A DNA stretch of 38,728 nt from a virus, in IMG/VR virus record IMGVR_UViG_3300006805_000015, positions 1-38,728 of that record. One strand, given 5' to 3'. Of this stretch, positions 1 through 38,728 are shown piece after piece; the first letter of the stretch is position 1; the number at the start of each line of letters is the position of its first letter. A model generated the notes under the pieces. The model saw only the letters and a program-made list of their open reading frames with translations, was not told the origin of the DNA and made no database searches. Made by a program: the position numbers and the translations under genes.

Positions 1-123
1 CAGCGGAGGAGCAGCTCAGCCCCCGCAACGCCCGAGCCGCGCTCAAGCGCGCCGCGAGCCTCCTCGCGGCGAGGGCGGCTGCAGCTCGAATCAGAGGCGC
101 GGACGAAGCCGGCGCGAAGGCCG
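1..123. repeat. Terminal direct repeat, left copy
   Basis: Bases 1-123 are identical to 38606-38728 and lie inside one open reading frame that continues across the junction. An exact terminal overlap of this length in coding DNA is what an assembler leaves when it closes a circular or circularly permuted genome, so the two copies are probably one locus. A genuine short terminal repeat is possible but less likely, because it would split a gene. Confidence 0.93.
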
Positions 124-359
124 AGCTAGGCGAACTCGGCCTCCAGCTCATCGCGGTCAAGTGGCACACGTGGGAGCACTTCGGGAAGCAATACGCACGC
201 GTCTATCACCGCCCGAACGAGACTGCGTTCATGGCTCAGCTTCGCGACGCGATCGTAGGGGAGGCTGAGGCCCGCGGTCTGACGGCAGCAGATCTGCGCC
301 CCCCGACGCCGCCTGCGACCGCTGACCCGCAGCGGCGAACAATTGGAGGGACAGCGTGA
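1..359 (+). CDS. Putative replication-initiation protein, C-terminal part (continues from 37969)
   Basis: This is the right-hand part of the gene that starts at 37969. Codons are in frame from base 3 and end at TGA 357-359. Joining 37969-38605 to 1-359 gives 332 codons (331 aa) without a stop. This segment carries an Ala/Arg-rich helical stretch and then a WHTWEHFGKQYARVYH block near the end, which may be a small C-terminal domain. The stop overlaps the GTG of the next gene (GTGA at 356-359), so translation is probably coupled. Function is discussed at 37969. Confidence 0.75.
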   Translation, partial: AEEQLSPRNARAALKRAASLLAARAAAARIRGADEAGAKAELGELGLQLIAVKWHTWEHFGKQYARVYHRPNETAFMAQLRDAIVGEAEARGLTAADLRPPTPPATADPQRRTIGGTA

Positions 360-724
360 TCGACTTTATCCGGGAGGAAGGCGTGAAGTTCGTTCGAGTT
401 CAAACGCTGGAAATCGTTGAGCACGAGCGCTTGCCCCAAAGGCGCTACAAAGTCGACCTTGCGAACTTCGTCGCGAACGCAAGATGCATCGAGCCGCTAG
501 AGTTGCTTGAATCGAGCAGGGCGACTCTTGAGCGGCGCGACGCATGGATCAACATGCGCCAAGTGACGATGGCTCGGTCCGCGTCTGCTCGCGCGCGCCA
601 GCTTGGCATCGGTGCAGAGATCTACCTCACGGGCCTTGCGCGCGAGGACTATCGACTCCTTGTGGCCGAATCGCTTGAGGATATCTGGAACCTTCACCGT
701 GCCAGTGGGGAGGCACCAGCATGA
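356..724 (+). CDS. Hypothetical early protein, 122 aa
   Basis: The gene starts at GTG 356 inside the stop region of the upstream replication gene and ends in an ATGA overlap with the next gene at 721. The product is a soluble mixed alpha/beta protein rich in Arg and Glu with no signal peptide or recognisable motif. Third codon positions are strongly G/C, supporting coding. Its position directly after the putative initiator suggests an early accessory or replication-linked role, but I do not recognise the family. Confidence 0.7.
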   Translation: MIDFIREEGVKFVRVQTLEIVEHERLPQRRYKVDLANFVANARCIEPLELLESSRATLERRDAWINMRQVTMARSASARARQLGIGAEIYLTGLAREDYRLLVAESLEDIWNLHRASGEAPA

Positions 725-954
725 CAGTGCAACTCTTCACGCTCCTCATCGTTCTCGTCGCGGTCGGCTTCGGATCGCTAGTGATCGGCTTTCGCGCCGC
801 GCGTTGGGAGATGCGCCAGGCCGCCGAGCTCGGCACGCCGGTGTTCGACCGCGGCCGGCTGTACCACGTGCAAGCGGCCGACCCGCCGCCGCCGCGCAAG
901 CGCGACAGGCGCCTGCTGCGCGTCATCCGCGCGCCAAACGGGACGGTTCTGTGA
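721..954 (+). CDS. Small membrane protein, 77 aa
   Basis: Residues 3-24 form one strongly hydrophobic helix (LFTLLIVLVAVGFGSLVIGF), followed by a positively charged, Pro/Arg-rich tail, giving a single-pass protein with N-out/C-in tendency. ATG 721 overlaps the previous stop and TGA 952-954 overlaps the GTG of the next gene. The position among early genes argues against a lysis role. Function unknown; it could be a host-membrane modifier or exclusion protein. Confidence 0.65.
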   Translation: MTVQLFTLLIVLVAVGFGSLVIGFRAARWEMRQAAELGTPVFDRGRLYHVQAADPPPPRKRDRRLLRVIRAPNGTVL

Positions 955-1145
955 CGAACGACGAAATCGACCGGCGCCTGAAGGCGCTCGCGCTCGCGAT
1001 TCCTGAGTACGCGCACAAGCTCATGGCGCGGGGCGTAGACCCCGTCGCTCGCGAGCTCGAGCTGCTGAACATGAACCTCATGGGTGTGTCTGCGATGCTG
1101 GGAGAGATCGCTAAACGTTTGCCGGAGCCAGGGAGGCCCCAATGA
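951..1145 (+). CDS. Hypothetical protein, 64 aa, helical
   Basis: GTG 951 is chosen because it forms a GTGA overlap with the upstream stop, the rule throughout this cluster. The product is predicted helical (MTNDEIDRRLKALALAIPEY..., ELELLNMNLMGVSAMLGEIAKRL) and has no Cys or membrane segment. It ends at TGA 1143-1145, overlapping the ATG of the Lar-like gene. No family recognised. Confidence 0.6.
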   Translation: MTNDEIDRRLKALALAIPEYAHKLMARGVDPVARELELLNMNLMGVSAMLGEIAKRLPEPGRPQ

Positions 1146-1360
1146 CCGAGCGACCGAAGCCATGTCCATGCTGTCAATGCCGCATCGTTACCGCGTACGC
1201 CGAGGGCGACACGCCGCGCCTTCTCGGTTTGACGTGCGACGCTTGCGGGCTGCGCACACTGCCGTACTCCGATCCCGGGCGGGCGCTCGCGGTCTGGAAC
1301 CGGCGCGAGCCCCGCCGCCCGCGCACCGTCGTCCGCGCAACGCAGGAGGCCACCCAATGA
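1142..1360 (+). CDS. Lar-like zinc-ribbon protein (possible restriction-alleviation family), 72 aa
   Basis: The N-terminus reads RPKPCPCCQC, followed about 20 residues later by LTCDACG and then an A-x-x-x-WNRR segment. This is the layout of the Lar zinc-ribbon family common in phages (CPFCG ... CxxCG ... A...WNxR). In E. coli Rac prophage, Lar modulates type I restriction-modification; most phage members are uncharacterised. The gene is coupled at both ends by ATGA overlaps. The family call rests on motif spacing only; the anti-restriction role is inference. Confidence 0.65.
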   Translation: MTERPKPCPCCQCRIVTAYAEGDTPRLLGLTCDACGLRTLPYSDPGRALAVWNRREPRRPRTVVRATQEATQ

Positions 1361-1608
1361 TCGACGCCTCAAGGGGGAAGGTCATCGACTGCGGCGACGC
1401 CATATCGCTCGTCGTCGGCGCGATGCGACCGTTCGGCGACGACAAGGACCTATGCGTGACGACGCTGGCGCACGTCGCGGGCGCCGCATGCGGGTTCCAC
1501 GACCGGCCGTCGGAAGCGATTTCGAATTTCCTGACCATCTTCATCGCGGCGGTCAACCTCGCCGTGCCCGGGTGCATCGTGACCGACAAACCGGGGGATG
1601 CAGGATGA
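1357..1608 (+). CDS. Hypothetical protein, 83 aa
   Basis: ATG 1357 overlaps the stop of the Lar-like gene, with a GGAGG about 10 bases upstream at 1344-1348. The protein alternates hydrophobic stretches (DAISLVVGAMRPF, VTTLAHVAGAACGF, FLTIFIAAVNLAVPG), the last hydrophobic enough for membrane association, and has three scattered Cys. Ends in an ATGA overlap with the gene at 1605. Not recognised. Confidence 0.6.
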   Translation: MIDASRGKVIDCGDAISLVVGAMRPFGDDKDLCVTTLAHVAGAACGFHDRPSEAISNFLTIFIAAVNLAVPGCIVTDKPGDAG

Positions 1609-1838
1609 CGGCGACGACTACGACTCTGATCGAGATCTCGCTCGACGCCTACGCGGCGCTCCTCGCTTGCCGGCCGCCGTTCCAACCGCAGTCGTTCACG
1701 CGGACGATCCTAGACCTGCACAAGCTCGCGCTCGCGGCACGCCGCCTGCGCACGAACGCGACGCAGGGCGTTTCGAACAACCCACACGCCTGGGAGGACT
1801 TGTTCCAGGCGCTCGACCACCTGGAGGGAAAGAAATGA
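1605..1838 (+). CDS. Hypothetical protein, 77 aa
   Basis: ATG 1605 overlaps the previous TGA and the stop overlaps ATG 1835. The sequence is soluble and mostly helical (LIEISLDAYAALLACRPPF, RTILDLHKLALAARRLR, WEDLFQALDHLEGKK). No motif is visible. Its place directly before an XRE regulator suggests a regulatory or accessory early role only by position. Confidence 0.58.
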   Translation: MTATTTTLIEISLDAYAALLACRPPFQPQSFTRTILDLHKLALAARRLRTNATQGVSNNPHAWEDLFQALDHLEGKK

Positions 1839-2137
1839 CGGTACATACGCTCGAGCCGCGCGCCGAGTTCGGCGCGTTCATGAAGCGCATGCGCGAGCGC
1901 GCGGGCTTGACACAGGGGCAGCTGGCGGCGCAGCTCGGGTACACCTGCGGCCAATTCGTGAGCAACTGGGAGCGCGGCCACACGATGCCGCCCATCGGCA
2001 AACTGCCGCGCATCGCGCGCGCGCTCGGCACGTCGCATCGGGCGGTTGAGAAGGCGTGGACGCGCTACATCGCCCGCGAGCTCAACGTAGCGAGGGTGCA
2101 GCTGCGGCGGGCGTTCCGCGAGGCGCGGGCGGGATGA
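1835..2137 (+). CDS. XRE-family helix-turn-helix regulator, 100 aa
   Basis: Residues about 10-62 fit an HTH_XRE domain: FMKRMRERAGLTQGQLAAQL followed by a recognition helix region QFVSNWERG and a third helix MPPIGKLPRIARALG. The C-terminal 35 residues are a basic helix. A GGAGGG at 1822-1827 precedes ATG 1835. It lies in the rightward early cluster, opposite the main repressor at 36241, so it may act as a secondary or Cro-like regulator, but there is no direct evidence which promoter it binds. Confidence 0.8.
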   Translation: MTVHTLEPRAEFGAFMKRMRERAGLTQGQLAAQLGYTCGQFVSNWERGHTMPPIGKLPRIARALGTSHRAVEKAWTRYIARELNVARVQLRRAFREARAG

Positions 2138-2832
2138 ATCGCCAGGTCGCAGCGTTGTTCGTCGAATCCGACGGCGTATACTTTGGCCTCCCCGGAGTGG
2201 ACCCATGGGACGCCGCGCGCGACGCACGCCTTTATGCCGGGCCGCACCCTGTCGTCGCGCATCCACCTTGCGAGCGCTGGGGCCGCTACTGGTCCGGCGG
2301 ACCGATGCTCGCCCGCACGCCGAAGGCGAAGGCGCTTGGCAATGACGGTGGGTGCTTTGCGGCCGCACTCATGGCGGTGCGCAACTGGGGAGGCGTCTTA
2401 GAACATCCGGAGGCGAGCCACGCATGGCGCGCGTTCGGCTTGTCGACGCCGCCCAAGGAAGGCGGCTGGGTCCAGGCTGACGACTTCGGCGGCTGGACGT
2501 GCTGTGTTGAGCAAGGGCATTACGGACACCGAGCGCGGAAGGCGACATGGCTTTACGCCTGCGGCGTGGCACTGCCGGCCCTCAAGTGGGGATCGAGCGG
2601 AAAGCGAATGCGACTCGAGCAAGGGTGTCACTCCCGCGCCGAGCGAGCGCGACTTACCAGAACAGGGATCTGCCAACGGCTTTCGAAACGTCAGCGCGCT
2701 GCAACGCCGATTCCGTTTCGGGACCAGCTGATCAGCATTGCGCGAACCCGTAGCGCCGCGCGCGAGAGCCGTGCACCTACCTCGCTCGCGCAACGACCGT
2801 TGTTCGATGATGACACAGAGGACGCGGAATGA
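2134..2832 (+). CDS. Divergent DNA cytosine-methyltransferase-like protein (PPC motif), 232 aa
   Basis: The N-terminal half contains VVAHPPCERWG at about residues 40-50. The PPC resembles the catalytic Pro-Cys motif IV of C5-cytosine methyltransferases. A GVLEHPEASHAW block follows where motif VI (ENV) would lie, then EQGHYGHRARKATWL, reminiscent of motif VIII. A canonical SAM-binding FxGxG motif I is not visible, and the order is compressed. Phage proteins with this pattern are common and poorly characterised. The C-terminal about 70 residues are basic and look disordered. ATG 2134 overlaps the XRE stop. Activity is inference. Confidence 0.55.
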   Translation: MNRQVAALFVESDGVYFGLPGVDPWDAARDARLYAGPHPVVAHPPCERWGRYWSGGPMLARTPKAKALGNDGGCFAAALMAVRNWGGVLEHPEASHAWRAFGLSTPPKEGGWVQADDFGGWTCCVEQGHYGHRARKATWLYACGVALPALKWGSSGKRMRLEQGCHSRAERARLTRTGICQRLSKRQRAATPIPFRDQLISIARTRSAARESRAPTSLAQRPLFDDDTEDAE

Positions 2833-3023
2833 AGCTCGCCGACCGCTGCAAGCGCTGCCGCCGTCGGCTCCGCACCGAGTCCGCGCGGCGGGCCGGGTAC
2901 GGCCCGCGGTGCCTCGACAAGGTGCTCGGCCTCATCGGCCTCAAGCGCTGGCAGCGGCTCGTCAAGCAGGGCAACCAGCCCCTATTCGAAAACCTCGACA
3001 AAACAGCGATTGAAAGCAACTAG
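2829..3023 (+). CDS. DUF6011-like zinc-binding protein, 64 aa
   Basis: The sequence DRCKRCRRRL...SARRAGYGPRC matches the pattern CxxCxxxL...S...GYGPxC typical of the small DUF6011 phage/actinobacterial family, here with three Cys visible. The rest is a basic helix (LKRWQRLVKQG). ATG 2829 overlaps the upstream stop. The TAG stop at 3021-3023 abuts the ATG of the excisionase gene. Role unknown; nucleic-acid binding is plausible from charge. Confidence 0.6.
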   Translation: MKLADRCKRCRRRLRTESARRAGYGPRCLDKVLGLIGLKRWQRLVKQGNQPLFENLDKTAIESN

Positions 3024-3299
3024 ATGATGGTAAATGATGCCGCTCGCGGAAGCGGGCTCATTGAAAACCGCATAACCGATCGGCCCGAGGATCGTCGGCT
3101 CTCGACCAAGCAGGTTGCCGAGCGGCTCGGCGTCACGCCCGGCACCGTCCGCAATTGGGTGCTCAAGGGCGTGCTCAAGCCGTGCGGCCGCCTGCTGAAC
3201 CGCGACCTGCGGTTCTGGCAAAGCGACGCCGACGCGCTCATCCGGCCGATCGAAGACGACACGGTGATCTGCGGTCAAAGGCGCCACCCAAAGGAGTAA
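3024..3299 (+). CDS. xis: Excisionase / MerR-like HTH (Xis), 91 aa
   Basis: Residues about 25-75 form a winged-helix MerR/AlpA-type domain: RLSTKQVAERLGVTPGTVRNW followed by a wing with LLNRDLRFWQSDADALI. This is the usual excisionase or AlpA regulator fold. It lies 4 bases upstream of the integrase gene in the same direction, the classic xis-int order, so a role as recombination directionality factor is likely. ATG 3024 immediately follows the previous stop; ATG 3027 is an equally good start. Confidence 0.75.
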   Translation: MMVNDAARGSGLIENRITDRPEDRRLSTKQVAERLGVTPGTVRNWVLKGVLKPCGRLLNRDLRFWQSDADALIRPIEDDTVICGQRRHPKE

Positions 3300-3303
3300 A
3301 CGG

Positions 3304-4413
3304 ATGGCACACAAGACCTCAGACGGAACATGGCGCGTGCGAAAGCGCGCGCGAATCGACGGACGCCGCGTCCGCATCTCCGAGAACTTCCCGAACAAGG
3401 CGCAGGCCGAGCGGTTCGAGGCGGAGCTGCGGCTCGGGCGGATCATGGCGGCCGAGGTGGTCGCGGCGCGCGAGGTGGCGCCGGAGGCCAAGCTCGCGTT
3501 CGAGGTGTTCGCCGAGCAGTGGCTCGAGCGGTACTGCAAGGTCGAGAAAGCGCCGAGCCAGCTCGTGGAGGACGGGCGCGTGATAGCCGGGTACCTCAAC
3601 CCGGCGTTCGGCCGCGTCCTCGTCGGCGACCTTCGGCGGAAGCACCTAGTCGACATGCGGCAGGCGCTGTCGCTGCGGCTCGCCGCCGAGAAGATCCGGC
3701 CAAAGACCGCGAACAACGTCCTGGGGCTCGCCAAACGCATCCTCGAGACCGCGGTCGAGTGGGAGATCCTCGCCGCGAACCCGTTCAAGGGCGTGAAGCC
3801 GTTCCCCGGGAGCGAACAACCGTTCGCGTACTGGAAGCCGGACGAGCGCGACCACTTTCTGCGGTTCGCCCGCCAGGAGGACGCGCGCTTCGCTGAGGTG
3901 GTGCTCGTCGCAAGCCACACTGGCCTCCGCCGGTCGGAGCTCGAAGGCCTGCAGCGGCACCAGCTCGACTTCGAGCGGCGGCAGATAGAGGTGAGCGCCG
4001 GCTACTGCTTCAAGTCCCGCGCGCGGCACGAGCGGACCAAGAACCGGCTCGTGGCGTGGGTCCCGATGAACGACGTGGTGTTCGAAGCGCTCAAGGACCG
4101 CCAGCTCATGGCGCCGACGGCTCGGGTGTTCCCGCACACGTCCCTCCTGCACGCGTCGCGGCGCCTCCGCGAGCTGTGCCTGCGGGTCGGCGCCCGGCCG
4201 ATCCGGTTCCACGACCTCCGCCACACGTTCGCGTCGTGCCTCGTCATGGCCGGCGTGACGCTGTACACGGTGCAACGGCTCATGCGGCACGAGTCGATCA
4301 AGCAGACGGAGCGCTACGCGCACCTCGCGCCCGGTTACCTCGCCGACGCCGCCAACGCCCTCGTTCGAACGCCCGGCCCCGATTTGGCCCCGGCCCGAGC
4401 AGGCCTCTCGTAA
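3304..4413 (+). CDS. int: Tyrosine-family site-specific integrase, 369 aa
   Basis: An N-terminal arm-binding segment (about 1-50), a SAM-like core-binding domain (about 60-165) and a catalytic domain (about 170-345) are visible. Catalytic residues in order: R209 in TGLRR, K246 in the beta-hairpin, H303 and R306 in RFHDLRH, H329 in MRHES and the nucleophile Y338 in QTERYAH. Length is normal for phage integrases. It integrates the phage at a tRNA gene, judging by the tRNA 3' end just downstream at 4438-4462. A GGAG at 3293-3296 precedes the ATG. Confidence 0.95.
   Translation: MAHKTSDGTWRVRKRARIDGRRVRISENFPNKAQAERFEAELRLGRIMAAEVVAAREVAPEAKLAFEVFAEQWLERYCKVEKAPSQLVEDGRVIAGYLNPAFGRVLVGDLRRKHLVDMRQALSLRLAAEKIRPKTANNVLGLAKRILETAVEWEILAANPFKGVKPFPGSEQPFAYWKPDERDHFLRFARQEDARFAEVVLVASHTGLRRSELEGLQRHQLDFERRQIEVSAGYCFKSRARHERTKNRLVAWVPMNDVVFEALKDRQLMAPTARVFPHTSLLHASRRLRELCLRVGARPIRFHDLRHTFASCLVMAGVTLYTVQRLMRHESIKQTERYAHLAPGYLADAANALVRTPGPDLAPARAGLS
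4375..4391. repeat. 17-bp direct repeat, copy 1 (possible integrase arm site)
   Basis: GGCCCCGATTTGGCCCC occurs here, inside the last codons of int, and again at 4585-4601, 210 bp away. The two copies bracket the tRNA-like attP core. Arm-type sites recognised by the integrase N-terminal domain commonly flank the core as short direct repeats, so that is the suggested role. The repeat is seen; the function is inferred. Confidence 0.6.
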
Positions 4414-4417
4414 CAGT

Positions 4418-4440
4418 CCAGAATCGCGACACAATTCTGG
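4418..4440. repeat. Inverted repeat CCAGAAT/ATTCTGG
   Basis: Seven-base arms (4418-4424 and 4434-4440) are separated by 9 bases, starting 4 bases after the int stop codon. The right arm overlaps the CCA end of the tRNA-like segment. It could be a weak int terminator or part of the strand-exchange/core-binding region; there is no T-tract, so a standard intrinsic terminator is unlikely. Confidence 0.5.
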
Positions 4441-4462
4441 AGCCGTAGACCGGATTTGAACC
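4438..4462 (-). other. attP: Putative attP core: tRNA 3' end (T-arm and acceptor with CCA)
   Basis: Read on the minus strand this is GGTTCAAATCCGGT followed by CTACGGCTCCA: a T-loop TTCAAAT, T-stem 3' strand, acceptor 3' strand CTACGGC, discriminator U and encoded CCA. Discriminator U is characteristic of tRNA-Gly and tRNA-Cys. No matching 5' acceptor (GCCGTAG) or anticodon arm follows within 90 bases, so this is a fragment. A phage core that restores the 3' end of the host tRNA upon integration is the usual explanation. Exact core limits cannot be set without the host sequence. Confidence 0.75.
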
Positions 4463-4472
4463 CGTAACTGAG

Positions 4473-4489
4473 CCTCCGAATTTCGGAGG
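4473..4489. repeat. 17-bp palindrome in attP
   Basis: CCTCCGAA and TTCGGAGG are perfect inverted arms around a single T. It lies 10 bases from the tRNA-like segment. It might be an integrase or Xis contact site or a hairpin in a transcript; no homologous copy is seen elsewhere in the window. Confidence 0.5.
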
Positions 4490-4584
4490 TGAGATCGCCC
4501 GCTTTCCTGCGTCCCCCAATGCTTTCACGCCTTCGCCGCAGTATCACCGAGCGTCACCGACAAACTTGCAGTTCCACCCTGCAT

Positions 4585-4601
4585 GGCCCCGATTTGGCCC
4601 C
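4585..4601. repeat. 17-bp direct repeat, copy 2 (possible integrase arm site)
   Basis: Exact second copy of the sequence at 4375-4391 in the same orientation, on the far side of the tRNA-like attP core. Confidence 0.6.
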
Positions 4602-4744
4602 GCACGTGAGCGCGCTGGCGGCGTGTCCGAATTTTTCCATGTCACCCACCGTCATCGACCGCGACGCGGAATTGCGCACGCACTCGCCCGCCACCTAAAC
4701 TGGTGAGTGAGACAATCCTCAATCACGATCAGCGAAAAAATTCG

Positions 4745-4769
4745 ACGCCCCCCGCGCCGCGCGGGGCGT
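4745..4769 (+). terminator. GC-rich hairpin after attP
   Basis: ACGCCCC (4745-4751) pairs with GGGGCGT (4763-4769) around a GC-rich inner segment, preceded by an A-run and followed by only two T's. It could end leftover int transcription or insulate the following gene, but lacks a good T-tract. Confidence 0.4.
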
Positions 4770-4789
4770 TGCATCCGTGAGGCGCGCGC

Positions 4790-5101
4790 GTGTCCGACAC
4801 CCCTAAGGCGACCGGGCACACGCTCTTCGCTCAGCTCGTTGCGGTCCTCGCCCTGGGCGTCGCCGGCGTCGACACCCTCGGCTCACACGCGAGCGTCACC
4901 GACGCCGCTGAGAAACTCGACAGCAAGGTCGCCGCGTCCATCGAGCAGCTTGGCAGGGACATGGCGCACCGCGACGCCGCCGCCGCGAAAGAGACGAACG
5001 AGCTCCGCATGGCCGTCGTCGTCGTCGCCGAGCAGCTCAAGGCGATCGACCGCCGCGTCGGAATCCTAGAGACACAGCGCTCGGGACCGAGTAAAAAATA
5101 G
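4790..5101 (+). CDS. Small membrane-anchored coiled-coil protein, 103 aa
   Basis: GTG 4790 has a GAGG 6-7 bases upstream. Residues about 11-32 (LFAQLVAVLALGVAGVDTLGS) can span the membrane once. Residues about 35-95 are helical with heptad-like spacing (AAEKLDSKVAASIEQLGRDM, VVAEQLKAIDRRVGILE). The gene stands alone between attP and the packaging genes. Such small anchored helical proteins in phages include spanin-like, holin-like and exclusion proteins; nothing here discriminates, so function is unknown. Confidence 0.6.
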   Translation: MSDTPKATGHTLFAQLVAVLALGVAGVDTLGSHASVTDAAEKLDSKVAASIEQLGRDMAHRDAAAAKETNELRMAVVVVAEQLKAIDRRVGILETQRSGPSKK

Positions 5102-5203
5102 TCAGAACTCCCCTGAATCCAAAACCTGACACTTGACGTCGAGTTTCCGCACCGCGCGGCGCTGCTCAGGATGAGCTTGCGGGATGGCTAGGAAGGCCAA
5201 AGT

Positions 5204-5473
5204 TTGAACACGACGACACCGCCCTCAGAAGGCCAAGCGCCGGCGTGCGCCAAGCGCGGCCGTGGACGCCCTTCGACGTTCTCCGCCACCACGGCCGAGC
5301 GCCTGCTCGAGCACGTGCGGCTCGGGTTCTCAACCGCCAAGGCCGCCCGCGCTGTAGGCGTCAGCGACCAGACGGTCCGCAACTGGCGCGAGCGCTTCCC
5401 CGAGTTCGCGATGGCGTACCACGCCGCGCTGGAGCACGCCGAGAACCGGCGGAAGGCGGCGCGGCTTGGCTGA
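5204..5473 (+). CDS. HTH protein resembling terminase small subunit (first of two), 89 aa
   Basis: Residues about 17-70 (GRGRPSTFSATTAERLLEHV, FSTAKAARAVGVSDQTVRNW, FAMAYHAALEH) form a homeodomain-like HTH of the kind found in terminase small subunits. The same layout occurs in the longer gene at 6716. The start is TTG 5204 with AGGAAGG about 7 bases upstream. That TTG overlaps the stop of a 7-codon leader (ATG 5184 to TGA 5205-5207). It may be a truncated paralogue or a regulator of the modification module; the gene at 6716 is the better candidate for terminase. Confidence 0.65.
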   Translation: MNTTTPPSEGQAPACAKRGRGRPSTFSATTAERLLEHVRLGFSTAKAARAVGVSDQTVRNWRERFPEFAMAYHAALEHAENRRKAARLG

Positions 5474-6053
5474 CACCACCTTGCGCGTCGAGTACCTGCC
5501 GCTCGCGGACCTGCTGCCGTATGCGCGCAACTCGCGCACGCACGACGACGCCCAGGTGGCGCAGATCGCGTCCTCGATCTTGGAGTTCGGGTTCACCAAC
5601 CCGGCATTGATCGACCCTGACAACGGCATTGTTGCCGGCCACGGCCGGGCTCTTGCCGTCGGACGCCTGACCATGAAGCAGATTACTTCCGGCTTCAAGG
5701 ATGAGGATGGTGTCCGACGCTTGCCAATTCCGGGACTTCGAGTTGTAGACAACGACGTCTTCGTCCCTTGCGTTCGCCTCGGGCACCTCACCGAGACGCA
5801 GCGCAAGGCGTACGTGATCGCCGACAACCGGTTGGCGCTGAACGCCGGTTGGGACGAACCGATGCTCGCGCTCGAGCTACAAGACCTCCAGGCCGCCGAG
5901 TTCGACATGAAACTCCTCGGCTTTGACCCGGAGGAGATGGCCAACATCATGCTCGGGCCGGACTTCTCGCCGACCGATGGCGCCGACCAGGGCAAGCTGG
6001 ACGAAAAGGCGAAGGTCACGTGTCCGGAATGCGGCCATGGCTTTACGCCTTGA
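5466..6053 (+). CDS. ParB/sulfiredoxin-like domain protein with C-terminal zinc knuckle, 195 aa
   Basis: Residues about 5-115 match the ParB-N/Srx fold used by phage ParB-like nuclease/methylase proteins: VEYLPLADLLPYARNSRTH, then NPALIDPDNGIVAGHGRALA with the characteristic GHGR turn, and YVIADNRLALNAGWD. Such domains are often fused to an adenine methyltransferase; here no methylase follows. The C-terminus ends VTCPECGHGFTP, a CxxC half-knuckle. TTG 5466 overlaps the upstream stop by 8 bases and the 3' end overlaps the Mom gene by 17 bases. Linkage to Mom suggests a partner in DNA modification (inference). Confidence 0.8.
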   Translation: MADTTLRVEYLPLADLLPYARNSRTHDDAQVAQIASSILEFGFTNPALIDPDNGIVAGHGRALAVGRLTMKQITSGFKDEDGVRRLPIPGLRVVDNDVFVPCVRLGHLTETQRKAYVIADNRLALNAGWDEPMLALELQDLQAAEFDMKLLGFDPEEMANIMLGPDFSPTDGADQGKLDEKAKVTCPECGHGFTP

Positions 6054-6723
6054 CTGGTGCGGCCACGACGCCGCGAAGTATGCAGTGGAGCATTGGCACT
6101 ATTCGCGGTGCATGCCGTCCGGGAAGCTCGTGCGCGTCGGGGCATGGGAAGACGAACGGTTCATCGGCGCGATCATGTACGGCCTCGGCGCCACGCCGAT
6201 GTTGTGCCGGCCCTACGGCCTCGCGATCAACCAAGTCGCCGAGCTCGTCCGCGTCGCCCTTGCGCCGCACAAAGCGCCGGTGTCCCGCATGATGGCCATA
6301 TCGCTCAAGATGCTCCGGAAGTTCTGCCCTGGCCTACGCATCGTCGTTTCGTTCGCAGACACGAACGAGGGGCACCACGGAGGCATCTACCAAGCGACGA
6401 ATTGGATCTATGCCGGCCGGTCTGACGCCGCCAAGTTCGGCGTCCTGAACGGCAAGGTGATCCACCCGCGGACGATATCCGAGATGGTCAAACGCGACCC
6501 TTCCGTACGTTCGCGGATGACGTGGACCGTCAAACAGGGCAAGCATCGATACCTGATGCCCCTCGACGATTCGATGCGGGCGTTCTGCGCGAAGCTCGCA
6601 CAGCCATACCCAAAGCGCGCCGGAAGCAAAGCGAACGTTGCGCCCGTCCACCAGACGGGAGAGGGCGGTGTAACTCCGACCCCGGCGCTCCACCTCCCCA
6701 CGAAGGAGGTCGGCAATGGCTAA
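6037..6723 (+). CDS. Mom-family DNA modification protein (GNAT-like), 228 aa
   Basis: The sequence aligns by eye with phage Mu Mom along its length: AVEHWHYSRCMPSG, GAWEDERFIGAIMYGLGA, PYGLAINQVAELVRVALAPH, SRMMAISLKMLRK, PGLRIVVSFADTNEGHHGG, IYQATNWIYAG. Mom converts adenine to N6-carbamoylmethyl-type adenine in Mu DNA and blocks many restriction enzymes. ATG 6037 is chosen because homology begins a few residues later; it sits in the palindrome GCCATGGC and overlaps the ParB-like gene by 17 bases. The C-terminal about 40 residues are low-complexity and may differ from Mu. Stop TAA 6721-6723 overlaps the next gene. Confidence 0.88.
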   Translation: MALRLDWCGHDAAKYAVEHWHYSRCMPSGKLVRVGAWEDERFIGAIMYGLGATPMLCRPYGLAINQVAELVRVALAPHKAPVSRMMAISLKMLRKFCPGLRIVVSFADTNEGHHGGIYQATNWIYAGRSDAAKFGVLNGKVIHPRTISEMVKRDPSVRSRMTWTVKQGKHRYLMPLDDSMRAFCAKLAQPYPKRAGSKANVAPVHQTGEGGVTPTPALHLPTKEVGNG

Positions 6724-7114
6724 AGGCGGCGCCCCCACGAAGCTCACGCCCGAGCTGCAGACCAAGATCGTCGCGTTCATACGCGCGGGCGGCTACGTCG
6801 AGACCGCGGCCGCAGCAGCGGGTATCAACAAGAGCACGTTCTACGACTGGCTCAAGCGGGGCGCCGCCCAAAAGGCAGGCCCCTACCGCGAGTTTTCCGA
6901 CGCAGTAGAAAAGGCGGCCGCCGAATCCGAGATGGCTGACGTCGCCCGCATCAACAAGGCGGCCCAGGACGGCGTGTGGCAAGCCGCGGCGTGGCGCCTC
7001 GAGCGGAAGTTCCCCGAACGTTGGGGACGCAAGGAACGCACGGACCCCGCGGCCGGCGGCGGCGATACGCCTATCGTCCTCCAGTACGTCCCCAAGTCGA
7101 AGCGCGCGAGCTAA
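6716..7114 (+). CDS. terS: Terminase small subunit (likely), 132 aa
   Basis: Residues about 1-60 form a homeodomain-like HTH (GGAPTKLTPELQTKIVAFI, YVETAAAAAGINKSTFYDWL), followed by helices YREFSDAVEKAAAESEM and DGVWQAAAWRLERKFPERWG. This is the standard architecture of many phage small terminases that recognise the pac/cos site and recruit the large subunit. A perfect AAGGAGGT at 6703-6710 lies 5 bases before ATG 6716, and the large-subunit gene follows after 3 bases. Confidence 0.82.
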   Translation: MAKGGAPTKLTPELQTKIVAFIRAGGYVETAAAAAGINKSTFYDWLKRGAAQKAGPYREFSDAVEKAAAESEMADVARINKAAQDGVWQAAAWRLERKFPERWGRKERTDPAAGGGDTPIVLQYVPKSKRAS

Positions 7115-7117
7115 CCC

Positions 7118-8578
7118 ATGTGGGCCTTGCTGATGACACTGGCGCTCCAACTCGCGTCGAGCACGCCGACCTTCTCGGCGTTCGACCCGAGCGTCATCCC
7201 GTATCAGGACCAGGTGGTCGACGACGTCCTGTGCCAGTACGACTATGGGCTCGGCGTCCACGAGCTACTGCTGTCGGGCGCTGTAGGCTCCGCCAAGTCC
7301 GTGCTCATGGCGCACCTGGGCATCCGGCATTGCCTCGAGTTCCCGCGCGCGCGCCTCCTGCTCGGCCGCAAGGCACTCCCGGACCTCAAAAAGACGATCT
7401 TCACGAAGGTGCTCGAGCATCTCGAAGGGTCTTTGAAGGAGGGGCGCGACTACACTGTGTCGCGCGCCTCCCCGTATATCCGCTTCCGCAACGGCTCTGA
7501 GGTCATCGTTACCACGTGGGCGGACAAGCGCTACAAAAAGGTGCGCTCCCTCGACATCTCCGCCGCGATCATCGAGGAGCTGACGGAGAACAACGACGAG
7601 GACAAGGAAGCCTACTTCGAGATCCTGATGCGCATCGGGCGCCTGCCGCACGTGCCGCAGGGCTGGCTGTGCGCCGCGACGAACCCTGACGGGCCATCGC
7701 ACTGGGTCTACGACCACTTCGAGCTCGGCAAGGACGAGAGCCTTGCCACGAAGGGAAGCGCGCTCGGACTCGGCCCGAACCAGGACCGCGCGCCCACGAA
7801 GCACGTCTACTACTCCGTCACCGACGACAACCCGTTCCTCCCCGACTCCTACAAGGAGCGCCTGCGGACCGGCCTGGACCCAAAGCGCTACATGCGCATG
7901 GGCAAGGGCCGGTGGATCGAGCTGAAGTCAGACGGCATCTACTACGCGTACGACAAGGCGCGGAACTACCGCGACGTGGACTACGTGATAAACGCGTCGT
8001 ATCCCGTCATCCTGGCTTGGGACTTCAACATCGGTGACGGCAAGCCGCTCAGCGCTGCGGTGATGCAATTCATCCGCGACGAGCTGCACATCTTCGGCGA
8101 GGTCGTCGTCGACGGCATCCGCACTGAGGAGAGCTGCGAGGAGATGGCCGCGCGCGGCTTCCTCGACCACCCGACGAGCTACGTCGTGTGCGGCGACGCC
8201 TCGGGGAAGCACCGCGACACGCGCAGCAAGCGCAGCGACTACGAGATCATCAAGTCGTTCCTGGCCAACTATCGAACGCCGGACGGCCGCGCGCTGCGGT
8301 TCGAGACCAACGTCCCCCTGGCCAACCCGCCGGTGCGCACGCGTCACAACGTGATGAACGCCTATTGCGCGAACGCCGCTGGCGTCCACCGGCTGTTCGG
8401 CTACCGCGGCGCGCCGACCGTCGACAAGGCGCTGCGCCTCACCGCGCTGAAGCCCGGCGGTCAGTACATCGAGGACGACTCGAAGCCGTACCAGCACATC
8501 GGCACAGCCGTCGGCTACGCCCTCGTCGCGCTCACGAAGAACGCCAACTCCAAGCCCCAAGGGATGGTGCAGCTATGA
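7118..8578 (+). CDS. terL: Terminase large subunit (ATPase-nuclease), 486 aa
   Basis: The Walker A motif GAVGSAKS is at 54-61 and the Walker B AAIIEE at about 149-154. The RNase H-like nuclease domain has acidic residues at D302 (ILAWDFNIGDG), D360 (VCGDASG) and a late cluster near SKPYQHIGTAVGYAL. This is a terminase of the Terminase_3/6 type that packages DNA into proheads. ATG 7118 is used; the first residues look like an artefactual signal peptide, so ATG 7133 is an alternative. The stop overlaps the portal start (ATGA). Confidence 0.93.
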   Translation: MWALLMTLALQLASSTPTFSAFDPSVIPYQDQVVDDVLCQYDYGLGVHELLLSGAVGSAKSVLMAHLGIRHCLEFPRARLLLGRKALPDLKKTIFTKVLEHLEGSLKEGRDYTVSRASPYIRFRNGSEVIVTTWADKRYKKVRSLDISAAIIEELTENNDEDKEAYFEILMRIGRLPHVPQGWLCAATNPDGPSHWVYDHFELGKDESLATKGSALGLGPNQDRAPTKHVYYSVTDDNPFLPDSYKERLRTGLDPKRYMRMGKGRWIELKSDGIYYAYDKARNYRDVDYVINASYPVILAWDFNIGDGKPLSAAVMQFIRDELHIFGEVVVDGIRTEESCEEMAARGFLDHPTSYVVCGDASGKHRDTRSKRSDYEIIKSFLANYRTPDGRALRFETNVPLANPPVRTRHNVMNAYCANAAGVHRLFGYRGAPTVDKALRLTALKPGGQYIEDDSKPYQHIGTAVGYALVALTKNANSKPQGMVQL

Positions 8579-9999
8579 CGCTCCGTACCGAGACCAAGAT
8601 GCTGCGCGACGCCCACGGCGCCTTGCGCGGGACGCTCGAGCACAACGCAAAGCTCCTCGACATCCACGAGGGCAACCTCCTCCCCTACATCGACGACGAC
8701 CTGCGCCGACAGCTGTCGCCGCAGTCGTATGCCGCCTGCCGCGACCGCATCGCGCCCATCAACCTCCTGGTCAAGATCGTCGAGAAAATGTCGACGATCT
8801 ACCAGCCAGGCCCCGCGCGCCGCCTGGTCGCCGGGAGCGAGGCCGACAAGGCGTTGTTCGCCTGGTACCTCGAGCGCATGGCGCCAAACGTCGCCCTTGC
8901 CGCGGCGTGCGAGCTGTTCAACCTGAACAAGGGTCTGCTCCTCCAGCCCTACGTGCACCAGGGGCAGCCGCGCCTGCGCGCCGTGCAGAACGACCACTTT
9001 TTCGTCGTCTCGCGCGACCCGGTCGACCCGCTGACGCCGACCCACGTCGTCACGTTCGAAGGCTGCGGCGACGGCGAGGTCGACTACCAGGCATACACGG
9101 CCGGCGAGTTCCTCGCCTTCAACTCGAAGGACGAGGTCGACGGCGCGCTCATGGCGCAGCTGAACAACGCCGAGGGCGTCAACCCGTTCCAAGCGCTGCC
9201 GTTCGTCTACGCATCCGCGTCCAAGTCGCGCCTCATGGCGAAGCCGGACACCGACGTGCTCGCGATGACCAAGCTGATTCCGCTGCTGTTCACGGACCTG
9301 AACTACGCGGTCATGTACCAGTCGTTCAGCATCATCTACGGCATCGACATCGACGACGAGAACCTGGCGCGATCGCCGTCCGCGTTTTGGCGCTTTAAGA
9401 CGTCCGGCGACGGCGAGAAAAAGCCGGAGATCGGCCAAATCAAGCCCGACGTGGACATCGACCCGGTGCTCACGCTCATCCAAACGCAGCTCGCGCTGTG
9501 GCTGAACACGCGCGGCATTCGCCCGGGCGCCGTCGGCAAGCTCGACAAGGACAACTTCGCGTCGGGCATCTCGAAAATGGTCGATGAGATGGACACCTAC
9601 GAGGCGCGGCAAAAGCTCGTCGAGCGCTTCACGGCGATCGAGACCGCGCTGTGGGACCTCGTCATGCACAAGATGCACCCGGTGTGGGCGCAGCAAGGTC
9701 TCATCGACAACGGCGCGACGTTCTCGAGCGACGCCAAGGCCGAGGTGGTGTTCCCGACGCAGACCGCCATGGCGCCGCGCGGCCAGCTCGTCGCCGACGT
9801 GAAGGCGGAGGAGGACGCGGGCTACATCACGCGCAAGCTCGCGCTCAAGCGCCTCAACCCGATGCTCTCCGAGGAGGAGGTCGATGCCCTGCTCAAGGAG
9901 ATCGATGAGGAGCGGGCGGCGCGCGCGGCCGACGCCCCCAAGGGCGCGGACGACAAGCAACCCGAGGACGACGGGAAAGCGAAGGAGGACGCTGCATGA
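8575..9999 (+). CDS. Portal protein (SPP1 gp6-like), 474 aa
   Basis: The gene follows terL with an ATGA overlap and has the length and composition of siphovirus portals. Typical elements include an N-terminal helical wing (LRTETKMLRDAHGALRGTLE), NLLVKIVEKMSTIYQPGPAR, a long central beta/alpha segment, the channel-type helices LVERFTAIETALWDLVMHKM, and an acidic, Lys-rich C-terminal tail (EEDAGYITRKLALKRLNPML...). The dodecamer forms the DNA entry vertex. Assignment uses gene order plus overall features. Confidence 0.85.
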   Translation: MTLRTETKMLRDAHGALRGTLEHNAKLLDIHEGNLLPYIDDDLRRQLSPQSYAACRDRIAPINLLVKIVEKMSTIYQPGPARRLVAGSEADKALFAWYLERMAPNVALAAACELFNLNKGLLLQPYVHQGQPRLRAVQNDHFFVVSRDPVDPLTPTHVVTFEGCGDGEVDYQAYTAGEFLAFNSKDEVDGALMAQLNNAEGVNPFQALPFVYASASKSRLMAKPDTDVLAMTKLIPLLFTDLNYAVMYQSFSIIYGIDIDDENLARSPSAFWRFKTSGDGEKKPEIGQIKPDVDIDPVLTLIQTQLALWLNTRGIRPGAVGKLDKDNFASGISKMVDEMDTYEARQKLVERFTAIETALWDLVMHKMHPVWAQQGLIDNGATFSSDAKAEVVFPTQTAMAPRGQLVADVKAEEDAGYITRKLALKRLNPMLSEEEVDALLKEIDEERAARAADAPKGADDKQPEDDGKAKEDAA

Positions 10000-10277
10000 G
10001 CTGTCGGGACTGCGGCGCGCCAAGCCACGAGCGCTGCTGGGTAACAACCGCGCATTCCACCACAGCGATCGACGACGTCAACCACCCGCCGCACTATAAG
10101 GCCGGCAAGATCGAGGTCATCGACTTCATCGAGGACCAGCGGTTCGGCTACCGCCTCGGCAACGTGGTCAAGTACCTGTGCCGCCACGCGCACAAGGGCA
10201 CGCCGCTGAAGGACCTGAAGAAGGCGCGTTGGTATCTCGAACGCGAGATCGCGGCGCTCGAGAAAGAGGCGCCGTGA
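9996..10277 (+). CDS. DUF3310 protein (T7 gp1.7-like nucleotide kinase family), 93 aa
   Basis: Residues about 26-90 match DUF3310: DVNHPPHYKAGKIEVIDFIE, NVVKYLCRHAHKGTPLKDLK, KARWYLEREI. T7 gp1.7, which contains this domain, phosphorylates dGMP and dTMP. The first 25 residues add a Cys-rich segment (SCRDCGAPSHERC), unusual for the family and possibly metal-binding. The ATGA overlap with portal couples it to the head operon, an odd place for a nucleotide-metabolism gene. Confidence 0.85.
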   Translation: MSCRDCGAPSHERCWVTTAHSTTAIDDVNHPPHYKAGKIEVIDFIEDQRFGYRLGNVVKYLCRHAHKGTPLKDLKKARWYLEREIAALEKEAP

Positions 10278-10495
10278 AGCTCCACAAGCTCAACCAGCTC
10301 TCATGGACGCCTGCGAACGTGCTCGCCAGCGTCGACGTCGATAATGTCGAGCAGCTCGTCGTCGTCGCGAAGATGAAGGACGGCTCGTTCGACACCGTCG
10401 CCACGCGCATGACGCTGTCCACGCTCACGTGCCTGTGCATGGCACTGCAGCGGCGCACGTTCCGGGTCATGGACATGACGGCGGAGGAGGAATGA
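10274..10495 (+). CDS. Hypothetical protein, 73 aa
   Basis: GTG 10274 forms a GTGA overlap with the DUF3310 stop. The sequence is a small alpha/beta protein (KLHKLNQLSWTPANVLASVD, QLVVVAKMKDGSFDTVATRM, MTLSTLTCLCMALQRRTF) without membrane segments. The pattern resembles small phage proteins that modulate host enzymes, but no family is recognised. The stop overlaps ATG 10492. Confidence 0.6.
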   Translation: MKLHKLNQLSWTPANVLASVDVDNVEQLVVVAKMKDGSFDTVATRMTLSTLTCLCMALQRRTFRVMDMTAEEE

Positions 10496-10920
10496 GCGTC
10501 CGCTGGCAGCGATTCACCCTCGACATCCCCGAGCACCTGGACGGCGCCCAGCGCCTCCAGCTCGCGGACGACATCATCGAGCACATCAAGCGCCGGACCG
10601 AAGCGGGCAAGGACAAGAGCGGCAAGTCTTTCCCCAAGTACAGCAGGGCATACATCGAGTCGCTCGATTTCAAGGTCGCCGGCAAGTCCCCGGGGGACGT
10701 CAACCTCACGCTCTCCGGCGACATGCTCGCCGCGCTGCAGCTCCTCGGCCACCAGGACGGGCAGATCACGATCGGCTTCGAGCCGGGCACGGATGAGAAC
10801 GCGCGCGCCGACGGCAACGTCCGCGGCGCGTACGGCGGCGAGCCGAACCCGCGCAAGGCGCGCGACTTTCTCGGCATCGCACCCAACGAACTCGCGAAAA
10901 TCTTGAGGCACTACGAATGA
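10492..10920 (+). CDS. Putative virion morphogenesis / neck protein (first of two), 142 aa
   Basis: A GGAGGAGG at 10483-10490 precedes ATG 10492. Helix-turn features LADDIIEHIKRRTEAGKDKSGK and NLTLSGDMLAALQLL, then ITIGFEPGTDENARADGN and RKARDFLGI, resemble the Mu gpG/phage virion-morphogenesis and HK97 gp10 style of head-tail proteins (an 'NLTxSGxML' core followed by a strand and a 'NAKAxxH/N' helix). The gene at 11943 has a similar layout. Role in head completion or tail joining is inferred. Confidence 0.55.
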   Translation: MSVRWQRFTLDIPEHLDGAQRLQLADDIIEHIKRRTEAGKDKSGKSFPKYSRAYIESLDFKVAGKSPGDVNLTLSGDMLAALQLLGHQDGQITIGFEPGTDENARADGNVRGAYGGEPNPRKARDFLGIAPNELAKILRHYE

Positions 10921-11120
10921 CGTTCGACGAGAACGGCAAAAAATTTATCGACGGCATCGCAGACGCCGTCGAGTACGCGTACGCGCGGGCCGGCGTCCAA
11001 GCCACCGCGAAGGACATCGCATCGGAGAGCGTGCGCATTTACTTCGATTTCATGTCGAACTACGCGGCAAACGCTAACCGCCCGCCGAAAGTGGAGATCA
11101 AATGGCCGGTGTCCCTATGA
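10917..11120 (+). CDS. Hypothetical protein, 67 aa
   Basis: ATG 10917 overlaps the previous stop and TGA 11118-11120 overlaps ATG 11117. The product is soluble, helical and aromatic-rich (FIDGIADAVEYAYARAG, ESVRIYFDFMSNYAANANRP). It is encoded between structural genes but is too small to be a standard head protein. Not recognised. Confidence 0.55.
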   Translation: MTFDENGKKFIDGIADAVEYAYARAGVQATAKDIASESVRIYFDFMSNYAANANRPPKVEIKWPVSL

Positions 11121-11404
11121 GCAAGCAACGCGCGAACCGTGAAGCCGAAGAGCCATCCTGCACGCCGGCGCCGGCTGCGACCGTCCCATACGAGCCCACT
11201 CCTCCCACGAAGGAGCAGGAGCTCGCGAGGGACTACCAGCGCGCCGTCGACGACGTCGTCGTCCTCCGCGAAGAGCTGAAGGACGCGCAGCAGGAGGAGC
11301 AAATCGCCCGCAGCCACCGGGCGGACGTTGAGACGCAGCTACGGCTCAAGCGCGAGCACATGAAAAAGCTCCACGAGGAGCTGAGCAAGCTGGTGAACGC
11401 ATGA
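11117..11404 (+). CDS. Coiled-coil protein, 95 aa
   Basis: Residues about 30-93 form a continuous heptad-bearing helix (ELARDYQRAVDDVVVLREEL, KDAQQEEQIARSHRADVETQ, KREHMKKLHEELSKL). The N-terminal 30 residues are Pro/Ala/Thr-rich and probably flexible. ATG 11117 is preferred for its ATGA overlap; an in-frame ATG at 11102 is possible. Position before scaffold and capsid genes is compatible with an assembly role, but this is not established. Confidence 0.6.
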   Translation: MSKQRANREAEEPSCTPAPAATVPYEPTPPTKEQELARDYQRAVDDVVVLREELKDAQQEEQIARSHRADVETQLRLKREHMKKLHEELSKLVNA

Positions 11405-11538
11405 ACGTCTGGGAGGCGATCGGATGCGTCGTCGCGCTGCCGGTGCTCGCGATTGCTGCCGGCATTGGCGAAGCCCTCGCTTCGGGCTTCCGCCGCTGGG
11501 CACACCGCCACCTGGAGCGCGTACGTGACAAAGGCTAA
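11401..11538 (+). CDS. Tiny single-pass membrane protein, 45 aa
   Basis: ATG 11401 forms an ATGA overlap with the preceding stop; TAA 11536-11538. Residues 5-28 (EAIGCVVALPVLAIAAGIGE) are a hydrophobic helix followed by a basic tail (FRRWAHRHLERVRDKG), a typical single-span N-out/C-in peptide. It overlaps the next gene by 14 bases. Codon third positions are mostly G/C. Function unknown. Confidence 0.5.
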   Translation: MNVWEAIGCVVALPVLAIAAGIGEALASGFRRWAHRHLERVRDKG

Positions 11539-11719
11539 GCGCATCCCCTACGTGCACATGTACGGCGGCATGGCGCGCGGCGGCGTCATCCTCACCGCGT
11601 GCGGCAAGGTCAAGGCGCACCTGCCGGGCAAGGACACGATCACGCTCCAGGCGCTCAGCCGTGTCACCTGCCCGGAGTGCCTCAAGCAATTCGGCGGCCC
11701 ATCGGAGGAACCGGCATGA
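11525..11719 (+). CDS. Small Cys-containing protein, 64 aa
   Basis: GTG 11525 gives MTKAKRIPYVHMYGG...; the product has one Cys at ILTACGK and a pair at VTCPECLKQFGG, the spacing of a minimal zinc ribbon. It ends four bases into the next gene (ATGA). Small zinc-ribbon proteins of this kind are common in phages and usually unassigned. Confidence 0.55.
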   Translation: MTKAKRIPYVHMYGGMARGGVILTACGKVKAHLPGKDTITLQALSRVTCPECLKQFGGPSEEPA

Positions 11720-11952
11720 GCGACTTGCATCACAAGATACAGCGCGTAAACGGAGTCAAATTGATCTCCGACACGCGGCGTTGCGCGATCAACGGCGCAA
11801 ACTACACCCGCGACCAGCTCGGGCTGCAGCGCCTCGAGATCAAGGTGCGCACGTGCCTCGCGTGCCGCCAGCCTTTCGAGAGCACCGGCGCGCGATTGTG
11901 CGGCTGCAACGCGGACGACGTGCTCGGCCTGCGTATAGGGGAATGCGGTTGA
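11716..11952 (+). CDS. Small Cys-rich protein, 78 aa
   Basis: A GGAGGA at 11704-11709 precedes ATG 11716. The C-terminal half contains RTCLACRQPFESTGARLCGCN, four Cys in a CxxC...CxC arrangement that could bind zinc; the N-terminal half is basic (HHKIQRVNGVKLISDTRRC). The stop lies 7 codons inside nothing recognisable and overlaps the next gene's start (ATG 11943) by 10 bases. Function unknown. Confidence 0.55.
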   Translation: MSDLHHKIQRVNGVKLISDTRRCAINGANYTRDQLGLQRLEIKVRTCLACRQPFESTGARLCGCNADDVLGLRIGECG

Positions 11953-12443
11953 GCGCCACCAACGACATTTCCGCCTTCGTGCGCAAGCTCGAGGCCTCGG
12001 TGCAAGCCACCGTGAAGAGCAACGAGCTCGCGGACCTCGGGAACGAAGCGATCCGCCTCATCGTGAAGCGCACGCGCCTCGGCTACGGCGTGCGCGGCCA
12101 AGGCTTCGACCGCTACAAGCTCCCGCCGCTTTCCGCGTTCTACGTGAAGCAGCGGCAGCTCGACGGCTCGGACCTCTCCGGCGACACGTCCCCGACGCGC
12201 AGCAACCTCACGCGCACCGGTCAAATGCTCGACAGCATGGCCGTCATCTCGGTGAAGCCTGGCGCCGTCGTCGTCGGTCCGCAGGGGGGACGCCTCGACG
12301 GCCCGCTCGGCAACGACGACGTCGCGCGCTGGGTGTCCGTGCGCCGCCCGTTCAACTACCTCTCGCGCCTTGAGCAAGAGCAGCTCCGGCGTTTCTACCG
12401 CAACCGCTTCGGCGATCTCCTGCGCAACCAAAGGTTGACTTAA
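11943..12443 (+). CDS. Putative virion morphogenesis / neck protein (second of two), 166 aa
   Basis: ATG 11943 has GGGGA a few bases upstream; TTG 11949 is an alternative. Features are a helix IRLIVKRTRLGYGVRGQGFD, the NLTRTGQMLDSM core, a strand pair AVVVGPQGG and a C-terminal LEQEQLRRFYRNRF helix. This is the layout of gpG-like/HK97 gp10-like proteins and resembles the gene at 10492. It lies just upstream of scaffold and capsid genes. Confidence 0.6.
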   Translation: MRLSATNDISAFVRKLEASVQATVKSNELADLGNEAIRLIVKRTRLGYGVRGQGFDRYKLPPLSAFYVKQRQLDGSDLSGDTSPTRSNLTRTGQMLDSMAVISVKPGAVVVGPQGGRLDGPLGNDDVARWVSVRRPFNYLSRLEQEQLRRFYRNRFGDLLRNQRLT

Positions 12444-12465
12444 CCCCCGACCTGTGAGGCACACT

Positions 12466-13086
12466 ATGAGTACGAATCCTCCTGCTCCCAACGGGAGCAA
12501 CCCGCCAGATCCCACGGATCCCGGGGCGAATCCACCGAACGACTCCGTCAAGGATGCCGAGGCGGTCCTCGCGAAAAACCGCGAGCTGCTAGCGGCAAAC
12601 GCGAAGCTGAAAGCGGATATCGACGCCTTCAACAAGGCGAAGAAAGACGCCGAAGACGCGGCCCTGAAGGACCAGCAAAAGTGGAAAGAGGTAGCCGAGA
12701 ACACGGAGAAGGAAAACTCCGAGCTCAAGGCGAAGCTCGCTCAGGTTGATACGCAGGACAAGCAACGGCGGAAGCTCGCCGCAGTCGTGAACGCTGTCGA
12801 CGGCAGCACGATCGACACGAAGTGGTGGCAGCTGCTGCAAAACGAGTTCCTCGACGACGTCCAGGTCGACGCCGAAGGCGCGGTCGACAAGGGCAGCGTC
12901 GCGAAAGTCGTCGAGAAGATCCGCAAGGAATACCCGGAGATCATCCGAGCGAAAGGCGGGCCGACGCTACCAAACGGCGCGCCGGGCGCAAAGGGCGACG
13001 CAACAACCATTCGCAGGAGCGAATGGCTGAAGCTCCCGAGCAAAGAAATGTCGAAGTGGAAGCCGGCGCAAATCGTCGACGGTTGA
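12466..13086 (+). CDS. Scaffolding protein (likely), 206 aa
   Basis: A Pro/Asn-rich N-terminus (residues 1-28) is followed by a long highly charged coiled coil (about 30-105: AEAVLAKNRELLAANAKLKA, KKDAEDAALKDQQKWKEVAE) and a C-terminal domain with DTKWWQLLQNEFLDD. This acidic/basic coiled-coil type immediately before the major capsid gene is typical of DUF4355-style phage scaffolds. ATG 12466 is chosen because GAGG lies about 7 bases upstream; GTG 12454 is the upstream alternative. Confidence 0.8.
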   Translation: MSTNPPAPNGSNPPDPTDPGANPPNDSVKDAEAVLAKNRELLAANAKLKADIDAFNKAKKDAEDAALKDQQKWKEVAENTEKENSELKAKLAQVDTQDKQRRKLAAVVNAVDGSTIDTKWWQLLQNEFLDDVQVDAEGAVDKGSVAKVVEKIRKEYPEIIRAKGGPTLPNGAPGAKGDATTIRRSEWLKLPSKEMSKWKPAQIVDG

Positions 13087-13115
13087 CCGCAAAAACCCAG
13101 GGAAGGGGCATTTAA

Positions 13116-13961
13116 ATGAGCCAGACGGACCTCGCCGCAGTCGTCAACAACATCCAGACCTACTGGTCGCCGCAATTCACGAAGCGCCTGCGCGAGCTGC
13201 TCATGCTCGGCGGCCTCGTGAACAAAGAGTACGACGGCGAGATCAAGCGCGGCGGCGACACCGTGCGCGTGCAGCAGATAATCGATCCCACCGGCCAGCT
13301 CCTGACGGTCGGCACCGATTCCGACTCGTTCAACTCCGAGGCGATCTCGACGACCTACGTCGACGTCAAGGCGGACAAGCGCGCAGTCGCGGCCTACGAG
13401 TTCACGGACCTCGTCGAGCTGCAGTCGATGATCGACCGCGACAAGGTGAAGGACCCGCTGCTCTTCGCCATGGCGAAGCAGATGAACGACTACTTGTACT
13501 CGCTCGTCAGCCCGTCCACCTCGAGCCCCGACCACGACGTCGGCTCGACGACGGCGCTCGACAAAGCCGCACTCGTCGCCGCGCGCGTCCTCGCCGGCGC
13601 CGCGAAGTGGCCGCAGGACGGCAAATGGTTCGGCCTCGTGTCCCCCACGTACTGGGGCGACCTGCTCGGCGACACCACGCTGGCGTCCGGCGACTACACC
13701 GAGGACAAGCCGATCGTCGGCGGTCAGACGGCGCGCCGCCTCATGGGCTTCGACCTCTTCGAGGACAACAGCCGCACCGGCAAATACGCGCTCCTCGCGC
13801 ACCCGGACTTCATGCACCTCGTGCAGCAGACGGCCGTCAACGTGCAAGTGTCCAGCACGCACGCCGCGAAGAAGTTCACCTATGTGATGTCGGTCGATAT
13901 CGTGTTCGGCGCGAAGCTCGGCATCCAAGGCAGCACGAAGCACATCAAGATCAGCGGCTGA
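13116..13961 (+). CDS. Major capsid protein (HK97 fold, P22-coat-like), 281 aa
   Basis: This highly expressed-looking gene follows scaffold with a GGAAGGGG at 13100-13107. Features include TYWSPQFTKRLRELLMLGGL, the E-loop-like GGDTVRVQQIIDPTGQLL, VDVKADKRAVAAYEF, a spine-helix segment DKVKDPLLFAMAKQMNDYLY and the P-domain KWFGLVSPTYWGDLLGD ... LLAHPDFMHLV. This layout is that of P22-coat/'phage capsid' proteins that begin near strand A with no cleaved delta domain. Identification is by family pattern plus position. Confidence 0.9.
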   Translation: MSQTDLAAVVNNIQTYWSPQFTKRLRELLMLGGLVNKEYDGEIKRGGDTVRVQQIIDPTGQLLTVGTDSDSFNSEAISTTYVDVKADKRAVAAYEFTDLVELQSMIDRDKVKDPLLFAMAKQMNDYLYSLVSPSTSSPDHDVGSTTALDKAALVAARVLAGAAKWPQDGKWFGLVSPTYWGDLLGDTTLASGDYTEDKPIVGGQTARRLMGFDLFEDNSRTGKYALLAHPDFMHLVQQTAVNVQVSSTHAAKKFTYVMSVDIVFGAKLGIQGSTKHIKISG

Positions 13962-13979
13962 TCTCGGTTTCGAACCATG

Positions 13980-14005
13980 AGGCGGGCCGGCATTCGGCCC
14001 CGCCT
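13980..14005 (+). terminator. Hairpin between capsid and decoration genes
   Basis: AGGCGGGCCG (13980-13989) pairs with CGGCCCCGCCT (13995-14005), one bulged base and a 5-base loop, then TCACCCTTTTG. It is a probable partial terminator or mRNA-stabilising hairpin after the highly expressed capsid gene. Confidence 0.65.
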
Positions 14006-14029
14006 TCACCCTTTTGAGAGGACACGCAA

Positions 14030-14467
14030 ATGGCAGCAGTTTCCAACCGCGGCTTGGGCGTCGTCGTCGGCGCGCCGAACTCGAAAGAGAGCGAGATCGT
14101 CCGCGTGGTCTACGACTTCGCGGTCGACGGCGGTGCGACCGGCGCGCTCGACCTGCTCCAGGCGAGCGGCGCCCTGATCATCGAGGACGCGAGCGCGACC
14201 GTGAAAACGGCGTGCACCTCGGGCGGCTCGGCCACCGTCAAGTCCGGCCCGACCGCGGACGATGACCGCTTCATGACGACCACCCAAGGCGCCGTCGCGA
14301 GCCTCACGGCGAACGCGACGATCCTCCCGGTCGTCGTCGAAGGCACGCCGAACGTGATCGCGTGCCCGTACGCGGTCGCCGACGGCGGCAAGGTGACCAT
14401 GACGATCGGCACGGCGGCGCTCACCGCCGGCAAGATCGAGTTCTGCTTCCGGGTTCGCAAGGCCTAA
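14030..14467 (+). CDS. Capsid decoration / head-associated protein (putative), 145 aa
   Basis: The gene lies between two hairpins directly after the capsid gene, with GAGAGGA upstream of ATG 14030. The product is Ala/Thr/Val-rich and predicted almost entirely beta (VVGAPNSKESEIVRVVYDF, TVKTACTSGGSATVKSGP, TILPVVVEGTPNVIACP). Size and position match capsid-cement or decoration proteins. No catalytic motif. The assignment is by context. Confidence 0.6.
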   Translation: MAAVSNRGLGVVVGAPNSKESEIVRVVYDFAVDGGATGALDLLQASGALIIEDASATVKTACTSGGSATVKSGPTADDDRFMTTTQGAVASLTANATILPVVVEGTPNVIACPYAVADGGKVTMTIGTAALTAGKIEFCFRVRKA

Positions 14468-14490
14468 GCCCAGGCGCTTCCGCGAACACG

Positions 14491-14529
14491 AAGGGGCCGA
14501 GCGAGGGTCAAACCTCGCTCGGGTCCCTT
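14491..14529 (+). terminator. Strong hairpin after decoration gene
   Basis: CCGAGCGAGG (14497-14506) pairs with CCTCGCTCGG (14513-14522), extended by AAGGG/CCCTT across a small internal loop. The short T-tail (CCCTTGG) is weak, so it may attenuate rather than stop late transcription. Confidence 0.65.
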
Positions 14530-14545
14530 GGCGAGGTATTGCCCG

Positions 14546-15370
14546 ATGCTCTCGATTCAGCGCGTGCTCCACGGCACCACCGACCTCTCCGCCGCGGTCA
14601 ACGACTACCGCGCGGCGACGGCTGCGTTCGCCTACACGACGGGGGGCTACCTCTACGTCGCGTCCGAGGCGCCATTCAACGCGCTGTTCTTCGACATCGG
14701 CTCCGCCAACGCCGCGGTCGCCGCTCTCACCGTCGAGCTGTGGTGGTCGAACGGCTGGTACGCAGCCGTCGATGTCGTGGACGAGACCAAGGTCGGCAGC
14801 GCGAGCCTCGGGCAGTCGGGCCGCGTCACGTTCTCGCCGAATCGGCTCTACGGCTGGCAGATCGAGGCGGATAGCGCCAACGTCACCGGGCTTTCCAGCA
14901 CCGCGATCTACGACATGTACTGGGCGCGCCTCTCGTGGTCGGCCAACCTCACCGGCTCGACCACGCTTAAGTACGTCGGCCAGAAGTTCGCCAGCGACAC
15001 CGAGCTGTCCTCCTTCTACCCGGAGCTGTCCAATGCGGCGCTCATGGAGTCGTTCGAGGCCGGCAAAACGTCGTGGGACGAGCAGCATTTCATGGCCGCG
15101 GAGTTTATCGCGCGCGACCTGATCGCGCGTAAAGTCATCGCCTCGCGCGCCGCGCTCCTCGACTGGTCGCGCCTCACTGAGGCCGCGTGCCACAAGGCGG
15201 CCGAGATCATCTACCGGCCCTTCGGCGACGCCTATGAGACGCGCCGCGCCGCGGCCGCGCGCGACTACAAGGCCGCCATGAACGGCGACTTTTTCCGCGC
15301 CGACCTCAACGCCAATGGGCGGCTCGAGCCGGCGGAGAAGAGCTTCAGCGTCGGGTGGATGACGCGTTGA
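14546..15370 (+). CDS. Head-tail connector-region protein with EF-hand-like loop, 274 aa
   Basis: ATG 14546 is preferred (GCGAGG 9 bases upstream); TTG 14528 would add six residues. The N-terminal half (about 1-145) is beta-rich with Trp/Tyr (VELWWSNGWYAAVDVVDETK, TFSPNRLYGWQIEADSANV). The C-terminal half is helical and adaptor-like (MAAEFIARDLIARKVIASRA, AAEIIYRPFGDAYETRRAAA). Near the end D253, N255, N257, G258, L260 and E264 form a canonical calcium-type EF-hand/dockerin loop. Position between capsid and tail genes suggests a connector; exact role unknown. Confidence 0.6.
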   Translation: MLSIQRVLHGTTDLSAAVNDYRAATAAFAYTTGGYLYVASEAPFNALFFDIGSANAAVAALTVELWWSNGWYAAVDVVDETKVGSASLGQSGRVTFSPNRLYGWQIEADSANVTGLSSTAIYDMYWARLSWSANLTGSTTLKYVGQKFASDTELSSFYPELSNAALMESFEAGKTSWDEQHFMAAEFIARDLIARKVIASRAALLDWSRLTEAACHKAAEIIYRPFGDAYETRRAAAARDYKAAMNGDFFRADLNANGRLEPAEKSFSVGWMTR

Positions 15371-15819
15371 GCAAGATCTCCACCATTTACGACAACCTGC
15401 AGACGCTCGTGGGGGCGGCGCTCTCCACGTGGAAGCGCCTGCCGAATCCGTACGTCGCGGACCAGAACGCGGAGCTGCTGCTCACGAAGGGCTACGGCAT
15501 CGCGATCGGCCCCGGCCGCAACCGGCCCGACATCGAAGTCGGCTGCCGCGCGTACTACGAGCGCATCTTCAACGTCGTCCTGACGCAGCAGATCACGACG
15601 ACGGACCACGACTCCACCGCGCGCGCCGCGATCGAGAAGGCGCTCGTCGAGGCGTTTTACGCCGTGCGCCGCGCGATCGACGGCGACAACACGCTGAGCG
15701 CGCAAGCCGTGAGCGTGGACTACCAGGACGACTCCGGGATCGAGCTCCTGCTCGGCGCCCGAGCGAAGTGCATGAGCATCAACGTCAACTTCCTGGTCCT
15801 GTACCAGGAGTCGCTCTAG
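15355..15819 (+). CDS. Tail completion / terminator protein (putative), 154 aa
   Basis: GTG 15355 overlaps the preceding gene by 16 bases; TTG 15367 is an alternative and neither has a good ribosome-binding site. The protein is alpha/beta (ISTIYDNLQTLVGAALSTWK, YGIAIGPGRNRPDIEVGCRA, ERIFNVVLTQQITTTDHDST, RAAIEKALVEAFYAVRRAID, MSINVNFLVLYQESL). The fold pattern and its place immediately before the tail-tube gene match tail-terminator proteins. Confidence 0.6.
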   Translation: MDDALSKISTIYDNLQTLVGAALSTWKRLPNPYVADQNAELLLTKGYGIAIGPGRNRPDIEVGCRAYYERIFNVVLTQQITTTDHDSTARAAIEKALVEAFYAVRRAIDGDNTLSAQAVSVDYQDDSGIELLLGARAKCMSINVNFLVLYQESL

Positions 15820-15832
15820 GAAGGAGCACCGA

Positions 15833-17350
15833 ATGGCCTCGATCTCGACGAAAGCCAGCGTCCTCGCGATCAAGCCGGAGTCCACGGAAGGCACGCCCGT
15901 TGCCCCCACCGGCGCGACCGACTACGTCGCGTTGCAACCCGACTTCACCATGGAGCCGAACCTCGACGTCCTCGAGAACGCCGAGCTGCGTTCCTCGATC
16001 GGCGCCGCCAAGCCGATTCTCGGCGCCGAGAACCCGACCGCGAGCCTGTCGCACTACCTGCGCGCCTCGGGCACCGCGGGCACCGCGCCGGAGATCGACG
16101 ACCTCCTCCTCGCGGCATTCGGCAGCAAGGTCACGAACGGGACCGAGCGCGCGACGACCAGCGGCTCGACGACCGCTATCCTGAACGCCGCGTCGGGCGT
16201 CGGCGGCGATTTCCTCCGCGGCACCGGCATGCTCATCAAGGACGCAACGAACGGCTACCGCATCCGCGTCTCGCACGCCCGATCCACGGACGCGATCACG
16301 CTGAGCTTCGAGGTCCCGAGCGCTCCGGCCTCGGGAGTCAACCTCGGCAAGTGCGTCGTCTACAAGCCTGCGGACAGCGGCCACCAGACGCTCAGCGTGT
16401 GGCACTACCTCGGCAACGGCGGCGGCGTGCAGCTCATGGCTGGTGCGCGCGTCACCGAGGTCTCGCTCGAGGCCGGCGCGGGCGAGCTCGTCAACCTCGG
16501 ATTCTCGCTCGAGGGCTCGGGCTACTACTTCAACCCGATCGAGATCACGTCTTCGACGCGGTACCTCGATTTTACTGACGACGACGGCACGTTCGCGTGC
16601 GCGGTCACCGCGGGTTGGTACAAGGACCCGCACGAGCTGGCCGAGGCGCTCCAGACCGCCATGAACACGGCGAACTCGGGCGAGACGCACACGGTCACCT
16701 ACAGCAATACGACGGGCCGCTTCACGATCAAGAGCACCGGCACCGTGCTCACGCTGAAGTGGAACACCGGCACGAACACCGCGAACACCATCGCCACGAA
16801 GGTCGGTTTCTCCGCGGCCGCCGACTCGAGCGGCACGGCCGCGACGACCGGCTACACGAGCGCCTCGGCGATGTCGCTGGCGTCGCCCTATACGCCGACC
16901 CTCGACAGCACGGACCCGCTCGCAGCCAAATACCACGAGGTCATGATCGGCGATGCCGCCGACTACTCGTGCTTCGGCGCCTCCAACGTGTCGGTCACCC
17001 TCACGAATGAGCGCGCGGTGCAGGGCTCGATCTGTGCCCAATCAGGCATCAGCGGCTCGATCATCACGGGTCGCCGCGTCACCGTGAACGTCACGGCGCT
17101 GCTCTCTCAGTACGACGCGGACAAGTTCGCGCGCTACCGCGCTGGCACGGACACGCGCTTCCAGTACAGCTTCGGCCCGAAGGTCGGCGGCAACTGGACC
17201 GCGGGCAAGTGCGGCTACGTCTACATCCCGACCGCGACGATCTCGAGCCTGAACGTCTCGGACCAAGATGGCCTCGCGATCCTCGAAATGGAGCTGACGG
17301 CATTCGTCAACAGCTCCGCCGAGGGCGAAGTCTACATGGGCTTCCTCTGA
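15833..17350 (+). CDS. Major tail tube protein with inserted domain, 505 aa
   Basis: Start ATG 15833 has AGGAAGGAG upstream. The N- and C-terminal parts (about 1-235 and 360-505) look like a phage tail-tube protein (KASVLAIKPESTEGTPVAPT, TNERAVQGSICAQSGISGSI, VYIPTATISSLNVSDQDG). At 505 aa it is larger than the usual 150-350. Residues about 242-345 form a separate module (LAEALQTAMN, TVTYSNTTGRFTIKSTG, GFSAAADSSG) also found at residues 55-145 of the protein encoded at 20656. The insert may decorate the tail surface (inference). Confidence 0.8.
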   Translation: MASISTKASVLAIKPESTEGTPVAPTGATDYVALQPDFTMEPNLDVLENAELRSSIGAAKPILGAENPTASLSHYLRASGTAGTAPEIDDLLLAAFGSKVTNGTERATTSGSTTAILNAASGVGGDFLRGTGMLIKDATNGYRIRVSHARSTDAITLSFEVPSAPASGVNLGKCVVYKPADSGHQTLSVWHYLGNGGGVQLMAGARVTEVSLEAGAGELVNLGFSLEGSGYYFNPIEITSSTRYLDFTDDDGTFACAVTAGWYKDPHELAEALQTAMNTANSGETHTVTYSNTTGRFTIKSTGTVLTLKWNTGTNTANTIATKVGFSAAADSSGTAATTGYTSASAMSLASPYTPTLDSTDPLAAKYHEVMIGDAADYSCFGASNVSVTLTNERAVQGSICAQSGISGSIITGRRVTVNVTALLSQYDADKFARYRAGTDTRFQYSFGPKVGGNWTAGKCGYVYIPTATISSLNVSDQDGLAILEMELTAFVNSSAEGEVYMGFL

Positions 17351-17379
17351 TCCAAACAGACACCCGCATGCGCTACGGC

Positions 17380-17433
17380 GCATCGGGGGCGGTCCTGAGC
17401 ATGACCCAAAAAGGCTCGCCCCCACCCCGATGC
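17380..17433 (+). terminator. Long hairpin before tail-chaperone genes
   Basis: GCATCGGGG (17380-17388) pairs with CCCCGATGC (17425-17433) around a 36-base loop that can pair further (GGCG/CGCC). No T-tract follows. It probably protects or attenuates the tail-tube transcript. Confidence 0.5.
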
Positions 17434-17449
17434 CCCAGGAGAAAACCCG

Positions 17450-17848
17450 ATGTCCAAGCACCAGGTCACCTTCACGCCAACGGTATGCGAGCCGCGCACG
17501 GTGAAGGAGGAAGGCAAGCCCGACTACGTCGTCGACTCCGAGTACGAAGGCACGGTGACGCTGCGCATGCCGAGCTACGACGAACGGCTGGAGCTCCTCG
17601 GCGACAGCGCGGCCGCCGCCGACGCCTCGGATCAAAAAGCAAAGCGCGCGCTGGACAACATGCGCCGGCTCGCCAAGCGCGCTCCTGAGTTTCTCGTCGC
17701 GCTCAACGTGAAGCGCAAGGCCGACGGGTTTCTCTTCACGTGGGACGACTTGCAGTACGACAGCGACATGCAGGCGTTGATCAACGAGATCGCCAACCGC
17801 CTGCTCGGGAAGTACAGCGTCCCGGGAAACGCGACCGCGCCGAGCTGA
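17450..17848 (+). CDS. Tail assembly chaperone, short form (G-like), 132 aa
   Basis: This lies between tail tube and tape measure, the invariant place of tail-assembly chaperones. The product has a beta-rich N-terminus (QVTFTPTVCEPRTVKEEGKP, EYEGTVTLRMPSYDERLELL) and helical C-terminus. It ends at TGA 17846-17848, 16 bases past a GGGAAAC slippery heptamer. CAGGAGAAAA provides a ribosome-binding site. It prevents tape-measure aggregation in well-studied phages. Confidence 0.88.
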   Translation: MSKHQVTFTPTVCEPRTVKEEGKPDYVVDSEYEGTVTLRMPSYDERLELLGDSAAAADASDQKAKRALDNMRRLAKRAPEFLVALNVKRKADGFLFTWDDLQYDSDMQALINEIANRLLGKYSVPGNATAPS

Positions 17849-18087
17849 AGGCTGCGGCGACCGCCGCATTCAAGGGCGTGCAGGCGCCCGTCAGCCCGGC
17901 AGCCACCCGCATGGTGAGCGAATACGTGCAGCGCCAACGCCTCGCAAAACTCGGGTTCACCACACCGCTCGGCGACATCGACGCCGACCGGGCGGAGGCG
18001 TTCCTGATCATCAGCACGCACCTCGACGACCTGCGCGAGCGCGACGCGGCCGCGAAGGCCAAGAAAAAAGGGGGCCGCCGTGGCTGA
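17450..18087 (+). CDS. Tail assembly chaperone, frameshift product (GT-like), 212 aa
   Basis: Reading the short form to AAC at 17828-17830, slipping back one base and resuming at CGC 17830-17832 continues without stop to TGA 18085-18087. This gives 127 + 85 = 212 residues. The added part is helical and basic (RDRAELKAAATAAFKGVQ, MVSEYVQRQRLAKLGF, AAAKAKKKGGRRG). This reproduces the lambda gpG/gpGT arrangement. Its end overlaps the tape-measure start by 8 bases. Confidence 0.88.
17824..17830 (+). promoter_or_regulatory. -1 programmed frameshift slippery site GGGAAAC
   Basis: The heptamer lies with GGA and AAC as zero-frame codons, exactly X XXY YYZ, so tandem slippage gives GGG and AAA. It is 16 bases before the zero-frame stop, and the -1 frame is open for 85 more codons. 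GGGAAAC/G is the type used by many phage tail-chaperone genes. Confidence 0.9.
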
Positions 18088-20659
18088 GAACGCCGTCTCG
18101 CTTGCGGTCGAGGTCGAGGTCAAGGACGCGCTCAAGCGCCTCGAGACCTTCGAGAAGGAGGCCAAGGCCAGCACAAGCGGCGTCGAGAAAGCTTTCTCGG
18201 CGCTCAAGGGTGTCGCCGCGGCCGCCATCGCCGTGTTCGCCGGCAAGCAGGTGGTCGATTTCTTCGCCGCCGGTGTCGACGCCGCTGTCGCGCAGGAGTC
18301 CGCCCTCGCCTCCCTCGGGCAGCAGCTCAAGCTCACCGGGGAGTTCTCGGACGGCGCGCTCGAGAGCTTCGCGGCCTTCGCCGACCAAATGGAAGCGACC
18401 ACGACCAACGGCGACGACGTCATCCTGTCGCAGCTCGCGGTCGCCAAGTCCTTCGGCGTCACGAACGAGCAGGCGCAGAAACTCGTCGAGGCCGCGGTAG
18501 AGCTCTCTGCCGCGACCGGCAAGGACCTGCAATCGAGCGTGCAGGCGCTCGGCGCCACGTTCAGCGGCACGGCGGGCAAGCTCGAGAAGACGGTTCCCGC
18601 GCTCACCGGGCTCAGCAAGGAGGCGCTCGCGAGCGGCGCGGCTCTCGACGTCGTGCTCGAGCGGTTCGGCGGCTCGGCTATCGCGCAGCTCGACACGTTC
18701 GCCGGCGCCACGACGCAGGCCGAGAACGCCTTCGGCAACCTGCAAGAGGCGTTCGGCGCGATCATTGTGAAAAATCCGGCACTTATAGCCGCGATCAAGG
18801 GCGCGCGCACGATCCTGGCGGAGCTGCAGCGTATCGTCGAGGAAAATCAGCAGGCCATCGGCGAGTTCATCAGCGGCGGCATCAAGGTGCTCGTGGTGAC
18901 GCTCGGCGCCGCGGTCGACGCGACGCGCGGCTTCGTGAAGGCGCTCAAGTTCATGGCCGTGGGCACCGTGCTCGCGCTCTCGACCATGGTCGACGTCGCC
19001 GGCGGGTTCGCGGACGCCTTCAGCGCGCTCCTCCCCGAGGGCACGGTCCAGAAGATAAACGATTTCCGCGACGCCATTACGGACACTGCCGTCGCCGTGG
19101 ACGACAAGTTCTCGACCTTCGAGGACGGCTTCGCGCGCTTCCAGCAGGCTGTGGACTCCGCTTCGCAGTCGGTGTTCGACGCGGACTCGAAGGTGACCGC
19201 CTCTGCGAAAGACGCGGCGCAGGCGCGCGAGGCCTTCTCGCGAGTCCCGGTCATCGACGCCGAAGCGCTGAAAAAGCAGGCGGACGAGGCCAAAAAGCTC
19301 TCGAAGGAGATCACGGAGTCCACGCTCACCGACATCCAGAAGATCGTCGCCAAGCGGGACGAGTATTACCTGCGCATCGACGCGCTGGAGAAGGCGGGAG
19401 CCCTCAGCGCCGTGCGTGCGACCGAGCTCCGGGTGGCCGCGGAGGAGTCCGCGATCACGAAGCTGGTCGACCTGCGCGAGAAGGCCGACGCTGACGCCCA
19501 GGAGGCGCAGGCCAAAGCGGCCAAGGAGTCTGCCGACCGCGCCCGCGCCGAGATCGAGCACGTCGCGTCGAAGCCGTTCGAGTTCGCGGCTCAAGTCGTC
19601 ATGGACTTCGACGAGGTCGACCAGAAAAAGGCCACCGCGCTCGGCGTCGGCATCCTAAGCCGCATGCTCGACGGCGCCGCTGGCGCCAAGTCCGCCATCG
19701 CTGAGCTCGGCGGCGGCATCGCCGACGCCTTCCTCCCGGGCATCGGCGGCGCGGTCGCGGGCGTGCTCGGCAAGCTCGCCGAGGGGCCGGAGGCGACCGA
19801 GCAGTTCATCCGCGACTTTATTGCGGCGGTGCCCGACATCATCGTCGCGATCGCCGAGTCGATCCCGGTGGTGGTCGAGGCGCTGGTCGACTCCCTCATC
19901 CTCGACGGCGGCATCATCCGCATCGCCGAGGCGCTGCTGCGCGCGATCACGCTCGCGCCGATCTTCGAGAACATCGGGAAGCAGCTCGGCATCCAAATGG
20001 GCGACGCCTTCAACGCCGACAAGATCGGCCACACGCTGAGCCAAGGCGCCCAGGACGTCGCCAACTCGATCACCGAAGGCATCAACGCGTTTTTCAACTA
20101 CTTCCAGTACGACTTCATCGGCGATCTGCGCGACGGCGTCAGCAGCGCGTTCAACAAGATCCTCGACTTTTTCAGGGGCTTCCACTTCCCGTCGATCGAC
20201 ACGCCGGAGTGGATGAGCGGATTTGCGAACGCTATCGCTAGCCTGACCACGATACCGTCGTGGTTGGAACCGTTCGTCAATGCGATCGAAAAGCTAACAA
20301 GCTGGAACCCGGCCTCGATCAACGACATAGGTGGTTCGGGCCAGGGACTCGTTCCCGACAAAGTGCCAGTCCTCGGGGGCCTTGCGACCGGTATCACGTC
20401 CATTCCGCGCGGCTTTCCGAACGACTCGTACCTCACCGGCCTGACATCCGGCGAGCGCGTTGTCGACGCAGGGACGAACGAGGACCTCAAATCGTTCCTC
20501 GCATCCGGTGGCCTCGGCGGCGGCGTGGCCGAGCTGCTTACGCGCCTAATTGCGGCCGTCGAGGGCAAGCAGCAGACCGTCGAGCTACGCATCGACTCGA
20601 GTGTCCTTGGCAAAGCGATCCTCGGGCTAAACACCCGAAATGCGAGGCTCGCGCGATGA
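18080..20659 (+). CDS. Tape measure protein, 859 aa
   Basis: This is the longest gene in the window. It is Ala-rich and mostly helical, with hydrophobic stretches near residues 45-70, 265-310 and 575-625 (DIIVAIAESIPVVVEALVDS). GTG 18080 overlaps the chaperone gene. Such proteins fix tail length and help DNA entry; at about 0.15 nm per residue the tail would be roughly 130 nm (inference). The C-terminus contains GGLATGITSIPRGFPNDSYL, a Gly-rich segment often seen at tape-measure ends. Stop overlaps the next ATG. Confidence 0.92.
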   Translation: MAENAVSLAVEVEVKDALKRLETFEKEAKASTSGVEKAFSALKGVAAAAIAVFAGKQVVDFFAAGVDAAVAQESALASLGQQLKLTGEFSDGALESFAAFADQMEATTTNGDDVILSQLAVAKSFGVTNEQAQKLVEAAVELSAATGKDLQSSVQALGATFSGTAGKLEKTVPALTGLSKEALASGAALDVVLERFGGSAIAQLDTFAGATTQAENAFGNLQEAFGAIIVKNPALIAAIKGARTILAELQRIVEENQQAIGEFISGGIKVLVVTLGAAVDATRGFVKALKFMAVGTVLALSTMVDVAGGFADAFSALLPEGTVQKINDFRDAITDTAVAVDDKFSTFEDGFARFQQAVDSASQSVFDADSKVTASAKDAAQAREAFSRVPVIDAEALKKQADEAKKLSKEITESTLTDIQKIVAKRDEYYLRIDALEKAGALSAVRATELRVAAEESAITKLVDLREKADADAQEAQAKAAKESADRARAEIEHVASKPFEFAAQVVMDFDEVDQKKATALGVGILSRMLDGAAGAKSAIAELGGGIADAFLPGIGGAVAGVLGKLAEGPEATEQFIRDFIAAVPDIIVAIAESIPVVVEALVDSLILDGGIIRIAEALLRAITLAPIFENIGKQLGIQMGDAFNADKIGHTLSQGAQDVANSITEGINAFFNYFQYDFIGDLRDGVSSAFNKILDFFRGFHFPSIDTPEWMSGFANAIASLTTIPSWLEPFVNAIEKLTSWNPASINDIGGSGQGLVPDKVPVLGGLATGITSIPRGFPNDSYLTGLTSGERVVDAGTNEDLKSFLASGGLGGGVAELLTRLIAAVEGKQQTVELRIDSSVLGKAILGLNTRNARLAR

Positions 20660-21768
20660 CGACACCGCTGCGGTTCTATCAAAACAACCGCGCCGCTTCG
20701 GATGGCGCAACGGTCACAGTCTCGAGCGCCGTGTCCGGATTTCCAGGCTCCAATAGCGTCGACGAGCGCCGTTGGAAGCGTTGGCGCCCGCAGGGCGCAT
20801 TCCTCGTCGCGTCCACGAACAAGAAGATCTACATCGCGGACGGATCTAACAAGACGATCACGCTCACCGAAGCTACGTACACGTCCGCTTCATCGCTCGC
20901 ATCCCACATCCAGACGCAATTAAACGCCAGCTCCTCGAACTGGACCTGCACCTGGTCGAGCTCGACGGGCAAGTTCACGATCGGGCGCAGTTCGGGCACT
21001 GCTACCTTGCGCATGACGCAGACCACGGACGCCGCATGGTCGATGCTCGGTTACCTTGGCTCCACCGACGTCAGTGCCGGGACCGGACTTGCGGCGGACC
21101 TACGAAGGAACCACACGTCCGAGAAATGGACAGTCGACCTGGGATCCGCTCAGGACGTCACGGGCTTTCTGGCGATAGGCCCGTCGGGCGAGGACTACGC
21201 GCCATCGTCGTCAGCAACGCTGACCCTGAAGGCATCGGCGACGAACAATTTCACGTCACCTGACCAAACCTGGACGCTCACGCGTACGGACCGCGGCGTG
21301 TTTGAGCACTTCGACGTCGCAGTGACCTATCGGTACTGGCAGTTCGAGATCAGGGACCTTACAAACCCGCTCGGGCCGAACCTCGACCAAGCGGTGATCT
21401 ACCTCGGCGACCACGTAGGCCCTGCGTCGCGAACAGCCGACGTCGGCTTTTCCCGCACACTGGTTGATCCGTCGGTGCGCGCGTTTACGGAGGGCGGGAG
21501 CCTGCATTCCAGGTCTCGGACCTCATACTGGGTGTTCCGGGCGATCAACCTCCAATGGCTCTCGGACGACGATCGAACGGAGCTCGAGCGCATCGTCGAG
21601 GAACTCGGCCAGGTCACGCCGTTCTTTCTTGCACTCGACCCGGATGCCGAGGTTAGTGCCGACGCGTCCGAGCTGACGAAATACGTCGTGTTCGACGGGG
21701 ACCCATCCTTCACGCACCAGCGTTGGACCTACTTCGCTCACGAGTTCGCCTTCCGCGAGGTGCTCTAG
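20656..21768 (+). CDS. Distal tail / tail-tip protein with shared insert domain, 370 aa
   Basis: The gene is coupled to the tape measure (ATGA). Residues about 55-145 (KKIYIADGSNKTITLTEATY, LASHIQTQLNASSSNWTCTW, TGKFTIGRSSGTATLRM, LGYLGSTDVSAGTGL) repeat the module found inside the tail-tube protein. The remainder is beta-rich with a carbohydrate-binding-like jelly-roll feel (WTVDLGSAQDVTGFLAIGPS, RYWQFEIRDLTNPLGPN), as in discoidin-type domains. The position matches the distal tail/hub connector genes of siphoviruses. Confidence 0.65.
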   Translation: MTTPLRFYQNNRAASDGATVTVSSAVSGFPGSNSVDERRWKRWRPQGAFLVASTNKKIYIADGSNKTITLTEATYTSASSLASHIQTQLNASSSNWTCTWSSSTGKFTIGRSSGTATLRMTQTTDAAWSMLGYLGSTDVSAGTGLAADLRRNHTSEKWTVDLGSAQDVTGFLAIGPSGEDYAPSSSATLTLKASATNNFTSPDQTWTLTRTDRGVFEHFDVAVTYRYWQFEIRDLTNPLGPNLDQAVIYLGDHVGPASRTADVGFSRTLVDPSVRAFTEGGSLHSRSRTSYWVFRAINLQWLSDDDRTELERIVEELGQVTPFFLALDPDAEVSADASELTKYVVFDGDPSFTHQRWTYFAHEFAFREVL

Positions 21769-22227
21769 ATGGCATTCGCGGACTCGTTTCCGAGCACCCT
21801 TTACGTCAAAGCCATGGAGACTGACGAAACGTTCCTCGGCGGCGGCGTCACGTTCCCGGCGGATCAGGAACTGAAGGCAGTGTACGCGGTGCTCTTCTCG
21901 AAGGGCGTCCGCTCGGCCGCCGACCAGGCGCGGCTGCTGATCTATACGGACCTCGCGCTAACGAAGCTCTATGCGACCGGGGCCTGGTCGAATCTCGCAA
22001 CCGCCACTGCAGGCGCGACAAACTGGCTTGGCCGTGTCCTCCTTTCTTTTGCGTCGCCAGTGAACGTGGAGGCGGGACAGACATACTTCATTGCGTTCGA
22101 AGTCGACTACGCCCGCAACGGCAATACGAGCTATGTGGGCTTCGCCCTCGATTGGCCGTTGCCCGTCAACGACAACGTCTTTTCGCTTGGCATGGAGCTC
22201 TACGCACTCCGGAAGGAGCGATTCTAG
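21769..22227 (+). CDS. Tail-associated beta-rich protein, 152 aa
   Basis: The start follows the previous stop directly (TAG ATG) and the next gene starts in the same way. The product is aromatic and beta-rich (STLYVKAMETDETFLGGGVT, ADQARLLIYTDLALTKLYAT, EAGQTYFIAFEVDYARNGNT), resembling small jelly-roll tail-tip or carbohydrate-binding modules. Identification is by context only; it is probably a tail-tip component. Confidence 0.5.
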   Translation: MAFADSFPSTLYVKAMETDETFLGGGVTFPADQELKAVYAVLFSKGVRSAADQARLLIYTDLALTKLYATGAWSNLATATAGATNWLGRVLLSFASPVNVEAGQTYFIAFEVDYARNGNTSYVGFALDWPLPVNDNVFSLGMELYALRKERF

Positions 22228-24354
22228 ATGTCGTTCTCGACCGAAATCGCGAGGCCTCGCAGCGAACGGTACGTGCTGGCGCGCGTTATGCCAGCGCGGT
22301 ACGTCGGCGCCGATCTTTCCTTCGTTAGCGGCACGACGTACCAGCTCACGATTGCGTATCCAATCGCAAGCCTTAAGCGCAACGGCACCGCCCTCACTAA
22401 AGTGACGACGCTCTCGGCGAACGATCAGTGGACCTATGACGAAACGACCAGCCTCCTGCAAGTGCGACTTGCCAGCGCGCCGAGCGCCACGACGAACATC
22501 GTGATCGCCTATTTCTACCTCTTCTTTTCCTCGAAGGCGGGCGGCGCGGCGGCAACTGAAGACCCGTTGGATTCCTTGACGTCGATGCGTTCATGGGAGC
22601 CACGGATTGTCGGTGATCCCTCATTCTCTCTTTCGGTCTCGGATGCGCAGTTCGGTGTTTTTTCGATCCAACCCGGCGAATTGTCGTTAGCGGACCACGA
22701 CATCGCTGTACGTGACTGCGTCACCGAGTGGACGTCATTCTCGCAAGCGCGAGTCGACGTCTGGTTCGTGGTCAACGACGTGGTGTCGACGGGCTTCCGC
22801 GCCAATGTCAGCGGCCTCAAGTGCGAGGGCGATCTCGTGTCGCTCGAGCTGACAGACGCCTTCTCACTTCTGAGGCAGCCAGCCTTCTTGGGCGACACGG
22901 CCGACGAGGCATTCTTCAAGCTCACCGCGAATTCGTTTCCCAGCATGTATCCGCAGCACGACGGACGTGTATGTCCGTTCGTGATTGGGCCATACAGCCG
23001 GTACCGGATCAAGGGATGGGAGTCGCTCCCATATCTGTCCCGCCTCGACGAGGCCAACGTCTCGGAAGCCGCCTGCACTAATTACGTCGCCGACGGCACG
23101 ACGAGCACAAATCGAGTCTGGGGCCTCTGCCGCACGTCGAGCGATGGCATCCGCACGCCGGCTTGGAACGGCACCCTTTCCAACGTTAGCGCTCTCGTCC
23201 TTGGAAGCACGACGGTCAAGATCAATTACCCAATTGCGGACATCCCCAACATCGACGTCCACGTCGGCGATCCTGTCTCTGTCACAATGGCCAGCGGCGC
23301 CAACCCTGGAACGGTCCACGGCGTCGTAACGCGTGCCGCAGTTCTCGCCGGTACGCCGACGCTCTACACCATCGAGGCCTATCTCAGCGTTGCCAGCACG
23401 GTCCAAGTGTCTCCGCCTAGCGCCGTCGGTGTCACAATCACTCCCCGCGTCGCTGTCAGTCTCTTGATCGTCGACTCCGACGGGAACTGGTTCCTCCCGG
23501 CCCACACGCGTGACTACACCGTGACGCAGCAGACGACGAGCGCCGGCAACAAGTTTGTCTACATCACGTTCACGAACAACTTCGAAGCAAACCACAGCGG
23601 CATCGGCACGCTGAATCCAGCTACGCACAAGGTTTACTGGCGCGTTCGACCCGCTACCAACGGCGGCAAATCCGCACACGGCGAAGTCCTACGCGAGTTG
23701 TGCGAGAGCGCCGGCATCGAGTGCGACACTTCGACATTTTCCGCGGCCGACGCGGCCTTTACTGCCAACGTGCTGATGCAAGTGCCTAGCGTCGGGCAAA
23801 CTGAATACGGATCGTACCTGACATACGCGGAAATGATCGCGCGCTCTAGCGTCGGGTACCTCACCCTGAGCATGGACGGTCAGGCCGAGTATCACCTGCT
23901 TGCCGAGCCAGACTCGCCCACGTCCATTACGGCCGACGAATGGATTCAGGGATCCCTCTCGATGGAGGTCGACTATGGCGACCTGCGAACGGGTCTCCTG
24001 GCCTTCAATTCTAACGACTACGAGAACGAGGACGCCGCGGCTTCGACGGCCGAAGCGTCGAATGCGCTCGCTACCTATCTCCACGGGGTGCGCTACATCG
24101 AGCGCTTTGAGCACTGCCTCGACTCCATGGGATCGAGGCTCGATGTTTTAATGGCTCTCCGAGCTGCGCCGGCGATTCGGTACTCCTACCAAACGCCCAC
24201 GAGCGCACTGAGCGCCGAGGTCGGCGACGACGTAACAGTCACATCCGCACAGCTCCTCGGTGGCACGGGAGCCGAGGACGTGAAGGTTGTCTCCTATCGG
24301 AAATCCATGGACCGAGTCGCCCTCACGGCGGCCGTGATCAGGGGGCTGCCGTAA
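22228..24354 (+). CDS. Tail hub / baseplate protein, 708 aa
   Basis: The gene is large, in the tail-tip position, and beta-rich. Residues 1-100 look like a small N-terminal beta domain. About 105-330 and 500-700 include segments typical of phage tail-hub proteins that bind the tube end (TSMRSWEPRIVGDPSFSLSV, EVDYGDLRTGLLAFNSNDYE, ALRAAPAIRYSYQTPTSALS, GDDVTVTSAQLLGGTGAEDV). No peptidase motif is visible. It probably attaches the fibre encoded next (TAATG overlap). Confidence 0.65.
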   Translation: MSFSTEIARPRSERYVLARVMPARYVGADLSFVSGTTYQLTIAYPIASLKRNGTALTKVTTLSANDQWTYDETTSLLQVRLASAPSATTNIVIAYFYLFFSSKAGGAAATEDPLDSLTSMRSWEPRIVGDPSFSLSVSDAQFGVFSIQPGELSLADHDIAVRDCVTEWTSFSQARVDVWFVVNDVVSTGFRANVSGLKCEGDLVSLELTDAFSLLRQPAFLGDTADEAFFKLTANSFPSMYPQHDGRVCPFVIGPYSRYRIKGWESLPYLSRLDEANVSEAACTNYVADGTTSTNRVWGLCRTSSDGIRTPAWNGTLSNVSALVLGSTTVKINYPIADIPNIDVHVGDPVSVTMASGANPGTVHGVVTRAAVLAGTPTLYTIEAYLSVASTVQVSPPSAVGVTITPRVAVSLLIVDSDGNWFLPAHTRDYTVTQQTTSAGNKFVYITFTNNFEANHSGIGTLNPATHKVYWRVRPATNGGKSAHGEVLRELCESAGIECDTSTFSAADAAFTANVLMQVPSVGQTEYGSYLTYAEMIARSSVGYLTLSMDGQAEYHLLAEPDSPTSITADEWIQGSLSMEVDYGDLRTGLLAFNSNDYENEDAAASTAEASNALATYLHGVRYIERFEHCLDSMGSRLDVLMALRAAPAIRYSYQTPTSALSAEVGDDVTVTSAQLLGGTGAEDVKVVSYRKSMDRVALTAAVIRGLP

Positions 24355-25676
24355 TGGCTAGGGGCGAGATTAAGGCTCTGCAGTTTGCCGATGGCGTCGT
24401 TGTGTCTGCACCGACCGAAGGGACGGTGATGTCCGACCCGATGACGACGCGTGGGGATATCCCCTATCGCAACTCGTCGAACGTGACGGCACGCCTCGCG
24501 GTGGGCGCCGCGGGATACATTTTCAAGTCTGATGGTACTGACGCCGCGTGGGGGCCGCCGACATTTACCTCGCCGGTCCTCATTCCCGACGGATCTGTAA
24601 CCGCTCCGGGCCTTGCGTTGAGTTCCGACGCGGATGGCTCGGGCACAGGCCTTTACCGTATCGCGGCCAACACACTTGGTTTTACCGCGAACGGCGTTGA
24701 ATCCGGACGCATTTCATCGGCCGGCGCTTGGTCAATCGGAAACTCTTCGACGCCGGCATCGGCCTATCACTTCGCGTACGTCGCCAACGCTTTCGGCTTA
24801 ATCGCGTCTAGCGTAACGACGGCTGGGAACGAGGCGCATATCGGCGCCTGGGGCTCCCGTACGTCAAACGGCGTAGTCGGATCGGTCGAGTTTGCAAACT
24901 ACGCCGGTACTGGCTCCGCTACCGAGATCGGCCGCATCGACTGCAGGCGCTCCGGTGCAAACAACTCGGGCGCGTTCGACTTTATCACACGCAACGCCGG
25001 TTCCGCTGTAACGGCAGGAAGCATCGCGCCCGCTGGTGGTTGGACCATCGGCCCTTCCACAAGCGCCGCGACGCTTCACACCATGTATGTCGCTGCTAAC
25101 GGCACGTTTGACGTCACGACAGACGCCACTCTGACAGATGGTCAGAGCATAGCTCAGCGCGTCAAGGACAACGGCACCACAAAATTCCAGGCTGGCATAA
25201 ACAAGCGTACCGGAAGCTCAGCGTCAGCTGCCTATCTGAGCTTCGTCTCGGAAGGCGGCAATACCAACTATGTGTGGTTCGACGGAACCACGATGATGAC
25301 GAGCACTAACAGCGCTAACATCGGCAGTACGACCGGTACGGTCGTCGGCACGCAAACGTCAGACCAGCGCCTGAAGCAAGACCCGCGGACCTTCGACGGT
25401 CTGCCAATCGTGATGCAGATCGTCCCGAGGGACTTCGAATGGAAGTCGAAACCGGGCGTCCGCACGAGGGGCTTCTATGCGCAGGAGCTCCACACTGTTT
25501 GCCCCGAAGCCGTCTCGGTTGGCGATGACAGCGTCGCTGAGAGTGGCTCCCTGGCGAACCCTTGGGGCGTGAACTACGGTGCTCTGACTCCGGTCCTCGT
25601 CAAGGCCATTCAAGAGCTCAAGGCCGAGCTTGACGCGGCAAAGGCCGAAATTTCCCAGCTTAGGGCGAGGGCGTAA
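24354..25676 (+). CDS. Tail fibre / tailspike with C-terminal S74 intramolecular chaperone, 440 aa
   Basis: The shaft (about 25-330) contains the phrase GLYRIAANTLGFTANGVESG plus AWSIGNSS, common in phage fibres of this class. From about residue 334 an S74 chaperone domain is clear: SDQRLKQDPRTFDG, GFYAQELHTVCPEAV, WGVNYGALTPVLVKAIQELK. S336 and K341 are the expected Ser-Lys dyad for autocleavage just before S336, giving a mature fibre of about 335 residues and a released chaperone. It recognises the host surface. Confidence 0.88.
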   Translation: MARGEIKALQFADGVVVSAPTEGTVMSDPMTTRGDIPYRNSSNVTARLAVGAAGYIFKSDGTDAAWGPPTFTSPVLIPDGSVTAPGLALSSDADGSGTGLYRIAANTLGFTANGVESGRISSAGAWSIGNSSTPASAYHFAYVANAFGLIASSVTTAGNEAHIGAWGSRTSNGVVGSVEFANYAGTGSATEIGRIDCRRSGANNSGAFDFITRNAGSAVTAGSIAPAGGWTIGPSTSAATLHTMYVAANGTFDVTTDATLTDGQSIAQRVKDNGTTKFQAGINKRTGSSASAAYLSFVSEGGNTNYVWFDGTTMMTSTNSANIGSTTGTVVGTQTSDQRLKQDPRTFDGLPIVMQIVPRDFEWKSKPGVRTRGFYAQELHTVCPEAVSVGDDSVAESGSLANPWGVNYGALTPVLVKAIQELKAELDAAKAEISQLRARA

Positions 25677-26566
25677 TGCTGAAAAACATGCTGATTTCTA
25701 TACTCTTGGCGGCTGCATCCGGTTGCGGCCAAGCTTCCGACAAGCCCGCCCCGACGCCGCCTAGCGACGAGCAGCTCGCTGCATTCGACGCGGCCGCCGA
25801 CCGCGCGCTCGACATGTCCGAACCGCGCGGGTGGATCGTCTCGCGGTGGGAGGACGGCCGCGTCGAGCACACCGGCGACTCCCTCCTGTGGACAGGCATG
25901 GCCATGGGCTTGCTCGACTGCGCGCGCGGCGACGAGGCCGAGGCCGCGCTGCTCGACATGCTCACGTCGAACGGCGGCCGCGCCTACCGCCACCCTTCCG
26001 AGGCCGCGCGCGAGCCGTCGCTCGACGGACACCTCGGCCTCTACTGGGGCATCGCCCAACGCGTCACGCGCTGTCCCGAAACCGCTGAGCGGTGGGCCGC
26101 AGCCCTCGAGATTCATGAACCCGTCAACGTGGGGGACGCCTTCGATGTCGTTCGAGTCGCACTTCGTTCTCGTCTGGGCCGGGGCGCAGCTCCTTCTCTT
26201 AGGGCTCGCGACGCTCTCGGTGCTCTCGTGGGCGGCTGGGCGGGAGTGGTTCGCACGAAGAAGGCGGCGGCGTTCCGCATCCACCTCGGCCTCCTGACAC
26301 TTGAGACCCTCGCCGCAGCCGGGCAGCCGGTGTCCGGGAGCGTGCGCGACGCCTTCTGCGCCGCGAGCGACGGCGCCGACATGCCGACCGTCGACCACTA
26401 CTGCGGGCGCGGCAACCTCGCCGCCTGGGTCGCCAACTTTACGTACGACGCCTGGGAGATGCGCCACCAGCGCGCCGGCGCCTGGGAGCAGCCAGACGGC
26501 AAGCCCGGCCTCGCGACGCCCGGCGTCGACCTCCTCGTCGCCTACCGCGCCCTGCACACCGATTGA
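25676..26566 (+). CDS. Putative lipoprotein, helical-repeat, 296 aa
   Basis: MLKNMLISILLAAASGCGQ is a signal peptide with a lipobox-like ASGC, so Cys17 is probably lipidated. The mature part is rich in Trp and helices (DSLLWTGMAMGLLDCARG, LDGHLGLYWGIAQRVTRCPE, FRIHLGLLTLETLAAAG, NLAAWVANFTYDAWEMRHQ), reminiscent of alpha/alpha-toroid enzymes or repeat proteins; six conserved-looking Cys could form disulphides outside the cytoplasm. It is coupled to the fibre gene. Function unknown; surface modification, receptor masking or a glycan-active role are possibilities. Confidence 0.6.
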   Translation: MLKNMLISILLAAASGCGQASDKPAPTPPSDEQLAAFDAAADRALDMSEPRGWIVSRWEDGRVEHTGDSLLWTGMAMGLLDCARGDEAEAALLDMLTSNGGRAYRHPSEAAREPSLDGHLGLYWGIAQRVTRCPETAERWAAALEIHEPVNVGDAFDVVRVALRSRLGRGAAPSLRARDALGALVGGWAGVVRTKKAAAFRIHLGLLTLETLAAAGQPVSGSVRDAFCAASDGADMPTVDHYCGRGNLAAWVANFTYDAWEMRHQRAGAWEQPDGKPGLATPGVDLLVAYRALHTD

Positions 26567-26575
26567 CCACGCGCC

Positions 26576-26590
26576 CGGCCATGACGGCCG
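26576..26590. repeat. Small hairpin with ATGAC loop
   Basis: CGGCC and GGCCG flank the loop ATGAC, between the lipoprotein and the following gene. The same loop occurs in the hairpin at 26983-27001 on the other side of gene 26621. No T-tract is present. Confidence 0.45.
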
Positions 26591-26620
26591 CGGCATACGC
26601 CCTCATGGAAGGAGTCCCCG

Positions 26621-26968
26621 ATGTTCGCTCAAATCCCCGCATGGCTCGAACCCCTCGTCATCCGCGCCCTTAAATCCGCCGTGTCGCCCGAGGAGGTCGC
26701 GGCGACGGTCGCCGCGCTCAAGGTCGAGCTCGTGAACAAGGCCCGCCAGGCCGCGCACGCCACCGCGACGACATTCGACGACAAGCTCGTCGACATGCTC
26801 GACGACGCTTTCTCGACGTGCAAGCCGGGGTCGGACTTCCTCTGCGACCTCGTCGAGAAGGGCGAGACGGCCCTGGTCGGCTTCCTCCGCGCCGCGGCCG
26901 CGCGCACGGACACGAAGCTCGACGACGCCGCCGTCGACATCCTCGCCGCCGCGCTCAAGGCGGCCTGA
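26621..26968 (+). CDS. Hypothetical protein, 115 aa
   Basis: A strong GGAAGGAG precedes ATG 26621. The product is an Ala-rich helical protein (IPAWLEPLVIRALKSAVSPE, EEVAATVAALKVELVNKARQ, FDDKLVDMLDDAFSTC) with two Cys and no membrane segment. It stands between two hairpins with identical loops, as an independent unit in the late region. Family not recognised; pattern of amphipathic helices would suit a tail-fibre chaperone or an auxiliary lysis protein, neither shown. Confidence 0.6.
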   Translation: MFAQIPAWLEPLVIRALKSAVSPEEVAATVAALKVELVNKARQAAHATATTFDDKLVDMLDDAFSTCKPGSDFLCDLVEKGETALVGFLRAAAARTDTKLDDAAVDILAAALKAA

Positions 26969-26982
26969 ACCCGTCACCCACG

Positions 26983-27001
26983 CCCGCGCATGACGCGCGG
27001 G
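26983..27001. repeat. Hairpin CCCGCGC-ATGAC-GCGCGGG
   Basis: Seven-base perfect arms with the loop ATGAC, the same loop as at 26576-26590. It lies 29 bases before the gene at 27030. It may be a transcript-end hairpin or a protein-binding site. Confidence 0.5.
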
Positions 27002-27029
27002 ATGTCACGTCAGGAAGGACTCACAGCCC

Positions 27030-27749
27030 ATGGGTATGATCACCGAACTCGAGCTCGTACAGCAAGTCGTCGTCGGCGGCGAGAAGATCAAGGTCCACAA
27101 GTGGTCCTTGAACAACGTTCACCTCCACCAGTTCCTGCACACGCTGTCGCGTGCGCAGCTCGGCCTCATCGAGACCGACGCGAACAACGCGTCGAGCTTC
27201 GTGAACGCCGAGGCATCGGCAATGCTGCAATCGGCGTGGACGCAGGCGAAATTCGAATGGGACCTCGCCAAGCGCTGGCGCGGCCTCGAGCAGGCGAACC
27301 TCGAGAAGACGTTCAACGTCCTCGCGATCACGGACAACGAGTGCATGCGCATCCCGAACACGAAGGTTCAGCGCGTGTGCTACGCCATCGCGACGATCCT
27401 GCACAAAGTCGTCTACTGCGACTCGGCGAAGATGCAGTACGCGATCAGCGACGCCAACATCCGCGTCATCGAGCGCCAAATGGCGTACGTGGACGCCGTG
27501 ATCTCGGCGTACATGGGCACCGGCGTCGAGAAGGATGACGGCAGCGCGGACGTCGGCATGGACGTGCCGGACTACGCGTTCGTCGGCACGGTGAAGCCGC
27601 CGCTCAACCTGCACCAGGTGACGGTGAGCGAGCCGAGCCCGTCGGCGCCGGACATCCCGGCCATGGACGCGCCCGACACGGCGTCCACGGTGCCGAGCCC
27701 CGGCTCGAGCACCGACCCCGTCGCGGCCACCGCGCGCCGCGGCGCCTGA
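27030..27749 (+). CDS. Hypothetical late protein, 239 aa
   Basis: GGAAGGA at 27013-27019 supports the start at ATG 27030 (ATG 27036 is close). Residues 1-175 are helical (VHKWSLNNVHLHQFLHTLSR, EASAMLQSAWTQAKFEWDLA, NVLAITDNECMRIPNTKVQR). The last about 55 residues are a disordered Pro/Ser/Ala tail (SEPSPSAPDIPAMD...). There is no signal peptide. A G/C-rich hairpin with a T-poor tail follows (27765-27789). Function unknown; the tail suggests a structural or scaffold-like component. Confidence 0.6.
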   Translation: MGMITELELVQQVVVGGEKIKVHKWSLNNVHLHQFLHTLSRAQLGLIETDANNASSFVNAEASAMLQSAWTQAKFEWDLAKRWRGLEQANLEKTFNVLAITDNECMRIPNTKVQRVCYAIATILHKVVYCDSAKMQYAISDANIRVIERQMAYVDAVISAYMGTGVEKDDGSADVGMDVPDYAFVGTVKPPLNLHQVTVSEPSPSAPDIPAMDAPDTASTVPSPGSSTDPVAATARRGA

Positions 27750-27764
27750 TTCCTCGTCCGCTCC

Positions 27765-27789
27765 GCCCCGGGGCTCGCCGCCCCGGGGC
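27765..27789 (+). terminator. GC hairpin with self-complementary arms
   Basis: GCCCCGGGGC occurs twice, 5 bases apart, and being palindromic each arm pairs with the other to form a 10-bp stem. It lies between the gene at 27030 and the protease gene. Only short pyrimidine runs follow, so termination strength is uncertain. Confidence 0.55.
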
Positions 27790-27832
27790 TCCTATCCTCG
27801 CGCCTTCGATCCAATACTAGGGGGGAAAACTC

Positions 27833-28780
27833 ATGGGTACCGTGTCGCTGCCGCTCGAGCGGCTGGCGCGGCGGAAGCGCCGTGTCTCGGGTTCGCAAAT
27901 TGTCACCTACATCCTTGGCCTTTGCGTCGTGTTCGCGATCGTCCTCGGCCTCGCCGCCAAGGCGCGCGCCCAGGGCAGCCTCGAGCTGATCGGTGGTACG
28001 CCCGCCGACCCAAACGACTGGCCGGCTTCCGTCTACGCCCGGATGGGCAGCTCGGCCTGCAGCGCCACCGTTGTGGGCGAGCGCGTGCTGCTGATCGCCT
28101 CGCATTGCGTCTCGAATGGTGGAACCGCGACCTTCTCGGTCCTCGGCAACGCCTACCGAGCTGCTTGCTCGCACACGCCGGGCTATCCGGCGAACAGCAC
28201 GTACGACTGGACGCTGTGCTACACGGACCGCAAGGTCGAGGGAGTCAAGTATGAGCGCATCGCCACCTCGGCCGAGGGGCTGAAGGTCGGCGCCATGCTC
28301 CGCCTCACCGGGTACGGCTGCATCAACTCCGGCGGCGGCGGCGGCAACGACGGCGTGTTCCGCATCGGCAAGGCGCCGATTCAGACCCTGCCGGGCACGT
28401 CCGGCACGAACGCCGATATCGTGACCAAGGGCGACGCAGCGCTGTGCTATGGCGACTCCGGCGGCGCCGCGTACCTCGAAGGCGAGGACGGCTCGCGCAC
28501 GATCGTGGGCGTCAACAGCCGCGGCAACATCTCGAACACCTCGTACCTGCCCGCGACCTACCACGACAAATTCAAGGCGAAGCTCGCGGCCTGGTCGGCG
28601 GAGAAGGGCGTCAAGATCTGCGGCGTGCACGACGACGCGCCTGGCTGCCGCGACGACGACGCTCCGGCGCCGGACCCGACGGACTGCAAGGAGGAGTTCG
28701 CGGCGTACGTGACGGCCAAGGAGGCCGCCGACAAAAAGCTGCCGGCGCTTGAGGCCTGCGTCGCGGCGGGCATGCTGTGA
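27833..28780 (+). CDS. Exported trypsin-like serine protease (S1), 315 aa
   Basis: GGGGGGAAAA precedes ATG 27833. Residues about 22-44 are a membrane segment or uncleaved signal anchor (IVTYILGLCVVFAIVLGLAA) after a basic N-terminus. The S1 triad is visible: H91 in IASHC, D125 in TYDWTL and S209 in CYGDSGG; LELIGGTPAD resembles the activation site of zymogens. The Cys-rich C-terminal about 50 residues may be a separate extension. It lies in the late region between structural and lysis genes. Possible roles: opening host surface proteins, processing virion proteins, or acting on competing cells. Confidence 0.88.
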   Translation: MGTVSLPLERLARRKRRVSGSQIVTYILGLCVVFAIVLGLAAKARAQGSLELIGGTPADPNDWPASVYARMGSSACSATVVGERVLLIASHCVSNGGTATFSVLGNAYRAACSHTPGYPANSTYDWTLCYTDRKVEGVKYERIATSAEGLKVGAMLRLTGYGCINSGGGGGNDGVFRIGKAPIQTLPGTSGTNADIVTKGDAALCYGDSGGAAYLEGEDGSRTIVGVNSRGNISNTSYLPATYHDKFKAKLAAWSAEKGVKICGVHDDAPGCRDDDAPAPDPTDCKEEFAAYVTAKEAADKKLPALEACVAAGML

Positions 28781-28998
28781 CTCGGCGTTCCCCAGCAAAC
28801 GATCAGCTGTTCAAGTTCGGCCTGCCGGGCGATCTCTTGGCGCGCTTCCGGCGCCAGGCCGACCGCCTGAAGGACGAGGGCGCCATCGTCAGCATGACGT
28901 GGCTCCTGCGCGAAATGGTCGCGGCGGTGACCGAGGAATTCGAAGCACAGGAGCGCGCCGCGCTCCCCCAACCGGAGGCTCAAGGCACATGGGCGTGA
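28777..28998 (+). CDS. Small helical, possibly ribbon-helix-helix protein, 73 aa
   Basis: GTG 28777 forms a GTGA overlap with the protease stop. Residues about 12-50 (LFKFGLPGDLLARFRRQADR, VSMTWLLREMVAAVTEEF) resemble a short strand followed by two helices as in Arc-type DNA-binding proteins. The C-terminus is disordered. The next gene starts 10 bases before its stop. Confidence 0.5.
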   Translation: MTRRSPANDQLFKFGLPGDLLARFRRQADRLKDEGAIVSMTWLLREMVAAVTEEFEAQERAALPQPEAQGTWA

Positions 28999-29252
28999 TC
29001 GCGATCATCGGCATCGTCCTCGAGGTGCTCACGCTCCTCGCGAAGGTGCCGGACCTCATCAAGCAATTCCAGGACATCTTCGGCAAGCTTCAAACGCTGC
29101 GGCCGCTCCAGGTCAAAGGCGAGCTCGAGCGCCTGAAAGCCGCGGTCGAGGCGAAGCACGCGCAGCTCGACCTCGACCAGGTCGAAACGGGCGAATGCCC
29201 GCTGGTCGCCTACCAATGCGACCTTTCCAGCCGCTTTGAGGCGCTCGCCTAA
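28989..29252 (+). CDS. Membrane protein of lysis region (possible holin-type), 87 aa
   Basis: ATG 28989 overlaps the previous gene by 10 bases. The first about 22 residues (MGVIAIIGIVLEVLTLLAKV) form a membrane or amphipathic helix. The remainder is a charged helix with two Cys near ECPLVAYQC. It lies directly before the amidase gene with a terminator-like hairpin in between. Holin-like (class III) or spanin-like function is suggested by context only; only one clear span is present. Confidence 0.5.
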   Translation: MGVIAIIGIVLEVLTLLAKVPDLIKQFQDIFGKLQTLRPLQVKGELERLKAAVEAKHAQLDLDQVETGECPLVAYQCDLSSRFEALA

Positions 29253-29262
29253 AAGCGACCCC

Positions 29263-29287
29263 GGGCCGGCGCGCGCGGCGCCGGCCC
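29263..29287 (+). terminator. Perfect GC hairpin before endolysin
   Basis: GGGCCGGCGC (29263-29272) and GCGCCGGCCC (29278-29287) form a 10-bp perfect stem with a 5-base loop, followed by TACCCTTTGAC. It ends the protease/membrane-protein segment or modulates endolysin expression. Confidence 0.65.
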
Positions 29288-29314
29288 TACCCTTTGACCC
29301 GGAGCATCCCCCCC

Positions 29315-29722
29315 ATGCGTCCGATCAAACTCCTCGTAGTGCACTGCTCCGACTCGCCGGACGACCGAGACATCGGCGCGCGCGAGATCCGCGAGTGGCA
29401 CACGCTTCCGCCGCCTAAGGGGCGTGGCTTCACCGACATCGGCTACCACTACGTCGTCCGCCGTTCGGGCGTGATCGAGGAGGGACGCCCGATCGCGGCG
29501 GTCGGCGCGCATGTGCGCGGGTTCAACCGCCTGAGCATCGGCATCTGCCTCGTCGGTCGCAAGGACTTCGACAAGCGGCAGCTGCGCGCGCTCGTTTCAC
29601 TCCTGCGTTCCCTGCTCGAGACGTTCAAGTTAGACGCTGAGGACGTCGTCGGGCACTACGAGCTGGACTCGAATAAGACGTGTCCCAACCTGCCGATGGG
29701 CGCGCTGCGGTCGGAGCTTTGA
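29315..29722 (+). CDS. Endolysin: N-acetylmuramoyl-L-alanine amidase (T7 lysozyme-like), 135 aa
   Basis: The protein is an Amidase_2 domain without extras. Zinc ligands H10 (LVVHCS), H114 (GHYE) and C123 (KTCPN) are visible, and DIGYHYVVRRSGVIEEGRP is the signature following segment. Its 135 residues compare with about 150 in T7. ATG 29315 has GGAG 10 bases upstream. It cleaves the bond between muramic acid and the peptide stem at lysis. With no signal peptide it needs a holin. Confidence 0.93.
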   Translation: MRPIKLLVVHCSDSPDDRDIGAREIREWHTLPPPKGRGFTDIGYHYVVRRSGVIEEGRPIAAVGAHVRGFNRLSIGICLVGRKDFDKRQLRALVSLLRSLLETFKLDAEDVVGHYELDSNKTCPNLPMGALRSEL

Positions 29723-29723
29723 C

Positions 29724-30521
29724 GTGGGCGCGCCAAAGGGACCCAAGGTGCTGCTCTTCGACATCGAGACGGCACCGATGCTGGGCTACGTCTGGAGCCT
29801 TTGGGAGAACAACGTCGCGCTCAACCAGCTCCACAGCGACTGGTACATCCTCTCCTTCGCGGCGAAGTGGGCTGACCTCGACGAGGTCATTTACCACGAC
29901 CAGCGCCACGAGGAGAAAATCGAGGACGACAGCAAGCTCCTGAAGAAACTCTGGTACCTCCTCGACGCGGCCGACGTCGTCGTGACGCAAAACGGGAAGG
30001 CGTTCGACCAGAAAAAGGTGTTCGCGCGCTTCATCCTCCAGGGGTTCCAGCCGCCGTCCTCGTTCAAGCACATCGACACGAAGCAGATCGCGCAGCGGAC
30101 GTTCGGCTTTTCGTCGAACAAGCTGGAGTACCTGACCGCGAAGCTGTGCAAGCGCTTCCGCAAGTCGAAGCACAAGCGCTATCCCGGCTTCGAGCTGTGG
30201 CTCGGTTGCCTCGCCGGCAAGGCTACGGCGTGGCAGGAGATGGAGAAATACAACAAGGCCGACGTGCTCGCGCTCGAGGAGCTGTGGGAAAAACTCCGTC
30301 CGTGGAACAACGGCGGCGTCAACCTGAACCTGTTCCACGACGAAGCGGAGTACGTCTGCCCCTGCGGCTCGAAGCTGCTCAAGCGCCAGGGCTTCGCATA
30401 CACGGCCGCCGGCAAATACCAGCGTTACCGCTGCAAGGTGTGCGGGGCGGAGAGCCGCGACCGCAAGAACCTATTTGGAAAAGACAAGATCGCCAACCTG
30501 CACGTGGACATAAAGAGATGA
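29724..30521 (+). CDS. DnaQ-like 3'-5' exonuclease with C-terminal zinc ribbon, 265 aa
   Basis: Motif ExoI is VLLFDIETAP (D13, E15); ExoII is near TQNGKAFD (D95); ExoIII is YNKADVLAL (Y176, D180), the DEDDy type as in the RNase_H_2 subfamily. Residues 212-240 contain CPCG and CKVCG, a zinc ribbon likely to contact DNA. GTG 29724 follows the endolysin stop by one base. Role may be recombination, repair or processing of packaged DNA ends. It stands in the late operon, apart from the recombination genes in the leftward cluster. Confidence 0.85.
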   Translation: MGAPKGPKVLLFDIETAPMLGYVWSLWENNVALNQLHSDWYILSFAAKWADLDEVIYHDQRHEEKIEDDSKLLKKLWYLLDAADVVVTQNGKAFDQKKVFARFILQGFQPPSSFKHIDTKQIAQRTFGFSSNKLEYLTAKLCKRFRKSKHKRYPGFELWLGCLAGKATAWQEMEKYNKADVLALEELWEKLRPWNNGGVNLNLFHDEAEYVCPCGSKLLKRQGFAYTAAGKYQRYRCKVCGAESRDRKNLFGKDKIANLHVDIKR

Positions 30522-30853
30522 GGGTACCTGTCGTCATCCCCGTCGCCGGCAAAAAGGTCCGCCTCCTGTACAAGGAGGTTCTCGAGGACAACGCCTACGC
30601 GCTGGTGGCAGCCGACCGCCTCACGATCGACGTTTCGAAGACGCGGAATATTTCACCCACGGACGTCTGGCGATCGATCCTGCACGAGCTTGCACATGTA
30701 GCGCTCGACTTCTCGGGGCACTGCAAATGGCTCAAGGAGCCGCAGGAGGAGGCCATCGTGCACTCCTTCGAGGTCATGCTCGGACCGATCCTGGTGCTCG
30801 CGCCTGTAAAGGGAATCCGCTGGCGCGAAGTCAGGTTTCCGTTCGAGGAGTAA
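30518..30853 (+). CDS. Small HExxH metallopeptidase-like protein, 111 aa
   Basis: The motif ILHELAHVALDF gives HELAH (H56, E57, H60), the zincin signature. A further acidic residue in KEPQEEAIVHSFEVML lies about 20 residues downstream, as in gluzincin/ImmA-type minimal proteases. ATG 30518 overlaps the exonuclease stop. The gene is the last of the rightward late series and meets the leftward gene at 30854 end-to-end without a gap. Role unknown; targeting a host or phage protein is likely by analogy. Confidence 0.75.
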   Translation: MRVPVVIPVAGKKVRLLYKEVLEDNAYALVAADRLTIDVSKTRNISPTDVWRSILHELAHVALDFSGHCKWLKEPQEEAIVHSFEVMLGPILVLAPVKGIRWREVRFPFEE

Positions 30854-31177
30854 TCACCGAGCACTCACAAAGGCACCGAACCCCACCTCGTTGCCACCCG
30901 ACTTCTCAATGGCGCCCAGCAGCACGAGAATGGGCGCCTCGGGCGTCGCGTGATATCGCGTCTTGTCACGCATCCAAACGGATGGAAAGTACAAGGGCGT
31001 GCCATCGTCCTTCATTCGCAGAACAGTCATTTTAACGGACTCTACGTCATGGCGATGTACCCAAGAGATCCCGACCGGATCCGATAGGGTCAGGATTTTG
31101 TACATTCCTGTTTCTTGGACGTACGAATCATACCGCTTTGCCTCTGATTCCAGTTGATCAGGATCGAATGGAGACAT
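30854..31177 (-). CDS. Hypothetical protein, leftward, 107 aa
   Basis: The product contains HRHDVESVKMTVLRMKDDGT and a mixed alpha/beta composition with no signal peptide. ATG 31177 has GGGGA about 7 bases upstream on the minus strand. Third codon positions are less G/C-rich than in neighbouring genes, suggesting more recent acquisition. It is transcribed from the region 31178-31307, away from the leftward early operon, as an apparent stand-alone gene. Confidence 0.65.
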   Translation of the reverse strand: MSPFDPDQLESEAKRYDSYVQETGMYKILTLSDPVGISWVHRHDVESVKMTVLRMKDDGTPLYFPSVWMRDKTRYHATPEAPILVLLGAIEKSGGNEVGFGAFVSAR

Positions 31178-31307
31178 AGTCGTTTTTCCCCGTGAAAAGG
31201 GTCGAGAATCTGCATGACGGTCGCGAAATCGGGTTTATAACATGGCCGCTCAAGTAAATCACTTATCCACAGGCTCCCGCGCTCGCTAGCGGCACTATGC
31301 TCGGACC
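31178..31307. promoter_or_regulatory. Divergent intergenic region with promoter-like boxes
   Basis: This 130-bp stretch is locally AT-rich for the genome. It carries TATAAC (31236-31241; TTATAA on the other strand), suitable as a -10 box for the gene at 31177 with only a weak -35, and a perfect DnaA box. It separates a minus-strand gene from a plus-strand reading frame beginning at 31308. Confidence 0.5.
31263..31271 (+). promoter_or_regulatory. DnaA box TTATCCACA
   Basis: This matches the strong bacterial DnaA-box consensus exactly and is the only perfect copy noticed in the window. It may serve phage replication initiation or DnaA-linked regulation of the flanking genes. Confidence 0.6.
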
Positions 31308-31793
31308 ATGGACCCCCGCGCGCCCCGCACCTGGCTCGAGAGCACCGGCCACCTCGTCACCTTCGAGAGAGGCGACCACACGGCGATTGGCGTCCTGCGC
31401 CCCGAGCACGCGCGGAATAGCGCCGGCGTCCCCTTCCCCACGCAGGAATCCGGCGTCGTCGCGGCGACGCTCCACACGCTGCGCAGCTCGATTGCGCAGG
31501 CGCAGGTCAACGCCCTAGTGCAGTGGCGGCACCGCGGTCGCCTTCGGGGAATCGGCCGCGGCATCGTGCTTCTCGTGCCGCGGGAAGCCACCGAACTCGA
31601 CTATCTCCACGTCCGGCGTGACGTGCAGCTCGTCGTCGCTTGGCCGCCGGTTCAGTATTACCCGCGGGGGGCTACGCCGCTCGTACAGCCAGGCGCTGGT
31701 GACCATGCCCAGAACGAAGGCGAGCGCCAGGAGCAGGACCGACGACAACGTGAGGGCGAACAGGGCTTGCTCCCCGAGCGTGACGGCGGGTAG
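31308..31793 (+). CDS. Plus-strand reading frame, first part strongly coding, 161 aa (boundaries uncertain)
   Basis: The first 70 codons (ATG 31308 to about 31515) have roughly nine of ten third positions G or C, which supports real coding (GHLVTFERGDHTAIGVLRPE, VAATLHTLRSSIAQAQVNA). After 31515 the frame runs antisense through the convincing minus-strand gene 31515-31799 and looks like shadow sequence (Arg/Gln/Glu-rich). No ribosome-binding site is obvious. Either a real gene overlaps its neighbour antisense by about 280 bases or the true end was lost. Confidence 0.4.
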   Translation: MDPRAPRTWLESTGHLVTFERGDHTAIGVLRPEHARNSAGVPFPTQESGVVAATLHTLRSSIAQAQVNALVQWRHRGRLRGIGRGIVLLVPREATELDYLHVRRDVQLVVAWPPVQYYPRGATPLVQPGAGDHAQNEGERQEQDRRQREGEQGLLPERDGG

Positions 31794-31799
31794 GGTCAC
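31515..31799 (-). CDS. Membrane protein, leftward, 94 aa
   Basis: GTG 31799 forms a GTGA overlap with the upstream 42-residue gene. Residues about 8-38 (LGEQALFALTLSSVLLLALA...) contain one long hydrophobic span, followed by a hydrophilic C-terminus with acidic and basic patches. Third positions are about 90% G/C, so this is well supported. It is the last gene of the left operon before the antisense zone. Function unknown. Confidence 0.65.
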   Translation of the reverse strand: MTLPAVTLGEQALFALTLSSVLLLALAFVLGMVTSAWLYERRSPPRVILNRRPSDDELHVTPDVEIVEFGGFPRHEKHDAAADSPKATAVPPLH

Positions 31800-31924
31800 G
31801 CCTCGCTCGCCTTTACGCCTGAACCGGCCTGATCGGCGAGCGGCTCGGCCGGCTCCGGCTGCGGGCGGCAAAGCGCGCAGCGCGCGCGGAGCGGGCACAG
31901 CTCGCCCGGGCAGCGCGCGGTCAT
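31796..31924 (-). CDS. Cys-rich micro-protein, 42 aa
   Basis: ATG 31924 overlaps the upstream stop and TGA 31798-31796 overlaps the next GTG, so both ends are coupled. The N-terminus is CPGELCPLRARCALC, four Cys in 15 residues, suited to one zinc or iron; the rest is Pro/Glu/Ala-rich. The double overlap makes it credible despite its size. Confidence 0.55.
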   Translation of the reverse strand: MTARCPGELCPLRARCALCRPQPEPAEPLADQAGSGVKASEA

Positions 31925-32088
31925 ACGTCGCCCCAGTCGATATCGAAGTCCGTCGTGCAGTCGGAGCACGTCATCACGGTTGCAAGCTCGGGCCGCCGCA
32001 GAATGCGCATCTCCTCTCGGCCGCAGTTCGGGCAGTCCACGAAGTAGATCGGGTACGCGTTTGCTCGCGGCCGCTCCTCCTCCCTCAC
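31921..32088 (-). CDS. Zinc-ribbon protein, 55 aa
   Basis: GTG 32088 forms a GTGA overlap with the gene at 32085; the stop overlaps ATG 31924. It contains VDCPNCGREEM and, 22 residues later, TCSDCTTDFDIDWGDV: two CxxC pairs and an acidic end, a typical zinc ribbon. It probably binds nucleic acid or a host transcription or replication protein. Confidence 0.65.
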   Translation of the reverse strand: MREEERPRANAYPIYFVDCPNCGREEMRILRRPELATVMTCSDCTTDFDIDWGDV

Positions 32089-32273
32089 CGCCGCCTCCGT
32101 TTCCGCCGCTGCCACTTCTCGATGGCGCCGGCGATCTGCGGCGCGCCGCACGCTATAAGGACGGTCGCCGCCGTCAGCCAGAACATCGACTCCGCCACCG
32201 GCTTGTCCCTCGCCTCTGCGTTCACACGCCGCAGCGCCATGAAATGATCCGACAAATCAACCAACGTCCCCAT
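32085..32273 (-). CDS. Small membrane protein, 62 aa
   Basis: The central segment about residues 30-48 (MFWLTAATVLIACGAPQIAG) is hydrophobic, with a strongly basic C-terminal tail (EKWQRRKRRRR). ATG 32273 lies inside the upstream gene, overlapping it by 17 bases. Function unknown; a single-span protein with cytosolic basic tail. Confidence 0.55.
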   Translation of the reverse strand: MGTLVDLSDHFMALRRVNAEARDKPVAESMFWLTAATVLIACGAPQIAGAIEKWQRRKRRRR

Positions 32274-32754
32274 GCGTCACCTCCGGCGGCGCTTGTACCG
32301 CCGCGGGCGCCGCGCGCGCCACGGACCTCTGCTTCCAAGCCTTGTGCGACGCGCCGCGGCACGTCACGCACACGCGCGTGCCCTGCGGCAGCACATAAAG
32401 GTTCGCGCCTTCGAGGACATGGCCGAAGCGGCAGCGCGTGCGCCGCAGGTGCTCCCGCGAGCCGACGGGCTGTTCGGCGACCGATGCAAGCGACATCTGC
32501 ATGTCCGTGGCGGACATCTTCTCAAGCCGAAGCCACGAGACCCCTGCCTTCCGCCACAGGTAGACCGTCAGGCCATGCGGCGCCAGCTCCACGCGGGCGC
32601 GGCACACGGCCTGGTGGGCAGCCCTCAACGCCGCGCGGCGAAGCCGTTCCCCCTCCGGCAACGGACGCTCGCGAAGCCATTCGGAAAGCTCCGCCATCGA
32701 GGCCATCGAGACGACCTGGAGGAGCGAGACAATGCGGTGGGTCTGGCGACGCAT
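32257..32754 (-). CDS. Zinc-finger protein with HNH-like CxxGH..C..C segment, 165 aa
   Basis: Residues about 1-95 are helical (MAELSEWLRERPLPEGERLR, LRAAHQAVCRARVELAPHG). Near the C-terminus RCRFGHVLEGANLY...RVCVTCRGASHKAWK matches the phage C-x2-GH...N...C-x2-C finger often found beside HNH nucleases. The start is uncertain: ATG 32754 is used; ATG 32706 would remove 16 residues; neither has a good ribosome-binding site. A terminator-like hairpin precedes the gene. Probably DNA-binding. Confidence 0.55.
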   Translation of the reverse strand: MRRQTHRIVSLLQVVSMASMAELSEWLRERPLPEGERLRRAALRAAHQAVCRARVELAPHGLTVYLWRKAGVSWLRLEKMSATDMQMSLASVAEQPVGSREHLRRTRCRFGHVLEGANLYVLPQGTRVCVTCRGASHKAWKQRSVARAAPAAVQAPPEVTHGDVG

Positions 32755-32786
32755 CAGAAAGCGGCCCGCCGAGGGCGACGGGCCGC
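32755..32786 (-). terminator. Rho-independent-type terminator on the minus strand
   Basis: GCGGCCCG (32761-32768) and CGGGCCGC (32779-32786) form an 8-bp stem with a 10-base loop. Read leftward it is followed by TTTCTG. It sits between the gene at 32828 and that at 32754, so it may lower expression of the distal part of the leftward operon. Confidence 0.6.
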
Positions 32787-32827
32787 AACGAACCTCCCAG
32801 CACCATGCTGGTGAGACGGATAGCTGA

Positions 32828-33172
32828 TCATGCGTCGTACCTCTCGAGGCCGAGTGCCGCGCGAAGCTCCGGCGGGCAGACCCGCCGCAACTCCTCGATA
32901 TCGTCGTCGTCCGGCGCCTCGTCAAACTCGCCTGCGATGACGCGCTCCGATAGCAACCGTAGGGCGTCGCGCGCCTGGCGCGGCGTCCGCGGCAGCGACG
33001 CCGCCTCACGGAGCTTCCGCACGGCTTCGACCTTGCCGCACGCGTACCGCCGATTCTTGAAATCGTGGTACTCGCCGGCCTCGGCCTCGCCTAGGATGAA
33101 GGCGATCTCCGGCGTCTGCGGCAGCGCGCGCAGCTCGGCGGCGAGGTCGACCGTGGTGCTCTTGCCTCGCAC
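32828..33172 (-). CDS. Hypothetical protein, 114 aa
   Basis: GTG 33172 is chosen because it sits one base after the previous stop and has GAGG about 9 bases upstream. The protein is helical and charged (TVDLAAELRALPQTPEIAFI, KVEAVRKLREAASLPRTPRQ, ARDALRLLSERVIAGEFDEA), with an acidic DDDDIEE stretch near the C-terminus. No motif recognised. A terminator-like hairpin lies 42 bases downstream. Confidence 0.6.
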   Translation of the reverse strand: MRGKSTTVDLAAELRALPQTPEIAFILGEAEAGEYHDFKNRRYACGKVEAVRKLREAASLPRTPRQARDALRLLSERVIAGEFDEAPDDDDIEELRRVCPPELRAALGLERYDA

Positions 33173-33173
33173 G

Positions 33174-33347
33174 TCAGTAGTCCTCAACGCCGCAGGTCGC
33201 GGCCGTGCAGCGGTAGAAGACCTCATCGACCTCGGGGCTCTTGGCGCTCACGCGGCGGACGGGCGCGCCGCAGACGCGGCAGAACTTACCCTCGACAGCG
33301 GGCCCGACGTGGTAGCGGGCGCCTGGAATGAGAATCGAGTCGCTCAA
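33174..33347 (-). CDS. Zinc-ribbon protein, 57 aa
   Basis: TTG 33347 overlaps the stop of the HNH-type gene as TTGA, the same coupling as its neighbours. It contains KFCRVCGAPVRRV and YRCTAATCGVEDY: CxxC plus CxxxxC, a zinc ribbon. The region would otherwise be a 170-bp gap in a gapless operon. The same small-ribbon theme recurs in this cluster. Confidence 0.6.
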   Translation of the reverse strand: MSDSILIPGARYHVGPAVEGKFCRVCGAPVRRVSAKSPEVDEVFYRCTAATCGVEDY

Positions 33348-33568
33348 TTTCTGGCCCCCCAGTGCACCCGCGCGTGGCAGGGCCGGCAGAGGAAGCGCAC
33401 CTGCAGCGCCTTCCCGTAGTCGTCATGATGTCCGACGAGCCGCCCGCGATCGCCGCAGATCTCGCACGCCGCGGGCACCGGGATGCAACCCCACTTCAGC
33501 GCGCGGCGGTACGCTTTCGTCGCCGAGCGGCGTAGCTCCGGGTGGTCGGCTTGCTGGAAGGCGGTCAT
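33344..33568 (-). CDS. HNH-type zinc protein, 74 aa
   Basis: The core CEICGDRGRLVGHHDDYGKA...FLCRPCHARVHWG has two CxxC pairs and the HHDDY/PCHxxxH histidines of small phage HNH-like endonucleases or binding proteins. The distance between pairs is normal for this short family. ATG 33568 overlaps the upstream stop. It may nick DNA in packaging or recombination, but the family includes apparently non-catalytic members. Confidence 0.75.
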   Translation of the reverse strand: MTAFQQADHPELRRSATKAYRRALKWGCIPVPAACEICGDRGRLVGHHDDYGKALQVRFLCRPCHARVHWGARN

Positions 33569-33801
33569 GGCGGCGCCTTGCTTGCAAGTGCAATGAGCAG
33601 CGCGTCCGAATAGCGGACGGCGCGTTCGGCGGTTGAGCGAGAATCTGGATAACTTGCCTCGCTAGCGAGGAGTCCGCTTAGCGCCTGCCCCGCGAAGTAC
33701 TCGCGTCGCGACATACCCGGATGCCAAATGATCTCCGTGTCCGCCCTGATCACCATAGGGAAAGCCAAGTCGCGTGCGTCTAATAATTCCCGAGTTGTCA
33801 C
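33565..33801 (-). CDS. Conserved phage protein with 'GMSxREYFA' motif, 78 aa
   Basis: The segment HPGMSRREYFAGQALSGLLA is a signature of a common small phage family (G-M-[ST]-[LR]-R-[DE]-Y-F-A-[AG]-xAL-xG). A second helix SDALLIALASK ends the protein. Start GTG 33801 overlaps the upstream stop (GTGA). Function unknown throughout the family. Confidence 0.7.
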   Translation of the reverse strand: MTTRELLDARDLAFPMVIRADTEIIWHPGMSRREYFAGQALSGLLASEASYPDSRSTAERAVRYSDALLIALASKAPP

Positions 33802-33995
33802 GCCCCCACCTCCGATCTCTCCCGCGCCGCGTCCCGCATAGCATCCCGCTTCGCGCGCCGAATTGCGTCGTGCGCCTCGTCTTTGATCCGCTCGCGCTCG
33901 TCGTGGCTGATGCCCGGGACCTCCCAGTGCAGGCGCTCCAGCTCGCCCTGCAGGCGCGCCGCGAGCGCGTTGAAGTAGCGTGCGGACTCGGTCAT
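33798..33995 (-). CDS. Basic helical protein, 65 aa
   Basis: ATG 33995 overlaps the stop of the annealing-protein gene, giving the expected coupling. The product is one long charged helix set (LAARLQGELERLHWEVPGIS, KDEAHDAIRRAKRDAMRDAA). It may assist recombination by position. No family recognised. Confidence 0.6.
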   Translation of the reverse strand: MTESARYFNALAARLQGELERLHWEVPGISHDERERIKDEAHDAIRRAKRDAMRDAARERSEVGA

Positions 33996-35041
33996 TGCGC
34001 GGCGGTCTCCGTGGCCTTTTTCACCGCGTTTGTCAGCATTGTCGTCGCCGCTCGGAGCTTGACGGCGTTCATCGACGTATTCACTTCGACAAATCGCCCT
34101 TTCAAAACATCGTCGACCACCAGGTTCACGAGCCGCGCCGCAGCGACGGCGTCCTCGAACGCGCGCTGGGCAGCTTCCAGGTCCGAGGCTTGCGCCCTCT
34201 TCTCGTGTTGCATTGCCGGCGCGCCCTCCTTGCCGGCAGCCTCCTGCTCGCGAAGAATCTTCTTCGGGTCGGCAACATCCTCGAACCAGTCGCTCTTTTC
34301 GCTCATCCCGTCCTTCAAGGACGCGTAGATCTTGCGGAGGCTCAGGTAGTCGACGTGCGACATCGCGTCGAGGCGCTTCCCGAGCCGGCGCTCGATGTCG
34401 TCTTGCGTCACGCCTAGATCCGCGAACGCCTTGGCGACATTTGCGCGCTTTTTCTCGATCTCCCCCTGCGACGTCAACGTCCGTTCGCACCGAGCAATCG
34501 CCGCTTCCACCACGTCACCGGGGATCACTGCCAGGACGCAGTTCCGCACGCGCCGGCTCGCCTGGTTGGCGACAAGCTCGTAAACGTCTCGCGCATTCGT
34601 GAGCGTGTACGATCCCTTCTTCGTGTCGCGGACGTGCTGAACCTTGAACGAGATGGCCCGCCGCGTGTTCGTCTCGACGTCCCAACAATAGGCGATGACT
34701 TCGCTCGCGCCGGTGACCTGCTCGACTTCGGCGAACCCAAACTGGATATTGCCCCAGGCCTGCGCGATCGTCTCGGCAAGGCGGATCGAAGGCCCCGTGA
34801 CCTCCTGTCCGCCGCGCGTGTAGCTATACATCGCCTGTTCGGCAAGCGAGACGCGGTCGCACGCCTGCATAATCCTGTCGAATGCCAGCTTCTGGTCGCG
34901 AGGGAAGCGCTTGGCAGCAACGATTGCAGCTTGAACTTCTTGCGCCTCGCGAGCAACCACAGCTGCCCCTGAAGGAGCATGACTCTCGGAGCGCACGAGG
35001 CTTTCAAACACCGGGGAAGCGTGTGTCATCTCCGTGCTCAT
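33992..35041 (-). CDS. Putative single-strand annealing / recombination protein, 349 aa
   Basis: The core (about 60-200) reads MYSYTRGGQEVTGPSIRLAE, then AWGNIQFGFAEVEQVTGASE, ISFKVQHVRDTKKGSYTLTN, YELVANQASRRVRNCVLAVI. This 'GPSIRLAE...VANQASRRVR' family is common in temperate siphophages at the place of RecT/Erf/Sak genes and next to Gp157, as here. The C-terminal about 120 residues are helical. Annealing activity is inferred from synteny, not from a catalytic motif. Confidence 0.6.
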   Translation of the reverse strand: MSTEMTHASPVFESLVRSESHAPSGAAVVAREAQEVQAAIVAAKRFPRDQKLAFDRIMQACDRVSLAEQAMYSYTRGGQEVTGPSIRLAETIAQAWGNIQFGFAEVEQVTGASEVIAYCWDVETNTRRAISFKVQHVRDTKKGSYTLTNARDVYELVANQASRRVRNCVLAVIPGDVVEAAIARCERTLTSQGEIEKKRANVAKAFADLGVTQDDIERRLGKRLDAMSHVDYLSLRKIYASLKDGMSEKSDWFEDVADPKKILREQEAAGKEGAPAMQHEKRAQASDLEAAQRAFEDAVAAARLVNLVVDDVLKGRFVEVNTSMNAVKLRAATTMLTNAVKKATETAAQ

Positions 35042-35673
35042 TTTTTCACCGCTGGCTTATCGCGATCATCGAAATGCAGTCGCGCCTTGTACTGCAAGGT
35101 CGCGAACGAAAACTCGGCCTTCGCTTGGAGCGCAGCCTTCACCGCCGCGGCGTCCCAAACGTACGATGTGGGCACCTCGACGACGTACTTCGACAGGGAC
35201 ATCGCGTCCTCCGCCGTAGGCTCCCGCAGCACAACCAGCGCCGGATTGCTCGCGTATCGGATCTCGACAACGCGTTCGTGCCCCGGCAAGCGATCGAAAC
35301 CGTAGGCCTGCATCATCGTCTGCACGTACAATTCCAGGCGCTCTGCGCGTCGCCGCGCGCTTTGGGCGCGTTTCTGAAGCCGACTCGCTCGAGCTTGCAT
35401 CCGTGCCGCGTAATCCTCGAATTCAGTGACAACAAAGTCGATCCCGTCGACTTTCTCACGCAAGAGCGCTAGGACACGCTCGCGCTCCTCGACTGAGACA
35501 GGCTCCGCCGGGGCGCGAATGCCCAGGATCACCTCGGGATCGAACCGCGACTCGTCGGCATCTGCGAGACGCTCCATGCGCGACAGCTCGCTGAGCAAGT
35601 CACCCAACGTGTACTTGGGTGCCGACTCCGCAAAGCCAAGCGACTCCACAACCTTCAATCCGTCCGCGCTCAC
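35038..35673 (-). CDS. Siphovirus Gp157-family protein, 211 aa
   Basis: A central long coiled coil (about 80-145: DGIDFVVTEFEDYAARMQAR, LQKRAQSARRRAERLELYVQ) is followed by a compact C-terminal domain with ERVVEIRYASNPALVVLREP and YVWDAAAVKAALQAKAEF, the features of Gp157. In related phages Gp157 lies beside single-strand annealing proteins; its role is unclear, once linked to phage resistance. GTG 35673 and the stop are coupled to neighbours. Confidence 0.8.
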   Translation of the reverse strand: MSADGLKVVESLGFAESAPKYTLGDLLSELSRMERLADADESRFDPEVILGIRAPAEPVSVEERERVLALLREKVDGIDFVVTEFEDYAARMQARASRLQKRAQSARRRAERLELYVQTMMQAYGFDRLPGHERVVEIRYASNPALVVLREPTAEDAMSLSKYVVEVPTSYVWDAAAVKAALQAKAEFSFATLQYKARLHFDDRDKPAVKK

Positions 35674-35900
35674 GAAAGCTCCTTCTCATTTTGCTCCTGA
35701 CGCCGCCGCGCGCGGTCGTCATCGTGTTCAAGCTCGCGTGTGCGCTCGCACTCGCTCCACGCGCGCCGCAGGTCACAGCGCTGCGCGTGGAGCCAAGGCT
35801 CATATGCCGGGACCACGTTCTCGAGGTCGCACGTGCATGAGGGCAGCGGCCTCATAGGGCCGATTCCCCGGCAAATCTTTGCACAGGGAAGATTCCCCAT
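35670..35900 (-). CDS. First gene of the leftward operon, 76 aa
   Basis: It is Cys-rich at the N-terminus (CAKICRG, SCTC, RCDL, ECER) and highly charged at the C-terminus (RELEHDDDRARRRQEQNEKE). Start ATG 35900 has no good ribosome-binding site; ATG 35855 has GGGGAA upstream and may be the real start, giving 61 residues. Being first after the control region suggests an early regulatory role, possibly metal-binding. Confidence 0.5.
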   Translation of the reverse strand: MGNLPCAKICRGIGPMRPLPSCTCDLENVVPAYEPWLHAQRCDLRRAWSECERTRELEHDDDRARRRQEQNEKELS

Positions 35901-36054
35901 GCGTGCGCGGCGTAACTGTCGAGATGCGTGGTCATATGTTTCTGTTTAGTGGAGACGAAATGCTAGAATCTGAGTTGATCGTGCGTCTTAGACCGCGGTA
36001 GAAACGGCGCCGGAAACCCACCGCTCAAAGTTGATTCCCGACGCCGTTGGAACA

Positions 36055-36069
36055 CACGCACAATGCGTG
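36055..36069. promoter_or_regulatory. Second inverted repeat, CACGCA-CAA-TGCGTG
   Basis: Six-base perfect arms with a 3-base centre, the same geometry as the operator at 36205, but different sequence. It lies 150 bases away on the leftward-operon side and could be a site for another regulator such as the XRE protein encoded at 1835. Confidence 0.4.
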
Positions 36070-36204
36070 GAATCCACAAATCGTCGCGCCTGCCAGCGCT
36101 TGCCCCTTCCGCTGCTTTCCTGCCCCCAGCGCACTTGCCCATGCTGCCGAGACACGTATCCGTAACGAGGGGACGTTTAACGCGTTGTATAAATAAATTC
36201 AAAC

Positions 36205-36221
36205 GGATAATTTCATTATCC
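36205..36221. promoter_or_regulatory. Putative repressor operator GGATAAT-TTC-ATTATCC
   Basis: Seven-base perfect arms with 3-base centre overlap the -10 box assigned to the adjacent repressor gene, 20 bases before its start codon. Palindromes of this size are typical operators for XRE dimers, so autoregulation is likely. Only this one copy was noticed. Confidence 0.7.
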
Positions 36222-36240
36222 AAAAGGTCAAAGAATCCGC

Positions 36241-36627
36241 ATGACTAGCCGATCCGCAGCCTGTAGACCCGCAGCGGGCATAGCGTGGACTGACGAATTG
36301 GCTGACTCGCACGACATTTTCGTGCGGAACCTCAGAATCCTGATGGGCAAGCAGGGTATGACGGCCGCCGAACTCGCTCGCCGACTGGGGCTAAAGACCA
36401 GGGGCGCTGTTAGCCATTGGCTCAACGGATTGAGCGGCCCCGACCTGCGCACGCTCGGTCGCATCGCCGAGATTTTCGACGTCCCTGTCGCCGAACTCTT
36501 CGTCGAGGAGGACGCCACTACACCTCCCCCGCGTCCGCCGGTGGATCGGGTAGAGGACGCCGTTAAGGCCCTGGTCGAGACGCTCGGTTACGAAGGCACC
36601 GTCCGGATTTCCCGCCGAAAGCGGTAA
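36241..36627 (+). CDS. XRE-family phage repressor (CI-like), 128 aa
   Basis: Residues about 27-85 form an HTH_XRE domain (VRNLRILMGKQGMTAAELAR, RLGLKTRGAVSHWLNGLSGP, TLGRIAEIFDVPVAELF), followed by a Pro-rich linker and a short dimerisation-like C-terminus (VDRVEDAVKALVETLGYEGT). No LexA-type peptidase is present, so induction would not use RecA-stimulated autocleavage. AAAAGG lies upstream of ATG 36241. It faces away from the leftward early operon with the operator between, so it is the likely lysogeny repressor. Confidence 0.85.
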   Translation: MTSRSAACRPAAGIAWTDELADSHDIFVRNLRILMGKQGMTAAELARRLGLKTRGAVSHWLNGLSGPDLRTLGRIAEIFDVPVAELFVEEDATTPPPRPPVDRVEDAVKALVETLGYEGTVRISRRKR

Positions 36628-36699
36628 CGGCGATTTAAGCTCAAAGCCGCGCGCGCGGTGGCCGACAGAAGCGACGAACCTGATTTCGGGAGGGGTCGC

Positions 36700-37131
36700 G
36701 TGCGCACTTTTTTCCTCATTTTCGCCTCTTGTTTGACCGGATGCCTTCACCTGTCAGAAATCGACAACGACCCGCGCGAAGTCTGTGCCCGAACCGGCGA
36801 AGCGTACGAAGGCTTTACCGTGACGGGCCGCAACAAGAACGCTGAGGACGTCGGCCACATTCGTTGCAAGCGCGTCGAGACGGCCCAGGACAAATGCGAG
36901 CTCGCCGCGCAGGCGAAAATTAGTGCCGCAGCCCGAGCCCATGACGACAACTTCCGAGCGAAGTACGTCGCCGTCGGCGTGGGATACGCGCTCTACGTGG
37001 TGCCCGGAGTCGTGATGAAAATGATGTGGGATGACGAGAACACGCAGTCGTTGCGGGACGTGTCGAAACTCCGCACCGACGAGCTGACTCAATGCACGAA
37101 GGAGTTGGGCTCGCCGGCGACTGCACACTGA
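36700..37131 (+). CDS. Putative lipoprotein next to repressor, 143 aa
   Basis: GTG 36700 has a GGGAGGGG 5 bases upstream. The N-terminus VRTFFLIFASCLTGCLHLSE is a lipoprotein signal with a perfect LTGC lipobox; Cys15 would be lipidated. A hydrophobic stretch near residue 95 (YVAVGVGYALYVVPGVVMKM) follows. Five further Cys may form disulphides. Being downstream of the repressor, it is probably expressed in the lysogen, like superinfection-exclusion or conversion lipoproteins (inference). Confidence 0.75.
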   Translation: MRTFFLIFASCLTGCLHLSEIDNDPREVCARTGEAYEGFTVTGRNKNAEDVGHIRCKRVETAQDKCELAAQAKISAAARAHDDNFRAKYVAVGVGYALYVVPGVVMKMMWDDENTQSLRDVSKLRTDELTQCTKELGSPATAH

Positions 37132-37741
37132 CTTGACGGCGCACGCGACGTCGCGTAAATCTCCGCGCAGCCAATTCCGTTGTTTCCCTGCTTCCCCTTC
37201 TTGCCCGGAGGGGGAGCAACCATCAGACCTCAATTCCACACGTCAGCGACCGCTGAGCGGCCTCCGCTCGTCCAAAAGGCGCCCCCCCTCTCCCTTCCCT
37301 TCCTGCGGTCGTCGCCAAGAGCGCCGCGTTACGCGCGCGGCCAGGACCGACATCTTTGTCTCAACCGATTGTGGTTTAGTCGCGCCTTTTGCCAAACAGC
37401 TCGCGCCCTTCCCCCGCAGCTAAACAGCGCAGCGTTACTAAACACTCAATCGTTACGCCTATTTGCGTCTTGCCTGTGGAACCAGCGTCGCGTAGAAATC
37501 GCGGCGCCACAAGGTTTCCAAAAGCGCACGTTTCTCCCCTATCGATTACAGCCGCCTCGCGCGCGCTGCGTCGAAGAGCTCCCTCGGCCCCACCAAGGTG
37601 CGCTGAACTCGAAACCGTGTGGCAACGCTACGAGCCTGCCCTCGACGGTCGAGGGAGCTCCCTCTTTTGCGCCCCGTGTCCCGGATGCCTTCGCGCATGC
37701 CGGCTTGGCGGAGCATTGCCGACGAAAGGAAGCAACATTCG
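37132..37741. other. Gene-free region upstream of replication genes (610 bp)
   Basis: No reading frame here shows coding-like composition. It contains the perfect palindrome ACGCGACGTCGCGT (37143-37156), pyrimidine-rich tracts around 37187-37206 and 37284-37310, several TTTAG/CTAAAC motifs between 37370 and 37445, and the nested inverted repeats at 37639-37668. With a replication-initiation gene just downstream this is a candidate origin or a regulatory/non-coding-RNA region; no iteron array or multiple DnaA boxes were seen. Confidence 0.45.
37639..37668 (+). terminator. Nested palindromes with T-run
   Basis: CCCTCGAC-G-GTCGAGGG (37639-37655) overlaps GAGGGAGCTCCCTC (37651-37664), followed by TTTT (37665-37668). 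The two alternative hairpins share the GAGGG strand, and GAGCTCCCTC also occurs at 37576-37585. It looks like a terminator or attenuator 74 bases before the gene at 37742. Confidence 0.55.
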
Positions 37742-37972
37742 GTGAACGTTGAGCACCAACGACAACCGCGAATCGTGACGACTGCGCCGTCGCAGCCCAA
37801 GTGCTCATGCTGCGGTCAGAACGAGGCCGCCGGCGTGAGCCTGCACTCTGATCTAGTGACCACGCGCCGGATGCAGCGAAACGGCACGCACCCGCAGCCG
37901 CTACGCGCGGTGCTGTGTAGCGAATGTATCGATATCCGCAACGATTTCGTGCGCCGCGGAGGGACCCTATGA
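37742..37972 (+). CDS. Zinc-finger protein upstream of replication gene, 76 aa
   Basis: GTG 37742 has AAGGAAG about 10 bases upstream. The product contains KCSCCGQNEA and VLCSECIDIR, two CxxC pairs 36 residues apart, and is basic elsewhere. TGA 37970-37972 overlaps ATG 37969. The coupling to the replication gene suggests joint function; no family recognised. Confidence 0.65.
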   Translation: MNVEHQRQPRIVTTAPSQPKCSCCGQNEAAGVSLHSDLVTTRRMQRNGTHPQPLRAVLCSECIDIRNDFVRRGGTL

Positions 37973-38728
37973 GGGCATTGCTACGCGACGGGGTTTTTGC
38001 CCGCGCCGAGATAATCGATGCCGAACTCGGATGGCCCCGAGGGCTCGCCATCGGACGCCTCGCGTGTCTCTACGCCAAGGCGCAGGAAAACCGTGGCAAG
38101 AGCGTTGCAAAGCGTCGCCTCATCCTCGAGTGGGCATGCGTAGAGGAGCGTGACGGGCAGCAGTTCCTCGCGCTGTGCTGCCAACGGCGAGCGAACGACG
38201 ACGACGACGACGAGTCCGACCACATTCACATCTTGGAGGACCGGGGCGACGGCAGCTATTATATCGTTGGTAACCCCACAGAACTCGAACGCATCGAGAC
38301 CTTCAAGCAGCGAGCCAGCAGGGCTGGCAAAGCGAGCGGGAAGGTCCGCGCCGCGAAGCGCGACGAACGCATCGCGGCCCAGGCAGCGGCGCCGTTCGTC
38401 GCGGGGGACGAGGACGTCCGCGACCAGGAGAACGAACTCCAAGCTGAACTCCAAGCTCAACCTGGAGCGAACTCGGAGCGAGCTTCAAGCGCAACTCCAA
38501 ACGAACCCTCTTCCTGTTCCTTTACCTATTCCTCTGCCTTAACCGTTCTCCCCCCTAAGCCCCCCCGCGGCGACTGGCCGATAGGAGACGGCGGCCCTTC
38601 ACAGGCAGCGGAGGAGCAGCTCAGCCCCCGCAACGCCCGAGCCGCGCTCAAGCGCGCCGCGAGCCTCCTCGCGGCGAGGGCGGCTGCAGCTCGAATCAGA
38701 GGCGCGGACGAAGCCGGCGCGAAGGCCG
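37969..38728 (+). CDS. Putative replication-initiation protein, N-terminal part (continues at 1-359)
   Basis: ATG 37969 opens a 331-residue frame that crosses the genome junction. Residues about 1-60 are helical (FARAEIIDAELGWPRGLAIG, RLACLYAKAQENRGKSVAKR); then comes an acidic DDDDDESD loop and YYIVGNPTELERIETFKQRA SRAGKASGKVRA, a 'GN...E...RAS.AGK.S' pattern common in phage replisome-organiser and helicase-loader proteins. A Gln/Glu-rich and Pro-rich linker follows. No ATPase motif is visible. Identification rests on this pattern and on position. Confidence 0.5.
   Translation, partial: MRALLRDGVFARAEIIDAELGWPRGLAIGRLACLYAKAQENRGKSVAKRRLILEWACVEERDGQQFLALCCQRRANDDDDDESDHIHILEDRGDGSYYIVGNPTELERIETFKQRASRAGKASGKVRAAKRDERIAAQAAAPFVAGDEDVRDQENELQAELQAQPGANSERASSATPNEPSSCSFTYSSALTVLPPKPPRGDWPIGDGGPSQAAEEQLSPRNARAALKRAASLLAARAAAARIRGADEAGAKA
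38606..38728. repeat. Terminal direct repeat, right copy
   Basis: Identical to bases 1-123 and in the same reading frame; see the left copy. Confidence 0.93.

Follow-up and report, generated by a model that had tools for sequence, protein, structure and literature searches.

We propose, with a probability of roughly 80%, that the mom gene of this virus fragment encodes two things, the Mom enzyme and, nested in the same open reading frame, a dedicated and translation-poor glycyl-tRNA that would feed Mom. The fragment is a 38.7-kb record, and by the window we mean the whole stretch of 38,728 nucleotides that was analysed; the evidence is sequence and predicted structure throughout. The tRNA was previously unannotated and had been missed by the first reading of the sequence. 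Earlier work predicted an acyl-CoA donor for Mom (PMC7824862), and one sentence in a conference report states that the adenine hypermodification of phage Mu depends on tRNA-Gly for glycyl transfer (PMC12908700). In the open-licence papers searched, we found no account that links a tRNA encoded by a phage to mom. The genes that concern us are the following.

3304-4413: integrase
5204..5473, + strand: short HTH protein (HTH1), TTG start, 89 aa; HTH_23, 2.4e-7
5466..6053, + strand: ParB-like protein, 195 aa, C-terminus ...CPECGHGFTP; PHROG 620, E 3.6e-50
6037..6723, + strand: mom, ATG start, 228 aa; Pfam PF25680, E 4.5e-46; PHROG 1384, E 2e-54
6617..6692, + strand: tRNA-Gly-like gene embedded in mom, 76 nt including U73 and an encoded CCA
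6716..7114, + strand: terS (HTH2, terminase small subunit), 132 aa; PHROG 4102, E 1.7e-40
7118-8578: TerL (terminase large subunit), directly after terS

Successive genes overlap by 8 nt (HTH1 and the ParB-like gene), 17 nt (the ParB-like gene and mom) and 8 nt (mom and HTH2), and the start codon of terS lies inside the last codons of mom. The first-pass annotation had described four overlapping open reading frames in one run, and all of them are present at the positions listed above; the upstream ParB-like gene that ends in a CPECGH knuckle and overlaps mom by 17 nt is likewise as described there. Residues 1-193 of the mom product form the Mom domain, and its tail (residues ~194-228) comes from the embedded tRNA and 31 further nt. 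Elsewhere in the window, an open reading frame at 2056-2832 matches PHROG 12600 (8e-69) and carries the motif PPCERWGR.

The first clue to the tRNA was a blastn match between the 3' end of the window mom and the annotated tRNA-Gly of Salinibacter phage B2_17. We scanned the 3' ends of ~110 mom genes for a tRNA fold, with the T-stem bulge allowed or not, and almost every one had, at a matching position, an element of 63-73 nt followed by a discriminator and CCA. The median scan score of the real elements was 33, compared with a best score of 28 in shuffled and downstream controls. The window copy lies wholly inside the mom open reading frame, whose last 31 nt, stop codon included, follow the tRNA; it consists of the following parts.

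6617..6623, + strand: acceptor stem, 5' strand, GCGCCGG; G1, C2 and G3 are glycine identity elements
6626..6641, + strand: D arm, GCAA-8 nt-TTGC, without G18G19
6643..6659, + strand: anticodon arm, CCCGT-CCACCAG-ACGGG; anticodon ACC at 6650-6652, with C35 and C36, and with C in place of U at position 33
6664..6681, + strand: T arm, GGCGG-TGTAACT-CCG[A]CC; bulged A at 6679, kept in 31/31 aligned relatives
6682..6692, + strand: acceptor stem, 3' strand, CCGGCGC, with discriminator U73 (6689) and CCA (6690-6692)

The window tRNA departs from a canonical elongator tRNA in having A8, C33, no GG and the bulged A in the T stem. ARAGORN and Rfam RF00005 make no tRNA call on the window copy, which stays below their thresholds, probably owing to the T-stem bulge and the loss of canonical bases. 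The tRNA model has a second match in the window at 14070-14151 (19 bits, E 0.01), which is probably due to chance.

A covariance model trained without the window finds positions 6617-6692 at 88.2 bits (E 1.8e-19), and the single-sequence minimum free energy fold of the window element is a cloverleaf. Among 31 aligned relatives, 97.2% of cells are paired, compared with 74.7% after shuffling and 34-44.5% when the structure is slid. The covariation score in these 31 relatives is 0.628 against 0.181 for shuffled alignments (0/500 shuffles), compensatory double changes are seen in 17 of the 21 pairs, and RNAalifold returns the same cloverleaf unprompted. Since the length differences between elements are not multiples of three, and the phase in which mom runs into the tRNA varies, it is the RNA that is under constraint, not the peptide it encodes.

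Bacterial tRNA-Gly identity resides in U73, G1-C72, C2-G71, G3-C70, C35 and C36 (PMC9976931), and the window element has every one of these. When 99 distinct 76-nt elements are counted, 3' and 5' classes together, G1-C72, C2-G71 and U73 are present in 99/99 and G3-C70 in 98/99, and C35 and C36 occur in all 67 elements whose anticodon arm is in the standard register. The stems around the identity positions vary freely through compensatory change. Less derived relatives (L187, L198 and L075) reach the gathering score of the Rfam tRNA family RF00005. By its fold, its covariation and its glycine identity elements, the window element is a derived tRNA-Gly.

The enzyme part of the gene can be assigned by profile and predicted structure. 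Pfam PF25680 matches residues 3-193 of the window Mom at 157.5 bits, compared with a curated cut-off of 27.1. The AlphaFold2 model of the Mom domain has a pLDDT of 96.3, and its best match in the PDB is Mu Mom (8bv8) with Z 19.7, whereas ordinary GNAT acetyltransferases score 13.2 at most. S83 of the window Mom aligns with Mu S124 (PDB numbering), and the title of 8bv8 names an inactive mutant, S124A; H21, Y22, R72, D108 and Y118 are invariant in 48 Mom proteins. Judged by this model, the window protein is a true Mom, with a predicted GNAT fold like that of Mu Mom and the conserved active-site residues kept. FemX-type enzymes are absent among the fold matches listed for the window Mom, and we therefore claim no link between Mom and FemX at the level of the fold. 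A divergent Mom clade, ~20-24% identical to the window Mom, is located between a ParB-like gene and the same tRNA (loci L103, L129, L130, L132, L133, L135, L151 and L156).

To avoid circularity in assessing the link between the tRNA and mom, we scanned viral contigs for the T-arm/acceptor signature alone. This RNA signature yielded 117 elements, and Mom is directly adjacent in 111 of them (65 elements follow Mom and 46 precede it). Of the other six, three lie against Mom fragments truncated at the contig end, one is 1.3 kb from Mom, and two are orphans that sit alone beside terminase genes. Searches anchored on Mom or on ParB recovered the tRNA in 72/80, 33/33 and 19/24 loci with Mom, compared with 0/37 of the ParB loci without Mom that served as a control. 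The near-exclusive association of the tRNA with Mom extends to well over 100 phage contigs. Mapped onto a tree of 246 Mom proteins, the arrangement requires 14 changes, compared with 83.8 after shuffling. A search of 84,980 species genomes gave the signature just 34 times, 21 of these directly next to Mom, and it is thus no feature of cellular tRNA-Gly. The Mu-type Mom loci that we searched contain no such tRNA, and it is also absent where Mom is present in a Firmicutes group (seven loci) and in Enterococcus phage phiEf11, so the tRNA is not required by every Mom.

Carriers in culture include Salinibacter phage B2_17, whose tRNA-Gly is annotated, and Arthrobacter phage Sonny, whose element is unannotated. 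In Microbacterium phage Appa the sole tRNA of the genome is a canonical tRNA-Gly(CCC) directly after mom on the opposite strand (L158 6654-6728); being canonical and on that strand, it supports the association alone. Members of the tRNA family with no Mom nearby comprise four that are multicopy in Bacillota MAGs, one in Anaerococcus, located after a ParB-like gene, and two viral ones (loci L299, L252, L274, L287, L289, L307 and L314). In the Firmicutes locus without the tRNA at L159 6600-6750, and also in L068 and L072, a different conserved structured stretch follows the mom stop codon; it has a hairpin with the loop CGCTAA/CGGTAA and then a long stem, and it has no Rfam match.

A ParB-like gene is found directly upstream of Mom in 70 of the 71 loci with enough flank. 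The C-terminal CxxC knuckle is present in 80/81 Mom-adjacent ParBs, where it is encoded near or over the mom start, compared with 3 of the 40 ParB loci that lack Mom; these 40 seem mostly to be long fusions of ParB to a methyltransferase. The knuckle is specific to ParBs next to Mom, and the recurrent linkage of ParB-like and mom genes, raised in the first-pass annotation as something to look for, is borne out by these counts. The same counts favour the reading with which that annotation began, in which the locus is set around a duplicated terS and its main feature is that the ParB-like protein, through its zinc knuckle, controls mom as Com does. As the principal explanation we consider it unlikely, since the duplication is unsupported and the embedded tRNA is left unexplained, and Com-like control could coexist with the tRNA. 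The window contains no match to a Com profile.

The window ParB-like protein misses the Pfam ParB_N threshold, and a PDB search with it gave chance matches only. We also considered a chromosome-partitioning ParB and rejected it, as the protein has only a ParB-like N domain (PHROG 620) and a short knuckle tail. An insertion of ~27 aa that follows the motif GHGRALAVGRL (5668-5757) is unique to the window copy: 97 relatives have 12 residues at this place and the window has 39, with 52% GC compared with 65% around it. In Arthrobacter phage Sonny, a 74-aa open reading frame (gp70, L161 2780-3004) stands between ParB and Mom.

HTH2 is a terminase small subunit by its profile match (PHROG 4102) and by its position before TerL. 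HTH1 matches several TerS families in its N-terminal HTH part alone (best 4e-12), and at 89 aa it is too short for a full-length TerS. The layout that the two proteins had been noted to share is visible, but BLASTP finds no alignment between them even at E 100. HTH1 recurs in only 4 other loci and is no recurrent part of the ParB-Mom module; of the two upstream proteins for which co-occurrence with mom across phages had been suggested as a check, the ParB-like protein shows it (70/71). TerS follows mom or the tRNA in 10/10 relatives tested, parB-mom-tRNA-terS is the ordinary order, and parB-mom-terS is found in unrelated phages. Given this ordinary order, the failure of HTH1 and HTH2 to align and the rarity of HTH1, the earlier idea that the module was inserted into or around a duplicated terS finds no support.

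The tRNA is normally inside the mom open reading frame, at its 3' or its 5' end. Of 84 distinct elements in the 3' arrangement, 82 are read through by mom, which stops only downstream of the tRNA, and the two alternative frames are interrupted by stop codons in 43 and 60 of these 82 elements; in L075 and L157 mom ends shortly before the tRNA. In 32/33 loci of the 5' arrangement, no stop interrupts the mom frame anywhere along the tRNA, and 27 of the 33 offer a possible start codon 4-22 nt before G1. Excision of the tRNA would remove the mom stop codon in the 3' type and the start codon in the 5' type, so that a single transcript probably serves for one product only, full-length Mom or the tRNA.

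A fold carried in the transcript at the junction of mom and terS, across which the mom frame stays open, might also be a cis element, such as an RNase P site, a stability element or a switch sensing glycyl-tRNA synthetase, that controls mom or terS and never serves as a glycine donor; tRNA-like leaders are known elsewhere. We regard this explanation as distinctly unlikely. A structural switch would not need the conserved glycine identity elements together with an encoded CCA, and the tRNA is found at the mom 5' end and just after the mom stop (L075, L157) as well. The tRNA-Gly that Mu hypermodification is reported to need also speaks against it.

Whether the nested tRNA takes part in translation can be judged from its departures from the canonical form. 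In a scan that allowed either form, the T stem of all 3' elements from the Mom-anchored environmental loci has the bulged A, which sits at the surface gripped by EF-Tu. In the 3' class, U8 is kept in 6/60 elements and U33 in 18/51, a normal G18G19 D loop is seen in about 4/60, and position 32 pairs with position 38 in 47/51, closing the anticodon loop. The window's tRNA belongs to this 3' class, which is probably not a class of translation tRNAs. The marks of escape from translation are uneven, since the element of Arthrobacter phage Sonny has no T-stem bulge and the 5' class mostly keeps U8, U33 and the D-loop GG. In a short class (alignment A2, L013 and relatives), a small covarying helix of 2 bp takes over from the normal D arm; its columns 14-15 pair with columns 40-41 as GC/CG and CG/AU.

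Phages often carry tRNAs, and the Appa copy and the 5' class are near-canonical, which would suit a normal phage tRNA that adds to the supply for glycine codons, or a decoy replacing host tRNA-Gly that host defences have damaged. Both versions are very unlikely for the window, however, as the 3' class is without decoding features (the bulge, no U8, U33 or G18G19, a closed anticodon loop), many members are without a normal D arm, and 111/117 elements touch mom, which is unexpected for codon supply or a decoy. Finally, although the window has an integrase (3304-4413) and tRNA genes are common integrase targets, it is hardly credible that the element is a pseudogene or an attP relic left when the virus integrated at a host tRNA-Gly gene, because it lies ~2.2 kb from the integrase, is complete and strongly covarying, is fixed to mom in >100 contigs and two gene arrangements, and has a signature so rare in species genomes (34 times in 84,980) that it is no copy of a host tRNA-Gly.

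We return to the dedicated glycyl-tRNA that would feed Mom. From the sequence we infer the charging of the tRNA, its donation of glycyl, its escape from EF-Tu, the either/or processing and a role for the ParB-like protein, and these steps could fit together as follows. The tRNA would be cut out of the mom transcript and charged by the host glycyl-tRNA synthetase, for which it keeps all identity elements. It would evade EF-Tu and translation through its bulged T stem, degenerate D loop, anticodon loop and position 8. Mom would then move the glycyl group from the tRNA to the N6 of adenine in phage DNA. The product in Mu is N6-carbamoylmethyl-adenine, in which glycinamide is joined to the purine via its alpha nitrogen. 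A rearrangement in which the glycine nitrogen attacks the purine C6 and the original N6 is released as the amide would give this carbamoylmethyl product; we offer this step as a chemical suggestion. The ParB-like zinc-knuckle protein is the constant partner, and it probably acts in DNA targeting or in the control of mom.

We also lean, with less assurance than for the window itself, towards a wider reading. The elements may represent a class of tRNA for DNA modification and not for translation, in which an enzyme and its aminoacyl-tRNA co-substrate share one open reading frame and are made one or the other per transcript, and in which the tRNA has been freed from the ribosome and EF-Tu with the determinants for glycyl-tRNA synthetase kept.

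The route by which Mom makes its unusual adenine has long been unexplained, and the embedded glycyl-tRNA suggests the donor from genome anatomy, in agreement with the tRNA-Gly dependence reported for Mu. A self-contained pair of enzyme and tRNA is on offer for biochemistry. If the proposal is true, DNA would join the substrates of aminoacyl-tRNA-dependent transferases, the elements would be natural examples of tRNAs that evolved away from translation, and the tRNA would point to phage genomes whose DNA is likely to be glycine-modified. Such tRNA genes escape standard tRNA finders.

Compared with canonical tRNA-Gly (RF00005), the element has the same cloverleaf, U73, G1-C72, C2-G71, G3-C70, C35, C36 and CCA; it differs in the bulged A of the T stem and in being embedded in an open reading frame, and U8, U33 and G18G19 have disappeared from most members of the 3' class, many of which have a rebuilt or missing D arm. 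The likeness to the Mom/Com system of Mu extends to the enzyme family and fold (Z 19.7), the correspondence of S83 with Mu S124, the conserved residues, an overlapping upstream gene with a zinc knuckle, and the reported tRNA-Gly dependence of Mu (PMC12908700). Mu differs in having no tRNA near mom, so that host tRNA-Gly is presumably used, and its upstream partner is Com, whereas the partner in the window is ParB-like. The other close parallel is with the non-proteinogenic tRNA-Gly of Staphylococcus, dedicated glycine tRNAs for FemXAB, the non-ribosomal aminoacyl transferases that build the peptidoglycan bridge (PMC4052509). In these cell-wall tRNAs, whose losses are related to those of the 3' class, G18G19 is replaced and T-stem features lead to weak EF-Tu binding (PMC4052509). 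They differ in that they are chromosomal, serve cell wall synthesis, keep a near-canonical fold and lie outside the gene of their enzyme, whereas the glycine tRNA of the window is carried within the gene of the enzyme that it would supply.
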